This document shows, piece after piece, positions 1 through 64,000 of a stretch of 64,000 bases of DNA. Source of the DNA: Candidatus Eisenbacteria bacterium (lineage in GTDB: Bacteria > Eisenbacteria > RBG-16-71-46 > CAIMUX01 > JAHJDP01); the NCBI GenBank assembly GCA_018831195.1, contig JAHJDP010000037.1, positions 1-64,000 on the forward strand, given 5' to 3'. Each line of letters begins with the position of its first letter. Position 1 is the stretch's first letter. The notes below the pieces were generated by a model. The model was not told the origin of the DNA. It did not search any database and saw only the letters and a program-made list of their open reading frames with translations. The position numbers and the translations under genes were made by a program.

Positions 1-267
1 GATAAGGACGTGAACTTTCACTGCACAACCGCGCCATTTACCGTGTCCCCCGGACCACAGGGCTTTGTCATGTTGTGCTGACTCGCCCCGGGGATGTCGG
101 CCTTCTATGGCGTTCGTGTTCCTCGGCTCGCAGCTTTGCCGCCGGCTTCCTTCGGACCATTCCTCGCGGATTGGCCCTTGCCTTGAGCTGGCCGTTGGCG
201 TCATCATTGATGACGGTGGTCCTCCTACAGGGGACTTTCACCCCTTGAGTTCACGCCCATGCCGGGC
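1..267. other. Gap at left edge: no supported gene
   Basis: I see no convincing coding sequence here. The only open frame of any size (65-331, 88 codons) runs through the attC-like inverted repeat and has no ribosome-binding site or recognisable domain. The stretch is probably the body or tail of a cassette whose gene lies left of the window, or a non-coding cassette. Confidence 0.4.
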
Positions 268-324
268 GTACACAACCGGCTCCACCGGACTCGCTTCGTT
301 CGCCGGTGAGCCGAACGTTATAGG
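268..324 (+). other. attC-like recombination site
   Basis: An imperfect inverted repeat: CGGCTCCACCGGACTCG (276 on) pairs with CGCCGGTGAGCCG (301-313), with a short loop near 295. The right core is GTTATAG at 317-323. The left core, near 270-276, is a poorer match to RYYYAAC. The site sits just upstream of the secreted-protein cassette at 376 and has the size and shape of an attC, but its cores are non-canonical. Confidence 0.45.
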
Positions 325-375
325 TACTTAACTGAAATTGACGGTCGGTCGATTGTCAAAAAGCGGAGGCACAAA

Positions 376-969
376 TTGAATCCACGATTATCCTTCGCGC
401 TTGTTTCCGCCCTCCTCCTCGGCTCCCTGCCCGCGAGTCAAGCTCTAGATGCAGAGATTTTTGTGGATTTTGATACGGATAATAGTATCTGGACGATCAA
501 TCAATATGCCGGAGCGAGCTACGGGACGATCAGCATTATTTTGGAAATATCTGAAGGCAATATTGAACCCGGCGCAGAACTTATGTTGGTCGCCGAGCAT
601 GATATGTATACGGTTGGCATTGATGATGACTACCCCTGCATAATTTTCGAGGGTGATTGCGGACCATATGAATGGGGGAACCCAGACCTTTTTGAAGAAT
701 CATATTTAATCCCGTGCCCTGTGTGCTGTGCGGACAATCGGCATATCTACGGGAAAATTAAGGAAGGGGTGACTCTATCCAGTGGAAACAGGTATCTTTT
801 GGGCTCTGTAGGCCTATCTCTTGACACTTCAGGAGAGTGCTCATCCCGACTCATAATTAGAGGGGAATGTGATCATATCGACCATGAGGCATGGGCGCCG
901 GCTTGGCTTGAATCAGATCCGAATCCTGTCAAACAGGGAACCTGGGGCAAAGTAAAATCCTTATATTAG
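376..969 (+). CDS. Secreted cysteine-rich hypothetical protein (cassette gene)
   Basis: A 197-residue protein of unknown function. It starts at TTG 376, preceded by GGAGG at 365-369. An N-terminal signal peptide (NPRLSFALVSALLLG, cleavage near residue 24) predicts export. The mature part is acidic and contains about nine cysteines, including a CPVCC motif near residues 114-118, which suggests disulphide bonds outside the cytoplasm. I recognise no named domain; it resembles orphan exported proteins common in environmental cassettes. It lies between two attC-like sites (268-324 and 984-1048), so it forms a complete single-gene cassette. Confidence 0.75.
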   Translation: MNPRLSFALVSALLLGSLPASQALDAEIFVDFDTDNSIWTINQYAGASYGTISIILEISEGNIEPGAELMLVAEHDMYTVGIDDDYPCIIFEGDCGPYEWGNPDLFEESYLIPCPVCCADNRHIYGKIKEGVTLSSGNRYLLGSVGLSLDTSGECSSRLIIRGECDHIDHEAWAPAWLESDPNPVKQGTWGKVKSLY

Positions 970-983
970 TAAAGTGATACAGA

Positions 984-1048
984 CCTATAACGACTTTTGA
1001 ACCTGCCGAGGGCCCTTGTCACGGCCTCTCGCACAGGACTATTATAGT
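984..1048 (+). other. attC-like recombination site
   Basis: Fifteen bases after the stop of the 376 gene. The outer arms are CCTATAA (984-990) and TTATAG (1042-1047). The inner stem is CCTG..CGAGGGCC (1002-1013) against GGCCTCTCG..CAGG (1023-1036). The left core CTATAAC matches the reverse complement of the GTTATAG core at 317, so the two sites share a lineage-specific variant core. The right core here begins ATT rather than GTT. Confidence 0.45.
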
Positions 1049-1124
1049 GACGCAAAGTTGAGAGTGGGCGGGGGCCGCGCCAAGCGCGCCTCGCAGGTTA
1101 AAAGAACGTTCGCGTGAGGAGAAA

Positions 1125-1601
1125 ATGACTGAATTGAAGCCCATCGGCACTATCCACAGCCCATTCAAGGAGCTGAACGGCATGCCGATCCAGCCCGCTG
1201 GCGCGGCCGGCGTAAAGGGTACCGTCGATATCTTTGAGGAATACCGTGCCGGGCTCAAAGATCTGGACGGATTCTCTCATATCATATTGCTGTACCAGTT
1301 CCACCGCAGCCAGGGATTCAACCTCCAAGTCGTGCCTTTCATGGATTCAGAACCCAGGGGCCTCTTCGCGACCCGTGCGCCCAGGCGTCCGAACCCAATC
1401 GGACTCTCTGTTGTGCAACTGGACAAGATCGAAAACGGTTTGCTGCAGATTCAGAACGTGGACATCCTCGACGGGACCCCACTTCTGGACATCAAGCCCT
1501 ATGTTCCGGAATTCGAGGCCCAAGTGAAGGTGCGCACCGGCTGGCTTGAGACAGCCAGGAAGACCGTTTCACACCGAAGGGCGGACGATCGATTCAAATA
1601 G
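1125..1601 (+). CDS. trmO: tRNA (N6-threonylcarbamoyladenosine(37)-N6)-methyltransferase TrmO
   Basis: TrmO (older name TsaA/YaeB) uses SAM to N6-methylate the t6A37 base of certain tRNAs in the cytoplasm. The 158-residue product has the family start (PIGTIHSPF), the central GLFATRAPRRPNPIGLS motif (residues about 83-99) that forms the SAM pocket, and the DIKPYVPEF segment near the C-terminus. It is close to the length of short single-domain TrmO proteins. A good GAGGAG ribosome-binding site lies just upstream of ATG 1125. It is odd as a cassette gene, because tRNA modification is normally a housekeeping function; attC-like repeats stand on both sides. The family call is secure. Confidence 0.92.
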   Translation: MTELKPIGTIHSPFKELNGMPIQPAGAAGVKGTVDIFEEYRAGLKDLDGFSHIILLYQFHRSQGFNLQVVPFMDSEPRGLFATRAPRRPNPIGLSVVQLDKIENGLLQIQNVDILDGTPLLDIKPYVPEFEAQVKVRTGWLETARKTVSHRRADDRFK

Positions 1602-1604
1602 GAC

Positions 1605-1645
1605 CGCGAACGCCAAGCAGCTTGACTCCCTCAAGCGCGTTATGC
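1605..1645 (+). other. Short attC-like recombination site
   Basis: Immediately after the trmO stop. The stem GCTTGA (1620-1625) pairs with TCAAGC (1631-1636), and the outer arms are GCGAACGC and GCGTTATGC. The right core is GTTATGC (1639-1645). It is only about 41 bp, shorter than typical attC sites, so it may be a minimal or partly deleted one. Confidence 0.4.
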
Positions 1646-1688
1646 AATATGAATAATGCAGTACGCATAATGCGGAGGGCATACTGAA

Positions 1689-2825
1689 ATGAACCCATTC
1701 CAACACAGCGCGCTGGCACGCAAGGGCGCTTTCTGTAATCGAAAGAAGGAGTTACGCGAGATCCGCCGATCCATGGAGAATGGCGATCGTGCGTTTATCT
1801 ACTCGGAGCGCAGGCTGGGCAAGACTTCTCTGGTGAAGCTCGCTCTCAGTGGTCTCCCGAAAGAGGAGTTCCTGGGTGCCTACATAGACCTCTGGCCCAC
1901 GGATGACGAGGAGTCCTTCATCATTGCTATGGCGCGAGGGATCTCGGAGAGCCTCGAAAGCAAGGCGGACAAGATGCTTAAGTCTGCCCGCCAGTTTTTC
2001 GGAGCAATGGCTCCGTCCGTGACTATGGACTCTGATGGCAAGCCCACCGTGACTTTCGCCCAACGCACTGCAAGTCCAGGACACCCCGAACTCCGCTCGA
2101 TCCTAGCCACCCCTGCAATCATAGCCAAGAAACGCAAACGACGCGTCGTCATTGTCTTCGATGAATTCCAGCGCATCCTTGAGTATGACAATGATCTGGT
2201 AGAACGGACTTTGAGGAGTGTCATCCAAGAACAATCGGAGATTGCCTATATCTTCCTTGGAAGCCGAAGACACCTCATACGAAGCATGTTCTTGGATCAG
2301 AACAGGCCGCTGTATCGGGCAGGCACGCACTATCCACTTGGACCAATCGCAACCGAGCACTGGATTCCGTACATTCGATCACGATTCCGCAAGACCGATC
2401 GGGAAATCGCTTCTGCTGTCATCAAAGAACTCTGCGCAATGACTGACGGACATCCTTTCTACACACAGCACCTTTGCCATGTCCTTTGGGAAATGAGCGA
2501 TCCTGGTACCGTGATCTCTGCCGACAATCTTCAGGCGGCCCTTGGGCTGGTTCTTGAGCGAGAGAGCTACGCGTACACCGTTCTCTGGGAGTCCTTGGGA
2601 ACCAATCAACAGCGCTTCGTGACTGGCCTGGCCCACGAGCCTCCGGGAACTCAAGTTTATTCGGCAGATTTCATTGCGCGCTATCGGCTTCGCAGTCCCG
2701 CCAGTGCTCAACGTGTGGTTCAAACGCTTCTTGAACGTGATGTCATCGATCATGCGGAGGGGTCCTTCGTCTTGACGGACAGGATATTTGGTGCTTGGGT
2801 CAGACAATCAGCATTGTTGCCGTGA
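1689..2825 (+). CDS. AAA+/STAND-type ATPase with C-terminal winged helix (cassette gene)
   Basis: A 378-residue protein of the archaeal-type ATPase_2 group. Visible motifs: a P-loop SERRLGKTSLV near residues 40-50, Walker B RVVIVFDEFQ near 153-162, and a sensor-like IFLGSRRHL near 187-195. The C-terminal 100 residues look like a winged helix (SADFIARYRL..SPASAQRVVQTLLERDVI). The first P-loop glycine is replaced by serine, which is common in this group. Such NTPases occur as stand-alone stress or defence-associated proteins; the substrate is unknown. GGAGGGCATACTGAA precedes ATG 1689. An attC-like site follows at 2846, so it is a one-gene cassette. The ATPase fold is firm; the role is open. 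Confidence 0.85.
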   Translation: MNPFQHSALARKGAFCNRKKELREIRRSMENGDRAFIYSERRLGKTSLVKLALSGLPKEEFLGAYIDLWPTDDEESFIIAMARGISESLESKADKMLKSARQFFGAMAPSVTMDSDGKPTVTFAQRTASPGHPELRSILATPAIIAKKRKRRVVIVFDEFQRILEYDNDLVERTLRSVIQEQSEIAYIFLGSRRHLIRSMFLDQNRPLYRAGTHYPLGPIATEHWIPYIRSRFRKTDREIASAVIKELCAMTDGHPFYTQHLCHVLWEMSDPGTVISADNLQAALGLVLERESYAYTVLWESLGTNQQRFVTGLAHEPPGTQVYSADFIARYRLRSPASAQRVVQTLLERDVIDHAEGSFVLTDRIFGAWVRQSALLP

Positions 2826-2845
2826 TCGTGGGAAAGGATGAAGAG

Positions 2846-2940
2846 AGATAACACTACATGCACCAGATGTCTCGTGCCGTCACGGTCCTTGCTGCGCAAG
2901 GTCCGCACCGGCCCATCCGCCGGTGATGTTCTCGTTACAG
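2846..2940 (+). other. attC-like recombination site (long form)
   Basis: The left core AGATAAC (2846-2852) and right core GTTACAG (2934-2940) flank arms TAAC..ACATGCACC (2849-2863) and GGTGATGT..GTTA (2922-2937) that are partly complementary. The centre holds its own hairpins, CCTTGctgcgCAAGG (2887-2901) and CACCGGcccatccGCCGGTG (2906-2925). The latter could equally work as a terminator of the ATPase gene. Confidence 0.45.
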
Positions 2941-2966
2941 AGGTTGGAATTTTCTTGATTTTGCCC

Positions 2967-2995
2967 TTGACGCCCACAACTACGATTTGTAGTTA
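2967..2995 (+). promoter_or_regulatory. Putative promoter overlapping operator 1
   Basis: TTGACG (2967-2972) and TAGTTA (2990-2995) are 17 bp apart and lie upstream of the winged-helix gene at 3037. The -10 box sits inside the first palindrome, a layout typical of an autorepressed promoter. The -10 match is modest. Confidence 0.4.
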
Positions 2996-3015
2996 ATTGA
3001 CTACGATATGTAGTC
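2978..3015. promoter_or_regulatory. Two tandem palindromic operators
   Basis: Two near-identical 17-bp palindromes, AACTACGATTTGTAGTT (2978-2994) and GACTACGATATGTAGTC (2999-3015), have centres exactly 21 bp apart. That is two DNA turns, so they lie on the same face of the helix. Shared core: ACTACGATNTGTAGT. They directly precede a gene for a winged-helix DNA-binding protein, which is the obvious candidate ligand. Confidence 0.65.
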
Positions 3016-3036
3016 AGCCTGTTTGCGGGCGGCCCA

Positions 3037-3291
3037 ATGGCAAAAATAAATCGTACATCCCCTTCTCTGGCAAGGCTTTTCCCGAATCCAGCTATGCTCG
3101 ATGTCATGGTTCTGATCATGTTGCATCCCGACCAGGAGTTCTACCAGCGGGAAATTGTTGAGAGAACACAAAATACAGTTCTGCAGGTTCAAAGGGCTCT
3201 GAAGCGAATCCAAGATGCAGGCTTTGTTCAAAAGAACAAAAGTGGCAACCGAGCCTATTACAGGGCGCGACGCGAACCAGCCTTCCATTGA
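3037..3291 (+). CDS. Winged-helix DNA-binding protein, probably autoregulatory (possibly truncated)
   Basis: An 84-residue product with a winged-helix fold: MLDVMVLIMLHPDQEFYQRE (helix 1 and turn), then recognition helix NTVLQVQRALKRIQDAG and the wing FVQKNKSGNRAYYRA. This matches the N-terminal half of stand-alone wHTH or nucleotidyltransferase-linked regulators with the pattern EFY-REI-ALKRL-AG-V-GN-YY. The reading frame stops after ARREPAFH. Dropping one base at about 3287-3288 would continue the product as a further 19 residues beginning IEALMST, which fits the family better, so a frameshift is plausible. Tandem palindromes at 2978-3015 are its likely binding site. Start ATG 3037 has a weak ribosome-binding site. 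Confidence 0.7.
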   Translation: MAKINRTSPSLARLFPNPAMLDVMVLIMLHPDQEFYQREIVERTQNTVLQVQRALKRIQDAGFVQKNKSGNRAYYRARREPAFH

Positions 3292-3632
3292 GGCCTTGAT
3301 GTCCACTGCATGCGGATCCGCACAGGGCGGTTCACGATGATGGAGCACACGAGAAACCTCACTCTTACAACTGATCGCTGTCAAAATCACCGCGCGTTGG
3401 CGCGTTCCCATTGCTAACAGATTCTCCACCGTGACCCAACAAGGGAGCGGGGGTGTCCACAAGGAGGATGAGTATTCGTGATAGTCTGACACTGACGCCA
3501 TCATAATCGGCCTGCGCCGTCTCGTCTGAGGCGGGTACCCGAGACCGTCGGGTTCATCGCGGGCCACTTCTTTGACATGCCATCCCCGTTGCAGCGGATC
3601 GTGTTCCCTCGCTCGGGGAGCGTGAACGAGAC
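3292..3632. other. Gap: no supported gene; possible remnants
   Basis: No complete gene is seen. The first 57 bases may be the frame-shifted tail of the 3037 gene. In 3560-3629 a frame reading GHFFDMPSPLQRIVFP looks coding-like but ends in a stop and lies out of frame with the fragment at 3633, suggesting decayed sequence. I could not find a convincing attC here. Confidence 0.35.
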
Positions 3633-3911
3633 GTGGACCGCGAGCTGATGCTCGACGTGGAGGCAAGACTCTTCGCGGCCGTTGGCGAGTACGGACAGGG
3701 AGCAAGCGAACAGGGAGCGGCCGGGCTCCGCAGCGCGCTTCAGGATGGTCTCTCGGGAGGCGTTCTCACGGAGGACATGATAAACGACGTGGGCTACTAC
3801 TGTCTTGAGAACGGCCTCTCAGAGGCCGCAGTGGAAGCTTTCATGTTCAACGTAGAGCAGTTCCCGGATTTTGCGAACGCCCACAAAAGTTTGGGGGATA
3901 CGCATTCCACG
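3633..3911 (+). pseudogene. Truncated TPR-type C-terminal fragment
   Basis: The frame from GTG 3633 encodes a segment (EDMINDVGYYCLENG, then AVEAFMFNVEQFPDFANAHKSLGD) that closely resembles the TPR-like C-terminal tail of serine hydrolases and esterases, where the usual continuation is a further helix. Similarity stops abruptly at about 3905-3915, just before a 40-bp sequence repeated at 6653. After that the frame reads on to 4085 through low-quality residues (RRPIRMRPRDPPHP). I treat it as the remains of a longer gene cut by recombination, not as a functional 150-residue protein. Confidence 0.5.
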
Positions 3912-3918
3912 GTTCTGG

Positions 3919-3958
3919 CTTTAATCCGCCGGCCCATCCGAATGCGGCCCCGGGATCC
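3919..3958. repeat. Direct repeat copy A (about 40 bp)
   Basis: The sequence from CTTTAATCCGCCGGCCCATC to the CCCCGG run matches 6653-6692 with about five differences. In the 6653 copy it is the 3' end of the DUF697 gene on the - strand. Read on the - strand here it gives PGPHSDGPAD and a stop, against PGPHSDGPVD and a stop in the gene. It is therefore the tail of a paralogous or duplicated gene. Confidence 0.7.
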
Positions 3959-4106
3959 CCCCCATCCAGCTTTTTGTACTGGCTGCAATACAGACTTACC
4001 GATATCCGGGCTCCCATGGTGTTATCGCAACATCATAGCGCAGGAAAACCGTTACAAATTGGACACCCAACAGGGTTTGCTGTAATCTATTTTCAGCAGT
4101 GTGCCA

Positions 4107-4193
4107 GTGAATAAACATGTAATGAAACAGAAGCATTAAGGGAGCCGTTTGCAGCGCAGACGCCCCCCAATCCTGTGAATCATGATGGTTAGA
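4107..4193 (+). other. Possible attC-like site
   Basis: It ends in a canonical core, GTTAGAT (4192 region), with CTGTGAATCATGATGG before it. This is only loosely complementary to AACATGTAATGAAACAG near 4114-4130. It lies at the expected position between the TPR fragment and the DUF3795 cassette. The pairing is too poor for more than a tentative call. Confidence 0.25.
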
Positions 4194-4256
4194 TAAGGAA
4201 TGGTTAAACAGAGAAGAAATATTTGAAGATAGGCCAATGCATTGAGGTTATGAAAT

Positions 4257-4799
4257 ATGAATAAATTCAACCCCGATACATATTGCGGAATCTACTGTGG
4301 TGCTTGCTCAATATCTATGCATGATAAAACCGGTCTCACTGATGATTTTTCTGCCTGTCTCAAAAGTGTGCCGAAGGAGGATTTATCTTGCGGCGGCTGC
4401 AAATCCGACAATGTGTACTATGGTTGCCGTATTTGTACTCTCCGTTCCTGTGCGCGTGAAAAAAATGTCGAGCATTGTATCGACTGTCCCGATTATCCAT
4501 GTAAAAAATATAGAAAGTGGCAAGGGGTGGCAAAATTTCTCCCTCACATTAATGAAGCTGAGGATAACCTGGAGGCTATCAAAGACGACGGTGTTGACCA
4601 CTGGCTTGATTCGCAAAAAAAAGAATGGTCATGCCCTACCTGCGGCAATCCTTTCTCATGGTATGCATCTATATGTTCAAAGTGTGGTCGTAGCCTTGTG
4701 TCAAAAGCATTCAAACTATCCGGCTGGAGGAAATTCTTGTGCCGCTTTATGATCCCGATGGTGTATCGAAAGGGAAAGGCGAGGTATAAGAGTGTTTAA
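4257..4799 (+). CDS. DUF3795 zinc-binding protein (cassette gene)
   Basis: A 180-residue cytoplasmic protein with the DUF3795 start (TYCGIYCGACSI) and a dense set of cysteine pairs: CGIYCGAC (residues 9-16), CGGCKS, YGCRICTLRSC and CIDCPDYPC. A second C-terminal zinc ribbon follows (CPTCGNPF..CSKCGRS, about residues 126-143). The family is thought to bind zinc or an Fe-S centre, but its reaction is not known. The gene is AT-rich compared with the chromosome. Its TAA stop (4797-4799) lies inside the left core GTTTAAC of the attC at 4794, the usual arrangement in a gene cassette. Confidence 0.85.
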   Translation: MNKFNPDTYCGIYCGACSISMHDKTGLTDDFSACLKSVPKEDLSCGGCKSDNVYYGCRICTLRSCAREKNVEHCIDCPDYPCKKYRKWQGVAKFLPHINEAEDNLEAIKDDGVDHWLDSQKKEWSCPTCGNPFSWYASICSKCGRSLVSKAFKLSGWRKFLCRFMIPMVYRKGKARYKSV

Positions 4800-4855
4800 C
4801 AACGGCATTAAGGGCGATGGCAAAAAGCCGTCGCGCCTTATGTCGGGAGTTAGGC
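4794..4855 (+). other. attC recombination site (clear)
   Basis: The left core GTTTAAC (4794-4800, fits RYYYAAC) and right core GTTAGGC (4849-4855, fits GTTRRRY) are 62 bp end to end. The arms pair well: GGCATTAAGGGCGATGGC (4804-4821) against GCCGTCGCGCCTTATGTC (4827-4844), with a CAAAAA loop. Size, cores, internal mismatches and position at the end of the CDS are all as expected for attC. This is the best evidence that the region is an integron array. Confidence 0.85.
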
Positions 4856-4921
4856 CGATTTTAAAGGGTTAGATATCCTTGCGAGAACAATCGGCCACGG
4901 GTTGACAGACAGGAACACGCC

Positions 4922-6010
4922 ATGGATTCGTTTCCATATCGAGTATTTATAAGCTATTCACATACCGATCGATCGATTGTAGATAGTCTAGTTCAAGTTT
5001 TACGAGATTCAGGGACCTATCCAATGTGGGACGACGACTTAGTTGGCGGGAGCGGCTTTTCAGATCAAATTCAAGATTTCATCAGCAATTCTCACATATT
5101 CCTTCCTGTGCTAACTCAAGAGTCAAAAGATCGTCCATGGTTACACCAGGAAATAGGCTACGCACTCGCCCTGGGAAAACCCATTATACCGATTGCCTTA
5201 AACGCCTTGCCGGATGGAATCATAAGTGGAGTTCAGGCAATTCAATTGAAAGACGATCTCTCGGACGCGCAGCAAAAACTTACGCCGGCTCTATTTCGAA
5301 AACACATGACATCCATCCAAGAGCACCCGATAACGTATCAATGCACCGATGACAACATCCGCCGCGCGCAACTGCTAGCCCAACATGCAGATAGCGTGAG
5401 CTCTATTCATCAACATGGCCGAGTGCGCCAAATGGCCTCGCTAACATCATTCCATCTCCCGGGGCGTGGGACCAAGGACCCTATCTGGAAAAAATATTAT
5501 CCAGCGACTCCCGATAACAAGATTCTCTTTGATGCGTTGCGCAAAGAGCGAGTTGCTTTAACTGAACACGCCGAAATAGCCGGATGCAGCCTAATCCTTG
5601 ATCCGTTCGATCGACTTGAAGAAATCTACAAAAGACATGGCGCAGGTAATGTTATAGCCCGTGTTAACGGACTCATTTCCTTTCTGAAAGACGATACAGT
5701 AAGTAACATAGAAGTTGCTATAAATGATGACAGAGAGCGCGAGATCTCACTGACTGTTGTTGGTGATTGGTTTTCATCCGAAGCTGTGTCTTCAGGCGAG
5801 AAAAGCATCTTGAAGGAAGCCGTTTTTACACGATGTGCCACGGAGGTTCGACAACATATCGAGGATTTTGATGAACGGCTTGAGGAGCTCCTAGATTCCA
5901 GAGGGTGGCACGTGGAATCATCTCGCACAGAAGCAATATCATGTTTGGAATCCTATCTGGAGAATTTGAAATCCAAGGAGCCTAATTTGGCTCAGCGTAG
6001 GTTAAGATAA
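4922..6010 (+). CDS. TIR-domain protein, putative NAD+-cleaving effector (cassette gene)
   Basis: A 362-residue protein. Residues 1 to about 130 are a TIR domain: YRVFISYSHTDR at the start, WDDDLVGG for the BB-loop region, IFLPVLTQES, and PWLHQEIGYALALGKPIIP. The last resembles the SARM1 segment around its catalytic glutamate and places the catalytic residue at Glu77. TIR domains of this kind hydrolyse or rearrange NAD+, often in anti-phage abortive infection. Residues about 165-362 form an acidic, mostly alpha/beta C-terminal region I cannot assign; it may be the sensor or oligomerisation part. No partner sensor gene is adjacent except the two-helix membrane protein at 6051. AT-rich, with atypical codon use. 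The TIR call is firm; NADase activity is inferred. Confidence 0.85.
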   Translation: MDSFPYRVFISYSHTDRSIVDSLVQVLRDSGTYPMWDDDLVGGSGFSDQIQDFISNSHIFLPVLTQESKDRPWLHQEIGYALALGKPIIPIALNALPDGIISGVQAIQLKDDLSDAQQKLTPALFRKHMTSIQEHPITYQCTDDNIRRAQLLAQHADSVSSIHQHGRVRQMASLTSFHLPGRGTKDPIWKKYYPATPDNKILFDALRKERVALTEHAEIAGCSLILDPFDRLEEIYKRHGAGNVIARVNGLISFLKDDTVSNIEVAINDDREREISLTVVGDWFSSEAVSSGEKSILKEAVFTRCATEVRQHIEDFDERLEELLDSRGWHVESSRTEAISCLESYLENLKSKEPNLAQRRLR

Positions 6011-6014
6011 TGCG

Positions 6015-6032
6015 GTCTAACGAACGTTAGGG
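6015..6032 (+). other. Collapsed attC-like palindrome
   Basis: GTCTAAC (6015-6021, fits RYYYAAC) and GTTAGGG (6026-6032, near GTTRRRY) are separated by only four bases, giving the palindrome CTAACGAACGTTAG (6018-6031). It looks like an attC whose variable arms were deleted, leaving only the two outer cores. That would fuse the TIR gene and the following small gene into one cassette. Confidence 0.4.
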
Positions 6033-6050
6033 TGCACCAATAAAGGAACA

Positions 6051-6248
6051 GTGAAACATGATAACTATGAAAACAAGAATCTCTATCTTGCAATCGGGCA
6101 AATGTCGTTGGCAATAAGCATTCTCCTAAATCGCTTTGTAGGTGATAGTAATCCTGTTTCATTTATCGTCGGTCTACTGACCGGATTATCAATAGTATTC
6201 AACATTGCATTTATGATGCTTTATCGAAAAGACAAATCAGACAAATGA
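6051..6248 (+). CDS. Small two-helix membrane protein (cassette gene)
   Basis: A 65-residue product starting at GTG 6051, preceded by AAAGGAAC. Two hydrophobic stretches (LYLAIGQMSLAISILL, residues about 12-27, and FIVGLLTGLSIVFNIAFMML, about 38-57) are separated by a short turn, and both ends are charged (MKHDNYENK and YRKDKSDK). This predicts a hairpin inner-membrane protein with both ends in the cytoplasm. The family is not recognised. It lies 41 bp after the TIR gene and before a clear attC, and it is AT-rich like the TIR gene. It could be a free-standing membrane protein or the membrane partner of the TIR effector. Confidence 0.65.
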   Translation: MKHDNYENKNLYLAIGQMSLAISILLNRFVGDSNPVSFIVGLLTGLSIVFNIAFMMLYRKDKSDK

Positions 6249-6272
6249 CATTGTCTCTGAGGATCTTTGTGC

Positions 6273-6333
6273 GCCCTAACAATTGCATGACCCAGATTTG
6301 GCTTTCACCAAGCAGGTTATGCACCCGTTGGGC
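6273..6333 (+). other. attC recombination site (clear)
   Basis: The left end GCCCTAAC (6273-6280) and right end GTTGGGC (6327-6333) are about 61 bp end to end. Arms: TGCATGACC (6284-6292) and ATTTGG (6296-6301) pair with CCAAGC (6308-6313) and GGTTATGCA (6315-6323), around a CTTTCA loop. The CCTAACAATT start is typical of attC sites. It is the last recognisable site; chromosomal genes begin soon after. Confidence 0.8.
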
Positions 6334-6655
6334 ACGCACGTGCAGCATGAAGCGGTGGAGCAAGTGTTTCGGCCAGTCGAGGAGAAACCCTCGGGCGAAT
6401 GCGGAGCACGGTCCGACTTCTGGAAGGAGCGCACGGAGAGGCAGGCATGAGCAGCTTGTCCGGAAACTGCCGTCTTGTGAAGGAGTCCGCCCGATTGCTC
6501 CTCCGAATCACAACCATCAAGGAGGTGTCGTGTGAGAACTGCAATCGTGTGCTTTGCACTCATCGGCTCGCTGCTGGTCAGTTCGTCTGCGGGTGCCGAC
6601 CCCATCAGCCTCATATAGATGATAGCACTACTCCTAAGTACGGCAGCCGCGGTCT
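6334..6655. other. Junction between cassette array and chromosome
   Basis: There is no intact gene. A 36-codon frame (6340-6450, starting GTG) has coding-like residues (EQVFRPVEEKPSGECG) but no recognisable family. A broken secreted-protein start follows at 6532. The region reads as gene remnants left where the array meets the - strand DUF697 gene. Confidence 0.4.
6532..6618 (+). pseudogene. 5' fragment of a secreted-protein gene (signal peptide only)
   Basis: AAGGAGGTG (6519-6527) precedes GTG 6532, which encodes a textbook signal peptide (RTAIVCFALIGSLLVSSSAGA) and then stops at TAG 6616 after only 28 residues. A strong ribosome-binding site and signal peptide with no mature protein point to a gene truncated by recombination at about 6612-6650. 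The 40-bp repeat copy B begins just downstream. Confidence 0.5.
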
Positions 6656-6692
6656 TTAATCCACCGGTCCATCCGAATGCGGCCCCGGAACC
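6653..6692. repeat. Direct repeat copy B (about 40 bp)
   Basis: Second copy of the sequence at 3919-3958, in the same orientation. It contains the last codons and stop of the DUF697 gene on the - strand. Both copies abut a truncated gene on their left. Confidence 0.7.
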
Positions 6693-7885
6693 CGCTCCGT
6701 CTCAGGTTCAAAGACCTCTTCTATATGTTCCCAGAAACGAATCATCTGCTTCACGGCAAAGACAGGCGGTTCGGAAACCTTCTTCGCCGCGGTGCCGGCC
6801 GCTTTGCCGGCCAGCTTGGCGATGCCGGCGAGGAGATGACCGCCCACGCCTACCGCCCCCACCACCCCCATCGCCGCCTTCTGCGGAAATCTTACCGCCC
6901 CGCCGACAACGAGGCGACGTGTTGCGGCGGCCACACGGCTCGCTCCCTCGGCCACCACACCGCCGAGAAGACCGGCCGCTTCGAGCGAGGCGCTGCGTGT
7001 TAAAGCGCGGCGGTCCGCATCAATGCGGATTCCACAATAGCGGCGCGCGAGAACACCAATCCGCAAGGTGAGCAGCGCGTTCGCCGAGCCGTCGAGCAAC
7101 GAGTTCACAAGCAGAGAGATCAGGGGATCCATTCCGTTGACGGGGATCAGTCCCGAGAGACCGGCCGAAACGGGCGCCCCAAGGACGGCGAGGACTTCGC
7201 TGTCCTGGATCTCCCCCGCGATAAAGGCCGCCGTTCCCACATTAAGATAGAGCGCCCACAGCTCACGGGGGTGGGGCCGCTGATAATAAACCTCAGCGAT
7301 CTCCTTCACCATACGCAGTTGCGCCGAGAGCACGATCGCCGTATCGAGGCGGCCGCTTTGTGAAACGGCTGTCGCGGCGAAGACGGCGGCGGCATGCCGG
7401 CGGATGATCTTCTCCGTACGCCGGTCAAGAAACGTTAAAGTGTTATTGATCTCATCTTCCAGTTGCGACACCCGCATGACGGATGAAACAGCCTCGGCGC
7501 CCGATCCGGCACCCTGCCGCTTCTTCTCACCGCGGGTCGCATTGAAGGTCGCCTCCAGCGCGGCCAATCCCTCATACTCATTCCGCACCGCGCCGTTCTT
7601 GAGAATCCGCCCGGCATACCGCTGTAGAAATTTCTCCCATTTTCTGCCCGATGTCTTTTCGGGGCGCACCAATGAGGCCGGCAGCATGAGAAGTTTCGCG
7701 ACAGGATAAACAATAAGAAGTCCCACTCCCACCAGGAGAAGCAGGATGACAAACCAGCCCAGAATCGGGTGCACCGCGGCCGCTTCCCGATAAAGCATCA
7801 GGGCCGAACCGAGCAGGCCGATCAGGGCCAGGATCGTGAAGCCGATCCCGACGGGAATCAGAATTTTTCGGAGAGTTTGCATCAT
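6656..7885 (-). CDS. DUF697 (YcjF-like) inner-membrane protein
   Basis: A 409-residue product. Two hydrophobic helices lie near the N-terminus (ILIPVGIGFTILALIGLLG and HPILGWFVILLLLVGVG), with a large cytoplasmic part after them. Residues about 190-330 carry the DUF697 pattern (FAATAVSQSGRLDTAIVLSA, MVKEIAEVYYQRP). DUF697 proteins are linked to membrane GTPase partners, but none is next to it here. I chose ATG 7885; the frame extends to a TTG at 7954, but that would overlap the small HEPN-like gene just upstream and has no ribosome-binding site. Its 3' end forms repeat copy B. Function unknown. Confidence 0.75.
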   Translation of the reverse strand: MMQTLRKILIPVGIGFTILALIGLLGSALMLYREAAAVHPILGWFVILLLLVGVGLLIVYPVAKLLMLPASLVRPEKTSGRKWEKFLQRYAGRILKNGAVRNEYEGLAALEATFNATRGEKKRQGAGSGAEAVSSVMRVSQLEDEINNTLTFLDRRTEKIIRRHAAAVFAATAVSQSGRLDTAIVLSAQLRMVKEIAEVYYQRPHPRELWALYLNVGTAAFIAGEIQDSEVLAVLGAPVSAGLSGLIPVNGMDPLISLLVNSLLDGSANALLTLRIGVLARRYCGIRIDADRRALTRSASLEAAGLLGGVVAEGASRVAAATRRLVVGGAVRFPQKAAMGVVGAVGVGGHLLAGIAKLAGKAAGTAAKKVSEPPVFAVKQMIRFWEHIEEVFEPETERVPGPHSDGPVD

Positions 7886-7895
7886 GATTCTCAGT

Positions 7896-8021
7896 CTACT
7901 CGCTATCCGAGGCTTCTGCTGGAGGAGGCGGAACCAAGCACTCCAACTTATCAATTAAATCGTTGATGTGCGAAGTGGCAACTTCCCAAAGATGGGCCGG
8001 ATCACGTCTATTAAGCGGCAT
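7896..8021 (-). pseudogene. Truncated HEPN-domain toxin remnant (partner of MntA)
   Basis: A 41-codon frame whose ATG (8021) overlaps the end of the nucleotidyltransferase gene by 11 bp, the usual geometry of MntA/HepT toxin-antitoxin pairs. The start RRDPAHLWEVATSHINDLID resembles the first helix of HEPN proteins (typically DxxYLxxILEA). The frame then runs out in a proline-rich tail (LVPPPPAEASDSE). A full HEPN protein has 110-140 residues with an R-x4-6-H active site, which is missing here, so the toxin is probably dead. Too short for certainty. Confidence 0.45.
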
Positions 8022-8316
8022 AAATGACTTTCCTGGTCCGAAGAATCTCAGATCTCCTAAAGGGATTTCGCAGGCTTCTTTTTTCTATGAGATCAACTTC
8101 TCGACCCAAAATCGTCTGAAGTTCATCACGCATATCAATAAGATCGAATAAGGACCATTTGGCATGATCCTCAAAAGCAACAAGCACATCAACATCACTG
8201 CTCGAGTTGAAATCATCCCGCAAAACTGAGCCAAAGAGAGCCAACTCCGTGATCCTCCATTTTCGAGCGAAGTCACGGATACGCTCATCACCAAAGTCAA
8301 TTCGAGTCTTCTTCAT
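8011..8316 (-). CDS. MntA-type minimal nucleotidyltransferase (antitoxin)
   Basis: A 101-residue minimal nucleotidyltransferase. The signature GSVLRDDFNSSSDVDVLVAFE (first half near residues 28-41, DVD at about 41-43) supplies the metal-binding aspartates; a third acidic residue is in EVDLIEK. In type VII toxin-antitoxin pairs, MntA adds AMP to the HEPN toxin and silences it. Here the overlapping downstream partner is only a 41-codon remnant, so MntA seems to have outlived its toxin. A palindrome 28 bp upstream (8344-8379) may be its control site. Confidence 0.85.
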   Translation of the reverse strand: MKKTRIDFGDERIRDFARKWRITELALFGSVLRDDFNSSSDVDVLVAFEDHAKWSLFDLIDMRDELQTILGREVDLIEKRSLRNPFRRSEILRTRKVIYAA

Positions 8317-8343
8317 CTTTGGAATCCCAGGGTTTACATCGAT

Positions 8344-8379
8344 CTATCCTATTCATTGCAATCGCTTGAATAAGGATAG
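8344..8379. promoter_or_regulatory. Inverted repeat upstream of MntA gene
   Basis: CTATCCTATTCA (8344-8355) and TGAATAAGGATAG (8367-8379) form arms of 12-13 bp with one bulged base and an 11-base centre. It lies just upstream of the MntA start and is AT-rich, as expected for an operator of a toxin-antitoxin promoter. It could instead be a hairpin in the leader. Confidence 0.4.
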
Positions 8380-8506
8380 CGTTTACCGCCCTATCGTGCA
8401 AACGACACGCTCATAGACCAACCCATTTCCTCCCCGCCCCTCCTTATGCTATTCTCGCGCTGGTATGGCTGAAACCTAGGGATGGCTGTCATGGGAGGAG
8501 CTCAGG

Positions 8507-9844
8507 ATGGAGTTGGCGGAACGTTATGAAAATGTTGGAGTTATAGGCGCGGCGGGGAAGATGGGCAGCGGCATCGCTCTGCTCCTCTCCCAGCAGATGG
8601 CGGAGCGCAAGCTCGACCCCAAGGGCAAGGGCCGGCACTTTCGCTTGGTCGCGATGGATGTCGATGATGCCGGATTGGATGGGCTGCGCTCGTATCTAGC
8701 CGCCCAAATGCGCAAGGCCGCCGAGAAGATGACGGTCGCCCTCCGCGGCCTCTATGCCGATCGCGCGGATCTGGTCGAGAATTCCGAGATCATCGATGCC
8801 TTCATTGATGACGCCGTCGGCGTCGTCCGTTTTACAACCGACCTCAACGCCCTCAAAGATTGCCACATGATCTTTGAAGCGATCGCCGAGAATATTCCGC
8901 TCAAAGTTAAGATCTACAGCAGGCTCAATGAACTCTGCGGGCCCGACACCTGGTTCTTCACCAACACATCATCGGTTCCCATCAGCCTGCTGGATCGCGA
9001 TGCAAATCTCGGCGGACGGATCATCGGCTACCACTTTTACAATCCGCCGGCCGTTCAGAAACTGCTCGAGCTGATCACGACGCCGGCGACAAAGCCCGAA
9101 CTGATTGAAGCCGGGAAGGCCATCGCCGCCGATCTCCGCAAAAAGGTGATTCCGGCCAACGATATCGCGGGATTTATCGGTAACGGCCATTTTATACGGG
9201 ACGGACTCCACGGCATCGCCGAAACGGAGCGTCTCGCCAAGGAACATGGTTTCGCCGAAGCGGTATATATGGTGAACCGGGTGAGCCAGGATTGGCTGGT
9301 CCGCCCCATGGGGATTTTCCAGCTCATCGATTATGTCGGCGTGGATGTCTTTCAGTGCATCCTCGGTGTGATGAATCCGCATATCGATGGCGAGGATCTC
9401 CACTCCGACCTGATCGACAAGCTCATGAAGGCCGGTGTCAAAGGCGGGCAAAACCCCGACGGCAGCCAGAAGAACGGCATTTTACAATACGTCAAGGGGC
9501 GTCCCGCCGGCGCGTACAGCTTCGACAAGAGCGGTTATGTTCCCTTGGAAGCAGCCTGGACGGGCAAGTTGGACGCTCTATTAGGCGCCCTTCCCGCGGG
9601 TCACGCTCCGTGGAAGGCGCTGATGGGCGATCCAGGCAAGGACGAGAAGCTGGCCGCCTATTTTAAGAATATGAAGAAGGACGCAGGGATGGGCTCCCGT
9701 TTGGGGACGACCTATCTCAAGAGATCGAAGGAGATCGGAGAGCATCTCGTCAGCAGCGGCGTCGCGGCGCAGGCCGACGACGTCAACGGTGTTCTCATGA
9801 ACGGCTTCTTCCATCTTTATGGGCCGATCAACGATTACGCCTGA
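8507..9844 (+). CDS. 3-hydroxyacyl-CoA dehydrogenase family protein
   Basis: A 445-residue cytoplasmic NAD-dependent dehydrogenase that should oxidise a 3-hydroxyacyl-CoA to the 3-ketoacyl-CoA in beta-oxidation or a related pathway. The N-terminal Rossmann motif is VGVIGAAGKMGSGIALL. The substrate and catalytic region shows TNTSSVPIS and IIGYHFYNPPAVQKLLELI, whose His is the family catalytic residue. The C-terminal part (after about 200) is a helical 3HCDH_C-like region, longer than usual. AGGAG six bases before ATG 8507 fixes the start. The next gene is a thiolase, which uses the product; 84 bp separate them and they are probably co-transcribed. The exact substrate is not shown. Confidence 0.88.
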   Translation: MELAERYENVGVIGAAGKMGSGIALLLSQQMAERKLDPKGKGRHFRLVAMDVDDAGLDGLRSYLAAQMRKAAEKMTVALRGLYADRADLVENSEIIDAFIDDAVGVVRFTTDLNALKDCHMIFEAIAENIPLKVKIYSRLNELCGPDTWFFTNTSSVPISLLDRDANLGGRIIGYHFYNPPAVQKLLELITTPATKPELIEAGKAIAADLRKKVIPANDIAGFIGNGHFIRDGLHGIAETERLAKEHGFAEAVYMVNRVSQDWLVRPMGIFQLIDYVGVDVFQCILGVMNPHIDGEDLHSDLIDKLMKAGVKGGQNPDGSQKNGILQYVKGRPAGAYSFDKSGYVPLEAAWTGKLDALLGALPAGHAPWKALMGDPGKDEKLAAYFKNMKKDAGMGSRLGTTYLKRSKEIGEHLVSSGVAAQADDVNGVLMNGFFHLYGPINDYA

Positions 9845-9928
9845 TGTGGCGGATGGAGTGGCGGATAATGTTGCCGATCCTGCCCAAATGCGTATCAAGA
9901 TTTTAACTTTGGAGCTGGAGGGAAAAAG

Positions 9929-11170
9929 ATGCCGTTAAGCCGAAAAGTCTATGGAGCCGCCGGGGCTTATACAATTTCGCTCGGATCGGGCCGAAAAGAG
10001 TTCAATCCCAAAAAAGCCCGCCCCGGTCTCGAACACTACATCAAAGAGGCGGGCCAAGCCGCCATCGCCCAGATTTCCGATCCCGCCATCATCGATGAGT
10101 GCGTCATCGGGAATTTCATGGCGGCCCGTTTCAACAGACAGGGCAACCTGGCGGCTCTGATGCCGACCATCCATCCCTCGCTCGAGTACAAGCCGAGCAC
10201 GCGGACCGAAGGAGCCTGCGGATCGGGTGGGTTGGCCGTGATGACCGGACTCAAGTCCATCGCGGCCGGCTTGGCCGATGTTGTTTTGGTTCTAGGAACG
10301 GAAGTGCAGAACACGGTGAAGGCGATCTATGGGGCCGATATTCTCGCGGGCGCGGGCCACTATGCCTCGCAGCGCAAAGAAGGCCACGCTTACTTCTTCC
10401 CCTCCATGTTCTCCGACCGGGCCGGCGCGGCCTTCGAGAAGTTCGGCGAGGAAAAAGTGCGCCGTGCGATGACCCAATGGTTTGTCAATGCGGTTGAGGG
10501 CGCCCGCCGGTGCCCTGAGGCGCAGGAGCACCACAATACGGTTGAAGATCTTCATGCCTTGGGCAACACGAAGCCCAATCCCAGAGCCTTTGTCGACAAC
10601 TTGAACGTTTTCGATTGTTCAAAGGTCTCCGACGGCGCCGCCGCCATCCTCCTCTTTTCCGATGAAGGCCTGAGAAAAGCCGGCATCGCAAAGAAGGACG
10701 CGATGGAAATCACGGGCCTCGGCTGCTCGGTCGCCGACCTCACCAAACCGCCGGTGGATCCCACCAAGGCCACCACGAGCGAAACGGCCGTACAGAAGGC
10801 TTATAAAATGGCCGGCATCACGGCCAAGGATCTCGGCTTCGCCGAGGTGCACGATTGCTTTACCATTACCGGCGTACTGATGGCCGAAGCGACCGGCTTT
10901 GTGGGCTACGGAGAAGGGTACGATTTCATCTCCGAGGGCCACACAAAGCTCGGCGGCCGTTTCCCGCTCAATCTTTCGGGCGGACTGGTCGGCTATGGCC
11001 ACTACACCGGCGGCACCGGTGTGCGCCAGACGGTGGACAACTGGAAGCAACTCACCGGACGCGCGGGCGACTTCCAGGTCAAGAATCTGGAAGGCAAGCA
11101 CGGCCTGGTGATCAGTATGGGCGGCAACGACCGGACCGTCGTATCGCTTGTCACACGGCGCGCACAATAG
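9929..11170 (+). CDS. SCP2-type thiolase / acetyl-CoA acetyltransferase
   Basis: A 413-residue thiolase-fold enzyme that should cleave or form 3-ketoacyl-CoA. The nucleophile is Cys97 in EGACGSGGLA; EVHDCFTI (about residue 308) and SGGLVGYGHYTGGTG (about 350-364) hold the other catalytic positions. The variant C-terminal motif (GHYTGGTG rather than GHPIGATG) and overall pattern fit the SCP2-thiolase branch. GGAGGG lies before ATG 9929. Directly after the dehydrogenase, it completes a two-enzyme acyl-CoA pair. Substrate range is not visible from sequence. Confidence 0.9.
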   Translation: MPLSRKVYGAAGAYTISLGSGRKEFNPKKARPGLEHYIKEAGQAAIAQISDPAIIDECVIGNFMAARFNRQGNLAALMPTIHPSLEYKPSTRTEGACGSGGLAVMTGLKSIAAGLADVVLVLGTEVQNTVKAIYGADILAGAGHYASQRKEGHAYFFPSMFSDRAGAAFEKFGEEKVRRAMTQWFVNAVEGARRCPEAQEHHNTVEDLHALGNTKPNPRAFVDNLNVFDCSKVSDGAAAILLFSDEGLRKAGIAKKDAMEITGLGCSVADLTKPPVDPTKATTSETAVQKAYKMAGITAKDLGFAEVHDCFTITGVLMAEATGFVGYGEGYDFISEGHTKLGGRFPLNLSGGLVGYGHYTGGTGVRQTVDNWKQLTGRAGDFQVKNLEGKHGLVISMGGNDRTVVSLVTRRAQ

Positions 11171-12293
11171 AGGAATCGGCTGCATTCCCGGGGAGCGGGT
11201 TCTGAAAACCGTTCATATTGATACCGAACGCACATGGCGCGGCGGTGAGCAACAAGCCCTCTACCTCGCGCAGGGTTTGGCGCGGCGATCGATCGATGTG
11301 ACAATGGTCGGAAATCCCGGAAGCCCATTCATTGAGAGCGCCCGGCGGGACGGCCTGCCGGGCTTTGAATTGCCGCTGCGGGGTGCGTTGAACCCCGCGG
11401 CCGTCTTCCAACTGATGCAGCTGTTCCGCGACATCCGGCCGGATATTGTACACGCGCACAGCGCGCATGCCCACGCGCTCGGCGCTCTTGCCGGCCGCCT
11501 CTCGGGGATCGGGCGCATCGTCGTTTCCCGGCGCGTCGACTTCTCGATTCATCATGCGCCTCTTCGATTGAGCCTCCTCAAATACCGTTTCGGCGTCGAT
11601 CGCTTTATCGCCATTTCCGAAGGTGTCAAAGCGGTCATGATCCGGGACGGTGTTCCGGCGGACAAAATCGATCTGGTTCCCTCCGGCGTTGATATTGAGA
11701 TGCTGGAAGCAACGCCAACCCGCGATTTCAGGAGTGAATTCGGCATTCCGGAATCGGCGCCGGTTGTCGGCGATGTGGCCCATTTCGGGTGGCACAAGGC
11801 GCAGGAAGTGCTGGTCCGGGCCTGTCCCCTCATCTGGGAGCAGGAACCGGAAACCCGTGTGATCCTTGTCGGCGACGGCGGCGAACGCGCCAAGGTTGAA
11901 CGGATCGCGCATGCGATCGGAGCCGGTCACCGGCTCATCTTCACGGGGCACCGCACGGACGCCCGGGAGCTTATCCGCTGGTTTGACATTTTTGTCATGT
12001 GCTCGGTCCTCGAAGGACTTTGTACAAGTATTCTGGACGCGCATATCCTCGGCACACCGGTGGTGGCGTCTGATGTCGGCGGCATCCCCGAGATTGTTAA
12101 AAATGAAGAGACCGGATTGCTCGTGCCGCCCCAGGATCCGGCATCCCTCGCCGGCGCGATCCTCCGGCTGCTTCGAGACCGGCATCTGGGCGCCCGGCTC
12201 AATCAGGCCGGCCGCTCGCTCGTCATGAAGCGCTACAGCGTTAACGCCATGGTGGAGGGAACGTTGGCGGTTTATCGCCGGCTCCTGCATTGA
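11148..12293 (+). CDS. GT4-family glycosyltransferase
   Basis: A 381-residue glycosyltransferase of the GT-B fold. N-terminal: TERTWRGGEQQALYLAQGL and the DIVHAHSAHAHALG motif. C-terminal sugar-nucleotide half: FIAISEGVKAVMIRDGVP, VPSGVDIE, VILVGDGGERAKVERIA, and the E-x7-E region SVLEGLCTSILDAHILGTPVVASDVGGIPE. It probably builds a cell-surface glycan or glycolipid. The start is uncertain: the frame opens at TTG 11148, overlapping the thiolase end by 23 bp; homology begins at about KTVHIDTERTW (11206), where no ATG or GTG exists. No other glycan gene is adjacent. Confidence 0.85.
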   Translation: MSHGAHNRGIGCIPGERVLKTVHIDTERTWRGGEQQALYLAQGLARRSIDVTMVGNPGSPFIESARRDGLPGFELPLRGALNPAAVFQLMQLFRDIRPDIVHAHSAHAHALGALAGRLSGIGRIVVSRRVDFSIHHAPLRLSLLKYRFGVDRFIAISEGVKAVMIRDGVPADKIDLVPSGVDIEMLEATPTRDFRSEFGIPESAPVVGDVAHFGWHKAQEVLVRACPLIWEQEPETRVILVGDGGERAKVERIAHAIGAGHRLIFTGHRTDARELIRWFDIFVMCSVLEGLCTSILDAHILGTPVVASDVGGIPEIVKNEETGLLVPPQDPASLAGAILRLLRDRHLGARLNQAGRSLVMKRYSVNAMVEGTLAVYRRLLH

Positions 12294-12411
12294 TCGGACC
12301 CATCCCCACAGATGCATATAAGACTTGAAGATACGCCGCATGAGGTGTATCCTATTAGCATGTAGGATTGCGAAAAATTCTAGGGAGGAAAGATCAAATC
12401 GAGGGGGAATC

Positions 12412-15330
12412 ATGATGTCGCAGCGTCGCAATGGAAATCATCTTCTTCTCTCGCTGCTGCTGGGCTCCATTTTTCTACTGAGTGGAGCCGGGGCAGGAGC
12501 GGAGGAGACCTTACTCTGGGCGCCAGCTTCAATAGATATCAGCACGGCTCAGAGCACCACAAACCTCTACTACAACGGACTCAGCGGACGGCTTCTCGGC
12601 GCCGGAACCGAACAGGCGGCGGAATTGGAGAACCGCGGGGCGGTACGGATCTCGGCCGGCGCGGAAGAGGCGCTCTTTGTTTATCTCATCGAGGATGCGT
12701 CACGGGCCGCGTTTGAAGCACCGGCGCGCATTCTTTTTCGCAGCGGGCATGAGGTTCTGCTGGCCACCGACGGCGCGACGCCGCAACTCACCGGCGCGGC
12801 TGATGCTACTTCAAACGGATTGAAGCAGCCGGTGCGCCTCGCCAGAATTCCCATCACCTGGCCGGCGGAAGCGGCGGCGCCGCGGCTGCAAGACCGGGAG
12901 GCCGATCCACTCATCCAGCAGATGGTCTCCGGCCTGACCATTGCGAGCTATATGTCCACATGGCAGCCCCTCGAGGACTTCGTGACGCGCTACACCCTTG
13001 CTCCGCAGAATCTGCAGGCGTCGCAATGGATACTGAACCAGTTCCTCTCCTTTGGGATCGATGCGGAATTCCATTACTTCGAGCAGAGCGGGCAAAGGCG
13101 CAATGTCGTCGCCACGATTCCAGGCCAAGTCGATCCGTCAAAGGTTGTTTATATTACGGCCCACTTTGATGCGACATCTTCTGATCCCTATGTCTGCGCT
13201 CCCGGCGGTGATGATAACGGAAGCGGTTCGGCCGGGGTCATTGAAGCGGCGCGCATCATGAGCCAGTACCTCTTTGAGTACACGATTAAGTTTGTTTGCT
13301 TCAACGGGGAAGAACAGGGGCTCTACGGCTCTTCCGCCTATGTCGCCGATATTGCCGCCGCCGGCGAGGATGTGATCTGTTGTTACAATATGGATATGAT
13401 CGCCTACGCCGGCACCGATCCGGCGCCGCCCGATCTCATCATTTACACCAATCCCGCTTCAACCTCCGTCGCGGCGACGCTGGCAGAGGCCGCCAATACT
13501 TATACACCGGGTCTGATCGAACCGGTGATCGTCAACGAGAGCATGGGATCGAGTGATCATTCGCCCTTCTGGAATCATGGTTACCAGGCGATTCTGGCGA
13601 TTGAGGAAGAAGCCTGGGGGCCTGATTTCTGCCCCTGGTACCATACCTGCAACGATATGATCTACCGCTATCCTCAGGACTATCCGACCTATTGCGCCCA
13701 AGCCGTCATGTCCGCGGTCGCCATGACCGCCATCCCATTGAACCCCAATGGTCCCTACCTCGTCCTCAACGAGTCGACGCTGGATGATGACGGCATCGCG
13801 CCCTCCAATGGCGACGGCGACGGCATCCCGAATCCGGGAGAGACGATCGAGGTTTGGGTCAATGTGAGAAATGTCGGAACCGATATAGCGCAAAATGTCT
13901 CCGGCGAGCTGAGTTCGGCCGGCGGAAGCGTTACTATCCTCACCTCCTCGGCTGCATGGAATAATATTCCGGCCAGCGGGCAGGGAACCAACCTCACCGC
14001 CTTTCTCATCGAGGTTTCCTCATCCGCCGTCGATGGCGAGACCCTTCCTTTCACATTAACCATGACGGATGATTCCGGGAATCGGGAGCTGGCCTTCCAA
14101 TATACCGTCAGCGCCCCCGATCTCTCGTTTTACTTCTACACCCTGGATGACGCGCCCAGAGGAAATGGAAACGGCGTCATCGACCCGGGAGAGGCCTCTG
14201 AAATCTTCGTCACCATCGCCAATCGCGGCGGAAGAAGCGCGGCGGGAGTCTCCGTCGACATCTCAAGCCCGAGTGGTTATGTCAACATTATTGAAGGCAC
14301 CGCGGGTGTGAGCGAGATCCCCATCGGAGAGGAGCGAGAGTTGACCTCTTCCTTCCGGATCGGCGTCGCCGCGGGCGCGCCGGCGGGGGAAATCCTGCCA
14401 TTGGATCTCGCGATCACATCAGGCGCCGGGTACCAGGCCGATTCGGGCTTTAAAGTTAAAGTCGGCGCGGCCACCTACGACGAACTGGAAGCCGACGGCC
14501 CCTGGAGCACCGCCGCCGCGGGCGATGACGCCACATCAGGCGTTTGGATCCGTGTCGATCCCAACGGCACCTTGCAGGATACCAGCCCGTGCCAGCCTGA
14601 GGATGACCACACCGCGGCCCCGGGAACCGACTGCTTCGTCACCGGGCAGGGTCCGGTGGGCGGCACCGCGGGCGGGAATGACGTCGATGGCGGCAAGACG
14701 ACGCTGACATCGCCCCTCTTCAATCTTCTCGGCATGCAGGCGGCGCGCGTCACCTACTGGCGCTGGTATACAAATGATCTTGGCAACGCCCCGGATGAGG
14801 ATGAGTGGGTTGTGCAGGTTTCCAGCAACGGCGGAACCAACTGGGTCGATCTCGAGCGCACGATGCAATCGGCCAATTCCTGGCAGCAGCAATCTTTCTT
14901 GTTGGATGGATACATCACCCTCTCCGACAATGTGCAATTCCGGTTCATTGCCAGTGATGAAATCAACGGATCGCTGGTGGAGGCGGCGGTCGATGATTTC
15001 GAGATTACCGGCGCAACCGCATCCGTCGATGTCGGGGATGCGATCGCGCCCCTCGCGCTGCGCCTCTATCCCGCCCGGCCCAGCCCGGCCAGCGGCAACA
15101 CGTCGATCGCGTTCGCCCTTCCCACCGCCGGCCGTGTTAAACTCGATCTCTACGGCGTCGACGGCCGGCATATCCGTTCCCTGGTGAACGGGCGGCGGCA
15201 TGCGGGAATCCACAATATTCCATGGGACGGTGCGGGATCCAGCGGGAAAACCGTGGCGCCCGGTGTCTATTTCTACCGCCTGGAAGCGGGCAACCAGAGC
15301 CTGGTGCGGAATCTCGTTGTTATACATTAA
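12412..15330 (+). CDS. Secreted M28-family metallopeptidase with C-terminal FlgD-like module
   Basis: A 972-residue exported zinc peptidase. ATG 12412 follows GGGGGAA and gives a signal peptide (LLLSLLLGSIFLLSGAGAGA). The M28 catalytic domain (about residues 190-440) has all metal ligands: His in ITAHFDATSSDP (about 250), Asp in GGDDNGSGSAG (about 267), the Glu pair in CFNGEEQGLYGS (about 300), Asp in NMDMIAY (about 328), and His in WYHTCNDM (about 412). Two Ig/CARDB-like repeats follow (GDGDGIPNPGE and GNGVIDPGE), then a jelly-roll region. A final FlgD-like domain (about 885-972, ending APGVYFYRLE..LVRNLVVI) probably directs surface export. It likely cuts amino acids or peptides outside the cell. 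Confidence 0.92.
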   Translation: MMSQRRNGNHLLLSLLLGSIFLLSGAGAGAEETLLWAPASIDISTAQSTTNLYYNGLSGRLLGAGTEQAAELENRGAVRISAGAEEALFVYLIEDASRAAFEAPARILFRSGHEVLLATDGATPQLTGAADATSNGLKQPVRLARIPITWPAEAAAPRLQDREADPLIQQMVSGLTIASYMSTWQPLEDFVTRYTLAPQNLQASQWILNQFLSFGIDAEFHYFEQSGQRRNVVATIPGQVDPSKVVYITAHFDATSSDPYVCAPGGDDNGSGSAGVIEAARIMSQYLFEYTIKFVCFNGEEQGLYGSSAYVADIAAAGEDVICCYNMDMIAYAGTDPAPPDLIIYTNPASTSVAATLAEAANTYTPGLIEPVIVNESMGSSDHSPFWNHGYQAILAIEEEAWGPDFCPWYHTCNDMIYRYPQDYPTYCAQAVMSAVAMTAIPLNPNGPYLVLNESTLDDDGIAPSNGDGDGIPNPGETIEVWVNVRNVGTDIAQNVSGELSSAGGSVTILTSSAAWNNIPASGQGTNLTAFLIEVSSSAVDGETLPFTLTMTDDSGNRELAFQYTVSAPDLSFYFYTLDDAPRGNGNGVIDPGEASEIFVTIANRGGRSAAGVSVDISSPSGYVNIIEGTAGVSEIPIGEERELTSSFRIGVAAGAPAGEILPLDLAITSGAGYQADSGFKVKVGAATYDELEADGPWSTAAAGDDATSGVWIRVDPNGTLQDTSPCQPEDDHTAAPGTDCFVTGQGPVGGTAGGNDVDGGKTTLTSPLFNLLGMQAARVTYWRWYTNDLGNAPDEDEWVVQVSSNGGTNWVDLERTMQSANSWQQQSFLLDGYITLSDNVQFRFIASDEINGSLVEAAVDDFEITGATASVDVGDAIAPLALRLYPARPSPASGNTSIAFALPTAGRVKLDLYGVDGRHIRSLVNGRRHAGIHNIPWDGAGSSGKTVAPGVYFYRLEAGNQSLVRNLVVIH

Positions 15331-15366
15331 CGAATAATTTCAGCGAAGCATTCCGCGTTGATGCGG

Positions 15367-15397
15367 ATGGGGCCGGTGTTGATCTCACCGGCCCCAT
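15367..15397. terminator. Hairpin between convergent genes
   Basis: ATGGGGCCGGTG (15367-15378) and CACCGGCCCCAT (15386-15397) form a perfect 12-bp stem with a 7-base loop. It lies between the ends of the M28 and PepD genes, which run towards each other. There is no T-run, so it may be a weak bidirectional terminator. Confidence 0.55.
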
Positions 15398-15421
15398 TGA
15401 TTTGCTGATAGATACCGTCTC

Positions 15422-16879
15422 TTATTCCGTAGCAAGAGCTCGGATATATTCACCGACGAAATCAAAGAAACGTTGAACCGATCCGATATGCAGCCGTTCG
15501 TCGGGTGAATGCGGATTTTCGATCGTCGGTCCCAGCGAGATCATATCCATCCCCGGATATCTCTCACCGATGATGCCGCACTCCAATCCGGCATGAACCA
15601 CCTCGAAGGCCGCATCCCCATGGTGAACCCGGCGCCAAACCTCCTTCGCCCGGGCCAGCATCCTGGAATTCAGATCCGGCTTCCATCCCGGATAGCCCTC
15701 ATCCATATCGACGGTCGCGCCGTTGGCCAGCGCCACCGACTCAATTTGATCCATGACACCGTCGATCGCCGACGCGATGGAGGAACGGGACGCCGTCAGA
15801 ATGGTGAGGGAATCCTGCTCGAGGCGGACCCGGGCGAGGTTACTCGACGTCTCCACCTTGCCGGGGATATCTCTGTTCATCGCCAGGACGCCGTAGGGCA
15901 GACCGAGGATCAACCGTAGAACGGCGTCTCTCGATCCGGCGGTCAGAACGCCGGCCGGCGCCTTGTCTTGCGACACCGTCAATGACAGATCCGGATCACC
16001 CGAGGCGAATTCATCCCGGAATCCATCCAGCTGTTCTTGTATAACATTCCGCAGCGTCTCCTCCTGCCCAACCGGCAAAACAACCACGGCCATCGCCTCC
16101 CTCGGGATGGCGTTGTGCTTGTCACCGCCGTGAAGCGCCGCCAGAGAGAGATCCGTCATCCTCGTGAGAGTACGGATCGTGCGGGCCAGAAGACGGATGG
16201 CGTTCCCGCGATTGTGTATGATATCCATCCCGGAATGACCGCCCCGCAGCCCCTTGAGATCCAACCGATAAGCTTGCCCGGCGGGTGTGGATCCTGATTT
16301 GAGCGGCAGCGTTATGGAGGCGTCCCGGCCGCCGGCGCATCCGATATAAAAGATCCCATCCTCCTCCGAGTCGAGATTGAACAACATCCGTCCTTTAACA
16401 AAATTGGAATCCAGGTTTCGGGCGCCGGTTAATCCGGTTTCCTCGTCGACCGTCATCAGCAGCTCGAGCGGCCCGTGAACAGCGTTGGGGTGATCGAGAA
16501 AGGCCAGGGCGGTCGCGACCCCGATCCCGTTGTCGGCGCCCAATGTTGTGCCATCCGCCGTGATCCAATCCCCATCGCGGACCAGGGTGATCGGATCCTT
16601 TTTGAAATCGAACTCCTTGTCGGAGTTCTTCTCGCAGACCATATCAATATGGCCCTGCAAAACGACGGTGGGCGCTGTTTCAAGGCCTTTGGAGCCTGGA
16701 ATGCGGGCCAGGATATTCCCGATCGCATCGATCTCGCATTCGTATCCCTTATCAAGGACCCAGGATCTGATCGCCTCTCCCAAGGCTTTTTCATTCCCCG
16801 ATCCATGCGGGATTTGGCAGATCCGGGCGAAATATTTCCAAACGGCTTTCGGTTCGAGCGACTCCACTGAAGTTGGCAT
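15422..16879 (-). CDS. pepD: Cytosolic aminoacyl-histidine dipeptidase PepD (M20)
   Basis: A 485-residue dipeptidase of the M20C family (beta-Ala-His dipeptidase), which hydrolyses dipeptides such as Xaa-His in the cytoplasm using two zinc ions. Visible motifs: GHIDMVCEK (metal His and catalytic Asp), LGADNGIG (bridging Asp), DEETGLTGA (catalytic Glu and metal Glu), NLDSEEDG (metal Asp), and the C-terminal LGPTIENPHSPDE (final metal His). The start is ATG 16879, with AAGGAGG just upstream; the frame is open 15 codons further back without support. It runs convergently with the secreted M28 peptidase, and the two could act in turn on imported peptides. Confidence 0.93.
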   Translation of the reverse strand: MPTSVESLEPKAVWKYFARICQIPHGSGNEKALGEAIRSWVLDKGYECEIDAIGNILARIPGSKGLETAPTVVLQGHIDMVCEKNSDKEFDFKKDPITLVRDGDWITADGTTLGADNGIGVATALAFLDHPNAVHGPLELLMTVDEETGLTGARNLDSNFVKGRMLFNLDSEEDGIFYIGCAGGRDASITLPLKSGSTPAGQAYRLDLKGLRGGHSGMDIIHNRGNAIRLLARTIRTLTRMTDLSLAALHGGDKHNAIPREAMAVVVLPVGQEETLRNVIQEQLDGFRDEFASGDPDLSLTVSQDKAPAGVLTAGSRDAVLRLILGLPYGVLAMNRDIPGKVETSSNLARVRLEQDSLTILTASRSSIASAIDGVMDQIESVALANGATVDMDEGYPGWKPDLNSRMLARAKEVWRRVHHGDAAFEVVHAGLECGIIGERYPGMDMISLGPTIENPHSPDERLHIGSVQRFFDFVGEYIRALATE

Positions 16880-17005
16880 CTTTCCTCCTTGATTCGAAAT
16901 AGGGGTACCCGCAAATGCTATCACACGGCTCGGGGTCCAGCGAGGGAAACAGATTCCGGGCGGATCCGTATTCCATCAAGAGCCACCCACCGGGGAGAAA
17001 AATCC

Positions 17006-18589
17006 ATGATCCTGAATAAAAACGTGCCCATGACGGCCATCCTTATGATCCTGCTTTGCCTCGCCCTAGGGGCGGCCGGAGCCCAAGACCGATTCGGTCG
17101 GGCCACTGCGTTTGAAAAGGCCGGAAATTACGAGGCGGCCATAGGCGAATATGCCTCCTTTTTGAAGGCACATCCCCAAGACGCCTTGGCGCCGACGGCG
17201 GCCATGGCGATCGGAAATATCTCCTTCCTCGCTCTCGAAAATCATACGGCGGCGGTCGAGGCGTATGACCGGGTATTGAAAGAATATCCGAAGAGCTCTT
17301 GGGCCGCCGAGGCGGCGCGGCGCAAGGCCGAGTGCCTCGAGGTGGAGGAAAATTGGGAGGGCGCCGGCGAGGCTTATGGAGAAGCCCTCAAATTATGTGG
17401 TGAGGGGGACAACCGCCCTCCTCCAAATTGGGTCAACGAGGTCTCGTTGGCCGCCGCCGATTGCTACTACGAACTTGGGGACCGGAGCCGGGTGATTGAA
17501 ACTTATGAGACCGTCTTAAAATCCTCGATGCCGCCCCCCGCCGCCGCGACGACCCTTTACCGTCTCGCCGATTCGTATGAATCGAATGCGCAGGGAGAAA
17601 AAGCGGCGCGGAAATATGCCGAGCTTATTGAAGATTATCCATTCTCCGCCGAATACGCACAGGCGATAGGCAAAAGGGAATGTATCGATCAGTACCTCGA
17701 TTTCGAATGGGAGCACTATCTCACCTACACCCAAACAACCCAGGATTTTCAAACGCGGGATTTTGCGGCGGCCATACCGCGCTGTGACGATATCATCACC
17801 CGAAGTCCAAACGAGAAGCTCAAGCTCTGTGCTGAATACCGGAAAATCGTCGCGGAGACGGTCATCGCGGGAGACTACACGGAGGGCGCCGGGCGGCTGG
17901 AATCGTTCCTCAACCGTATCCCCGACCGCCGGGCCTTTCCGAACGCCCAGCGGCAGTTGCTGCTCTTCCAACAGACCGCCGGTTTGGAGCGACAGGTGCG
18001 CGAATCGCCGGATGATGGTGCGGCGCTCCAGCAGTTGGGCGAGCAATATCTGCGGAGCCAATCCCTCGCGAAAGGAGTGGATGCGCTCGAAAAGGCCCGC
18101 GCGATGGATCCCGATAATGCCGATATCGCGTTGAGTCTGGGTTTGGCCTACCTCAATACCGGCCAGCCTGAAGCGGCGCAGACGGCCTTTGGCGTTTACT
18201 TCACACAGAATCCCACGAATACCGGCGTCCTAAATCAGGTTGGTTATACATATCTCGGCCTGGGCGATGTCGAAACGGCTCTCGAGTATTTTGTTAAATA
18301 TGTCAAGGCGGGGCCGGATGACGCCAATGCCCATGACAGCTATGGCGAGGGACTCCTGGCGGCAGGCCGGGTGGAAGAGGCCGAACAGGAGTATGAAACC
18401 GCCGTCCGGATTGATTCCACCTTCTTCAATGCCTATTTCATGCTGGGAACAATCTATCAGCAAGGGAGCAAACCTGAACAAGCTGTAGCGGCTTATCAGA
18501 AATTTCTGGAACTGGCTCCGGCCGACCCGCGAGCTGAAAGGGCTCACACCGCCTTGCGCGAGCTGCGGGCGGCGCAAGCTGCCGACTGA
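17006..18589 (+). CDS. Exported TPR-repeat protein
   Basis: A 527-residue protein with a signal peptide (MTAILMILLCLALGAAGAQ, cleavage at about residue 27) and tetratricopeptide repeats over almost its full length. Early repeats resemble YbgF/BamD-type TPRs (YEAAIGEYASFLKAHPQD, AAVEAYDRVLKEYPKSSWAAE). The last four near residues 345-520 are canonical TPRs (ALEKARAMDPDNADIALSLG). It should act as a periplasmic scaffold for protein complexes; no partner can be named. GGGGAGAAAAATCC precedes ATG 17006. The DUF362 gene begins 34 bp downstream and is probably co-transcribed. Confidence 0.85.
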   Translation: MILNKNVPMTAILMILLCLALGAAGAQDRFGRATAFEKAGNYEAAIGEYASFLKAHPQDALAPTAAMAIGNISFLALENHTAAVEAYDRVLKEYPKSSWAAEAARRKAECLEVEENWEGAGEAYGEALKLCGEGDNRPPPNWVNEVSLAAADCYYELGDRSRVIETYETVLKSSMPPPAAATTLYRLADSYESNAQGEKAARKYAELIEDYPFSAEYAQAIGKRECIDQYLDFEWEHYLTYTQTTQDFQTRDFAAAIPRCDDIITRSPNEKLKLCAEYRKIVAETVIAGDYTEGAGRLESFLNRIPDRRAFPNAQRQLLLFQQTAGLERQVRESPDDGAALQQLGEQYLRSQSLAKGVDALEKARAMDPDNADIALSLGLAYLNTGQPEAAQTAFGVYFTQNPTNTGVLNQVGYTYLGLGDVETALEYFVKYVKAGPDDANAHDSYGEGLLAAGRVEEAEQEYETAVRIDSTFFNAYFMLGTIYQQGSKPEQAVAAYQKFLELAPADPRAERAHTALRELRAAQAAD

Positions 18590-18623
18590 AAAGCCACCGC
18601 GGAAACCTTCACCTGGAGGCGAC

Positions 18624-19550
18624 ATGAAGAGTTTCGATCACATTTCCAGAAGAGAATTCCTCAAACGCTCGGCCGCCCTTGGAGCCCAGACGGCCTTGAT
18701 ATCATCCGGGATCGGTCTCGGGGTCGGATGCGGCGCCGGTTGTCATACAACGCGCGCGGGCATCGATCTGGCGGTCGCCAAGGGAGATTCTCCCGTCAAA
18801 AACTGCCTGGCCGCGGTGGAGGCCATCGGCGGGTTTCCAAAATTCGTGAGCGCGGGAAACCGGGTTGTCATCAAACCGAATCCGATCGGCCGCAATCAAC
18901 CGGACCTGGCGACAAATACGCACCCGGACATGATTGAAGCGGTCATCAAGGGCTGCCTCGCGGCCGGCGCCTCCGAGGTGCTCGTCGTGAGCCATGATGA
19001 TCTCGGAAGTATGGAAGCCAACGGTACGGCCGCGGCGGTGGAACGCGGCGGAGGCATCCTGAAATCCTTGATGCGACAAGAAGAGTACCGCGAGATCGTT
19101 GTTCCACGCGGCAAGATCCTCCGCACCGAACAGGTCGCCGCGGATGTCCTCGATGCCGATCTCTTTATCAATATGCCGATCGCCAAACATCATGCCGCGA
19201 CAGAGGTCACCCTGTCGATGAAGAACCTCATGGGGATCAATTGGGATCGGGTTTTCTTTCACCAGACCGATCTCCACCGCTGCATCGCAGAACTCACCAG
19301 CCTTATACGGCAGGATCTCATCATCATGGATGCCAACCATGTGTTGATGACCAATGGCCCGAGCGGTCCAGGAGAGGTTCATCTGGGACGGCAGGTGATT
19401 GCAGGCGTGGACCCTGTGGCGGTCGACGCCTTCACGACCCAGGCCTTTTTCCGCGAGCCGGACCGGATTGATCATATCCGGATCGCTCATGAGCTGGGTG
19501 TCGGCGAAATCGATCTGGCCAAATTGAAAATTCATGAGTTTGAGGTGTAA
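18624..19550 (+). CDS. Tat-exported DUF362 protein
   Basis: A 308-residue protein starting at ATG 18624 after CTGGAGG. The N-terminus has a twin-arginine signal (SRREFLKRSA, residues 8-17) followed by a hydrophobic stretch and a Cys-rich GVGCGAGCHTT, so it may be exported folded and possibly lipid-anchored. The DUF362 core is clear: VVIKPNPIGRNQPDLATNTH, NMPIAKHHAATEVTLSMKNLMG and VAGVDPVAVDAFTTQ-like segments. DUF362 domains are often found with ferredoxin or Fe-S domains, but no extra CxxCxxC cluster is present here. The function of the family is not established. It follows the TPR gene as a likely two-gene unit. Confidence 0.88.
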   Translation: MKSFDHISRREFLKRSAALGAQTALISSGIGLGVGCGAGCHTTRAGIDLAVAKGDSPVKNCLAAVEAIGGFPKFVSAGNRVVIKPNPIGRNQPDLATNTHPDMIEAVIKGCLAAGASEVLVVSHDDLGSMEANGTAAAVERGGGILKSLMRQEEYREIVVPRGKILRTEQVAADVLDADLFINMPIAKHHAATEVTLSMKNLMGINWDRVFFHQTDLHRCIAELTSLIRQDLIIMDANHVLMTNGPSGPGEVHLGRQVIAGVDPVAVDAFTTQAFFREPDRIDHIRIAHELGVGEIDLAKLKIHEFEV

Positions 19551-20087
19551 TCGCGAAGAGAATACCGAGTGAGATTGCCGAACTTTAAAAAAAAAATCTC
19601 ACTTCATCAATTTTCTTTGAACCCATTTGTCATTTTTTACGTCTTATATAATACCATGGTTACCTTCTCATACCCCATGAGAAAGGTGCTGATACACCAT
19701 GATTCTGCCAGTGGGCCGACCTGGCGGCCACCCCCCGTCAGTCGGCCCATCTCCTTAAAATGTAACCCCTTATGGGTCTCGGCATTCCGGCGATGCCCAC
19801 CCCTTCATTCGCTGGATTGTTCGAGACCCTTAAGTCAGGCGCGCCGTTGTCAAACCGGCCTCCGAGGTCCATGCCGCCTATACTCGCTGGTGTATAAGGA
19901 TAGCGCTCTGGATACCCCGGTTTGACGGCGGCCGTCGATGGAACAAAATACGTCTCTACCAAGGTGACTTCAACCCCGCGGATACTCTTCCAGCCATAGG
20001 CTTTACACCGCAAACAAAAGATTGACCTTCACACTAAAAGCTCCAAGGATAAAGGATATCATTTCCATTCATTGGAGGATCGGCGCT
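19551..20087. other. Long non-coding gap with remnants and hairpins
   Basis: There is no supported gene in about 540 bp. It has an A-rich run (19588-19597) and a hairpin GGGCCGACctggCGG..CCGtcaGTCGGCCC (19713-19748). A distant inverted repeat GGGTCTCG (about 19774) pairs with CGAGACCC (about 19823). On the - strand 19738-20013 stays open for 91 codons, but I recognise no domain. It may be a decayed mobile element or a structured RNA; I cannot decide. Confidence 0.35.
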
Positions 20088-20849
20088 ATGGAAAAGAATC
20101 CTATGATCGACATTCTCATGAACCGCAAGTCGGTGCGCTCATTCAAGGAAGAGGCGCCGTCGCAGGAGGTGATTGAAACGATCTTCCGGGCGGGACAGCA
20201 GGCGCCCTTCGCCATGCAATTGTGCAGCGCTATCTTGGAGCGAGGCGAGGGTATCCCCTGGGGCGCCCCACTGAATTTTATCATATGCGCCGATGCGCAT
20301 CGGATGCGCTTGATCGCAAAGAAACGCGGCAGACGGCTCCTCATGAATGATCTCACGATGCTGCTCTTTGCCCTGCAGGATGCGGCCTATATGGCTCAGA
20401 ATATGGTGATCGCCGGCGAGGCCCTGGGCTTGGGCAGCTGCTATATCGGCTCCGCACCCATGATCGCCGGCAAAATCGTCGAACAATACAAACTTCCGCC
20501 CAAGGTCTTTCCAATGGTCATGCTTGTCATGGGATATCCGGCGGAAAACAAACCGGTTCGTCCGAGATACCCCCTCTCCTTTTCACTCTTTGAGAATGAA
20601 TATCCCTCATTCACGGATGAACAGGTAACGGAAGCCATGCGAGTCATGGATGAGGGCTACCTTGCACAAGACTACTATAAAGAGGGCCGTCTTATGATCA
20701 AGATGGAGGAGGGCAAAGAGGAGACTTCCACTTTCGACGACTATTCCTGGACGGAACATATCTCGCGGAAGTTTCAATGGTTTCCCCTGCAAAGCGAGAT
20801 CCTTGAAAGTCTGAAGGCCTGTGGATTCAAACTAGGAAGCGACTTATGA
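20088..20849 (+). CDS. Nitroreductase-family flavoprotein
   Basis: A 253-residue FMN-dependent oxidoreductase. The family start (IDILMNRKSVRSFKEEAPS) contains the Arg pair that contacts FMN phosphate. The central YMAQNMVIAGEALGLGSCYIGSAP and the FPMVMLVMGYPAE segment are standard. A roughly 60-residue C-terminal extension (from about 190) is longer than in simple nitroreductases. The start is ATG 20088, preceded by TTGGAGG; the frame is open 22 codons further without support. Its last codons overlap the start of the tricorn-like protease (ATGA at 20846-20849), so the two are translationally coupled. The substrate is unknown; a role in reduction of a quinone, nitro or enone compound is only family knowledge. 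Confidence 0.88.
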   Translation: MEKNPMIDILMNRKSVRSFKEEAPSQEVIETIFRAGQQAPFAMQLCSAILERGEGIPWGAPLNFIICADAHRMRLIAKKRGRRLLMNDLTMLLFALQDAAYMAQNMVIAGEALGLGSCYIGSAPMIAGKIVEQYKLPPKVFPMVMLVMGYPAENKPVRPRYPLSFSLFENEYPSFTDEQVTEAMRVMDEGYLAQDYYKEGRLMIKMEEGKEETSTFDDYSWTEHISRKFQWFPLQSEILESLKACGFKLGSDL

Positions 20850-23800
20850 AACGTTATTCCGTTTTCGCCATGGCGCTGCTCCTGCTCCTCGCCGTATTCA
20901 CTCCGGCTGCCGCAATCAAGCCGGTTCTCCCCCGGCACCCCTCACTCAATCCGGACGGCAGCCTGATGGCCTTCGATTGGAGAGGCGATATCTGGATCGT
21001 CCCCGCGGAGGGAGGCGCGGCCCTCCGCGTGACCGCTCATGTCGCTCATGATGCCTATCCCTATTGGTCCCCCGACGGCAAGGAAATCGCCTTCTCAAGC
21101 GACCGCTACGGAAATACCGACATCTTTGTTGTCGGGACCCAAGGGGGATCGCCGGAGCGACTGACCTTCCACAGTGACGAGGATCAGATTTACGGCTGGA
21201 GTCCGGATGGGGGCACCGTCTATTTCGGCAGCCGCAGGGAGTCGCGGCAGAATCTCATCTACGCTGTTTCACGAACCGGTGGCAGGCCGCTTAGAATCAC
21301 GGGTGATCTTGCCTTCAACTCATCCGTGAGTCCCGATGGCCGCTGGCTCGCCTATGTCCGTGGTTATACAAATTGGTGGCGGAAACACTACCGGGGTTCA
21401 GCGAATCGGGATATCTGGATCCGTCCCATGGGCGGCGGCGAAAGCTTTCAGATCACTTCCTGGGATGGGGATGACGATCAACCGAAGTGGGCCGCCGGCG
21501 GCCGGACCCTTTATTTTCAGAGCGAGCGGGAAGACGGCGTGATGAATTTATATCGTCTGGATCTGGCCGTAGACGGGGAAAATATATCGCCGTCCGGAGA
21601 GCCGGTCCAGATCACCCACATCACCGAAGATGGGATTCAGTATCTTAATCTCAGTCAAGACGGCCACTGGGCCGTCTTTGAATGCAACGGCGGATTGTAC
21701 AGAGTCTCTACGGCCGGCGGGGAACCCCTGGAGGTCCCCATCGATTGCCCCGGGGATCTGAAGGAAAACCCGGTGGAACGCCGGATCCTCACTTCCGGAG
21801 CTTCTGAATTCGCCTTTGCTCCGGGTGAGAAACAAATTGCCTTTGTCGCCGAGGGGGAAATCTATGCGGCTCTAATAAATGAAAATGAGCTGCGGGAGCC
21901 GATCCGGCTGACAGAGACCGACGCCAGGGAGAAGGATCTCGCTTGGCTGGATGAAAACACCCTCATCTTCACCAGCGATCGTTTCGGCGATGATGATCTG
22001 TTCTTATTGCGCAGCACCGATAAAGAGGAAAAGCGGCTGGGAAAGAGCCGGTATCGCGAAGAAATCCGTCTGACGGATTCACCGGAAACAGAGCGGGCGC
22101 CTCAGGTCAGCCCCGACTCGAAAACGATACTCTACCGCCGCGGCACGGGGTTTCTTTGGACCATGGACGGCGAGGGAAGGCATCAGAAGCTTCTGGTCGA
22201 CGAGCCGCAGGTGCTTCACAGCAGCTGGTCCCCTGATTCGCGTTATGTAGCCTATAGTTATACAACGCTCGGCCACGCTGAGGATATCAATATCGTCAGC
22301 CTTGAAACTTTGGAAACACATAATGTATCAAACCATCCCAATGATGATTTTCATCCCCTTTGGACGGGCGATGGGAAACGTCTGAGCTGGGCCAGCCGGA
22401 CCGATGATGGTTTCTATAGTATCCGCTATCTGTGGCTGACGACGGAAGAAGCCGACAAGAGCAGCGCCGAAAGGGAGCGCGAGGAAGAGCAAGAGGAGTC
22501 CCTAAAGAAGGATCGCAAGGATGGCGGCGCATCCGATGACGATGAAGACAAGAACAAAGAAAAAGACAAAAAGATTCCTGAAGTGAAAATCGACTGGAGT
22601 GATTTTCCGGATCGCATCCGAACGGTTACAACGGTCCGCGGTTATTATTGGGATTACGATCAAAGCCCCGATGGCAAACATTACGCCCTCAAGACGGATG
22701 CCGTGGAAGGGATGGAGCTATGGACGGTTGATTGGGATGGAGACAATCTGCGCCGGCTGACGCATAACAGATCCGATCCGGACAAAATGACATGGAATGA
22801 AGCAAGCGACAAAGTACGCTATTTGAGCCGCGGGCAAATTAGAGAGATCGAGAATAAAGAAGGGGCGGAGGAATCAACTTATACATTTTCTGTGGATCTC
22901 ACCGTCGATGCGCGCGCACGGCGCCTCCAGAAGTTCAGTGAGGCCTGGCGGCTGCTGAACGACGGCTTCTATGATCCCAATTTCCACGGCGTTGTTTGGC
23001 CGGCGATGAGGGAAAAGTATCTCCCACTCGCCGCTGAAGCCTTGATGCGCGAGGATTTCAATGATGTCGTTCGTGAAATGATCGGGGAGTTGAACGCCAG
23101 CCACCTCGGCATCTACGGTCCCCGCGACAGCGGCGGTGATGAGACCGGGCTGCTCGGCTTTACACCTGATGACAGCTATGACGGCCCCGGTATCAAGGTC
23201 GCGGCCGTCCTGAAGCGGGGTCCCCTTGATCGCGAGGGCCGGCGGGTTCATCCGGAAGACATCATCTTATCAATCAATGGCCGGGAGATCGAACCCGGCC
23301 AGAATTATTATCCCCTCCTGAATCATATGGCCGGCAAGGAAGTCGATTTGGCCATCTCACCCATGGGAAAGGGCGGGAAGAAGAAAACGATGACTGTCGA
23401 ACCCCTCGATGCCGGCCGGTATTGGACACTCAGCTATAGTCAGTGGATGGATTCCAACCGTCAGATGGTTGATCAGCTCTCGGAGGGAAAAATCGGTTAC
23501 CTCCACATGAGTGCTATGGGGGATGATAATTGGGACCGATTCCTGGAGGACATTTTCAGCCGGGCGCTGGGAAAAGAGGGGCTGATCCTCGATGTTCGGT
23601 TTAACAATGGCGGCAGCATCCATGATCGTGTTCTGACCTTCCTCAGCCGCCGCGCCTACTGCTATTCAAAAGGCCGCGGAGATCGCAACATCACCTATGA
23701 TGCGCTCCAGCGTTGGGAAAAACCGATCGTCCTTCTCACGAACGAGCGCAGCTACAGCGACGGCGAGATCTTTCCCTGGGGATTTAAGGCCTTGGGGCTG

Positions 23801-24043
23801 GGGTTGGTCGTCGGAATGCCGACGTTCGGCGCGGTGATCGGCACCAATGATGTCCGGCTCATTGATGGAACGGGATTCCGGGTTCCCGGCACCGGGTGGT
23901 ACCGGATGAACGGGGAGAGCCTCGAAAACAACGCCGTTCAGCCCGATATCCGGGTGCCGGATGTGCCGGAGGAAAATCTCCAAAACCGGGATGCCCAGCT
24001 GGAAAGGGGCGTCCAGGAATGCCTGAGAATGATTCAGTTTTAA
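20846..24043 (+). CDS. Tricorn-like serine protease (S41) with beta-propeller and PDZ
   Basis: A 1065-residue protease. The N-terminus has a signal peptide (VFAMALLLLLAVFTPAAA), so it is exported rather than cytoplasmic like archaeal tricorn. Residues about 30-550 form TolB/WD-like propeller blades (HPSLNPDGSLMAFDWRGDIW; YPYWSPDGKEIAFSSDRYG). A charged low-complexity linker (KSSAEREREEEQEESLKKDR) lies near 535-575. Then come a C1 helical part, a PDZ domain (about 770-860) and the S41 catalytic core with LILDVRFNNGGSIHD and NERSYSDGEIFPWG, where Ser971 is the likely nucleophile. It should trim peptides into small products. It overlaps the nitroreductase by 4 bp and is followed after 16 bp by malonyl-CoA decarboxylase. 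Confidence 0.92.
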   Translation: MKRYSVFAMALLLLLAVFTPAAAIKPVLPRHPSLNPDGSLMAFDWRGDIWIVPAEGGAALRVTAHVAHDAYPYWSPDGKEIAFSSDRYGNTDIFVVGTQGGSPERLTFHSDEDQIYGWSPDGGTVYFGSRRESRQNLIYAVSRTGGRPLRITGDLAFNSSVSPDGRWLAYVRGYTNWWRKHYRGSANRDIWIRPMGGGESFQITSWDGDDDQPKWAAGGRTLYFQSEREDGVMNLYRLDLAVDGENISPSGEPVQITHITEDGIQYLNLSQDGHWAVFECNGGLYRVSTAGGEPLEVPIDCPGDLKENPVERRILTSGASEFAFAPGEKQIAFVAEGEIYAALINENELREPIRLTETDAREKDLAWLDENTLIFTSDRFGDDDLFLLRSTDKEEKRLGKSRYREEIRLTDSPETERAPQVSPDSKTILYRRGTGFLWTMDGEGRHQKLLVDEPQVLHSSWSPDSRYVAYSYTTLGHAEDINIVSLETLETHNVSNHPNDDFHPLWTGDGKRLSWASRTDDGFYSIRYLWLTTEEADKSSAEREREEEQEESLKKDRKDGGASDDDEDKNKEKDKKIPEVKIDWSDFPDRIRTVTTVRGYYWDYDQSPDGKHYALKTDAVEGMELWTVDWDGDNLRRLTHNRSDPDKMTWNEASDKVRYLSRGQIREIENKEGAEESTYTFSVDLTVDARARRLQKFSEAWRLLNDGFYDPNFHGVVWPAMREKYLPLAAEALMREDFNDVVREMIGELNASHLGIYGPRDSGGDETGLLGFTPDDSYDGPGIKVAAVLKRGPLDREGRRVHPEDIILSINGREIEPGQNYYPLLNHMAGKEVDLAISPMGKGGKKKTMTVEPLDAGRYWTLSYSQWMDSNRQMVDQLSEGKIGYLHMSAMGDDNWDRFLEDIFSRALGKEGLILDVRFNNGGSIHDRVLTFLSRRAYCYSKGRGDRNITYDALQRWEKPIVLLTNERSYSDGEIFPWGFKALGLGLVVGMPTFGAVIGTNDVRLIDGTGFRVPGTGWYRMNGESLENNAVQPDIRVPDVPEENLQNRDAQLERGVQECLRMIQF

Positions 24044-24059
24044 CATTCACGGAGAGCAG

Positions 24060-25469
24060 ATGTCCGAAATACCATTTGAATCTCTTCTCAACCGCTCGCT
24101 ACAAAACCTAAAGGGATTCTGGCGCGATATCAAAGCGCGCACACCCTTCCCCACCGGGCGGACGATTCATCCCGATCTTCCCAACGAGGAGATCCCGCAC
24201 ATCCGGAAGCAGATGCAGGATTGTCTCGATGCGAAGGGTGGCGAGGTCTCGGCCCGCCTGAGGGCGGCGGAGTTGGGCCGGGCTTATTTGCACTTGAATC
24301 CCACGGGCCGGGAGCGTTTTTTGGGGATTTTAGCCGCCGATTTTGGCGTCCATCGCGAGGCGGTGATCAAGGCGGCCCAGGAATATCAGCACGCCGAGGG
24401 CGGGGACAACTTCGAGAAGGAATGCCGGCTCCGTGACGCGCTCATCGCTCCACGTGTGCGCCTGCTGACTCAGTTTAACGATTTACCGGAAGGTGTAAAA
24501 TTCCTGGTGGATCTCAGAAGCGATCTCCTGGATAACCTGAAGAGCCATCCGGAATTTCAACCTCTCGACTGGGATTTGAAGAGCCTGCTGGCCTCATGGG
24601 TTGATGTCGGCTTCCTCGAGCTTCGTCGGATTTCATGGGATTCCCCGGCCTCCTTACTCGAAAAGCTCATCGCCTATGAGGCTGTCCATGAAATCGAATC
24701 CTGGACTGATCTTAGAAACCGGTTGGAGTCCGATCGGCGCTGTTATGCTTTTTTCCATCCCCATATGCCGGGTGAACCTCTCATTTTCATTGAGGTCGCA
24801 TTGCTCGATCAAATGGCGGGCAGTATTCAAGTTCTTCTGGATACGGAGGCGCCCGAATTTAATCCCCGCGGCGCCAGAACCGCGATTTTTTATTCGATAA
24901 ATAATACTCAGAAGGGACTGCGGGGTATCAGCTTCGGGAATTTTTTGATCAAAAGGGTTGTTGACGATCTTCTCAGGGATTTTCCGAGACTTAAACAATT
25001 CGCGACACTTTCTCCCGCACCCGGCTTCTGCCATTGGCTGTCCGAGCAAATCTCCGGGGGTGGAAGTTTGCTGACCGAGGCCGAATCCAAATCGATTGAA
25101 ACCGGCACCGGGAGAGATCCTGACATAGCGCTGCAGGCCGTCCTCGCCGATCCCGGCTGGAACCAGGATCTTGCCTTGGCGGCCTCATTGGAAACGCCAT
25201 TACTGCGCCTTTGCGCCCGCTATTTGACGGAGGCCAAGCGCGGCGGCCGGCCGCTGGATCCCGTTGCGCGGTTTCATCTTGGAAATGGCGCTGTCATCGA
25301 GAAATTGAATTGGCTGGGCGACACATCCCCAATTGGTTTGAAACGCTCCGCGGGAATCATGGTGAACTACGGTTACCGGCTGGAGGAGATCGAGAAAAAT
25401 CATGAGAACCATGTGGGCACGGGAGCCGTTGCGCTGGCGCCGCCGGTCCGGCGTTTGTTAAAAAGCTGA
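24060..25469 (+). CDS. Malonyl-CoA decarboxylase
   Basis: A 469-residue enzyme that converts malonyl-CoA to acetyl-CoA and CO2. The helical N-terminal domain (to about 180) is followed by the GNAT-like catalytic domain. Signature pieces: CYAFFHPHMPGEPLIFIEVAL; SINNTQKGLRGISFGNFLIK; FATLSPAPGF with catalytic Ser318; and VARFHLGNGA with catalytic His406. The length and order match bacterial MCD. GGAGA precedes ATG 24060. It lies 16 bp after the tricorn-like protease gene, an unexpected partnership. It converges with the EamA gene with an 8-bp gap. It could detoxify malonyl-CoA or serve malonate use; no malonate transporter or CoA ligase is next to it. Confidence 0.93.
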   Translation: MSEIPFESLLNRSLQNLKGFWRDIKARTPFPTGRTIHPDLPNEEIPHIRKQMQDCLDAKGGEVSARLRAAELGRAYLHLNPTGRERFLGILAADFGVHREAVIKAAQEYQHAEGGDNFEKECRLRDALIAPRVRLLTQFNDLPEGVKFLVDLRSDLLDNLKSHPEFQPLDWDLKSLLASWVDVGFLELRRISWDSPASLLEKLIAYEAVHEIESWTDLRNRLESDRRCYAFFHPHMPGEPLIFIEVALLDQMAGSIQVLLDTEAPEFNPRGARTAIFYSINNTQKGLRGISFGNFLIKRVVDDLLRDFPRLKQFATLSPAPGFCHWLSEQISGGGSLLTEAESKSIETGTGRDPDIALQAVLADPGWNQDLALAASLETPLLRLCARYLTEAKRGGRPLDPVARFHLGNGAVIEKLNWLGDTSPIGLKRSAGIMVNYGYRLEEIEKNHENHVGTGAVALAPPVRRLLKS

Positions 25470-25477
25470 TCCGGAAC

Positions 25478-26392
25478 CTAGAGATTAATCAAAACAAGCG
25501 CAACGATGGTCATTAGGACCGCTGTCAAGTCCCTTGGCTTGAGCCGCTCTTTAAAAAAGGTCATCCCGACAAGGTTGATAATGACGATACTGCCGGCGCC
25601 GTAAATGGGGAAAACAACCGAAGCGGGAAGTTCGTTCAAGGCCAGAATCAGAAAGAATGAAGAGAAGAGGTTCGGCACACCAACCGCCGATCCCATGAGG
25701 ATCTCCCGCCGTGCCAGGGGAATTCTTCGCCGCAGAACGACAGCCAAACTAAACAACAAGGCGACAAAAAAAACACAGAATAGAAAGAGGGATTTGTGTT
25801 CCAAAATCGCATATCGCTGAAAGACCTTATTGCTGAACTCGGCCAATCCACCAAGAACAAAGAGCATGAGCAGAATCGGGCGGATCGTACGGCCTTGTTG
25901 CGCCCGTGACGGCCAGTTGACCAGTACGATTGAAAAGACCGCCAGGCCGATTCCCATCCATTGAAGGAGCTGCGGGCGCTCCCTCCAGATAAGCAACGAC
26001 AGCAGCATCGGAACAAGGATCCCAAGCTTTGCGAAGGCTCCGGCAAGACCGACCCCATGCCGCCGGATACTGATCTGAAGGCAGATAAAAGAAAGGAAGA
26101 AGACCCCCCCGGCGATCCCCCCGACAAACACCGCCCAAAGGAAACTGCCATTCAGCGAAAGCTTATGTCCCGGCCCGGCCAGAGCACTCCCGATATCCGA
26201 GATCGATTCGATCAAATGCAGCGGATGGGTCAACGGAAGGCCCTTGATCGCAAGAAAACCCGCCATGACAACACAAGCCGCGATGTAGTTTACCGAAGTA
26301 ATGGCATAGCGATTCATCCCTTTGTTTTCTGTATATTTAAAAATCAGCGCGATCGAGGCGCTGCAACACACCGCGAGCAGAAGGTATGGCAT
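25478..26392 (-). CDS. EamA-type (DMT superfamily) membrane transporter
   Basis: A 304-residue integral inner-membrane protein with about ten hydrophobic helices arranged as two repeats, ending in LPASVVFPIYGAGSIVIINLVGMTFFKERLKPRD, the conserved end of the second EamA repeat. The first repeat ends LAGAFAKLGILVPMLLSLLIWRERPQLLQW. The family exports metabolites or amino acids; the substrate cannot be read from sequence. ATG 26392 lacks a strong ribosome-binding site. It runs alone on the - strand between two + strand genes. Confidence 0.88.
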   Translation of the reverse strand: MPYLLLAVCCSASIALIFKYTENKGMNRYAITSVNYIAACVVMAGFLAIKGLPLTHPLHLIESISDIGSALAGPGHKLSLNGSFLWAVFVGGIAGGVFFLSFICLQISIRRHGVGLAGAFAKLGILVPMLLSLLIWRERPQLLQWMGIGLAVFSIVLVNWPSRAQQGRTIRPILLMLFVLGGLAEFSNKVFQRYAILEHKSLFLFCVFFVALLFSLAVVLRRRIPLARREILMGSAVGVPNLFSSFFLILALNELPASVVFPIYGAGSIVIINLVGMTFFKERLKPRDLTAVLMTIVALVLINL

Positions 26393-26578
26393 TTAATTCA
26401 ATTGCTCAATTCTGGATCAGGATTGGGAATTCCGGCGGCCGGCCGTTCCATGCAACGCGCTTCGCGGGATGGCCCGCTGCCGTATATGAAACTCAACACT
26501 ATCATGATCCGTATCTTTCTGCTACGATGGCCGCGTTGTTTGGCTTATTTCAGACAAAATCAGAGGAGCGAGGGAACG

Positions 26579-28654
26579 ATGCCAGCAAGAAAACAGATCA
26601 AAAGAAAACCCGCCAAGCCGGTACGAAAGACGCTGAAAAAGCGCCCGCTCGCCGCCGAAGATCTGCTGTCGATCAAATTTGTGCATGGGGGATCGATCGC
26701 CCCCGACGGATCTTCTTACGTTTTCCCCGTACGAACGGCCAGAAAAGACCGCAAGGGGTATAATTCCCACCTCTACATCGTGAAAACTGAAGACGGCACG
26801 ATGCGGCAATTTACCTTTGGAAAGCGATCCGATGGAGCTCCTGTCTATTCACCCGATGGCGCCACCATTGCTTTTGTCGGAATGAGGGGACATTATCCGG
26901 GCATTCACCTGATCCCTGTCGATGGTGGTGAAGCCCGGACGCTTGTGGAGAAGGACGGTTCTTTTGACAGCCTCTCCTTTTCGCCGGATGGGAAAACAAT
27001 CCTCTGCGCTTTCCGCCCCAACGACCCGCTTGAGGGCGCTGACGGCAAAAAAAAGGATAAGAGCGCCGAGAGCGATCCAGAGGCGCCCCCCCCCAAGCGG
27101 GAAGCCCCAACGCATCGCCATATCACCCGGCTGTTCTATCGGCTCGACGGCGCGGGTTTTCTTCCCAAGACGGAAAACCAGATCTGGATCTTCGATATTG
27201 AAACAGGCAAGGGCACCCAGCTCACCCAGGGCAAGCGCGGGGCCAACCATCCGGTTTTTTCACCGGATGGGAAGCGTATCGCCTTTGTTTCGAATATTCG
27301 CCCTGATCCCGACGTGGAGCAGGATCTTATCGATCTCTTTGTTATGCCGGCCAAGGGCGGGAAGCCAAGACTCATCCCGACGCCGCCCGGCATATCAACC
27401 AACCCTAGTTTCTCTCCCGACGGCACGAAGATAGCCTATCTTGGACATGACGATCCCAAAGATCCCTGGTTTGAGAACACGCGGGTTTGGGTCGTTCCTG
27501 CGAACGGCCGGGGTGACGCCAAATGTCTCTGCCGGAAATTCGATCAGCCGGCCTATGACGGCACCATCTCCGATATGGGCGGCGGTTTCTTTGAGATGAA
27601 ACCTCAATGGAGCCCGACGGGCGGGTCGATCTATTTCATCTCCTGCGGTTTCGGTTCATCGGGATTGTACAAAGTTTCTTCGCGCGGGGGGACGCCGGTT
27701 CAAATCACGCCGGACAAGATCCACCTTCAGTCGGTTGCCTTGTCGGAAAATCGCCGGACGGCCATAGGTGTTGTTTCATCAGCGACGATGCCCGCGGAGG
27801 TCTATGCGTTCGATGTCGCTTCAGGTGAAGGCAAGCGCCTGACATTCCTCACCAAGGATTGGGCCGCTGAAATCGATATCCAAAAACCGCAATATGTCCG
27901 CATTAAATCGACGGAAAATACAAGGGTCGACGCCTGGATCCTCAAGCCCCCGAAGTTCTCTCCACGCAAGAAATATCCCGCTATTGTAGAAGTCCATGGC
28001 GGTCCGATGACGCAGTACGGATATTCCTTCTTCCATGAACTCCAGCTTCTCGCGGCGAAGGGCTATGTCGTCTTCTACAGCAATCCGCGCGGATCCCTTG
28101 GTTACGGCCGGGGCTTCTCAGAGGCGATCAAGAATAACTGGGGCGGCCGTGATTTTGAAGATGTCATGGCCGGCACCGACTATCTGGAAAGCCTGCCGTA
28201 TGTGAATCCCAAACGGATCGGCATCACCGGCGGCTCCTACGGCGGGTTTATGACCAACTGGGCTGTCGGACAAACACACCGGTACAAGGCCGCTGTGACG
28301 CAGCGTTCTGTTGTGGATATGATTCCCTTCTTCGGCTCTTCCGATGTGGGATTTTCCTTTCACCACGAACTCGGCGGTCATCCGTGGGAAAATGTGGAAG
28401 GCTACCGCAAGCAGTCTCCCCTGACCTACGCGAAAAATATCAAAACACCACTGCTGATCATCCATTCGGAAAACGACATGCGGTGCAACATTGAACAAGC
28501 CGAAAATCTCTTTGCGACACTGAAGGTTCTTAAGCGGAAAACAGAGTTTATCCGTTTTCCCGAGGAGCCGCACGGGTTGTCAAGAGGCGGCAGGCCGGAT
28601 CGGAGGATCATCCGGCTGGAGAAGATCCTGGATTGGTTTGAGCGGTATCTCTAA
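26579..28654 (+). CDS. S9-family (prolyl oligopeptidase/acylaminoacyl) peptidase
   Basis: A 691-residue cytoplasmic serine peptidase. The first about 35 residues are Lys/Arg-rich with no signal peptide. Residues about 40-430 are TolB-like propeller blades (VYSPDGATIAFVG; HPVFSPDGKRIAFVS), with a charged insertion near 150-180. The C-terminal alpha/beta hydrolase starts at about 440 with HGGPMTQYG. Catalytic triad: Ser553 in GGSYGGFMTNW, Asp633 in HSENDMR, and His665 in EEPHGLS. ATG 26579 follows GAGGAGCGAGGGAACG; the much longer open frame back to 25961 is read-through opposite the EamA gene. It probably degrades oligopeptides delivered by the exported proteases. Confidence 0.93.
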   Translation: MPARKQIKRKPAKPVRKTLKKRPLAAEDLLSIKFVHGGSIAPDGSSYVFPVRTARKDRKGYNSHLYIVKTEDGTMRQFTFGKRSDGAPVYSPDGATIAFVGMRGHYPGIHLIPVDGGEARTLVEKDGSFDSLSFSPDGKTILCAFRPNDPLEGADGKKKDKSAESDPEAPPPKREAPTHRHITRLFYRLDGAGFLPKTENQIWIFDIETGKGTQLTQGKRGANHPVFSPDGKRIAFVSNIRPDPDVEQDLIDLFVMPAKGGKPRLIPTPPGISTNPSFSPDGTKIAYLGHDDPKDPWFENTRVWVVPANGRGDAKCLCRKFDQPAYDGTISDMGGGFFEMKPQWSPTGGSIYFISCGFGSSGLYKVSSRGGTPVQITPDKIHLQSVALSENRRTAIGVVSSATMPAEVYAFDVASGEGKRLTFLTKDWAAEIDIQKPQYVRIKSTENTRVDAWILKPPKFSPRKKYPAIVEVHGGPMTQYGYSFFHELQLLAAKGYVVFYSNPRGSLGYGRGFSEAIKNNWGGRDFEDVMAGTDYLESLPYVNPKRIGITGGSYGGFMTNWAVGQTHRYKAAVTQRSVVDMIPFFGSSDVGFSFHHELGGHPWENVEGYRKQSPLTYAKNIKTPLLIIHSENDMRCNIEQAENLFATLKVLKRKTEFIRFPEEPHGLSRGGRPDRRIIRLEKILDWFERYL

Positions 28655-28665
28655 AGGGCGCTGCT

Positions 28666-28692
28666 GGGGCCCGGGAGCATTTCTCGGGCCCC
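28666..28692. terminator. Hairpin between convergent genes
   Basis: GGGGCCCGGGA (28666-28676) pairs with TCTCGGGCCCC (28682-28692), 11 bp with one G-T pair and a 5-base loop. It lies between the ends of the S9 peptidase (+) and the methyltransferase (-). A T-run occurs only further on (28709-28714). Confidence 0.6.
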
Positions 28693-28696
28693 CGGT

Positions 28697-29677
28697 CTAT
28701 CCCATGGGTTTTTTAAAGGCGATATTGAGATAAGGAAGAATGGCGGTGATCGGCGGCCGATTCCCGGCGCCTCGATCCATGAGATAAGCGCACGGCAAAA
28801 ACAACAGGCTCAGGGCCTCAACAATAGCGCGGGTCACTCCCTTTTTGCGCCCCCGTATTCTCTCGAAGTAGGCATGATGCTCTTGAACCGAATCGGTGGG
28901 AGCGGGCCTGGCCTCGTTTGGCAAAGACCGGACAACGCCGCGCCATGTCGATCCGACAATGCCGTCTGCAATCAGCCTCTCTGTTGATTTATTGCGGAAC
29001 TCGACGGGTCTGATGAGGCGGGCCGATGAACAAGCCATCGAAAGCGGCAGCCAATGCACAAAGGGAAGACGTGTTGTGTGGCCGTCGAAGGGCCAGATAC
29101 GATTCGGCGTCTCGGTAATGATCAGCATTCCGCCGGGTTGAAGTCGATCCCACAGATGATTCAATATCGAATGGCGTTCCTGTGGGTGAATATGTTCAAG
29201 GACCGCCGACAAGGTAATAAGATCGAAGGACGCCTCTTCAAAAGGAAGGTCGTCCATAACCGAAACATCGGGAATGTCAACAAGCCCTCCAAGTCCCTCG
29301 TCTTCAATCCTTAGTCGCGCCGCGCGCCGGTTTCCTTCGTGGGGATCGACGCCGGTAACGATGGCGCCTTCTCTGGAAAGCAAGATGGATGAGCTCCCGC
29401 ATCCGCACCCGAAATCCAGAATTTTTTTGTTCTTGAGGGATGTCTGCCGCCGCACAAAACTTATGAATTGATCCCGCAAGTACCCGTCATCATCCACACG
29501 CAGGATTTCATCGTATAGAAAATCGATCTTGGCGGCATAGAGGGCTTCCAATGTTTCTCTGCGATAAGATGAATCAAATGAAATACCCTCTGGATGCCAG
29601 GACCCATTATAGAAAACCGGATCCATGAGGCGCACTTTGCGCCGGGACCCGACATCCTGAATTTCAATTGAAGCCAC
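28697..29677 (-). CDS. SAM-dependent methyltransferase (class I)
   Basis: A 326-residue product starting at GTG 29677, with GGGAG and AGCGGAG upstream. A class I Rossmann methyltransferase is shown by motif I ILDFGCGCGSSSILL (about residues 86-100), the acidic loop VTGVDPHEG, DLPFEEASFDLITLSAVLEH (motif IV) and LQPGGMLIITETPN. The C-terminal third has a hydrophobic patch (VEALSLLFLPCAYLMD), so it may associate with the membrane and a lipid-linked or surface substrate. No pathway partner is adjacent. A strong terminator for the next - strand gene lies just upstream at 29695-29723, so it has its own transcript. Confidence 0.85.
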   Translation of the reverse strand: MASIEIQDVGSRRKVRLMDPVFYNGSWHPEGISFDSSYRRETLEALYAAKIDFLYDEILRVDDDGYLRDQFISFVRRQTSLKNKKILDFGCGCGSSSILLSREGAIVTGVDPHEGNRRAARLRIEDEGLGGLVDIPDVSVMDDLPFEEASFDLITLSAVLEHIHPQERHSILNHLWDRLQPGGMLIITETPNRIWPFDGHTTRLPFVHWLPLSMACSSARLIRPVEFRNKSTERLIADGIVGSTWRGVVRSLPNEARPAPTDSVQEHHAYFERIRGRKKGVTRAIVEALSLLFLPCAYLMDRGAGNRPPITAILPYLNIAFKKPMG

Positions 29678-29694
29678 TCCGCTAAAACTCCCTT

Positions 29695-29723
29695 AAAAAA
29701 GAGGGCTCCGCTTGGGAGCCCTC
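29695..29723 (-). terminator. Rho-independent terminator (strong)
   Basis: Read on the - strand: GAGGGCTCC, loop CAAGC, GGAGCCCTC, then six T. The 9-bp stem is perfect. It ends transcription of the beta-helix gene (stop at 29752). Confidence 0.9.
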
Positions 29724-29751
29724 TCTCCGGCAAGCCTTCGAAGGAAAGCTT

Positions 29752-31035
29752 TTATTTTACCAATGCCAAACGCCTGGTTTCCGTTTTTCCGTTCCACTTC
29801 ATTTGGTAAAAATAGATCCCATCAGCAATGGACGCACCGATCTGGTTGGTGCCGTCCCAGGCGGCCTGATAAACGCCCGGCGATCGATTCCCATCAACTA
29901 AAGTCTGTATCACACGGCCCTGAAGATCAATGATGCGGAGTTGCACCCTGGCGTCCGGGGAGGTTTCAGGAATTATATAGGTGATCTGGGTCGCGAACTG
30001 GAAGGGGTTCGGCGAACAGGAGGAGAGCCGCCCCTGAGCCGGGACATCATCCCCCCACTCGACCGTCGCTGCGGCCAAGCAACCCTGCGGCCAGGCCCCA
30101 AGCAGATCACAGGATGTGTTCGGTGGAGAGAAGGCAAGACAGGGGGAATCACTCTGCAGCGTGAAATTTTGAAACAAGGGATCGCAGAATATCGGATCCA
30201 AGCTGATGTTGCCGTCAACACCATATTGCCCGGCGATCGATCCGACCCAATCCCCCCCCTCGTTGCCGTATATATCACAGCATGCCAGCGCCGCCGTGCT
30301 GGTGTCTACGGTGACAAGACCTTGCATCGTGGTGTTGAAGGCGATAATCGAATTCTCGATCATGAGATGGGAGCCCATCTCAGCGTACAATCCCGCGCCC
30401 ATGACCGGGGCATCATTGCCGGTGAAGGTGCAATTTCTGAAGGCTGATGTCGAGAAAAAAGCACGGACCGCACCGCCCCAGATCAGGACCCAATTGTCAC
30501 AGAATGTACAATTAATAAATTCCGGCGACGCTTGGTAGCAATGGATCGCGCCGCCGTGCTTGCCGTAATTGTTCGCAAAGATGACATTTTCAAAAGTCGG
30601 ATTCGAGCTATATTGAAAGAGGGCGCCGCCCCCTGAGTTGCATTCTCAGTCAATTCCTGAGACGTATCCACCCGTCACGGTTAGATTTTCAATCCTTGAG
30701 TCGGAACTCTCTCCATTTGAGAAGAAGAAAGCCCGATGCCAATCCTCGCTTGTTCCCTCGCTGTTGATAATGCACGCATGCGGATCCCCGCTTTGGGACC
30801 GCACGGTAAGGTCCAACCCGAGAAAATTGATATCCCTATTGCCGTCGCCGGTGAAGGTTCCATCCGTCAATTCAATCACATCCCCATTGCCAGCCACATC
30901 AATCGCATCTTGGATTGTCGGATAATCGCCGGTTCCTTCCGGATTGATGACATAGATTGTAGCGATCGAAGGCGTGGCGGTGGAGCCAAGAACCAGCAGA
31001 AAGATCAAGAAAGCAGATACAGTCCAAAATCGCAT
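29752..31035 (-). pseudogene. Secreted parallel beta-helix protein interrupted by one in-frame TGA
   Basis: The frame runs from ATG 31035 (AGGGGGATC upstream) to the stop at 29752, 427 codons with a single TGA at 30648-30646. Part one (129 codons) has a signal peptide and the usual opening of a pectate-lyase-like beta-helix (YVINPEGTGDYPTIQDAID, GDVIELTDGTFTGDGN). Part two continues in the same frame with beta-helix turns (NPTFENVIFANNYGKHGGAI, SPEFINCTF, SAFRNCTFTGND) and a FlgD-like C-terminal module (ADGIYFYQMKWNGKTETRRL). The promoter and terminator are intact and there is no frameshift, so the lesion is one base, a sequencing error, or a recoded codon (see findings). Confidence 0.85.
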
Positions 31036-31112
31036 AGCACCGATCCCCCTTTCATCCCAACACGGCGGTGCCTTGATGTCTGAGTCGTATCCTTCTACTC
31101 CTTAGGATAAGT

Positions 31113-31141
31113 ATTATAGATTCTTGAATCAAGCTTGTCAA
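31113..31141 (-). promoter_or_regulatory. Consensus sigma-70 type promoter
   Basis: On the - strand: TTGACA (31141-31136), a 17-bp spacer and TATAAT (31118-31113), a perfect match to the housekeeping consensus. It lies about 80 bp before the ATG of the beta-helix gene. The spacer holds the palindrome GATTCTTGAATC (31119-31130), which might be an operator. Confidence 0.8.
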
Positions 31142-31256
31142 GAATGGAAAATCGCCATCAAGAGAAGAGGCACTGGTTAATATTTATGCTGTTACAAATA
31201 ACGACAGGGGACGATTACGCCGTAAGCGGAATCCGAGCCGGAAGGACTCATTCCTC

Positions 31257-32675
31257 CTAAAAAGTAAAGTCTAACACGGTCTCATCAACCAAAGAAACCG
31301 CCCCCCGGCCGCCGGGATCGACCCGGAATGTCTGCAGCCGTCCCACCCCGTTGGTGTGAAGAATCGAGAAGAAACCGGTATCCGGTTCATGCATCAAAAG
31401 GCGGGAGGGATGGCCCCAAGGCTCGGGGCTCCACTCTCCATCAGGCAATCTCTTGTAGGGCTGATAGGTCACACCCGTATGGCTCGATTCGACATAGTGA
31501 ATGCCGTCCACAATGCGATGATTCACAATATGATTATGCCCGTTCACGACCAGATCGACACACCCCTCCTTCAATAGGGGGACAAGATCGCGCACGAGGA
31601 GATCCTCTTCATAATCCGGCGGATAACCGAACGGCGGAAGGGCACTGTGCCCCTGCGCATAGATGCCGTGGTGCATCAATACGATTCGCACCCGGGCCGA
31701 GCGGCAGGCCGGTGATCTGAGCTGTTCTTCAAGCCATCGATACTGAGGACTCCCCATGGTCACCGGCTCGAATATGAACCGCCCGGGAGACTCGTAAGCG
31801 GGCCCAGTACAAGCGTCATGATTTCCGCTCACATAGGCCCTGGTGACAAAAAGGGACCCGATCCAGACATCACCCAGCCGGTTTGCATAATAATCCGAGG
31901 GCCCGATTCCGGGACCGGCCACGTTGCGTCGCAGCTCCTGAAAGGCGGCGCTATGGCGGGGCAACGGGAAAAGATGTGAATAAACCCGGAGATTCCAGTC
32001 ATCGGGTTTCACATTATCGAAACGTTCCTCCGCTGTGGCGCCGTATGCGCTGCTGATATCATGATTCCCCGGACAGGGTATCAGCAGTGAAGTCGCCAAA
32101 AGACCTGGAGAGGCAACCGGGCTCGTGAGATCGAAAAATGACCGCCCCGTGCTGTCTCCCCACCAATCCTCACGGCGTTCCGGATGGGTCACCATATCCC
32201 CGGCGAAAAGAACACCATCGACCGGGTCCTTCAAATGCCGGTCCATGGCCGCTGGAATCGTACTGGCGATCAACGGCAGCAATTGTAGATCCGAGAGAAT
32301 AAGAAACTCGGGTGGTGTTTCAGGGGATCGATCGGGATCGTCGGCGCGGCAGGACCGCGGCAGGGACATCCATGCTGTCTCCCATCGCTTCCCCAGCATG
32401 CGGTAAGAATCCCATCTTTTACATTCTACCTGGAATCGAGCGGCCAGCACTCCCGGCCAAACGGGGGACGGCGGCTGTTCATCCGGCAGAAACCGGGCCG
32501 TTTGGCCCCGCCGCTTCAGCTCCAATACCGCCTGCGGCGGCAAAGAACCAAGCTCTTGACCATGTTTCTCCAGGGGAAATGCAAGAATCAGACTGGCCCA
32601 CACCGATCCCTCTCCGGCGGGGGTCCAATAGGGGCCCGTCACCGGATAGAAACCTCTGTCGGCATTCTGACTCAT
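31257..32675 (-). CDS. Calcineurin-like metallophosphoesterase
   Basis: A 472-residue protein with the five metal-binding blocks of the family in order: ILSDLQ (Asp, about residue 128), FAGDMV (Asp, about 157), PGNHDISS (Asn/His, about 201), VLMHHGIYA (His, about 331) and NGHNHIVNHR (His pair, about 377). It should hydrolyse phosphomono- or diesters with a two-metal centre. The first about 110 residues form a separate beta-rich region. There is no clear signal peptide. Only 12 bp separate it from the barrel protein gene upstream on the same strand, so the two are probably one operon; the substrate is unknown. Confidence 0.88.
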   Translation of the reverse strand: MSQNADRGFYPVTGPYWTPAGEGSVWASLILAFPLEKHGQELGSLPPQAVLELKRRGQTARFLPDEQPPSPVWPGVLAARFQVECKRWDSYRMLGKRWETAWMSLPRSCRADDPDRSPETPPEFLILSDLQLLPLIASTIPAAMDRHLKDPVDGVLFAGDMVTHPERREDWWGDSTGRSFFDLTSPVASPGLLATSLLIPCPGNHDISSAYGATAEERFDNVKPDDWNLRVYSHLFPLPRHSAAFQELRRNVAGPGIGPSDYYANRLGDVWIGSLFVTRAYVSGNHDACTGPAYESPGRFIFEPVTMGSPQYRWLEEQLRSPACRSARVRIVLMHHGIYAQGHSALPPFGYPPDYEEDLLVRDLVPLLKEGCVDLVVNGHNHIVNHRIVDGIHYVESSHTGVTYQPYKRLPDGEWSPEPWGHPSRLLMHEPDTGFFSILHTNGVGRLQTFRVDPGGRGAVSLVDETVLDFTF

Positions 32676-32687
32676 ATCCGGAGGGTA

Positions 32688-34376
32688 TCATGGGCGGTGA
32701 TCGAAGATATCCAGAACCGGCTGGGCCAGATCGAGAACGGGAACAAGATAGAGCAACCGGGAGGAGGAGATTCCCAAATCCCAGGCCCGGGAATCATCCA
32801 GACGGGCGGCGAATTCAACACGCAGAACACCCGACGCTGATTTGGGGTTGCCGATCATAAGGCCGAGTCCCGCGGCCGGTTTCCATTCCGCATCGCGCAG
32901 GCCGTCAAGATCATCACCGACCCAGGCGGCGTCGGCAAAGACCGAGAAGCCGAGATGAAAAAACTGCAGGTGCATAGCGGTCCAATATCTATGCTCCAGA
33001 TTGAGGACCAGGTAGCCTGTGCCCGCCAGGGCGCGGGAGGGATACCCTCTCAATCCATTGCCGCCGCCACGGTAGACCCGCTCCTCTGATGGAAGATGCT
33101 TTCCCCAGCGGACCCGGACCTGCAGGGCCGTCAGGGATTGGGTCGCGTGCCTTCGCATCAGGAGCGACTGCACATTCATCCGCCGCCGGTTCGGCAGATC
33201 GCCGCCCCATTCCAGGGAACTCCACACAAAAATATGAGCCCACCATCTCATCAGAGGGTGCACGGCTCCGGCGAATTGAAGCTCGGCGTGCCGGCGCCGG
33301 TCATCGGCGCCGAAGGGATGAAGATTGCGGCCGAGGATAGCCCGGGTAGAGAAACCGAGGGGGACATCTTCAATAACGCCGTAACGATTCAAATTCCGCG
33401 TTTGTATAAAGCGTCTTTTTTGCAGCCCGGCCGTCAAAAAAATCATCCGGTATTTTTCACCCACCGGATCATCGATCATTCGATCCGTCATCCGAAGGGT
33501 GATCAACGTGTCGGGCTCGAAATCATAATATAAAAAACCCGCGCCGCCGCCGATTTGTACATTTCTTCCAGTATAATTCTCCACATGAACTTGGCCCATC
33601 TTCTCGCGCATGGAAAAACGAAGGACCTCCCGGTCATCCTCATACAATCGGTACCGGCCCTTGAAACGAAAGCCGGAGAGACCGTAACTCCACGGCTCCA
33701 AAAAATTGTCATAGGTATGTCCGAAATATCCGCCCCAAACCTGGCCATCTGAGGTCTCACGGAATTCAACGGCCATATTCTCGCGCCGCCCGAAGAAACG
33801 CGGCGCCCACAGCGCAAGACGGGTCTGATCCTGGTCGGTTGACCAACGCTGGCCGGCGCTCAGTGTATTCCCCGTACCGGCGAAATTGGAGTCGAAGACA
33901 CCCAAGAGGACGGACCGCAACCCCCCTTCCTGGGAATACCCGGCCTGCAGGGCCAGTGACCAATAATCCTGTGTGTGGATATGGGCCACCATCCCCGAAT
34001 CGGCCGATTCCAGATGACCCTCTACAACCTGAAAGAGGCTGCGCTCGCGCAGAAGACGAATCGATTCGGCGAAGATGAGACTATCGACCGGTTCGCCTTC
34101 CTTCAAAAGAATCTCATTGCGGATGACATAGGGACGCGTTCTGCCGTGAAACCGGTTCGCCAGCTGATAGACCCAAGGGAGGGATTCCCCCGGCTCCGCC
34201 TGGAAAACATTCTCGCGTTGAAGACGGATTTCTTTGAGGATGGAGCGCTTCGCCGCAGGAGGATCACCCGCTGCCATAACAAGCGCGGGATGCTGTAGGA
34301 ACCAAAGAAGACAACAGAGAAGGAGCCACACGCGCGGCCGGAAGAGAGCCGGAAGGCATCTCATCCATTTCATCAT
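32688..34376 (-). CDS. BamA/TamA-like outer-membrane beta-barrel protein
   Basis: A product of about 562 residues with a signal peptide (VWLLLCCLLWFLQHPALVMA) and one POTRA-like domain (about residues 40-125; YVIRNEILLKEGEPVD, LRERSLFQVVEGHL). The C-terminal barrel has alternating aromatic strands and the surface-antigen motif VYRGGGNGLRGYPSRALAGTG. This is the Omp85 plan with far fewer POTRA domains than BamA, so a specialised transporter or the PNPLA/TamA-like branch is more likely. The start is unsure: ATG 34376 gives a normal signal peptide; an in-frame GTG at 34421 would add 15 residues. It probably shares an operon with the metallophosphoesterase. Confidence 0.85.
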   Translation of the reverse strand: MMKWMRCLPALFRPRVWLLLCCLLWFLQHPALVMAAGDPPAAKRSILKEIRLQRENVFQAEPGESLPWVYQLANRFHGRTRPYVIRNEILLKEGEPVDSLIFAESIRLLRERSLFQVVEGHLESADSGMVAHIHTQDYWSLALQAGYSQEGGLRSVLLGVFDSNFAGTGNTLSAGQRWSTDQDQTRLALWAPRFFGRRENMAVEFRETSDGQVWGGYFGHTYDNFLEPWSYGLSGFRFKGRYRLYEDDREVLRFSMREKMGQVHVENYTGRNVQIGGGAGFLYYDFEPDTLITLRMTDRMIDDPVGEKYRMIFLTAGLQKRRFIQTRNLNRYGVIEDVPLGFSTRAILGRNLHPFGADDRRRHAELQFAGAVHPLMRWWAHIFVWSSLEWGGDLPNRRRMNVQSLLMRRHATQSLTALQVRVRWGKHLPSEERVYRGGGNGLRGYPSRALAGTGYLVLNLEHRYWTAMHLQFFHLGFSVFADAAWVGDDLDGLRDAEWKPAAGLGLMIGNPKSASGVLRVEFAARLDDSRAWDLGISSSRLLYLVPVLDLAQPVLDIFDHRP

Positions 34377-34475
34377 TGGTCCGGGGTCCGTACCGACATT
34401 TCTTTGGGTCCCATCGCTCACAATGGTTTATCCTAACCCACAGACATGGTTTGAGCGATAGGGAGGTTGGTTTCC

Positions 34476-35567
34476 ATGATGAATCCCGTGGATCGTCTGG
34501 ACGGATGGGAAGCCCTGGTTTTGGGTGGGACCGGTCTGATCGGTGCCCATGCCGTCCGTTCCCTCAGCCGGCGTGGTGTAAAGGTGAGGGTTCTCATCCG
34601 TTCCTCCCATACCCGACGCGATGTTTTGGATGATGTGCCCGGAGTCCGATTTATTCGGGGGGATCTCTTCTCCCTATCCTCCCTGGAATCGGCCATGGAG
34701 GGATGCCACCTCTTCGTCCACGCCGCGGGCCCCTATCCGGTCAGCGCGCGCAACAGGGATCACGAAATCCAGCGGGCGCACCAATCCATGACCAACATCC
34801 TCGACGCGATGCGCCGGAATGTCGCCGGGGAGGTTCGTTCGGCGCCCTTGAACACCGAATCGATTCCGGATGGTCTTGTCCGGGCGGTTTATGTCAGCAG
34901 TTCAACAACGATCGCCCCGCCGGGAAACGGCGAACCTCTTCAGCGGATGGCCAATGAAGATAATCTCTATGAGGAGCCGCCGAAAGGTCCTTCTTACTTT
35001 GCCGTCAAGGAGGCGATGGAGAGGAAGGCCCGTGACGCCGCCCGCGGAGAAGGATTGCCGATCGTCATCGTTAATCCGAGTCTTGTGATCGGTCCCTATG
35101 ACACCAAACCGACAACGGGACAACTCGTCGTTTCGGTCGCTCGGAATCGGATGCCCTTTCTTCTTCATGGGAATATCAATGTCGTCACGGCCAAAGATGT
35201 CGGGGAGGGGATCGTTCTCGCCGCTCTGCGGGGAGAACCGGGCCACCGTTATATCCTCGGCAGCGAGAACATGACCATGGATGATCTGGTTCGCCGCATT
35301 GCGATGGCGACGGGAGCCAGGCCGCCCAAACTTCATCTTCCTGTCGTCCTGGCGAAGATATTCTCCTATCTCACCGAGGGTCTATCCGTTTTGACACCCG
35401 GCCGGCCGCCTTTGTTTCCTCTGAACGGACTTCATATGCTGCTGAAGAGCCAATACCTCGACGCCTCCCGCGCGAGGGAAGAGCTGGGCTGGAATCCCAG
35501 TTCGGTTGACCTCGCCATCACCCAAGCTGTCGCCTTCCTCAGGAAGGAGGGCCGGATCTGGAGTTGA
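34476..35567 (+). CDS. NAD(P)-dependent epimerase/dehydratase (extended SDR)
   Basis: A 363-residue extended short-chain dehydrogenase. The nucleotide-binding GGTGLIGAHAV motif is near residue 17. Strand 4 gives LFVHAAG, strand 5 AVYVSSSTTIAP, and the catalytic YFAVK (Tyr and Lys, about residues 173-177). SLVIGPYD is the usual following motif. Such proteins act on nucleotide sugars, flavonoid-like ketones or steroid-like substrates; the pattern is closest to the dihydroflavonol-reductase-like group, with no specific call possible. GGGAGG precedes ATG 34476; the frame also has a TTG three codons earlier. It is divergent from the barrel gene. Confidence 0.87.
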   Translation: MMNPVDRLDGWEALVLGGTGLIGAHAVRSLSRRGVKVRVLIRSSHTRRDVLDDVPGVRFIRGDLFSLSSLESAMEGCHLFVHAAGPYPVSARNRDHEIQRAHQSMTNILDAMRRNVAGEVRSAPLNTESIPDGLVRAVYVSSSTTIAPPGNGEPLQRMANEDNLYEEPPKGPSYFAVKEAMERKARDAARGEGLPIVIVNPSLVIGPYDTKPTTGQLVVSVARNRMPFLLHGNINVVTAKDVGEGIVLAALRGEPGHRYILGSENMTMDDLVRRIAMATGARPPKLHLPVVLAKIFSYLTEGLSVLTPGRPPLFPLNGLHMLLKSQYLDASRAREELGWNPSSVDLAITQAVAFLRKEGRIWS

Positions 35568-35601
35568 GATGCCGGATCGCCCCCATTCCGGAAAGGTCCC
35601 A

Positions 35602-38445
35602 ATGATGCCACGATACCGCAACATCTCCATCATTTACATTTTGCCGATCCTGTTCATTGGACTATCGATGTCCCAAGACGCTGGAGCCGGCGCGCCGGAG
35701 GCAGCCCTCCCCAGCCTCGCCGATACCCTCGAGATAGGCCGCTGGCATCTGATAGGACCTGTGCCGATGGGACCCCGGGACGGCGGTGTCGAACCGCTCG
35801 ATGCCATGCGTCCCAACGGAGCTTGGCCCCCCGACCTCACGGCGCGGCTGGCGACTTGGCTGGTTCCAGGCGGATGGGTCTCGTGGGAAGCGCTGCCGGA
35901 CTCCGCTATCGGCGAAAGGGGGCGCATCTCCATCGAGTGGCCCGACTTGAACTGGACGGATCGGATGGATGAGTGGGGATTCCCCGGGTTGCTGAATGCA
36001 GGCTACCTCTATGCGCAATTCACCGTTCCGGCGGCTTGCCGCGCGCTCGCCAATGTACAACACACATCATCCTTTCGACTCAACGGCGATTGGTTCCCCG
36101 GAGCGCCTTATGCATTGGCGCCGTATCGTGTACCGGTCATCCTAAAGGCCGGCGTCAATCGTATCCTGCTCTGTACAACCGGCTACGGCACCAACCTTTG
36201 GGGCACCTTCCATCTCGCCCCGCTTCCCGAAGCCCTGTGGCTGGATGGGAGCGATGCGGTCATCCCGGATATCGTAGCGGGACTTGATCTCGACGCCCCC
36301 ATCGGGATTCCCGTTTGGAACGCGACGTCCGGCGAGAGCGGTCCGATCCGGCTGGAGGCGGTGGTTCCCGGCTTGGGGCCGGTCGGCTCCCGGTCGCTTC
36401 AGGGTGTCGCGCCCCTTTCCCTTCGAAAACCGGATATCCCGATCAAGATCTCCTGGATATCGATCGCGCCATTGCTTAAACAATTGAAGCCATCCACGGA
36501 AGATCCGGATGGCGAAGAGGATCAGCCGCAAGATCGCTCTCTTCCCATCATCATCACCGCCAAGTCGATCTTAAAAGTGTCGGATTCAAGCCACCTCGCG
36601 GCGGTTCCGGAGACTCTTTCGATCCCCATCCGCAAACCGAATGAAGCCCGGCGTGTCTCCTTTATTTCCAAGCTAGACCTCTCTCCCCAGTTCTTCGCTC
36701 TGCTGCCGCCGAGCAATCCGCATGCAGCGGAATCCCGCGCTCTCATCTTTTCGGTTCACGGCGCCAGTGTCGACGCTTTGAATCAGGCCCAGGCCTATAA
36801 GGCCAAAGAGTGGGCCTATTTGATCGCTCCCACAAACCGGCGGCCCTACGGCTTCGATTGGCAGGATTGGGGCCGGCGGGACGCTCTTGAAGTATTGGAC
36901 ATCGCGCTGAACACGCTCCCCATCGATCCCGACCGGGTCTGTCTAACAGGCCACTCAATGGGTGGGCACGGAACCTGGGCGATCGGCGTTCACCACTTTG
37001 ATCGCTTTGCCGCCATGGCGCCCAGCGCCGGTTGGTCTCACTTTGATCTTTACGTGCCGATGACGCTTCGAAGAGGCGCCTTGGTGGGGGATCCCGTCAT
37101 GGAAGGCTTCTGGCACCGCATGCGAATCGGTGACAAGGTCCCCTTACACATTGGCAATGTAAAAGGTCTTCCGGTCTTCGTGCTTCACGGCGGCTCCGAT
37201 GATAATGTGCCGCCGACCCACGGCCGTTTCCTCTCCGCGGAGCTTCAAGCAAAGGGCGGCGAGGTGAAATATGTAGAAGTCCCCGGCAAGGGTCACTGGT
37301 GGGATGACGATTCGGGTGAACCCGGCGCAGCTTGTGTCGATCATCCTGAAATGATGGCGATCTTTCAGGAAGCCCGGCGGAATCCTTGGCCCACCGAGGT
37401 GGAGTATATCCTTTGCGATCCGACGGTGGACGGAGGGACGCGGTCTTGGGTGGAGGTTTTGGAACAGGTCGAGCCGCTGCGGGAATCCTGGGTGCGGGCC
37501 AGGATGGCCGGTTGGGGCCGTTTGGAAGTTGAAACGCGGAACATCGCGGCCCTGGCCCTCAGACCTGAAAAGTGGGTCGAGGATCCTTTGCCGCAGCAGG
37601 GGACCCCTCAGCGGCCCCGGTCGAAATGGCACATTGTCATCAATGACCAGGAACTGGAAGTCAATTCATCGCTGCCCCTGATCCTTGTGCAAAAAGATTC
37701 CGGGTTGTTCTTTCAGAAAAATAAAATTCAATGGGAGGCCGTCCCTCCTGACAGCCACGGCGGACGATTCCTGCGCAATCGGCCGGAACCGGGCCATGTT
37801 CATGGACTCAAGTCCGGTTTCATGTCTCCTTTTGTTTTTGTATATGGCGCCTCGGGAACGGCCGAGGAGAAGGATGCGGGGCTTCAGGTCGCCCGAATCC
37901 TGGCGCGACAGTGGGCTTATCGCGGCAATGGAGATGCTCCCATCCTCTCTGATCGAGAGATTGAGGGTCTGCGATTATCCACGGACGAGGCGGCGCGAGG
38001 GTTTTTCAAGCGAACGGGGCAGGTGGATAATCGCCTTAAACACTTCGAAGGACGAAACGATTATTCTCCCCGGCTTATTCTTATCGGAAATGAGGAATCA
38101 AATACGCTTCTGCGGGATCTAGCTGATGAGTCCATCCTCCGGGTCCGGCGGAATGCTGTTGAAATCCGCCAAGGAGCCGAGTGGATCGGTCCGGTCACGG
38201 AGATGCGGGGAGCGGGCCTCTTGAGCGGCGATTTCTCCGTGACGGCGCTGATACCCGATCCCATGGATCCGGCGCGTGTGGCGTGTCTTTGGGGCGGCAC
38301 CTCGGCGCGTGCGATCCTCCGCAGCGCGTCGGTGAATCCCTTTTATGCCGGAGCCGGATGGCCTGATTTCTTATTGTTCAATGATTCATTTCAAGAGAAC
38401 GGTTGGGCGGGGTTTTACGGCGCCGGTTTATGGATCAACAAATGA
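35602..38445 (+). CDS. Large exported alpha/beta hydrolase (prolyl-oligopeptidase/esterase type)
   Basis: A 947-residue protein with a signal peptide (ISIIYILPILFIGLSMS). Residues about 30-380 are beta-rich domains of unknown kind. The alpha/beta hydrolase (about 385-600) has the nucleophile Ser452 in TGHSMGGHGTW, an acid in FVLHGGSDDNVPP and a His in VPGKGHWWDD. The C-terminal about 340 residues are again unassigned. The catalytic part resembles S9-like or feruloyl-type esterases that act on surface-exposed polymers. ATG 35602 was chosen because it begins the signal peptide; the frame is open 32 codons further back, inside the epimerase gene. Its TGA overlaps the ATG of the next gene by 3 bp. 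Confidence 0.85.
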   Translation: MMPRYRNISIIYILPILFIGLSMSQDAGAGAPEAALPSLADTLEIGRWHLIGPVPMGPRDGGVEPLDAMRPNGAWPPDLTARLATWLVPGGWVSWEALPDSAIGERGRISIEWPDLNWTDRMDEWGFPGLLNAGYLYAQFTVPAACRALANVQHTSSFRLNGDWFPGAPYALAPYRVPVILKAGVNRILLCTTGYGTNLWGTFHLAPLPEALWLDGSDAVIPDIVAGLDLDAPIGIPVWNATSGESGPIRLEAVVPGLGPVGSRSLQGVAPLSLRKPDIPIKISWISIAPLLKQLKPSTEDPDGEEDQPQDRSLPIIITAKSILKVSDSSHLAAVPETLSIPIRKPNEARRVSFISKLDLSPQFFALLPPSNPHAAESRALIFSVHGASVDALNQAQAYKAKEWAYLIAPTNRRPYGFDWQDWGRRDALEVLDIALNTLPIDPDRVCLTGHSMGGHGTWAIGVHHFDRFAAMAPSAGWSHFDLYVPMTLRRGALVGDPVMEGFWHRMRIGDKVPLHIGNVKGLPVFVLHGGSDDNVPPTHGRFLSAELQAKGGEVKYVEVPGKGHWWDDDSGEPGAACVDHPEMMAIFQEARRNPWPTEVEYILCDPTVDGGTRSWVEVLEQVEPLRESWVRARMAGWGRLEVETRNIAALALRPEKWVEDPLPQQGTPQRPRSKWHIVINDQELEVNSSLPLILVQKDSGLFFQKNKIQWEAVPPDSHGGRFLRNRPEPGHVHGLKSGFMSPFVFVYGASGTAEEKDAGLQVARILARQWAYRGNGDAPILSDREIEGLRLSTDEAARGFFKRTGQVDNRLKHFEGRNDYSPRLILIGNEESNTLLRDLADESILRVRRNAVEIRQGAEWIGPVTEMRGAGLLSGDFSVTALIPDPMDPARVACLWGGTSARAILRSASVNPFYAGAGWPDFLLFNDSFQENGWAGFYGAGLWINK

Positions 38446-39314
38446 AGGATAACCTGATCGGATACTCAAAGGCCCTCTACGCCTCGTGGTTTTATTACAG
38501 GCCGGCGCGGCTTCTGCTGGATTCCGGCGAGGGGGTTATCCATCACCTGAAAAAGAGAATCTTTGGGATCCAGAAAATTTTTATCACTCACGGGCATGAG
38601 GACCATATCGCAGGCTTGCCCAGCATGGTCAATCTCCGCAACCTGAGCAACGGCCCCCGCGAAGCTCCGCTGGCCATCTATTATCCCAAGGGGGATCCCT
38701 GGATCGCTTATCTAATCGACTACTTGGACAAGAAACAGAAGGATCAACTTCGTTATAAGCTCAGCTGGTTCCCGATCGAGGCCGGCGCGGAGATCCCGCT
38801 CGAGTTCACCCGGCGACAAGTGCGGGTCTCAGCCTTTAAAGTAGAACACGCTCCCGATAGAACCTGCCTCGGCTATCGCATCGAAGAGCAGCGGCGGCGT
38901 CTGCGGGCGGCGCATGACGGCTTGGAGCCGATGGAGATTAAAAGACTCATCGCGGACATAGGACGGGAGAAGGTTTTGGAGGACTTCTGGCATCCCCTGC
39001 TGGTCTATACGGGCGACACAATGCCGCTGCCGGATACCCATGACTGCGTGGGCGCCGAGATCCTCATGATCGATTCGACCTTTCTTGATCGAATCGGCAT
39101 GGAGGGAAGCGGCCACAGTTGTATCGAGGCCAATATGGAGCTGGCGGTGCAGGCGAATGTTAAACATCTAATTCTCACACATCTTTCCGGGCGTTATAAA
39201 GAGACGGAATTATTGGCTTCTATTAACGATTCAGTAAAGCGCTTTGGACGCCCTCCGCGCTTAGGATACTTCTTCGAGGAGCAGTACATCGAACTCCCCG
39301 CCCTGGAGGGTTGA
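38442..39314 (+). CDS. Metallo-beta-lactamase fold hydrolase (RNase Z-like)
   Basis: A 290-residue enzyme of the RNase Z/ElaC-like group. The metal motif is THGHEDHIAGLPSM (about residues 47-60). Later ligands are the His in KVEHAPDR, the Asp in LVYTGDTMPLP, and ILTHLSGRYKE, which matches the C-terminal T-H-x-S-x-R motif of RNase Z. RNase Z cleaves the tRNA 3' trailer, but the N-terminal part here is shortened and diverged, so another phosphodiester substrate is possible. I chose ATG 38442 because it overlaps the previous stop (ATGA). Alternative in-frame starts are 38430 and 38403. The glycosylase gene follows after 23 bp. Confidence 0.82.
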   Translation: MKDNLIGYSKALYASWFYYRPARLLLDSGEGVIHHLKKRIFGIQKIFITHGHEDHIAGLPSMVNLRNLSNGPREAPLAIYYPKGDPWIAYLIDYLDKKQKDQLRYKLSWFPIEAGAEIPLEFTRRQVRVSAFKVEHAPDRTCLGYRIEEQRRRLRAAHDGLEPMEIKRLIADIGREKVLEDFWHPLLVYTGDTMPLPDTHDCVGAEILMIDSTFLDRIGMEGSGHSCIEANMELAVQANVKHLILTHLSGRYKETELLASINDSVKRFGRPPRLGYFFEEQYIELPALEG

Positions 39315-39337
39315 GCACAGCCTTCAAGGAACCCTTT

Positions 39338-40570
39338 ATGAAATCATTCACTATTCCACTTTCACTGGCCCGTCGCATGGCGCTCGACGCCCAAGGGCTC
39401 TACGGCGATTCGAAACATCCCAAAGGGAAGGAAGGGATTGCCCGGACCATTGAACACCTGGGCTATATTCAGATTGATACAATATCAGTCATTGAACGCG
39501 CGCATCATCACACTTTGTGGACACGCAAATCCGATTATCATTTCGAAATGCTTCACGAACTTCAGGCGGCGGACCGCCGGATCTTCGAGTATTGGGGGCA
39601 TGCCGCATCTTATCTGCCGATGTCCGACTATCGGTTTTACAAACCCCGCATGAGAAGATTCGAACAGCCTAAAAGCGCGTGGGCGGCGCAGTGCATAAAA
39701 GAACATGGGCATCTGATGCAGGGAATCCTTAAACGAATCCGCGCAGAAGGCCCTTTGAGCTCCAAGGATTTTAAGCCGCCGGCGGATACAAAACGCGGGG
39801 ACTGGTGGAGTTGGAAGCCGGCGAAAGTCGCCCTGGAGCTTCTTTTTTGGAAGGGCGATCTGATGATTTCGGAGCGCCGCCACTTCCAGAGGCTTTATGA
39901 CCTCACCGAAAGAGTTTTGCCGGAGTCCATCGATACGCGGATACCGGATGATGATGAACTGGGCGATTTTCTCGTCCATCGCGCCCTCTCGGCCCATGGG
40001 GTCGCCCGGGAACGGGAAATTCGAGATCATATTCGCGGCGCGGAGAAGGGGATCATTTCAAAATCGCTGGCGCGTTCGGTCGATGCAGGCGATGTCGTGC
40101 CGGTTACTTTTGAGGGGGATCCGCAGAATCAGTATTTCGCCCTGCCCAAGATGATAAAGAGGGCTCAACGAATCAAACAGAGGGACCCCCGTCTCTTTTT
40201 ACTTTCGCCGTTTGATAATTTCATTATCCAGAGAGAGCGACTGCAATCACTCTTTTCCTTCGACTACACCCTCGAGTGCTATGTCCCCGCAGCAAAGAGA
40301 AAGTACGGGTATTTCGTTCTTCCGATTCTCTGGGGAGAGGAATTCATCGGCCGCATCGATCCTGTCGCCGACCGAAAGGCGAAAAAACTGACGATCCGCA
40401 AAATGATCCTGGAGGCGGATCGTGGAAAAATCGGAGATTTCTTTCCCTGTCTGGCGAAGACGTTGGTTGACTTTTCCCGATTCAATCACTGCGATGAGAT
40501 TCTAATTGAGAATATTAGACCAGCAGGCTTAAAACGCAGGCTTATGAAATTGATAAAGGGATATCAATAG
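39338..40570 (+). CDS. YcaQ/AlkX-like winged-helix DNA glycosylase
   Basis: A 410-residue protein of the HTH_42 family (YcaQ/AlkX and AlkZ), monofunctional glycosylases that excise alkylated bases and can unhook interstrand crosslinks. The catalytic segment GYIQIDTISVIERAHHHTLW (about residues 35-54) carries the Q-x-D motif of the YcaQ/AlkX branch. Tandem winged helices follow, along with the C-terminal LLSPFDNFIIQRERL block typical of the family. The start is ATG 39338 after AAGGAACC; a TTG at 39311 is also in frame. It is the last of a possible four-gene run (epimerase, hydrolase, MBL, glycosylase). It converges with the SARP regulator with only 4 bp between stops. Confidence 0.88.
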   Translation: MKSFTIPLSLARRMALDAQGLYGDSKHPKGKEGIARTIEHLGYIQIDTISVIERAHHHTLWTRKSDYHFEMLHELQAADRRIFEYWGHAASYLPMSDYRFYKPRMRRFEQPKSAWAAQCIKEHGHLMQGILKRIRAEGPLSSKDFKPPADTKRGDWWSWKPAKVALELLFWKGDLMISERRHFQRLYDLTERVLPESIDTRIPDDDELGDFLVHRALSAHGVAREREIRDHIRGAEKGIISKSLARSVDAGDVVPVTFEGDPQNQYFALPKMIKRAQRIKQRDPRLFLLSPFDNFIIQRERLQSLFSFDYTLECYVPAAKRKYGYFVLPILWGEEFIGRIDPVADRKAKKLTIRKMILEADRGKIGDFFPCLAKTLVDFSRFNHCDEILIENIRPAGLKRRLMKLIKGYQ

Positions 40571-40574
40571 AGTC

Positions 40575-43500
40575 TTAGTCGCCGCATAATAGCCGGGCGC
40601 TCAACTCAAGAAGTTCTTTGTCGGCATCTCTCACTGATTCCAGAATCGGCTCACTCATCGCCGGTCTGATAGCATTCCGTTCGCCGAGCCTGCGCCCGAG
40701 GGGACTGAGAACAGGATGATGGCGCACCATCTCCAGAATTTTCTCCGCCGATTCCCTGTTATCTTTATCGGGTACACCTTTTTCTATTTCAATATTTGCA
40801 ATCTCGACCAGGCACTCGAGCCAGGTCGGCGTTTCCCTGTCTTCAAGCGAAAGATGGATCGCTCTCTTAAGAGATGATCGAGATTCTTGGTACCGCTGTT
40901 CCCTGAAAGCAAGGCGCGCCATCGCCAGATGCCCCCATGGATTTTTGGGTTGGAGTTCCCTATCAGGCACCAGAAAGACTGTCTGATCTCTATCGTCCGC
41001 TTCGAAAGGCTGCGAGGTTGCTACCTGTTGAAGATGAGAATGGGCTTCACCAAGATCGCCTTCAAAGATAAAGATATTCGCATAGAGGGAGCGCAGGATG
41101 CCCATCCACGATTCAGTACCGAGTGTTTCAGCGATGGGCAGAGCCTCATTCAAACAAAGCCGAGCCCTGGGGAAATCATCAAGTTCATAGTGGATGACGG
41201 CGATTTGCGCGAGCATTCGCATGATCCTCAGCCGGTTCCCTGTTTTGCGGGATCTCTGAAGACATCTTTCAAAAATCTGAAGGGCTTCAATGAACCGGCC
41301 TGTTTGCCGGGTGACATACCCCTGGCTCGCGAGACATGAGACAGCGCCGTCAGGATCAACACCTAACTTATCACGTATGCCCAGGCTTTCTTGAAAACGC
41401 CTTCCGGCCACATAATACATTTTGCGCTCTTCCGCCGCCCATCCCAGTATAAAGAGAGATAATGCGACACCCCAATGATCCCGAATTTGCCGGCGCAGCC
41501 GAAGACTCTGTCTTGCATAATTCAACGCCCTCCTAGGATCGACCGTTCGAAGAGAAAAGGAGAGCACCTCCAAAGAAAGAGCCATGCCCCATCGATCATC
41601 TTCAGCCTCAAAGATCGAAAGGCTCTTTAACAACTCCTTTTGAATTTCTTCAAGAGTTAACCATCGACCCAATATGACGGCAAGAATCGTCACAAAAGCG
41701 ACATGTGTGTTTGAATTGGGTGCTTTAAAGCAATTTAAGCTCCTCTCAATAAGATCGCGACTCCGGTTGGGATCCAAAAACTTGTTAAACCAGCCTTGCG
41801 ATGCAAGCAGAAGCCCGAACAGCGTGCGCTGTGTGGATCGGCTTCGCTTATTTATCAATTCCAGGGACTCTCCACTGATATCAGCGCCTTCTTGATATCG
41901 ATTTTGAATGTCATAGAAAAGAAATATCCCCAGAAAGGCTTTCGTCATGAGAGCGAATAACCCGTCTTTCGCGGCATGAAGCCAGGCAACCCTGATATTC
42001 CCGCCCTCTCTCGCCAATGCTTCGAGATATTCCTTTTGTTCCGGTCCCTTCAGTTTTACACCGGCTTCCACCAGTTTATTGAGGTAAAAACGGGTATATC
42101 GGTCTATTGTGGCTCTATGTTCTCCGGCATCGCTCTCTAACTTCTCACCGGCATATTGCCGCAGCACCTCATGAATCTGGTATTGTTCATGGCCTGCCGG
42201 GAGCAGCAGGGACTTATCAATTAGACTCCTCAATGTCAGGATCGAACATCCCGAGATCTTTTCCGCCGCTTCACGAGCAAAGGTTCCATGAAATACCGAC
42301 AGCCGCCGGAAGCAGGTCTGTTCGTTTTTTGCTAAGATCCTCCAGGATTGCTCAAAAACATTCCGCAAGCTGCGGTGACGATCGGGAATGTTCTCGTGCC
42401 GGCTCACCAGAAAATCGAAATTTGAATCAAGTTCCTCGGCGATTTCATGACAGGTTAATGTTCTGACCCAGGTCGCGGCGAGCTCAATCCCCAATGGGCT
42501 CCCCTGAAGACGCCGGCAGACCCCGGCCACCGCCGCGAGGTCTTCCGGCGCCGGTGAGAACTCAACTCCCATACGATTCGCCGTCTGCACGAAGAGTTGT
42601 ACGGCGCTATAAACTTCATATTGGGATGGTTCCGTCCCCGGTTCGGGATAAGGCAAACCCTGCAAATCCATCACCCACTCGCCCTGTAGGTGAAGGCGTT
42701 CCCGGGAGGTTCCAAGGACCTTTACGCCGGGGGCCTGCCGGATGATGCCGGCGATGACATCGACACTACCGACCAATTGTTCAAGATTATCCAAGACCAG
42801 CAACATCTGCTTTTCCCGGAGAAAATTATATAACAGAGATTTCCAGTGATCTGTTGTCAGACCCGCCTTTTTTAATTTGGCCTCCGATCGATGATAAAAC
42901 GGCGCTCCAAGCGCTTTTAAAATAGAGGGGACAAGAAATTCCTTCGAATCAACCGCCGCCAATGGAACAAAATGAACTCCGTCGATAAATTTTCCCGCGA
43001 TTTCGCCGGCTACTTTCGTGGCCAAGCGCGTTTTCCCGACGCCTCCGGATCCCACCAGGGTCAGCAGCCGCACCTGCGGCATAGCGAAAAGCTCATGAAG
43101 CTTTTTCAACTCCATTTCGCGGCCAAGAAACGGTGTCGGCGATTCAATAAAGTTTGTCGTTAAGATTCTATCGCGGCCTGAATCCGTTTTGATCCTATTA
43201 TTTTCGAATACGATCTTGTCTCTGAGCGCCGTCGTTTCGGCGCTTAACGACATTCCCATTTCCTTTTTAAAAAGCCGTTCGCTCTTTTCAAATAAGTTCA
43301 AGGCCGCTCCGCGCCGCCCCAGGAGGGCATAAAGGGCCATCAGGCGGCGCAGTACCGATTCATTGAAGAAATCCAAGGACAACAATCGAACCGCATAATC
43401 AATCGCTCTATCGATTTGATTTTGTTTTTCATGAATCGAAATCAGAAATTTCAATATTCTTATGAGAGCGGCCCTGCACTTCTCTTCCTGGAACAACAAC

Positions 43501-43988
43501 CATTCATCAAATGCAAAGTTGTCGCCAAGACCAAATCCGGCCAGGAAATGATCCCCGTACAATTCGGCCGCCTTTTCACAATGTGCCCTGGTGGCGGGCA
43601 TCTCACCGGCGGCTTTGGAGCGTTTGGCCGCAGCTTCCACCTCATCGAAAAACACAGAAACATCAACCCACAAATCCACGCCGGGTCTGAGTTCGACACC
43701 CTCGTAATCCGCCTCCAGAAACTTACCAACGGGGCTTTTCTTCAGAATCCAAATGGCATTGCGGAGATAGGCGTGGGCTCTGGCGGCGTCGGTGTCGGGC
43801 CAAAGAAAGGCGGCCAACGCTTCACGCGTATGGCGGCGTTGCGTTACGGCCAAATAAGCGAGAAGCGCCAATGCTTTGCGGCGTTTAATGATAAACGGCT
43901 TTCCAGCATAAAGGACCCTTGGAGATCCCAATAGCAGTATCTTCACATCCGGCAAAGGACTCTCCAACACCCCGGCCTCCCTCTCCAT
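40575..43988 (-). CDS. SARP-type transcriptional activator with NB-ARC ATPase and TPR repeats
   Basis: A 1137-residue regulator. Residues about 13-95 are an OmpR-like DNA-binding domain (KPFIIKRRKALALLAYLAV; REALAAFLWPDTDAARAHAYLRNAIW). Residues about 100-250 are the BTAD helical domain. An NB-ARC-type NTPase follows, with P-loop LVGSGGVGKTRLATK (about 312-326), Walker B LLVLDNLEQL and GTSRERLHLQGEW. The rest is TPR-like helices (YVTRQTGRFIEALQIFERCL). This is the AfsR/LuxR-large architecture: ligand or partner sensing by TPR, ATP-driven switching, promoter binding. I chose ATG 43988; ATG 44057 is in frame but overlaps the upstream gene. The targets are unknown. It probably shares a transcript with the nucleotidyltransferase. 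Confidence 0.87.
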   Translation of the reverse strand: MEREAGVLESPLPDVKILLLGSPRVLYAGKPFIIKRRKALALLAYLAVTQRRHTREALAAFLWPDTDAARAHAYLRNAIWILKKSPVGKFLEADYEGVELRPGVDLWVDVSVFFDEVEAAAKRSKAAGEMPATRAHCEKAAELYGDHFLAGFGLGDNFAFDEWLLFQEEKCRAALIRILKFLISIHEKQNQIDRAIDYAVRLLSLDFFNESVLRRLMALYALLGRRGAALNLFEKSERLFKKEMGMSLSAETTALRDKIVFENNRIKTDSGRDRILTTNFIESPTPFLGREMELKKLHELFAMPQVRLLTLVGSGGVGKTRLATKVAGEIAGKFIDGVHFVPLAAVDSKEFLVPSILKALGAPFYHRSEAKLKKAGLTTDHWKSLLYNFLREKQMLLVLDNLEQLVGSVDVIAGIIRQAPGVKVLGTSRERLHLQGEWVMDLQGLPYPEPGTEPSQYEVYSAVQLFVQTANRMGVEFSPAPEDLAAVAGVCRRLQGSPLGIELAATWVRTLTCHEIAEELDSNFDFLVSRHENIPDRHRSLRNVFEQSWRILAKNEQTCFRRLSVFHGTFAREAAEKISGCSILTLRSLIDKSLLLPAGHEQYQIHEVLRQYAGEKLESDAGEHRATIDRYTRFYLNKLVEAGVKLKGPEQKEYLEALAREGGNIRVAWLHAAKDGLFALMTKAFLGIFLFYDIQNRYQEGADISGESLELINKRSRSTQRTLFGLLLASQGWFNKFLDPNRSRDLIERSLNCFKAPNSNTHVAFVTILAVILGRWLTLEEIQKELLKSLSIFEAEDDRWGMALSLEVLSFSLRTVDPRRALNYARQSLRLRRQIRDHWGVALSLFILGWAAEERKMYYVAGRRFQESLGIRDKLGVDPDGAVSCLASQGYVTRQTGRFIEALQIFERCLQRSRKTGNRLRIMRMLAQIAVIHYELDDFPRARLCLNEALPIAETLGTESWMGILRSLYANIFIFEGDLGEAHSHLQQVATSQPFEADDRDQTVFLVPDRELQPKNPWGHLAMARLAFREQRYQESRSSLKRAIHLSLEDRETPTWLECLVEIANIEIEKGVPDKDNRESAEKILEMVRHHPVLSPLGRRLGERNAIRPAMSEPILESVRDADKELLELSARLLCGD

Positions 43989-44032
43989 GATTGTATACCA
44001 TGAGAGGCCAAAGGGGAGATTTAAACTCGCGA

Positions 44033-44827
44033 TCACTCCGGAGAGGGCAGCCCCCATTCGCTCCGGTCAAGGGCATCCAGCTGTTGCCTGAATCGGCCCA
44101 CCGCTTGATGGTGCAGTTTCAATAGATGTTCGGGGGTTTGTGGATAGGCGAGGATTTCAATTTCCTTGCGCACATCATCGGGTAGATCCCGGTCCAGATA
44201 CCGAAGGCTGTAATCGTACCGTTCCGGGCAGTACCGCATCCGCAACAATTCGACGAGGGGTTTCATCGTCAAAACCTGATAGGCCAAGGCGCTCTCTGCA
44301 ATATGACGCCGGTGAACACCGCGGGTCACCAGTGGCTGCAGCAGGGGAAAGGTGACCCGAAGATCGGCCAGCCTCTTTCCCATCTTCTCCCGATGCGCTT
44401 TCCAATCCAGTGAGGGAGGCTCCAGCAGCACCCCCCGATCAAAAAGAATCAGCGGTACGCCATGACGTTCGGGCTCCAGAAGACGGTCCTGAATACTCTT
44501 CTTCATCACGACAAAATCCAACATGTGATTTGGATCCGTCCCGCGCAGACGCAGTAACTCCTGTGAATGCCCATGCCAAGTTGGTTCTGGGAATCGGTAG
44601 CGCAATTCGGTCGGGGAGAGGTCATCCAAAATCTTGTGAACAAGATCAAATGTCTCCTCAACATGGTCATCTTCTACAATGACCTGCATATCAATATCCG
44701 AATACTCATCTGTCCGCCCCGAAGCATCGCTGCCCCCCAGCCAGGCGGCGAGAATTAGAGCGGAATCAGCAAGACCCTTGTGCAAGGTATCGATGATATC
44801 CTGCCGGGATATCTCAAATGTGGGCAT
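44033..44827 (-). CDS. Aminoglycoside-adenylyltransferase-like nucleotidyltransferase
   Basis: A 264-residue protein with the nucleotidyltransferase motif LGGSDASGRTDEYSDIDMQ (about residues 30-48), whose aspartates bind the metals. A helical C-terminal part (about 150-264) is like that of ANT(6)/AadE-type or lincosamide nucleotidyltransferases. It may modify a small molecule by AMP transfer; sequence alone does not show drug resistance. GGAGCG lies upstream of ATG 44827. The frame ends 45 bp before my chosen start of the SARP regulator, so the two may be co-expressed. Confidence 0.82.
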   Translation of the reverse strand: MPTFEISRQDIIDTLHKGLADSALILAAWLGGSDASGRTDEYSDIDMQVIVEDDHVEETFDLVHKILDDLSPTELRYRFPEPTWHGHSQELLRLRGTDPNHMLDFVVMKKSIQDRLLEPERHGVPLILFDRGVLLEPPSLDWKAHREKMGKRLADLRVTFPLLQPLVTRGVHRRHIAESALAYQVLTMKPLVELLRMRYCPERYDYSLRYLDRDLPDDVRKEIEILAYPQTPEHLLKLHHQAVGRFRQQLDALDRSEWGLPSPE

Positions 44828-44886
44828 GGTTGGCGCTCCTGGCTTCTATAGCCGCTGACCTCTCCTGCATTCTCCTAAATAAGTCA

Positions 44887-46263
44887 TCAATCAGCTTCGG
44901 ACCGCAATGACTCATCCTGTCGGCCATCGTTATAATGCCCGATGAGTTTGATGGGATCTCCAGCCTCATCAAGGACAACTTCGATACGGAAATAATCAGC
45001 CTCTTCAAAGCGAAAGAGTCGATCCCCCATCGGAATGGCGGCCAACTTGGACCGTCCCTCCCTTTGGTAATATAGCTGTCCCTCTTCGACCGTCAATCGC
45101 CGGGGGCCATAAACGCCGCTATACGATTCGAGAACCGAGACATCGATGGCCACCGGATGTAGTTGTGATTCAAGCCTGACCAGATTCCAATCGGCCAGAA
45201 AAATGGCATCCTCATCCGTTTCATGTTCCTTTATCTTTTGCAGCGCCAGCATATACGCATAGTCCAGCGCTTCCTTCTCCGGCACCACAAGATCCGGGGC
45301 GACTCCTGTACCCTCCCAATTCGTGCCGCTGATCGGGTTAATCGCCCGGCCATAAGGCACTCTGAGCATGACATTCAGTTCGGGGTAAAGCGCCGGCGCC
45401 ACCGGATGGGCGCCGCCTCCGGTCGTATCACCGACGATTGTGGCCCGTTCCAGATTCTTGAGGTTATAGCTGAACTCCTCGGCTCCTGAAAATGTATATC
45501 CGCTTGTCAGGACATAGAGATCGGTGTCGGGCATGCGAGGCCCTTCAACATAAGCAGCCGTCCAAAATTGTTTGGTCGTGCCGCTCTGCCGGATATAGAA
45601 ACTGTTCAGGTGTACCGGCTCTTCAAAGAAATAACCGGTGATGAGCTGGATCAAACTTGGATCACCGCCCCCGTTGTTGCGTAGATCTATGATCAGGGCC
45701 TTGCAGTGAGCCAGAAAATTCATGGCGGCGATAGCCGTCGGACCGGCGTATTCCGCACCAATAAAGCTGTCGAAACGAAGATAGCCGATATTGCCTGGAA
45801 GTATCTCGACCTTCTTAAAGTCGAAGTTTGTCCGGGCAAGTTCCGTCATCCGGCGGGCCTGTGCATCCTCCGGCTCTCGTTCGGCCGTCATCTCCGCCAT
45901 TCGTTCGGGATCGATATACCGGACGCCCAGATGAAGATCATGGCTGATCGATTGCAGATCCTCGGTGAGGATCCTGGCAAACTCGGCCACCGTCACCAGG
46001 TCATCATAGTCGCCATTCTTCAACCGGTCGCGCAGATGCCGCTCCATTTTCTCAGCGACATCGAGAAAGATATAGGTCTTATTGAGGTCGGCGCTGATGG
46101 AGTCAATGATCGCCGCGCGCTTGGCCGCATCGGCCGGCACATCTTCCGGCATCCGGCCCGCCTGAGCCCATCCCTTCGAGAGAGTCGCCAGGATGAGGGC
46201 CAGGATGAGGAAGCCGAGGTAACGGGATCCAGGACAACTTCTACCCATCTTCGTGAAGGCCAT
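44887..46263 (-). CDS. Exported S41-family (IRBP/C-terminal-processing-like) peptidase
   Basis: A 458-residue protein with a signal peptide (YLGFLILALILATLSKGWAQA). The helical N-terminal domain (about 40-130; IIDSISADLNKTYIFLDVAEKM) is typical of the IRBP-like S41 group. The core has ALIIDLRNNGGGDPSLIQLI and the nucleophile segment LTSGYTFSGAEEFSYNL (Ser in FSGAEE), then VGDTTGGGAHP. There is no PDZ domain. The last about 90 residues form a beta-rich DUF3471-like tail (LESYSGVYGPRRLTVEEGQLYYQ). GGAGG precedes ATG 46263. It should be a periplasmic or surface peptidase. It is a distant relative of the S41 lipoprotein at 59029. Confidence 0.9.
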   Translation of the reverse strand: MAFTKMGRSCPGSRYLGFLILALILATLSKGWAQAGRMPEDVPADAAKRAAIIDSISADLNKTYIFLDVAEKMERHLRDRLKNGDYDDLVTVAEFARILTEDLQSISHDLHLGVRYIDPERMAEMTAEREPEDAQARRMTELARTNFDFKKVEILPGNIGYLRFDSFIGAEYAGPTAIAAMNFLAHCKALIIDLRNNGGGDPSLIQLITGYFFEEPVHLNSFYIRQSGTTKQFWTAAYVEGPRMPDTDLYVLTSGYTFSGAEEFSYNLKNLERATIVGDTTGGGAHPVAPALYPELNVMLRVPYGRAINPISGTNWEGTGVAPDLVVPEKEALDYAYMLALQKIKEHETDEDAIFLADWNLVRLESQLHPVAIDVSVLESYSGVYGPRRLTVEEGQLYYQREGRSKLAAIPMGDRLFRFEEADYFRIEVVLDEAGDPIKLIGHYNDGRQDESLRSEAD

Positions 46264-46425
46264 TTATTCCTCCGCTGTCTATAATTCCATTAAACACAAT
46301 AAGATGCGCCTTATGTCCGGAGGTTTAATCATCTCCCACCGGAGGAGACGCCCGCTTCTCTCCCTGGCCTATAATACGATTATTTATGTTAGTTGTTACC
46401 TAATAAAACGACTCAGGGAGACGCC

Positions 46426-47643
46426 TCACTTCATCCTGTAGCAGATTACTTCCATTGGACCGGCTTCCTCCTCTTCGCTGAAGGAGACGCCCCGCGCATC
46501 CATGCTGGAAAGCCTCGCCAGCACCAATCCCTTGATCAATAAAACCCGCCCGTCGTTGAGAAACTCCAATCCGTCAAAGGCGGGATCGCCTTCACAAGCA
46601 ATGGAGATTTCCTGCTGGTATTCACCGTTGGAATTGAAGAGGTCATAGGTCAACAAAATCCCATCGGGTTGTTCCCGTCCGCTTCGGCTATGCTGCACCC
46701 AAAGGGCGCCGTCATCCATGACATGCATTGCTGTAATGGCTGGATCATTCGGCTCCACGTCGCGTGTTGTTTCGAAAGGTAACTGCGCTGCCCAGGTATC
46801 AAAGAGGGTGTTCCACCGGCGCAGATCCCGCGCATCCCGCTTCCACGCCGTGTATTCCCTTTCAATGGTTTTCACGAGAGTGCCGTCAGGCAAATAGACC
46901 TCAATTTTATAACGATCCCGTTCCGGTGCGACATATACTTTTCCGTCCGGACCGACCGTGTTGGCGAAAAAGAATCCCGGCAAAAGGTCCCTTTCGACCA
47001 TACTTCCTTTTTGAAAATCGAGAAGGGTATGGGCTTCTTTGAAGCGAGCGATCTCTTTCCCCTCAATATCCAGGCTGCAGAGGTATTGAATGCGGGCTTG
47101 TCCCGTTTCATTGGGAACCGAATGCTGCCCGGCCAATAGCAATGTTCCGCCGCGGCACTTGCTTCCCATCGAAGCTGTAAAACCGGTCTGCGGTCCGTCA
47201 TCACCGCCGATTTCAAGCGTCGGCCGCGGTTCCCCGTCGACAGTGAGCCGGATAAATTTTCCCGGAAACAATTCCAGTATGCCGATCGTCTTATCCGGCA
47301 ACATTACAAGATTCATGGGGCGCCGGACTTCACCGGGACCATCCCCCTCGCGGCCCAAGGTTCGCAGATGCTCCCCGTCGGGGGAAAAAACCTCAACGTG
47401 GCATAGCTGATGATCCAACAAATGTACGTTTCCATTCTCTTCTGTCTGAACATCGATGAGCAGCCCGAAAAGAATATCGTCATCTTCCCCGCCAACACGC
47501 CAGAGTTCTTCCATCGCGACCGTCTTCGGCGGCAGCTCAGGTGTTGTGCTGTTGATGACATCCGCGCCGGACGCCGGAAGAGCCCCGCAGCAGGCGGCAA
47601 GCAAGAGGACCCATGCATGCCCGGACAGAATCTTCATTATCAT
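46426..47643 (-). CDS. Exported 6-bladed beta-propeller (NHL-like) protein, paralogue 1
   Basis: A 405-residue exported protein (signal HAWVLLLAACCGALPASGA). Six-bladed propeller repeats include VHLLDHQLCHVEVFSPDGE, then LRTLGREGDGPGEVRRPMNL, the hallmark of this family, and VYVAPERDRYKIEVYLPDGT. It ends MEVICYRMK, matching the end of the paralogue at 50563 (LEVICYRIST). Propellers of this type bind ligands or proteins at the cell surface and are widespread in FCB bacteria. GGGAG lies before ATG 47643. It is divergent from the DUF5916 gene, with a shared 246-bp regulatory region. Confidence 0.85.
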   Translation of the reverse strand: MIMKILSGHAWVLLLAACCGALPASGADVINSTTPELPPKTVAMEELWRVGGEDDDILFGLLIDVQTEENGNVHLLDHQLCHVEVFSPDGEHLRTLGREGDGPGEVRRPMNLVMLPDKTIGILELFPGKFIRLTVDGEPRPTLEIGGDDGPQTGFTASMGSKCRGGTLLLAGQHSVPNETGQARIQYLCSLDIEGKEIARFKEAHTLLDFQKGSMVERDLLPGFFFANTVGPDGKVYVAPERDRYKIEVYLPDGTLVKTIEREYTAWKRDARDLRRWNTLFDTWAAQLPFETTRDVEPNDPAITAMHVMDDGALWVQHSRSGREQPDGILLTYDLFNSNGEYQQEISIACEGDPAFDGLEFLNDGRVLLIKGLVLARLSSMDARGVSFSEEEEAGPMEVICYRMK

Positions 47644-47889
47644 CTATTGCTCCCTTGATAAATCCCTGATCGGCGATTCATTTATGATGTCTTCACCCCG
47701 GTTCTATGGGGTGCTCTTTTGGAATACGAAGTCGCCGGCGAAAAGGTTCTCCCCGCTGCGCTGATCCGGGAAAACCACCTTTTCGCAACCAATCCGCCGC
47801 ATATGACGTCTTATGAAAAGAGGAGGGGGCTTCATCGAATGTAGACTGAGGCGCCGGGTCCACAACTCTCATGATTAGAGGATGTTTCC

Positions 47890-50538
47890 ATGAAAAGGTC
47901 TCAGGCCGCTCTGCATCTATTTCTTACTCTTCTCATGATTCTGGCGGCAGTGCCGCTTCGCGCTGATGAGAAACGGGTCTGTACAACCCGCCGGATTGAT
48001 GCTGAGTCCCCGGTCATTGACGGCCGGATCGATGAGCCCGTTTGGGATACGGTCGAGTGGTCCGGTGGATTCAGACAGCATTCTCCCTATTTTGACAAGG
48101 ATCCCCACCAAGAGACGGAGTTTAAGATTCTCTATGACGATGAGGCGCTCTATGTCGCCTTTAGGGCGTGGGACACCGAGCCGGATGAGATGACCTGCCG
48201 GTTGGCCAGGAGGGATTGGTTTCCAGGTGATTGGGTCGAGATTGAGATCGACAGCCGGCATGACCGGCGTACCGGTTTTTCCTTCACCACCAGTCTCTCA
48301 GGGACCCGTGGTGATGAGTTCATTTCCAAAGATGGAAGCGATTGGGACGCTGATTGGAATCCCGTATGGACGGCGAGAACCGCGGTCGACGAACAGGGCT
48401 GGACGGCCGAAGTCAAAATACCTCTGAGCCAGTTGCGGTACTCCAACGAAGAAGAACAGGTTTGGGGGATTCAGGTCATGCGGCGCCTCTTTAGGAAAGA
48501 AGAGAGGTCGACCTGGCAGCCCGTCTCTCAAGATGATCCGGGTTGGGTGAGTCTGTTCGGAGAATTGCACGGGATTAAAGGTCTGCACCCGCCGCGCCGG
48601 ATTGAACTGCTTCCCTACGCCATGCTGAATCACGAACGCTATGAAGAAGAAGCCCCTAATCCCTATGCCACAGGAAGCGATGAGGATTACGATTTGGGAT
48701 TGGACGGCAAGATCGGCGTAACAAATGATCTCACGTTCGATTTTACAATTAATCCTGACTTTGGCCAGGTTGAAGCCGATCCCTCCGAAGTCAACCTCAC
48801 CGAGTTTGAAACCTACTTCAGCGAGAAACGCCCCTTCTTTATCGAGGGAAGCAATATCTACAATTTCCAAATCGCCCCGGCCATTACAGGTGGATCGTTC
48901 ACAAGCGATAATCTTTTTTACTCCCGCCGTATCGGACGACAACCTCACGGCCGCCCGGCATTGATCGATAATGAATACGCCGATCTCCCGGACAACGCCA
49001 CCATTTGGGGAGCGGGAAAGCTCTCCGGCAAGACGACGGGTGGATTGTCCATCGGTATCATGGAGGCTGTCACTGCGGAAGAACGCGCGGAGATCTCGGG
49101 GGTCGGCGGCAAGCGCAAGGAGAGTGTTGAACCTCTGACAAATTATTTTGTCGGGAGGCTCGAACAAGATCTCAGGGAAGGAGCGACCACCTTCGGCGCG
49201 ATGCTGACGGCGACGCATCGAGACATTTCCAACCACGAGCTTTTCTATCTTCATGATGCCGCTTATGGAGGCGGCCTGGATTTGACACATAAATGGAATG
49301 ATCGCTCCTACTACATCAGCGCGACCGCTCTCTTCAGCCGTGTCAGCGGGGATGAATCGGCGGTCTATTACGACCAAGTCTCTTCGGCAAGGTACTATCA
49401 GCGGCCCGATGCCGATTATGTTTCACTGGACACGACCCGGACATCTCTTGCGGGGCACGCTGGATCTATTCGTCTTGGGAAGCGGAGTCAAGAACATTTC
49501 CGTTTTGAAACAGGTGCGGCTTGGCGTTCCCCGGGGTTCGAAATCAACGATCTTGGGTATATGCGCTCGGCGGACGAATTCAATCAGTTTACATGGATTG
49601 GCTATCATTTTAATGATCCATTTTCAATATTCCGAAGATTGAGTTTCAATGGGAATCAATGGACGAACTTCGACTTCGGCGGATCAAACACATCGAACAG
49701 CTTTAATGTAAACTCTAGTATGACATTTAAGAGCAACTGGAGCGCCTATGCAGGATTGACATGGACTCCCGATTATATTTCGAATACCGCACTAAGAGGA
49801 GGGCCCTCGTCAAAATGGCCGGGTGAATTGTCTTATAGCTTCAACGTGAGTTCCGACAGCCGCCGCAGAATCGATTCCGCCCTGGGGGCGAACGGCGACA
49901 GGGGCGGCGACGATTATTACTCCCGCCACCAGGTCTGGGCTGATCTGAATATCCGGCCCACGGATGCCGTCAGTATAGGCATCAGTCCTTCGATGACAAA
50001 GATTGACAATGAATTGCAATATATCGATCTGGCCTCCTTCAATGGCGATAGCCGCTATATCTTCGGTAAAATGATTCGAAAGACGGCCGCCATGACACTC
50101 CGGATTGACTACTGCCTGACCCCCTCGCTGACCATTCAATTCTATGGGCAACCGTTTATTTCAACCGGCGAGTTCAGCGACCTCAAACGGATAACCGATC
50201 CCCGGGCGGATAAATACACGGATCGCTACCACACCTTTATCGACGGCGTGGAAATCACCCGATCAAATGGTGGGAATTTCTCTGTTGACGAGGACCAAGA
50301 CAGCCGGACCGATTACACTCTCGGCAATCCCGATTTCAGCTTCAAGGAATTCAACTCCAATCTGGTGCTTCGCTGGGAGTTCCGGCCCGGCTCCACATTA
50401 TATCTTGTATGGAACCAGGGCCGGTCAACATCCGATTCAAATGGTGATTTCTCACTGGGTGGCGACACAAAAGATCTTTTTAATGTTCACCCTCGCAACA
50501 TCTTTCTGTTTAAAATCTCCCGATGGTTTTCCCTCTAG
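47890..50538 (+). CDS. DUF5916 outer-membrane protein with N-terminal CBM9-like domain
   Basis: An 882-residue protein. The signal peptide (LHLFLTLLMILAAVPLRA) is followed by a CBM9-like carbohydrate-binding domain (about residues 35-210; SPVIDGRIDEPVWDTVEWS, ILYDDEALYVAFRAWD, WTAEVKIPLSQLRY). The DUF5916 barrel follows (DFTINPDFGQVEADPSEVNL, FSEKRPFFIEGSNIYNF, LFYSRRIGRQPHG) and ends with the aromatic IFLFKISRWFSL, an outer-membrane terminal strand. It probably binds and admits a glycan or another large substrate at the outer membrane. The role of DUF5916 is not known. Propeller paralogues sit on both sides. Confidence 0.92.
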   Translation: MKRSQAALHLFLTLLMILAAVPLRADEKRVCTTRRIDAESPVIDGRIDEPVWDTVEWSGGFRQHSPYFDKDPHQETEFKILYDDEALYVAFRAWDTEPDEMTCRLARRDWFPGDWVEIEIDSRHDRRTGFSFTTSLSGTRGDEFISKDGSDWDADWNPVWTARTAVDEQGWTAEVKIPLSQLRYSNEEEQVWGIQVMRRLFRKEERSTWQPVSQDDPGWVSLFGELHGIKGLHPPRRIELLPYAMLNHERYEEEAPNPYATGSDEDYDLGLDGKIGVTNDLTFDFTINPDFGQVEADPSEVNLTEFETYFSEKRPFFIEGSNIYNFQIAPAITGGSFTSDNLFYSRRIGRQPHGRPALIDNEYADLPDNATIWGAGKLSGKTTGGLSIGIMEAVTAEERAEISGVGGKRKESVEPLTNYFVGRLEQDLREGATTFGAMLTATHRDISNHELFYLHDAAYGGGLDLTHKWNDRSYYISATALFSRVSGDESAVYYDQVSSARYYQRPDADYVSLDTTRTSLAGHAGSIRLGKRSQEHFRFETGAAWRSPGFEINDLGYMRSADEFNQFTWIGYHFNDPFSIFRRLSFNGNQWTNFDFGGSNTSNSFNVNSSMTFKSNWSAYAGLTWTPDYISNTALRGGPSSKWPGELSYSFNVSSDSRRRIDSALGANGDRGGDDYYSRHQVWADLNIRPTDAVSIGISPSMTKIDNELQYIDLASFNGDSRYIFGKMIRKTAAMTLRIDYCLTPSLTIQFYGQPFISTGEFSDLKRITDPRADKYTDRYHTFIDGVEITRSNGGNFSVDEDQDSRTDYTLGNPDFSFKEFNSNLVLRWEFRPGSTLYLVWNQGRSTSDSNGDFSLGGDTKDLFNVHPRNIFLFKISRWFSL

Positions 50539-50562
50539 TGATTCAGAAGCAGAGAGGGAGAA

Positions 50563-51816
50563 TCAAGTACTAATCCTATAACAGATAACTTCCAATTCCA
50601 CCGGCTCCTTGGCCTCTTCTTCATCAGAAGCGCCCGTCATTCCTCGGACAGCGTCGTTGAATCCCTTCACGAGGATCATTCGCTCATCATCCAGAAATAT
50701 GACCCGGTCGCTTTCGGCATTCCCTTCACAGGCGACCTCGGCTTGATGGATAAAATTCCCATCGGCGTCAAAAACATCAAAGGTCTGCATGACTCCCTTT
50801 GGCTGGGCATGCGTCCCGCGCGGAGTCAGCACCCACAATTCGCCGTTGTCAAAAACATAAAGGCTTGAGATGCACTCAGCATAATCCTCAGCTATAATGT
50901 CAAACTGAATCCGCTCGCCGTTAACGATCGCGACCAAGTTCTGCCCGACACGGCCCTTTTCTTCCGCCGTCCGCTTGAGGGGCTCGAACTCCCTTTCGAT
51001 GACCCGGACACGCCGGCCGTCCGGGGCATAAACGGTGACGGCATACTGGTCCCGTGACTCCGCCGTAAATATCTTTCCATCAGGTCCCAGCGCCCAGCCT
51101 CCGGGGCTGGCAAAATATTCATCCTTCTCCACAAATCTCCGGCTCACGACAGGGTCCGGGCCGGAATCCTCAATGATGCGATGCTTCTCATTTCCATTGA
51201 ACTCGACCGCGGCGATAAAACGAACACGGTTCATTCCTTGCGGAACCCGCTGCAATTGACGGCCGGAGATCGCCATATAGGAGCCGCGGCAAGCCAAATT
51301 ATCCAGGAAAAAGAAGGAATCGGATCCGGGATCGCCGCCATCAAACTCGATCGAGCTTCCAGGTGTTCCATCGGGATTCAACACCACGACGCCGCTGGGC
51401 ATCAGCTGGCCGACGCCGATCCGGCCGTCCGGCAGAATGATCAGATTCGCCCCGCGCCGGAATTCACCCGGGCCATCACCTTCCCGGCCGAGCGTCCGGA
51501 TATAGGTTCCATCCGGCGCATAGACCTGAATCTGGGAAAGCTGGCGATCCAGCAGGTAAACATTTCCGTCTTTGTCAGTCACCGCCTGCGAGATGACACC
51601 CAAAAGAATCTCGTCATTACTGCCAATCCGCCATTGCTCCTGACATTTCAAGGTCTCCACCCCGGAGGCGGGCTTATCTTGGTTGCGGACATGAACGACA
51701 CCGTCGACGAGCGTTTCTTCGCCGGCTCCGGCGGGTCCGGACCCGGCCAGGCCCATCAATAGAGTCATCAGGAGTACAATGATTGCCTGTAGAAAAAGAT
51801 CTCCTAGGTTCTTCAC
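50563..51816 (-). CDS. Exported 6-bladed beta-propeller (NHL-like) protein, paralogue 2
   Basis: A 417-residue paralogue of the protein at 46426. GTG 51816 follows AAAGGAAAGAG; the signal peptide is FLQAIIVLLMTLLMGLAGSGPAGA. Shared blades include VYLLDRQLSQIQVYAPDGT and IRTLGREGDGPGEFRRGANL, then IFTAESRDQYAVTVYAPDGR and the C-terminal LEVICYR. It converges with DUF5916 with a 24-bp gap. The two copies, with DUF5916 between, suggest a duplication around one outer-membrane system, perhaps a solute- or glycan-binding surface complex. Confidence 0.85.
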   Translation of the reverse strand: MKNLGDLFLQAIIVLLMTLLMGLAGSGPAGAGEETLVDGVVHVRNQDKPASGVETLKCQEQWRIGSNDEILLGVISQAVTDKDGNVYLLDRQLSQIQVYAPDGTYIRTLGREGDGPGEFRRGANLIILPDGRIGVGQLMPSGVVVLNPDGTPGSSIEFDGGDPGSDSFFFLDNLACRGSYMAISGRQLQRVPQGMNRVRFIAAVEFNGNEKHRIIEDSGPDPVVSRRFVEKDEYFASPGGWALGPDGKIFTAESRDQYAVTVYAPDGRRVRVIEREFEPLKRTAEEKGRVGQNLVAIVNGERIQFDIIAEDYAECISSLYVFDNGELWVLTPRGTHAQPKGVMQTFDVFDADGNFIHQAEVACEGNAESDRVIFLDDERMILVKGFNDAVRGMTGASDEEEAKEPVELEVICYRIST

Positions 51817-52156
51817 GTCTCTTTCCTTTCTGGGGACACTTCACCACACATTCTATAAAACACATCTCATAGGTCACGGCTAACATCACACACCATCTAA
51901 CGCAAACGATCAGCAAAAGATATGCCCCGCAGCAATGGCATCATAACACCTTGTTTTGCAATGGGATAGAGACAAGTGTCTTTCCCCGCGCCATCCCACG
52001 GCCCTCACATTTTTCCCATATGAGGAGCGCCGGATATGGGTCCCGGCCTCAAATGGGGAGATTCCCATTCCCATCCACCATGACATTTGCGAGACTTTGG
52101 AAAGGAGCCATCAAAAATCTAAAAACACCAAGCGAATGAACACAACCTGAACTCGG
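51817..52156. other. Gap between divergent genes
   Basis: 340 bp with no supported gene. It must carry the promoters of the divergent propeller (-) and NlpC/P60 (+) genes, but I could not define them. Small inverted repeats exist (for example AATGGGgagatTCCCATT near 52053-52070). Two overlapping frames of about 62 codons near 51951-52150 look like chance. Confidence 0.35.
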
Positions 52157-53266
52157 ATGATCATAATGAAAGCAAGACCGCCGGTCCTTTTACTGATTTT
52201 TGTCAGTCTCTTGTTGATCAGTCCGCATCGCTCTTGCCCCCAATCTAATCCCGTCGACGCCGGACAGCCTCTCACGCGATCCGATATGATCCTCAATGCC
52301 GATGAATATGCCAGGGTTCATTGGACACTGCGGGAAATCAATCTCACCGGGACCAACTGCGGGGGCGGCTTCTTGAGCGAATACGAGACCGGCCCGCGCA
52401 TCGGCATGGCATATAAATACGGCGGATGGGATCGGGTGCCGGACTTCTTGAAAATGCTGGATGAGGGTTATGGGGCCGGAACGGGTGCGGGGGCCCGTGT
52501 CTACGAACACTATTCGCAGGATTGTGTGACCGGTATTTCATGCACCGGGCTCGTCTCCAGGGCTTGGAACCTGAAAAGCAAATATACATTGAATTACGAG
52601 GATCCACGGATCCCGAGAAAATTCCAGGAAATTGCAAGTGAAATACCTGATGTCGACCTTCGCGAAGGCAGAACGGCGTTGCTGAGAAAGGGCGATGCCC
52701 TCATCAATAAATCACATATCATCCTTTTTATCTATGAGACAAAAGATAAACAGCCAAAGGTCATCGATTCCACTCGATCCGGCGTCCATTTTCACAAAAC
52801 AACCTGGGGACGGCTGGCGAAGGAGGGCTATCGCGCCATTCGCTATCATCACATCGTCGAAGTCGGTGATCCCGCCGGCACAGCCACAAACCCGGTGGAA
52901 ATTTCATCCGAGGATTTTCCCTTGCGGTTCAGCGGCAATACACGGGATTTCGTATCAATGGAATTTGATTCCTATGACATCAATCCGGCAAGAGTTGAAC
53001 AAGGCCCTGAAAGCATTTTCAAGCTTAAGATGGATCAACCCGGTGTCGTTGTCATGAATGTCACCGATTTCAAAAGTGAAGATATTGATAACAACATCTA
53101 TTTGTTGGACTCACTCAACAAAGATGAAAACCTGATGGCGACGCATTGCATCAATAGCGGGGACATCACTCTTTCAAGTCCTCTGAATTCCGGAATATAT
53201 TATATAGTCGTTGACAGCGGCCCCGATCTTCCCGGAGAATTTGTTCTTACAATCGATTATCGCTGA
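52157..53266 (+). CDS. Exported NlpC/P60-like peptidase with PPC-like C-terminal domain
   Basis: A 369-residue exported protein (signal VLLLIFVSLLLISPHRSC). Residues about 80-230 resemble NlpC/P60 cysteine peptidases: a YKYGGWD start, the catalytic Cys in VTGISCTGLVSRAW (about residue 131) and His in GDALINKSHIILF (about 190). Such enzymes cut peptidoglycan stem peptides or related amides. The Cys motif has C-T-G-L-V in place of the usual C-S-G-L/F-V. Residues about 255-365 form a beta-sandwich like pre-peptidase C-terminal (PPC) domains (FKLKMDQPGVVVMNVTDF, SGIYYIVVDSG). Starts at 52157 and 52166 are both possible. It probably acts on the cell wall. Confidence 0.75.
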   Translation: MIIMKARPPVLLLIFVSLLLISPHRSCPQSNPVDAGQPLTRSDMILNADEYARVHWTLREINLTGTNCGGGFLSEYETGPRIGMAYKYGGWDRVPDFLKMLDEGYGAGTGAGARVYEHYSQDCVTGISCTGLVSRAWNLKSKYTLNYEDPRIPRKFQEIASEIPDVDLREGRTALLRKGDALINKSHIILFIYETKDKQPKVIDSTRSGVHFHKTTWGRLAKEGYRAIRYHHIVEVGDPAGTATNPVEISSEDFPLRFSGNTRDFVSMEFDSYDINPARVEQGPESIFKLKMDQPGVVVMNVTDFKSEDIDNNIYLLDSLNKDENLMATHCINSGDITLSSPLNSGIYYIVVDSGPDLPGEFVLTIDYR

Positions 53267-53335
53267 GGGCCCTTTGAGTACAGGCATTAAGTACAGATAT
53301 CAATGCGCGGTCTTTGCCGCCCAAGGTCGTACCGC

Positions 53336-54640
53336 ATGAAATCCGGCGCAACATCTCCAAATAGGGTTGTCATCATCGGTGGCGGTGCCGCCGGTCTTTT
53401 CGCCGCCGGCCGCGCCGCCGAACTCGGCGCCCGGGTTCTACTTCTTGAGAAGATGCCTCATCCCGGCATGAAATTGAATATTACCGGCAAGGGGCGGTGC
53501 AATGTGACCAATATGGCCCCCACCGCGGAATTTATAACGCACTTCGGACGCAACGGCCGGTTCTTGCGCCAAGCGCTCTCCCGGTTCTCCAATGCGGATC
53601 TCGTCGAATTTTTAGAACAAAAGGGTGTTCGTTGCGTCACCGAACGCGGAGACAGAGTTTTCCCGGCGAGCAATAGAGCTGAAGAGATAACCAGCGCTCT
53701 GACATATTGGCTAAATGCTCATGGCGCGGAAATTCGCACCCTCGCGACGGTTTTGGGCATTGCCACGAAGGATCAAAGGGTTTCAGGTGTTACCTTCTGC
53801 GCCACGCCATACGGAAAGGCGCCGGCGACGCTGATACGCGCGGCGGATTCCAAGACGGCGCCCGCGGATAGCGTCATCCTTGCCACCGGGGGCGCCTCCT
53901 ATCCCGCAACCGGATCCACCGGCGATGGATACGATTTCGCCGAGGAAACCGGTCATAGAGTCATTCCGGCGCGTCCGGCGCTTGTGCCGCTCGTGACATC
54001 CGGCCCAACGGCCAAGCGGCTTCAGGGTCTAAGCCTGAAAAATGTAACAGCGGCTCTTCTAGTTGACGGTGAAAAGCGGCGAAAATTGCTCGGGGAAATG
54101 CTATTTACACATTTCGGCCTTTCCGGTCCGATCATTCTCACTTTGAGCCGTGAGGCTGGAGACGAGCTCAAAGACGGAAAGAAGGTTGAGATTTCAATCG
54201 ATTTAAAGCCGGCCCTTGATGAATCAAAACTCGATGCAAGGCTGATCCGGGAATTCCAGGCTCAAAACCGCCGGCAATTTCAAACCATCCTAAAGACACT
54301 TCTTCCTCAAAAACTCATCCCGGTTTGTATCGACCTCACAAAAATTCCCGCCGACAAACAGGGCCACCATATCACAGCCGGGGAACGGAATCGCCTGTGC
54401 GGTTGGCTCAAGAATTTCAAATTCGAGGTTCTTCGAACCCGATCGTTCAAGGAAGCCATTGTCACGGCAGGCGGTGTCGATCTTAAACAAATCGACCCGC
54501 GAACGATGGAATCCAAGCTGATCAAAGGCCTCTTCTTTGCAGGTGAAGTCATCGATCTGGACGGTGACACGGGCGGGTTCAATCTTCAGGCCGCCTTCTC
54601 AACCGGATGGGTCGCAGGAAGTTCCGCGGCGGGTGGATAG
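53336..54640 (+). CDS. BaiN/HI0933-type NAD(P)/FAD-dependent oxidoreductase
   Basis: A 434-residue cytoplasmic flavoprotein. The FAD motif RVVIIGGGAAGLFAAGRAAE is near residues 10-29. The family-specific KMPHPGMKLNITGKGRCNVTN follows at about 45-65, then SVILATGGASYPATGSTGDGY and the C-terminal TAGGVDLKQIDPRTMESKLI and GLFFAGEVIDLDGDTGGFNLQ blocks that define the HI0933 family. BaiN acts on bile-acid intermediates, but most family members have no known substrate. ATG 53336 is preferred by homology over GTG or ATG codons upstream. The gene stands alone and converges with the FG-GAP gene through a hairpin at 54640-54674. Confidence 0.9.
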   Translation: MKSGATSPNRVVIIGGGAAGLFAAGRAAELGARVLLLEKMPHPGMKLNITGKGRCNVTNMAPTAEFITHFGRNGRFLRQALSRFSNADLVEFLEQKGVRCVTERGDRVFPASNRAEEITSALTYWLNAHGAEIRTLATVLGIATKDQRVSGVTFCATPYGKAPATLIRAADSKTAPADSVILATGGASYPATGSTGDGYDFAEETGHRVIPARPALVPLVTSGPTAKRLQGLSLKNVTAALLVDGEKRRKLLGEMLFTHFGLSGPIILTLSREAGDELKDGKKVEISIDLKPALDESKLDARLIREFQAQNRRQFQTILKTLLPQKLIPVCIDLTKIPADKQGHHITAGERNRLCGWLKNFKFEVLRTRSFKEAIVTAGGVDLKQIDPRTMESKLIKGLFFAGEVIDLDGDTGGFNLQAAFSTGWVAGSSAAGG

Positions 54641-54674
54641 GCCACCCCACCGGCTGCGATCCGGTGGGATGGCC
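54640..54674. terminator. Hairpin between convergent genes
   Basis: GGCCACCCCACCGG (54640-54653) and CCGGTGGGATGGCC (54661-54674) pair over 14 bp with one mismatch and a 7-base loop. It separates the flavoprotein (+) and FG-GAP (-) genes. There is no long T-run. Confidence 0.6.
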
Positions 54675-54691
54675 CGTCCTTCACCCGATTC

Positions 54692-56527
54692 TTATTCAAC
54701 GACGACGAGGCGGCGGCTCCATCGTTCAATCCCATTGTCGATGAGGCAGAAATAGACGCCCGACGCCAGTTTCGGCAACTGGATTTGGTGGCGGCCGGCC
54801 CTGAAGCTTCGGTCAGCCATTGTTTTTTGGAGACGCCCGCGGGCGTCAATGATATCCAGACGCAGGGATTGATCTTTTAGAATTGTAACATCGATAGGCG
54901 ATCGGGCGCGCAGCGGATTGGGGACATGCCATTGAATCGAGTCTGATCGGGAAGAATTTTCCCCCCGAACATCCGCTGGAAGGTCCCAGTGAATCGAAAA
55001 ATCCTCCAGCACGGGGGACAATGCGGGGTCGGTTGTCTGCAGAAGAACCTTGTACTGGAAGTACCGATCCATCATTTCCGTCAGATCCCCCGGGCTACTG
55101 ATGGCGGCCGACCAATCCCCCAAATCTCCCGGATCATCTGAACTTCTTACCTGGAAACTTAGATCGGTGCCGGCCGGTTCCTTGATTGTCCAATCGATAT
55201 CGGCCGCGAGCGGATCGCTGTAGAGATCCAGAACAGAACTCTGCAGCTCACCGGCAGGCTTGAATTCGGTGACCTTCCACCAATTGATTTCTCCGGAAGT
55301 ATGCGCCGATCCAATGATTTCAAGGGATCCATCTCCGTCGACATCCGCCGGGAAGGCCGTCAGAGCCGAGGGGTACGTTTCCGTCAGGATATGTTTGGTC
55401 CATGTAACCGATTCAGTGCCGCTGTTCTGGTACCAATAGATGGCATTCACAAGGGCGCCCACCGCCACGACATCCAGGAAACCATCACCATCGATGTCCG
55501 CGATGTATGTATAATGTCCTCCATAACATTCGACATCTATGCCATTCAGCGTCCAGGTGATCGGATCATCCCCTCCATTTTTCCACCAATGAAGCTGGCC
55601 GTCCCAAGCGGCGGCGACAATATCAAGAAGACCGTCATTATCAATATCGCCGAAAGTGGCGTAACGGCAGCCCGTCATGGTGTTGCTGATAAGCTGCTCG
55701 CTCCAGACAATGGGATCGCCGCCTTCATTGAAGAAGAGCGAGACCTCGTTGTGATTGGCCGCGGTGCCGACAACATCAATGTCCCCGTCATTATCCACAT
55801 CGCCGCCGAACGCCGAGTGGGCTCCACTAAAGCCCGGGCCGATCATGAGACGGGTCCAGACAATCGGATCGCCGCCGTCGTTCCGCCACCATCCGATAAA
55901 CTGGCTTGTCCATGATGTACTGATCACATCCGGATCTTCATCCCCATCCAGATCGGCGACAAAGACGTTGCAGGGAACCCACAGAGAATAATCGATTATG
56001 AATTTCGTCCAAACAATCGGATCCCCGCCATCGTTTCGCCACCAAGCCAACTTGTTGCCCGGGGTCTGCGCCGTACCCACAAGATCAATATCGCCGTCCA
56101 TATCAAAATCAGCGGGATGAACCGCCGTCCCGCCCTCGAAATCATCGTCGATGATCTGCTCAACCCAGGTCACCGGATGTGTGCCCTGATTGATCCAGAG
56201 GATGACTTTCGCAGCGGTGTCTGTTGTTCCAAAAATATCCATATCGCCGTCATGGTCAAAATCAAACGAGTAAATCCCATAGACACAGGTCAAGGGAGGA
56301 CGAACCGGTGTCATCTGAGGTGTTGAAAGCAGTACTGATGAGAGGGCAAGCTGGCCGGGTATGGACCGCCAGGAAATGTCCGACGATGCCGCAAAACCCG
56401 CGCCCCAGCTATGAACAGGACCCGGTTCCACGCCACCGGCGCACCAATCCGTCTGTACGGCATCATTCGCCGTCACACCGGCAGAGAACAAAGATAGGAA
56501 TGCGGCAATGCATACAACCGCGCGCAT
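54692..56527 (-). CDS. Secreted FG-GAP/VCBS-repeat protein with FlgD-like C-terminal module
   Basis: A 611-residue protein starting at ATG 56527 after AAGGAGG. A signal peptide (AVVCIAAFLSLFSAGVTA) precedes about seven FG-GAP/VCBS repeats, each with a calcium-binding D-x-D-x-D-G motif (DFDHDGDMDIFG, DFDMDGDIDLVG, DLDGDEDPDVIS, DVDNDGDIDVVG, DIDNDGLLDIVA, DIDGDGFLDVVA, DVDGDGSLEIIG) alternating with WW(R/K)N-G repeats. This makes an integrin-like seven-bladed propeller. The last about 75 residues are the FlgD-like module (LRLDIIDARGRLQKTM, ASGVYFCLIDNG). It is probably a cell-surface protein for adhesion or ligand binding. Confidence 0.9.
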   Translation of the reverse strand: MRAVVCIAAFLSLFSAGVTANDAVQTDWCAGGVEPGPVHSWGAGFAASSDISWRSIPGQLALSSVLLSTPQMTPVRPPLTCVYGIYSFDFDHDGDMDIFGTTDTAAKVILWINQGTHPVTWVEQIIDDDFEGGTAVHPADFDMDGDIDLVGTAQTPGNKLAWWRNDGGDPIVWTKFIIDYSLWVPCNVFVADLDGDEDPDVISTSWTSQFIGWWRNDGGDPIVWTRLMIGPGFSGAHSAFGGDVDNDGDIDVVGTAANHNEVSLFFNEGGDPIVWSEQLISNTMTGCRYATFGDIDNDGLLDIVAAAWDGQLHWWKNGGDDPITWTLNGIDVECYGGHYTYIADIDGDGFLDVVAVGALVNAIYWYQNSGTESVTWTKHILTETYPSALTAFPADVDGDGSLEIIGSAHTSGEINWWKVTEFKPAGELQSSVLDLYSDPLAADIDWTIKEPAGTDLSFQVRSSDDPGDLGDWSAAISSPGDLTEMMDRYFQYKVLLQTTDPALSPVLEDFSIHWDLPADVRGENSSRSDSIQWHVPNPLRARSPIDVTILKDQSLRLDIIDARGRLQKTMADRSFRAGRHQIQLPKLASGVYFCLIDNGIERWSRRLVVVE

Positions 56528-56683
56528 GAAGACCTCCTTTTGACTGGCTGGCGACACCGGCGCGCTCGACTTGAGACGAGCCGGCCTCGATATTCAACCC
56601 CCTGAGAAAACAGCGCCCGTTTCACCCATTAAAGTCATTCCAGTCTCTCAAGACCTGAACGGAACCTTCAGAAAACCTAAAGA

Positions 56684-56712
56684 GTGACAAAAGATTTCTA
56701 ACATGCTATATG
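56684..56712 (+). promoter_or_regulatory. Putative promoter of the wHTH-propeller operon
   Basis: GTGACA (56684-56689), 17 bp, TATATG (56707-56712): a near-consensus pair. It lies about 140 bp before ATG 56853, in the 325-bp region between divergent genes. Confidence 0.4.
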
Positions 56713-56852
56713 TCAACGAGATGGATTCTCCCTCCGGCCCATACCCGATCAAAAAAATCCAAACTCCATCTCTGGAAATCGGCCGAGGCAGGGAATAGAA
56801 TAGGATCAGATGAATCGCCGGGTTGGGGGGATCGAGGGAGAGCGAGAGCCGA

Positions 56853-59009
56853 ATGGACAATCCGGGTAAACCATTGCCGCATCGCCCCGCGGCTGTCAGC
56901 CCCTTCTACCTTAACGAATACTTCATTCAGCCCTCACTGAACCGGGTGACGATTAAGGAAGAGATCCAACAAATAGAACCCCGCATCATGCATGTCTTGG
57001 TCTGTCTTGCCGACCGCCCCGGTGAAGTTGTCTCACGCGATGCTCTGCTTCAGGCGGTCTGGGGTGATTCTATCGTCGGTGAGGAAGCGATCACCGTCGC
57101 CATTTCGGAATTGCGCCGGATTCTGAAAGACAACACCAAGTCCCCCCATTATATCGAGACGATTCGCAAGGGGGGATACCGTCTGATCACCGAGGTGAGG
57201 CATGCTGAAGCGGATCAGCCGCCGCCCCGAACAGCGGAGGTTAACGCACGCCCGCGAACCGTTCCTCCGGCATTCGATAAAAGAGAGGTCTCCAAATCAA
57301 GACCATGGTTGATCTGGGCGCCGGCGATCATCCTGGCGATCCTCTCCATAGCCATCATTCAGCAGTGGCGCAAAGGGCCTCCGGCTGAACCGGCGATCCT
57401 CAAGGGGAGGCCTTTCACAAGCTATCCAGGAAACGAGATGTATCCGGCGCTGTCGCCCGATGGAAAACAGGTGGCTTTTGTCTGGGCGGGTGAAGATGGA
57501 GATAATTATGATATTTATGTTAAACAACTGGACACGGAGACCCCTTTAAGATTGACCGACAATCCGGCGGATGAATCGTATCCGGCTTGGTCCCCTGACG
57601 GCAATACAATTGCCTTCGTGCGCTATGGAGAGAGAGCAGGAATCTATATAAAACCGGTCCTGGGCGGATCAGAACGCAGGTTGTCTTTTATCGAGAACTC
57701 CGTCGGCGGATTGGATTGGTCGCCCGACGGACGGTGGATCGCCTTTTCGGCGGCGGCGGACCCCAAAGAGCCCTATCTCATCGCCCTTCTTTCCCTCGAG
57801 ACAATGGAGATTAAATATCTAACCTTCATCCAGGAGGAGTTTACCTGCGATTCCTGGCCGGCCTTTTCTCCGGACGGCAAAACAATAGCCTTTATTCGCG
57901 CCGGCTATAGCGCCCAACGGGATATCTTCCTGATTCCCACGGGAGGCGGAACCGAACGGCGGCTGACGCGATTTCAACATAGTATCCAGGGGCTCGATTG
58001 GACATCGGACGGGAGGAGTCTTGTCATCGCGGCGGCTCCATCGGGACACTTTTCATTATGGCGCGTCACCATAGACAATGGAGCCCTCGCCTGGCTGCCG
58101 ACCCACAGCGCTACCGTTGCTAATCCCTCTATCGCCGTGAAAGGCGCAGGACTTGTCTTCGAGGAGCATATATTCGATTGCAATATTTGGCGCGTTCCAA
58201 TGACACATCCGGATGCATGCGGCGTTTCCGGCCCCTTTATCTCATCCACCAGGACCGACTGTCAGGCAAGATATTCTCAAGACGGCGGGCGCATTGCATT
58301 CATCTCTTCTCGTTCAGGAAGCCGGGAAATATGGATATGCGATGCGGATGGAAAACGACCGCGCCAGCTCACGAACTTTAACGGCGCTTTCATTATGGAA
58401 CCCAGATGGTCTCCGGATGGAAACCGTCTGGCCTTCACGGCTATGCCCGAAGGAAACGCCTCGGTTTATATCATGGAGATCGACAGCAGCCTGCCGAAGC
58501 TTCTCACCCACGACAACCATAACGAAACCAGGCCCTTTTGGTCCAGTGATGGAGAGCATCTTTATTTCACGCGAGAGGATGCAGGAAGATGGCAGATCTG
58601 GAAGATGGACCAGGAGGGGAAAAGCCGGGTTCTTGTGACTGATGACGGGATTGAAGCTTTCAAGGAATCGGAGGACGGTCTCTATCTTTATTATTGGCGG
58701 CCTCTGGATTTCTGCATCTGCAGGCTGTCATTAATTGATGGCGAAAGAACCTGTTATACCGATGGAAAGGTTCTTTCAAACTGGAATTGTTACACCCCCA
58801 CTCCAAAAGGGGTCTATTCGATTCAACGAAAACCGGGATACAGTCTTTTGGTCTTCTACGATTATTCTACATGTCAGACCGATTCCATTCTCGCCTTGAA
58901 TGAAAAACGATACATTGACATCGATATCTCCCCAGATGGGCAGTACCTGCTCTATAGTGGAAATGAAAAATATGAGAGAGATCTCATTCTGGTGGAGGAT
59001 TTTCGGTAA
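56853..59009 (+). CDS. CadC/ToxR-like membrane regulator with periplasmic TolB-type propeller
   Basis: A 718-residue one-component regulator. Residues about 20-115 form an OmpR/CadC winged helix (PRIMHVLVCLADRPGEVVSR, EAITVAISELRRILKD, YIETIRKGGYRLI). A proline-rich linker leads to a single transmembrane helix (LIWAPAIILAILSIAIIQQW, about 151-170). The rest, on the periplasmic side, is a chain of PD40/TolB blades (YPALSPDGKQVAFVW, YPAWSPDGNTIAFVR, WPAFSPDGKTIAFIR, EPRWSPDGNRLAFTA). It should sense a periplasmic ligand or protein and act directly on DNA. The start is ATG 56853, with GGGAGAGCGAGAG upstream. An S41 lipoprotein gene begins 19 bp later and is probably co-transcribed, perhaps as a partner or target. 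Confidence 0.88.
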   Translation: MDNPGKPLPHRPAAVSPFYLNEYFIQPSLNRVTIKEEIQQIEPRIMHVLVCLADRPGEVVSRDALLQAVWGDSIVGEEAITVAISELRRILKDNTKSPHYIETIRKGGYRLITEVRHAEADQPPPRTAEVNARPRTVPPAFDKREVSKSRPWLIWAPAIILAILSIAIIQQWRKGPPAEPAILKGRPFTSYPGNEMYPALSPDGKQVAFVWAGEDGDNYDIYVKQLDTETPLRLTDNPADESYPAWSPDGNTIAFVRYGERAGIYIKPVLGGSERRLSFIENSVGGLDWSPDGRWIAFSAAADPKEPYLIALLSLETMEIKYLTFIQEEFTCDSWPAFSPDGKTIAFIRAGYSAQRDIFLIPTGGGTERRLTRFQHSIQGLDWTSDGRSLVIAAAPSGHFSLWRVTIDNGALAWLPTHSATVANPSIAVKGAGLVFEEHIFDCNIWRVPMTHPDACGVSGPFISSTRTDCQARYSQDGGRIAFISSRSGSREIWICDADGKRPRQLTNFNGAFIMEPRWSPDGNRLAFTAMPEGNASVYIMEIDSSLPKLLTHDNHNETRPFWSSDGEHLYFTREDAGRWQIWKMDQEGKSRVLVTDDGIEAFKESEDGLYLYYWRPLDFCICRLSLIDGERTCYTDGKVLSNWNCYTPTPKGVYSIQRKPGYSLLVFYDYSTCQTDSILALNEKRYIDIDISPDGQYLLYSGNEKYERDLILVEDFR

Positions 59010-59028
59010 CTGAGATGGAGGGGAACTC

Positions 59029-60411
59029 ATGATTTTACGAACACCCACCGGGTCTTCCAAGCAGACCGGGATTGCCGGAATTCGCTTCGCGGCTCCGGTG
59101 CTGCTGGTGTTTATGTTTTGCCTCACAATGATTGGCTGTACAACCGGCCCGAAAGGTCCCGGCGCAGATCTCGAAAATTCGCGACCGCTCACCGAAGAAC
59201 AACGGCGGCTCAATATCGAATCCTTCGAATATATATGGCAGACCATTAATGATAAATATTGGGATCCCGAAATGGGGGGGCTGGATTGGCAGTCGATACA
59301 TGATGAGCTTTATCCATCGATCGAGAAGGCCAAGACAATGGAGGAAGCCCGCCAGCCCATGTTTGAATTGGTTTCAAAACTTGGAAAATCCCACTTCCAA
59401 ATCTTTCCTGCCGATCTTTATGAAGATATCAATCCCGATGGAACGGTTGATAAAGGCGACGGCGCCACGGGCATGCACATACGCGTCGTTGACAAACAGG
59501 CATTGGTTGTCTCGGTTGAGCCTTCTTCTCCCGCCGGCCAGCTCGGCATCCGTCCGGGTTGGGAGATTCTCCGTATCGGCGGCATTGAAATCCGGCCAAA
59601 ACTGGAAGAGCTGTTCGAGAAATTCGGAGATAAGACTTTTGATGATTACATCTATAGCGGCGCCATCGATTCGAGACTGCATCGACAGATTGGGGACACC
59701 GTTTCAGTTCAGTTCCTTGACGGGCGGAACAACAAGAAGGATCTCGAGATCGTACTTGCGGAAGCCAAGGGGAAGAGGGCTCAATTCGGCAATCTGCCCG
59801 CGACGCATGTTTGGGTTGAAACAAAGCGGCTCGATGAAAACATCGGCTATATCGCCTTTAATTTTTTCCTGGATCCAATGCTTGTTATGATGAGTGTAAA
59901 TACGGCGATGGATGAATTTCAGGATTGCCGGGGGATCATCATCGATCTGAGAGGAAACCCTGGAGGGATCGGATCGATGGCGATGGGCATTGCCGGGTGG
60001 TTTATCGATGAGAAAGGATATCGTTTGGGCACCATGACAACCCGCGAAGGGGAGATAAAGTTTGTTGTCAGCCCACGGGCCCATACTTTTAACGGGCCTT
60101 TGGCTGTACTCATCGACGGTCTCTCTGCATCAACATCAGAGATTCTCGCGGGAGGGCTCAGGGATCTGGAGCGCGCTCAACTCTTCGGCGAGCAGACCGC
60201 CGGCGCCGCGCTGCCTTCTATGATTGAAAAACTCCCCAACGGTGACGGATTCCAATATGCTATCGCGGACTATGTGTCGAAAAGCGGCGACACTCTCGAA
60301 GGCGCAGGCGTTCTTCCGCATGTTGAAGTCGTCCCAACGCGGGAAAAACTGCTTCAAGGCGGGGATCCGATCCTGGATTCCGCAGTGGACTGGATGCTGG
60401 AAACTCATTAA
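59029..60411 (+). CDS. S41-family peptidase lipoprotein with PDZ domain
   Basis: A 460-residue protein with a lipoprotein signal (LLVFMFCLTMIGC, lipidated Cys37). A helical N-terminal domain (about 55-125) is followed by a PDZ domain (about 150-230; VSVEPSSPAGQLGIRPGWE) and the S41 core: GIIIDLRGNPGGIGSMAMGI and LIDGLSASTSEILAGGL (nucleophile Ser in SASTSE), then LFGEQTAGAALPS. The CtpA general-base lysine normally found in the G-x-x-(T/S)-x-G-K stretch is absent (TAGAA), so catalysis may use another residue, as in tricorn-like enzymes. GGAGGGG precedes ATG 59029. It follows the wHTH-propeller gene by 19 bp. Confidence 0.9.
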   Translation: MILRTPTGSSKQTGIAGIRFAAPVLLVFMFCLTMIGCTTGPKGPGADLENSRPLTEEQRRLNIESFEYIWQTINDKYWDPEMGGLDWQSIHDELYPSIEKAKTMEEARQPMFELVSKLGKSHFQIFPADLYEDINPDGTVDKGDGATGMHIRVVDKQALVVSVEPSSPAGQLGIRPGWEILRIGGIEIRPKLEELFEKFGDKTFDDYIYSGAIDSRLHRQIGDTVSVQFLDGRNNKKDLEIVLAEAKGKRAQFGNLPATHVWVETKRLDENIGYIAFNFFLDPMLVMMSVNTAMDEFQDCRGIIIDLRGNPGGIGSMAMGIAGWFIDEKGYRLGTMTTREGEIKFVVSPRAHTFNGPLAVLIDGLSASTSEILAGGLRDLERAQLFGEQTAGAALPSMIEKLPNGDGFQYAIADYVSKSGDTLEGAGVLPHVEVVPTREKLLQGGDPILDSAVDWMLETH

Positions 60412-60455
60412 GCTGGATTGAAACCCACACACCAACCCGTTCCGGAGGTACTAGG

Positions 60456-61256
60456 ATGAGATTCAACTCTCTGTTTTCAAGCCGTGACAATTGTTCTTAT
60501 TCGAAAATTTTGATCATCGTGCTTGTTTCGATAATGGCATTGTCGGTGTTTCCTTCTCTTAATACCAAGGCATCGGAACCCACCGGTGACGAAATTTTAG
60601 AGGCCTTTATAAAGGCTACCGGCGGGAAGGATGCCTATAGCGCGCTGCACAATCAGGTCTCGAGCGGATCGATGGAGATGCCGGCCATGGGCATCAAAGC
60701 CACCATGATAAGTTACTCTGAAGAACCGAACAAGTCGTACAGCAAAATCGAATCCCCGGCCATCGGAACCATCGAATCGGGCACAGATGGATCCGTCTAT
60801 TGGGAAATCACAATGATGTCAGGCCCCAGAATTCTTGAAGGCGAGGAGCGGGCCTCCTCCATGCGGGCCGCCACATTTAACAGCACGCTGCTTTGGAAGC
60901 AGTTATTCAAGACGGCTGAATATGCCGGCGTCGATACGTTGGACGGCAAGCTTTGTAATACGGTCATCTTGACCCCCAATGAGGGCCAGCCTGAAAAACA
61001 TTATTTCGACGCCGAATCCCATCTTCTTGTCAAAATCGAAGCGACAATTAACACGACCATGGGAGCCATCAAGATCGAGAATTTCCCGGGTGACTATCGG
61101 GAAGTCAACGGCGTCCTCATGTCATATACATCCAGACAGGTTCTTATGGGAATGCAGGAAATGATTTTCAAGAGCGACAAAATCGAATTCAATGTTGATA
61201 TCCCTGACAGCATTTTCATTGTGCCGGATGACATTACCGCCCTTATGGAGAAGTGA
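60456..61256 (+). CDS. LolA/LppX-like exported protein
   Basis: A 266-residue exported protein (signal ILIIVLVSIMALSVFPSLNTKA). The mature part has the outer-membrane lipoprotein-sorting-like pattern: EILEAFIKATGGKDAYSALH at the start, then alternating strands (SGSMEMPAMGIKATMISYSE, LCNTVILTPNEGQPEKHYFD, HLLVKIEATI), ending near YREVNGVLMSYTSRQVLMG. Such half-barrels carry lipids or bind hydrophobic ligands. GGAGG precedes ATG 60456, and the gene is 44 bp after the S41 lipoprotein. The same type of protein often sits beside S41 or M16 peptidases in FCB genomes. A strong terminator-like hairpin lies about 50 bp downstream, inside the next coding region. Confidence 0.75.
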   Translation: MRFNSLFSSRDNCSYSKILIIVLVSIMALSVFPSLNTKASEPTGDEILEAFIKATGGKDAYSALHNQVSSGSMEMPAMGIKATMISYSEEPNKSYSKIESPAIGTIESGTDGSVYWEITMMSGPRILEGEERASSMRAATFNSTLLWKQLFKTAEYAGVDTLDGKLCNTVILTPNEGQPEKHYFDAESHLLVKIEATINTTMGAIKIENFPGDYREVNGVLMSYTSRQVLMGMQEMIFKSDKIEFNVDIPDSIFIVPDDITALMEK

Positions 61257-61263
61257 GCCGGGA

Positions 61264-62532
61264 ATGTCCCGAAAACCGCCTTTTCCCCTCAAAGCTCCTT
61301 CATCAACAGGTCTGTTCTTGAAACAGACCTGTTTTTTCTCTGTCATTATTATGCTCGGCCTTGGCTCGCCGATGTTTGCGTCTCATGGTGACGGCGCCAT
61401 TTCTGAAGAGGATCATATGAGGGTGTTAACCTTTCAAGTAAGCGTCCCGCCCGACACCCCCGACACTTCCGGTTTATTCATCGCAGGGGATTTTCAGGGT
61501 TGGAATCCGGCCAGCGAGACTCACAAATTAGACAGGATTGATCGGCGGACCTATCAGATCACGCTGAGCCTGCCGTACGAGCAACACATCCAATTTAAGT
61601 TTACCCGTGGACATTGGGGTGTTGTAGAGAAGGGTTCCCACGGAGAGGAGATAGCCAACAGAACACTGTTCATTACCGAATCCGGCACACACACATTCAC
61701 CGTTGCGGCTTGGGCGGATAATCCACCGGTAAAAAACAGCATCACGGGCAATGTAAGCACGATCACTATTCCAGCTTTTGCGAGAAACCGCCGAATCTGG
61801 GTCTACCTGCCTCCAAACTACGCCACCGAACCTGATAGACGCTATCCGGTTCTATATATGCTGGATGGACAGAACATCTTTGATAATGCCACGAGTTTTG
61901 CCGGCGAATGGGGCGTTGATGAGATTTGTGAACGTTTGATCTTAGCGGGTGAAATCCAGCCGATTATTGTCATCGCCATAGATAACGGAGGAGCTGATCG
62001 CGTGAATGAGTACACTCCCTGGCCCGATTCCAGCCGGCGAGAAGGAGGCGCCGCAGACAAGCATCTGCAAGAAATCATTTCCAATGTTATTCCATATGTC
62101 AATGACCATTACAAAACAATGACAAATCCAGAACAGACAGGGCTCGCAGGTTCGTCGTTGGGCGGTTTGACGGCCGTTTACGCCGGATTCACTTATCCGG
62201 AGACGTTCGGTCTGATTGCCGGACTTTCCCCCTCTATCTGGTGGGATGACAATCATCTTATTCGATATGTTCAATCCAGCAAAAAGCGGCCCTTAAAATT
62301 GTACATGGATATGGGAACACTTGAATCCGGCACAAAGAGAGATACCGACAACAGCGGCATCAGCAACAGCATCAGACAGCTTCGATCCCTGCATGGTGTC
62401 ATGCTGGAGAAGGGCTTCATACCCGGTATCGATCTCAAAAGCTTCGAAGACGAAGGCGCCAACCATCACGAATCATTCTGGGCCGCCCGATTCCCGGCAA
62501 CCCTCCAGTTTCTTTTTCCCCCGACATTATGA
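61264..62532 (+). CDS. Exported esterase (esterase D/Fes family) with glycogen-binding-like domain
   Basis: A 422-residue protein. From ATG 61264 a signal peptide is predicted (CFFSVIIMLGLGSPMFA). Residues about 60-150 form an E-set/CBM48-like domain (SGLFIAGDFQGWNPASE, FKFTRGHWGVVEKG). Residues about 160-420 form the alpha/beta hydrolase of PF00756: IWVYLPPNYATEPDRRYPVL, DNGGADRVNEYTPW, the nucleophile Ser298 in GLAGSSLGGLTAVYAG, and the His near GANHHESFW. It may release acyl groups from saccharides or siderophores. Oddity: a rho-independent terminator-like hairpin (61305-61337) lies within the signal-peptide codons. An alternative start at 61417 with its own GAAGAGG would make a cytoplasmic form. 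Confidence 0.85.
   Translation: MSRKPPFPLKAPSSTGLFLKQTCFFSVIIMLGLGSPMFASHGDGAISEEDHMRVLTFQVSVPPDTPDTSGLFIAGDFQGWNPASETHKLDRIDRRTYQITLSLPYEQHIQFKFTRGHWGVVEKGSHGEEIANRTLFITESGTHTFTVAAWADNPPVKNSITGNVSTITIPAFARNRRIWVYLPPNYATEPDRRYPVLYMLDGQNIFDNATSFAGEWGVDEICERLILAGEIQPIIVIAIDNGGADRVNEYTPWPDSSRREGGAADKHLQEIISNVIPYVNDHYKTMTNPEQTGLAGSSLGGLTAVYAGFTYPETFGLIAGLSPSIWWDDNHLIRYVQSSKKRPLKLYMDMGTLESGTKRDTDNSGISNSIRQLRSLHGVMLEKGFIPGIDLKSFEDEGANHHESFWAARFPATLQFLFPPTL
61305..61337 (+). terminator. Rho-independent terminator inside the esterase 5' coding region
   Basis: AACAGGTCTGTT (61305-61316) and AACAGACCTGTT (61322-61333) form a perfect 12-bp stem with a 5-base loop and a six-T run (61332-61337). It is as good a terminator as any in the window. 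It lies 41 bp into the esterase frame, so it either ends the upstream operon or acts as an attenuator. Confidence 0.8.
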
Positions 62533-62726
62533 CACGGCACACCCTGTCACCAATTAGCCTTTAACTGCAATAATAGCAGCAGGATACGAGACCGTCGCCG
62601 GTATTTCCCGTTGCAACCGAGCCTGGAGACGTTTGCGAGACGCCACCTCTGTATCCTCAATCCAGGACGTGGGGAACTCTCCCCGCCGGGGTCGGAGATT
62701 TGGAATTCCTGCTGAGGAGGGACAAG

Positions 62727-63389
62727 ATGAGGAAAATCTTCATAACGATTTTGTTGCTATTGCTGGCCGCCACATCAAATGCGGCAATTTCAGCGGCTGA
62801 GGGAATCACAGCGGATGTCGACCGCGAATCGGATGAGATTAACATTTTACTCGTCATCTGCTTCCCTTATGGCGCAAACATTAATCTCATGCGCGATGTC
62901 ATGGAACTCTACGGTTGGAATGTGACAACAACGGCCCTCACGCCGCTGACCGGACCATGTTACTACGGCGGTCCAATGACGGTGGATATACCGCTCACAG
63001 ATATCACCGACCTCTCTCCATATGATTGTGTCGCTATCATGCAATCAAAGGCATGGTCCGGCACATCACACGCACAACTCTTGAGTAGCCCGGAAGCCCT
63101 CGCCCTCGTCGCTCAGGCGGTGAGTGAAAACCTTCTTGTCGCGGCCCATTGCGGAGGAACCCGGGTTCTTGCCGCCGCGGATGTAATCAATGGGGTGAGA
63201 GTTACGGGTCATGGATTATATGAAGATGAATATATCGCGGCCGGCGGCATTTATGTCGGCAATCCTTCTCCTCCCGTTCTCGATGGAAATATTTTAACGG
63301 TCGTCAGGGGACAATACTACAGCTACCAATTTTGCGATGCTGTCGCGGCAGCAATCGATAGCATGCGGGCGGCCTCCACGAATAATTAA
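62727..63389 (+). CDS. Exported DJ-1/PfpI-like protein
   Basis: A 220-residue exported protein (signal FITILLLLLAATSNAAISAA) with a class I glutamine-amidotransferase-like fold of the DJ-1/PfpI group: INILLVICFPYGANINLMRD at the start, SPYDCVAIMQSKAWSG, and the nucleophile elbow LLVAAHCGGTRVLAAADVINGVRVTGHG (Cys about residue 146), the normal place of the DJ-1 cysteine. Family members are proteases, glyoxalases, deglycases or chaperones; an exported one is unusual. CTGAGGAGGGACAAG precedes ATG 62727. It follows the esterase by 194 bp, with no gene in between. Confidence 0.8.
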   Translation: MRKIFITILLLLLAATSNAAISAAEGITADVDRESDEINILLVICFPYGANINLMRDVMELYGWNVTTTALTPLTGPCYYGGPMTVDIPLTDITDLSPYDCVAIMQSKAWSGTSHAQLLSSPEALALVAQAVSENLLVAAHCGGTRVLAAADVINGVRVTGHGLYEDEYIAAGGIYVGNPSPPVLDGNILTVVRGQYYSYQFCDAVAAAIDSMRAASTNN

Positions 63390-63426
63390 AGTCACCGCAT
63401 CGGGCATATAAACGAGGAGATAAGTC

Positions 63427-64000
63427 ATGAAGAGAATAATGTCTATCTGCTGTCTGATTTTGGCCGGCGCGGCTGTGGCGTCAGCCCAAACGAGTATTGA
63501 ATGGGATCGCACATTTGGGGGGACGGCCAATGACGGTTTCCGTTCCATCATAGCAACAGATGACGGCGGGATACTCGCTGTCGGCTTAACCTACTCCTTC
63601 AGCGCCAATGCGGATATCTATCTTGCCAAGCTGGACGCACAAGGTGACTCCACATGGACAAAGACCATTGGCGGCGCCGGGAGAGATTATGGGTGGGGAA
63701 TCTGCCAAACAAATGATGGTGGATATGTAATAACCGGCTATACCACATTAGCCGGATCCGGTGGGATGGATTTGTATCTTATAAAAATCGATACCGGCGG
63801 CAATGTACTCTGGTCCAAAACCTATGGTGGAGAAGGAGACGAGGAGGGCCGGGCGGTTTGTGAAACCGGCGACGGACATTTAATCATCTCCGGCTGGACA
63901 GAGTCGTTTGGAGCCGGGCAGAAAGATCTCTATTTCCTCAAAGCGGATTCCGCGGGAGATACCCTATGGACAAAAACCTTTGGGGGTGAGGGTCTTGATT
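63427..64000 (+). CDS. Secreted propeller-repeat (SBBP/delta-60-like) protein, cut by window end
   Basis: It is open from ATG 63427 (GAGGAGATAAGTC upstream) to the last base, at least 191 codons, so only the N-terminus is seen. A signal peptide (MSICCLILAGAAVASA) is followed by about 50-residue repeats: TFGGTANDGFRSIIATDDGG, then TIGGAGRDYGWGICQTNDGG and TYGGEGDEEGRAVCETGDGH, each continuing with a Y-L-K-D-GD-W pattern. Such repeats form surface beta-propellers in FCB bacteria, usually ending in a sorting module that would lie outside the window. It is 37 bp after the DJ-1-like gene. Confidence 0.85.
   Translation, partial: MKRIMSICCLILAGAAVASAQTSIEWDRTFGGTANDGFRSIIATDDGGILAVGLTYSFSANADIYLAKLDAQGDSTWTKTIGGAGRDYGWGICQTNDGGYVITGYTTLAGSGGMDLYLIKIDTGGNVLWSKTYGGEGDEEGRAVCETGDGHLIISGWTESFGAGQKDLYFLKADSAGDTLWTKTFGGEGLD

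Follow-up and report, generated by a model that had tools for sequence, protein, structure and literature searches.

Does a membrane regulator encoded 19 bp upstream of an S41 peptidase form a signalling circuit with it, or did two unrelated modules come to lie side by side? This question is raised by a locus in a window of 64,000 nucleotides, the window being the whole stretch of DNA analysed. A sequence-only reading had proposed the former, with a propeller-bearing regulator sensing or being cut by the protease. We confirmed the two forward-strand reading frames and the spacing between them (Table 1), and examined each protein, its relatives and its neighbours.

Table 1. Coordinates of the features of the regulator–peptidase locus within the window
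Feature	Position	Strand	Basis
Protein of 621 aa with FG-GAP repeats, encoded divergently to REG	54692..56557	-	FG-GAP_3 E 2.8e-43, 6 stretches
Divergent intergenic region, candidate operator site	56528..56852		Position; no motif found
REG, membrane-bound one-component regulator, 718 aa	56853..59009	+	ORF, Pfam, sequence/structure matches
Winged helix DNA-binding domain of REG (Trans_reg_C, residues 41-111)	56973..57185	+	Pfam, CadC match
Single membrane helix of REG (residues 155-173)	57315..57371	+	Hydropathy, predicted model
First TolB-type propeller of REG (about residues 186-434)	57408..58154	+	Sequence, model, superposition
Second TolB-type propeller of REG (about residues 435-718)	58155..59006	+	Pfam, sequence, model, superposition
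S41 peptidase, 460 aa, lipobox-like signal, tricorn-type residues	59029..60411	+	Pfam, alignment, structure matches
Cys37 of S41 peptidase, putative lipidation site	59137..59139	+	Pattern match
His122 of S41 peptidase, invariant; aligns with tricorn-homologue His	59392..59394	+	Alignment
Ser368 of S41 peptidase, invariant nucleophile position	60130..60132	+	Alignment
Ala393 of S41 peptidase, position of CtpA/CtpB catalytic lysine	60205..60207	+	Alignment, CtpB spacing
Glu424 of S41 peptidase, invariant; aligns with tricorn-homologue Glu	60298..60300	+	Alignment
LolA-like protein, 266 aa	60456..61256	+	Synteny; Pfam LolA_like in relatives
Hairpin, 12 pairs then T run, possible terminator	61305..61333	+	Folding vs shuffles

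The regulator, REG (alternative upstream start, TTG 56823), contains a Trans_reg_C domain (Pfam, E=8.5e-19) and matches the CadC structure 5ju7 by sequence (E=4.4e-18), while PD40 was found in six stretches (E=1.6e-55). Its hydropathy profile shows a single peak (19-residue windows beginning at 149–154), and the predicted model (pLDDT 85.8) has a helix at 155–173. No receiver domain was detected among Pfam families at E≤0.01. Pfam, hydropathy and the model thus support a membrane-bound one-component regulator with its propeller part outside, as had been proposed. The domain order and fold of REG are predicted. Residues 190–345 and 473–597 each match the same part of TolB in sequence searches; on this basis and that of the model, the periplasmic part (about residues 186–718) is modelled as two tandem propellers. 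The boundary of the second is approximate; its final strand may complete the ring of the first. In the structure search, the TolB rows (ranks 1–13) gave Z scores of 27.2–28.7 and rmsd values of 2.1–2.6 over 239–249 aligned residues, most of them covering residues 180–432 of the model, and two-propeller rows such as LRP6 and megalin span about 180–696 with an rmsd of about 18 to 20. The earlier description of a winged helix, one membrane helix and one propeller therefore stands for its first two elements, whereas the single propeller is replaced by two modelled ones.

In the peptidase, Peptidase_S41 was matched at E=5.9e-32; Tricorn_C1 (E=9.1e-12) exceeded the Pfam cut-off, and PDZ_2 (E=3.1e-4) fell under it. 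A lipobox-like stretch, VFMFCLTMIGC, lies at Cys37; this pattern occurs in 2 of 16 rows of the S41 family, one of which lacks the N-terminus. His122, Ser368 and Glu424 are identical in all 16 rows (window included) and align with a tricorn homologue (L087) that matches 1k32 at E=4.9e-105. In tricorn, the residues of these three positions have catalytic roles. The enzyme carries intact tricorn-type residues and is a predicted protease. In CtpB, the catalytic lysine lies 25 residues past the serine (Ser309–Lys334; PMC3808539), and the Ser-Lys-Gln criterion, as we applied it, places Gln 4 residues past Lys; the corresponding places are occupied here by Ala393 and Ser397. The usual CtpA lysine is thus absent, as the sequence-only reading had remarked, but this is not an unusual trait: none of the 16 rows (window included) has Lys at position 393, where A, L or S is found instead. 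The lack of the lysine is a family-wide trait and does not mark the enzyme as dead or as a sensor.

Given the 19-bp gap and the absence of any above-chance hairpin between REG and the peptidase (59000–59035), co-transcription of the two genes in the source genome is probable. We examined 30 REG-type regulators in 10 genomes; several of the searches scored 18 to 23 candidates per genome. Among the matches listed, one out of the 30 adjoins an S41 match, namely the window copy. S41 was found beside none of 29 further REG-type loci (flanks of at most 1.5 kb, shorter at contig ends), and a REG-type regulator beside none of the 15 assessable loci of S41 relatives. By these counts the pairing is not conserved as far as examined, and the functional propeller–protease circuit that had been suggested is not supported. 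As the pair was not found elsewhere, REG and the peptidase look like two common modules that came to adjoin.

The usual, conserved partner of the peptidase is instead the LolA-like gene, a homologue of which lies directly downstream of S41 in 14 out of 16 related loci, at gaps ranging from -7 to 225 nt with starts set by us (44 nt in the window). The pair was found in Acidobacteriota and planctomycete records, and represents a second testable unit. At E≤0.1, nine of the 15 family members matched Pfam LolA_like (lowest E, 4.1e-10), the window protein itself having no match. No publication linking an S41 peptidase with LolA was found in a literature search covering few subscription journals. The hairpin downstream of the LolA-like gene (-17.1 kcal/mol, z=-4.68, with 0 of 200 shuffles equally stable) may end a REG–S41–LolA-like operon, a reading based on the two short gaps followed by this hairpin.

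The winged helix joined to the same propeller part was identified at 26 places in 7 of the 10 genomes, including one split over two frames and two identical, in addition to the 29 further loci. In a tree of 27 rows (omitting from the 30 L134, with a late start, L143, identical to L142, and L154, in two frames), the window regulator groups with those of G007:C10 and G003 (support 97/94). One clade, a single branch (100/99), has a 508–510-aa protein downstream in four genomes, and another (single branch, 100/100) has a divergent 137–146-aa protein in three. For many of the 30 regulators no neighbour recurs, and seven neighbour sides run off a contig. Neighbouring genes were called by codon usage, with some starts missed or misplaced (e.g. 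a spurious 70-aa ORF before REG), and export was judged by eye from the N-termini. As at least two other clades keep a neighbour gene of their own, these genes are concrete candidate ligands or targets for the regulator family. Two other layouts were seen: in L155, a winged-helix open frame (5236–6549) without propellers and the gene of a distant S41 (E=1.2e-14) are divergently oriented, and in L148 S41 sits 4.5–5.5 kb from the regulator. All 18 regulator-model matches without a winged helix, some truncated by contig ends, hold PD40, and at least 11 hold Pkinase; the double TolB-type propeller module is common to regulators and protein kinases in Acidobacteriota genomes. Acidobacteriae are relatively rich in transmembrane regulators according to a count in PMC10269533, in the main text of which TolB, propeller and WD40 each occur 0 times. 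Among the titles listed by our literature search, of the same limited coverage, none concerned the winged helix + PD40 regulator architecture.

The FG-GAP protein encoded divergently from REG has a Por_Secre_tail match below the cut-off (E=1.9e-4) and an alternative ATG at 56527, preceding a stretch that by eye resembles a signal peptide. The divergent layout recurs, among the matches listed, in one other genome, from another family of the same order, at the G007:C10 regulator (L066). The FG-GAP homologue there aligns in two pieces, which lie in different frames and are 39% and 37% identical. The probability of such a recurrence by chance is about 1 in 1,000, a rough figure assuming 4 possible pairings and about 4,500 genes. 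The second G007 regulator (L067) has a divergent neighbour unrelated to FG-GAP, the G003 regulator copy has its 5' end cut by the contig edge, and the FG-GAP homologues of G001, G002, G003 and G007:C121 adjoin no REG-type regulator. The divergent intergenic region is the likeliest location of an operator for REG, as a candidate only. The search for a binding site upstream of REG (56558–56852), which the sequence-only reading had called for, returned no operator or shared motif. A promoter-like site with 9/12 matches precedes REG at 56773–56801, in a scan that yielded 6 sites in total against 6.4 expected; no repeats stood out in the intergenic region; and the best 20-mers shared with the upstream regions of L066 and L067 reached 15/20 each, a score that also arose in 67 and in 80 out of 200 base shuffles, respectively.

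The reading we favour, with a probability of roughly 60%, is that REG is a ToxR/CadC-type regulator acting on the divergent FG-GAP gene and on its own operon, which gained a common protease/LolA-like cassette. Action on local genes is suggested by the REG/FG-GAP layout repeated in G007 and by the two clades that keep their own neighbours; points against it are that the pairing has been seen in a single other genome, that the operator search returned nothing and that many regulators lack a recurring neighbour. The topology, signal, operator, co-transcription and direction of regulation of REG, as we infer them, would be the following. The winged helix would remain cytoplasmic, with one helix spanning the inner membrane, while the tandem periplasmic propellers would read a signal in the envelope that is probably a peptide or some other exported protein. 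This signal would reach the winged helix, probably via an altered oligomeric state, and REG would then act through the intergenic region on both transcription units. In the source lineage, the operon would have acquired an independent, widespread cassette of two genes, in which that of a tricorn-type S41 (lipo)protease precedes the LolA-like gene; the cassette would therefore be co-expressed by REG.

It is possible, although we consider it rather unlikely, that the exported neighbour of each clade, here the FG-GAP protein, is bound by the double propeller as a co-component, so that both together constitute the sensor. The specificity of neighbours to regulator clades fits this arrangement, as do published cassettes with an adjacent periplasmic partner, such as ToxR/ToxS and VtrA/VtrC, with their lipocalin-like partner (PMC9214523). 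However, these neighbours may equally be regulated targets, their folds differ among clades, many regulators lack a recurring one, and their export was judged only by eye. Improbable, in our estimation, is that REG acts on genes far from its own locus and that its two neighbours are there incidentally; no operator was found and the FG-GAP layout is shared with a single further genome, but this layout recurs in a second family of the order and two other clades keep local neighbours. We assign a very low probability to the S41 protease cutting, or being bound by, the REG propeller, which would link envelope proteolysis to transcription. The short gap with likely co-transcription, the intact tricorn-type residues, the role in signalling of CtpB, a PDZ-gated S41 protease (PMC3808539), and the looser case of L155 speak for it, whereas, among the loci examined, the pair was seen only at the window copy and S41 has a different, LolA-like partner in most loci. 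The chance is just as slim that S41 and the LolA-like protein were recruited as the signal source of REG, with the protease trimming or releasing the tethered double propeller or a bound ligand; if true, envelope proteolysis would set the expression of FG-GAP and of the protease. A split tricorn, whose propeller and C1-PDZ-S41 parts became two genes with the propeller taken by the regulator, was rejected on sequence: homologues do join S41 to propeller repeats in a single chain, one of them at 20846–24043 of the window, and Foldseek ranks 1k32 fourth for REG, but in sequence REG comes closest to TolB and CadC, none of its 55 sequence matches at E≤1e-3 is a tricorn chain, and REG-type genes occur without S41 and S41 without REG.

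Compared with known systems, there is little out of the ordinary in the locus: a membrane regulator of known type stands beside a common protease cassette. REG resembles the ToxR/CadC regulators in its N-terminal Trans_reg_C winged helix, one membrane helix and C-terminal periplasmic part, but differs from CadC in having a double TolB-type propeller in place of the CadC sensor. This propeller part is TolB-like by superposition, although, unlike TolB, it is doubled and membrane-tethered. The same part is present in the Acidobacteriota winged helix + PD40 regulators, for which we found no family name; their neighbours, in contrast, are clade-dependent, with no adjacent S41 in those checked. Acidobacteriota Pkinase-PD40 proteins also share the module, with Pkinase replacing the winged helix. 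Set against the co-component systems ToxR/ToxS and VtrA/VtrC, the REG/FG-GAP arrangement is a candidate, with an adjacent divergent gene in two genomes. The peptidase shares with the tricorn/CPAF/IRBP type the Tricorn_C1-PDZ-S41 order, with the PDZ match below cut-off, and the aligned His, Ser and Glu (structure matches: IRBP, Z=23; CPAF 3dor, Z=22; tricorn, Z=16), but it is a propeller-less protein of 460 aa with a signal sequence and a LolA-like partner. With CtpA, CtpB and Prc it shares the fold (1fc6, Z=27) and the SxSxSE stretch, while differing from them at the positions of the catalytic Lys and Gln.

The regulator gene, here called REG, and the S41 peptidase gene lie where the sequence-only reading placed them, separated by 19 bp. 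Pfam searches detected Trans_reg_C (E 8.5e-19) and PD40 repeats (E 1.6e-55) in REG, and the solved structures nearest by sequence are CadC for the winged helix (E 4.4e-18) and TolB for the propellers (E 6.2e-28). Trans_reg_C has five matches in the genome (5.24 Mb, 123 contigs), including REG, four of them above the cut-off. A model of REG, built from a 27-row alignment including the window copy (pLDDT 85.8, pTM 0.71), predicts a helix at residues 155-173. The same part of TolB was matched twice by sequence, at residues 190-345 and 473-597. The structure-comparison list is headed by 13 TolB rows (Z 27.2-28.7, rmsd 2.1-2.6, 239-249 aligned) that mostly cover model residues 180-432, while matches over approximately 180-696 are tandem-propeller chains (LRP6 and megalin, for example) and have an rmsd of about 18 to 20. 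Because of the repeated TolB match and these rows, the sensor is predicted to be double, with propellers at approximately 186-434 and 435-718; some rows extend to residue 718, and these suggest a first ring that may be closed by the final strand. The proposed combination of winged helix and propeller thus stands, but with two propellers in place of the single one.

Features of the window, in order of position
Feature	Position	Strand	Remark
Tricorn protease homologue (1065 aa)	20846-24043	+	Propeller repeats and S41 in a single chain
Stand-alone S41 protein	44887-46263	-	Nearest to IRBP/retinol-binding protein 3 (E 2.1e-128)
FG-GAP protein (621 aa)	54692-56557	-	Divergent from REG; homologue on contig C10 of genome G007
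REG (718 aa)	56853-59009	+	
S41 peptidase (460 aa)	59029-60411	+	
LolA-like gene (266 aa)	60456-61256	+	Homologues directly after S41 in related loci
Esterase ORF, as called	61192-62532		
Hairpin, 12 pairs and T run	61305-61333	+	48 nt past the LolA-like gene

Co-occurrence did not bear out the suggested partnership of regulator and protease. The phylum search covered 47 genomes and, for REG, scored no more than 23 candidates in each. Among the matches listed, G000, G003 and G007, the last with two copies, carry full-length relatives of REG; S41 relatives reach E 1e-55 or better in G000, G007, G009, G001, G002 and G013; and the two lie side by side only in the window. We examined 16 S41 loci, six from the phylum and ten from a species collection of 13, three tricorn-like ones (L086-L088) being excluded; a REG match adjoined none of the 16, the upstream side being missing in one (L077). 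Distances from 30 regulators (two identical, both in G051) to 77 S41 places (E<=1e-8) were measured in ten genomes with both families. Only the window copy was adjacent; the next distances were 5.5 kb (G056) and 17 kb, and 18 regulators had no S41 match on their contig. A winged helix and propeller shared one frame in 29 of 47 further loci, and S41 (E<=1e-3) was found near none of these 29, within flanks of at most 1.5 kb. The pair has a looser counterpart at L155:5236-8089, where a winged-helix open frame that lacks propellers has a distant S41 peptidase as its divergent neighbour.

The S41 gene is followed by a LolA-like homologue in 14 of the 16 loci (exceptions: L073 and the distant L075), with gaps of -7 to 225 nt for starts set by us. 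This pair occurs in records of Acidobacteriota and planctomycetes and in the window's own order. Of 15 family members, 9 match Pfam LolA_like at E<=0.1, with 4.1e-10 as the best value; the window protein is not among them. L071:5517-7821 carries a tandem pair of LolA-like genes behind the S41 gene.

Pfam assigns Tricorn_C1 and Peptidase_S41 to the protease, with a PDZ match under its cut-off. Its model (16 rows, pLDDT 85.6) matches 4ghn (Z 29), D1 protease 1fc6 (Z 27), IRBP (Z 23), CPAF 3dor (Z 22) and tricorn 1k32 (Z 16). In the excerpted account of CtpB, catalysis involves Ser309, Lys334 and Gln338, a spacing that corresponds to S41 positions 368, 393 and 397, where the window protein has Ser, Ala and Ser (PMC3808539). 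Across the 16 aligned rows the lysine position is occupied by A (12), L (3) or S (1), and His122, Ser368 and Glu424 are invariant. The tricorn homologue L087, matching 1k32 at E 4.9e-105, has columns of its own aligned with this His, Ser and Glu, which we take to be tricorn's catalytic residues. Because the three residues are kept in all rows and align with L087, the enzyme is probably active and its lack of the CtpA/CtpB lysine is ordinary; the lysine is missing, as had been noted, but this is not an unusual trait. A lipobox pattern occurs in two of the 16 rows (window copy and L069), one row (L077) being without its N-terminus. Elsewhere in the window, the 1065-aa tricorn homologue matches 1k32 at E 1.8e-51, with a TolB-like stretch at 30-172; counting the stand-alone protein as another, the predicted S41 proteins of the window number at least three.

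The best 20-mers common to the region upstream of REG and two related upstream regions do not exceed chance, being reached by 67 and 80 of 200 shuffles, and a promoter scan gave 6 sites versus 6.4 expected, one of them before REG (56773-56801). The hairpin is very stable (-17.1 kcal/mol, z -4.68; equalled in 0 of 200 shuffles). Because it falls within the stretch called as coding for the N-terminus of the esterase, either the true start of that gene lies further downstream or the hairpin acts as an attenuator or arose by chance. If the hairpin does terminate transcription, REG and the S41 and LolA-like genes would belong to a single unit.

On the divergent side, the FG-GAP homologue of G007:C10, in two frames, is likewise divergent from a regulator. 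In the tree, the window regulator groups with the G007:C10 and G003 copies (97/94), the second G007 copy falling outside. The G003 regulator has its start cut by the contig edge; the FG-GAP homologue of that genome is on a different contig, facing a winged-helix gene of different make-up. This gene (L126:9412-10863), convergent with the FG-GAP homologue, fuses a winged helix to what reads as an alpha/beta hydrolase part. No regulator match was found beside the FG-GAP homologues of G001, G002 and G007:C121.

Two Acidobacteriota regulator clades each have their own neighbour gene, and regulators of each neighbour type fall on one well-supported branch of the tree. In the first, a 508-510-aa protein is encoded directly downstream in four genomes (L142, L143, L145, L147 and L148, the first two identical), with SGL and NHL matches above Pfam cut-offs in L142, the copy tested. 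In the second, a 137-146-aa protein is divergent in three genomes (L131, L133 and L135; gaps of 317, 346 and 867 nt), and the copy tested, L135, is Lumazine_bd_2 (Pfam, E 4.6e-21). Judged by eye from their N-termini, the neighbour proteins of both clades look exported. A Pkinase domain was present in 11 of 18 propeller matches lacking a winged helix, among them L164 and L185. Because propellers are joined to either domain, a common sensor module has at least two kinds of output.

The best-supported reading is that REG would be a membrane-bound one-component regulator acting locally, on its divergent neighbour and its own operon, which a common protease cassette would have entered. The most fruitful rival holds that the neighbour protein would instead form part of the sensor. 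The circuit first suggested, in which the S41 protease cuts or is sensed by the propeller, is very improbable and finds no comparative support. A sensor completed by its neighbour would liken REG to VtrA/VtrC and ToxR/ToxS, where the neighbour is described, in the excerpted source, as part of the sensor (PMC9214523).
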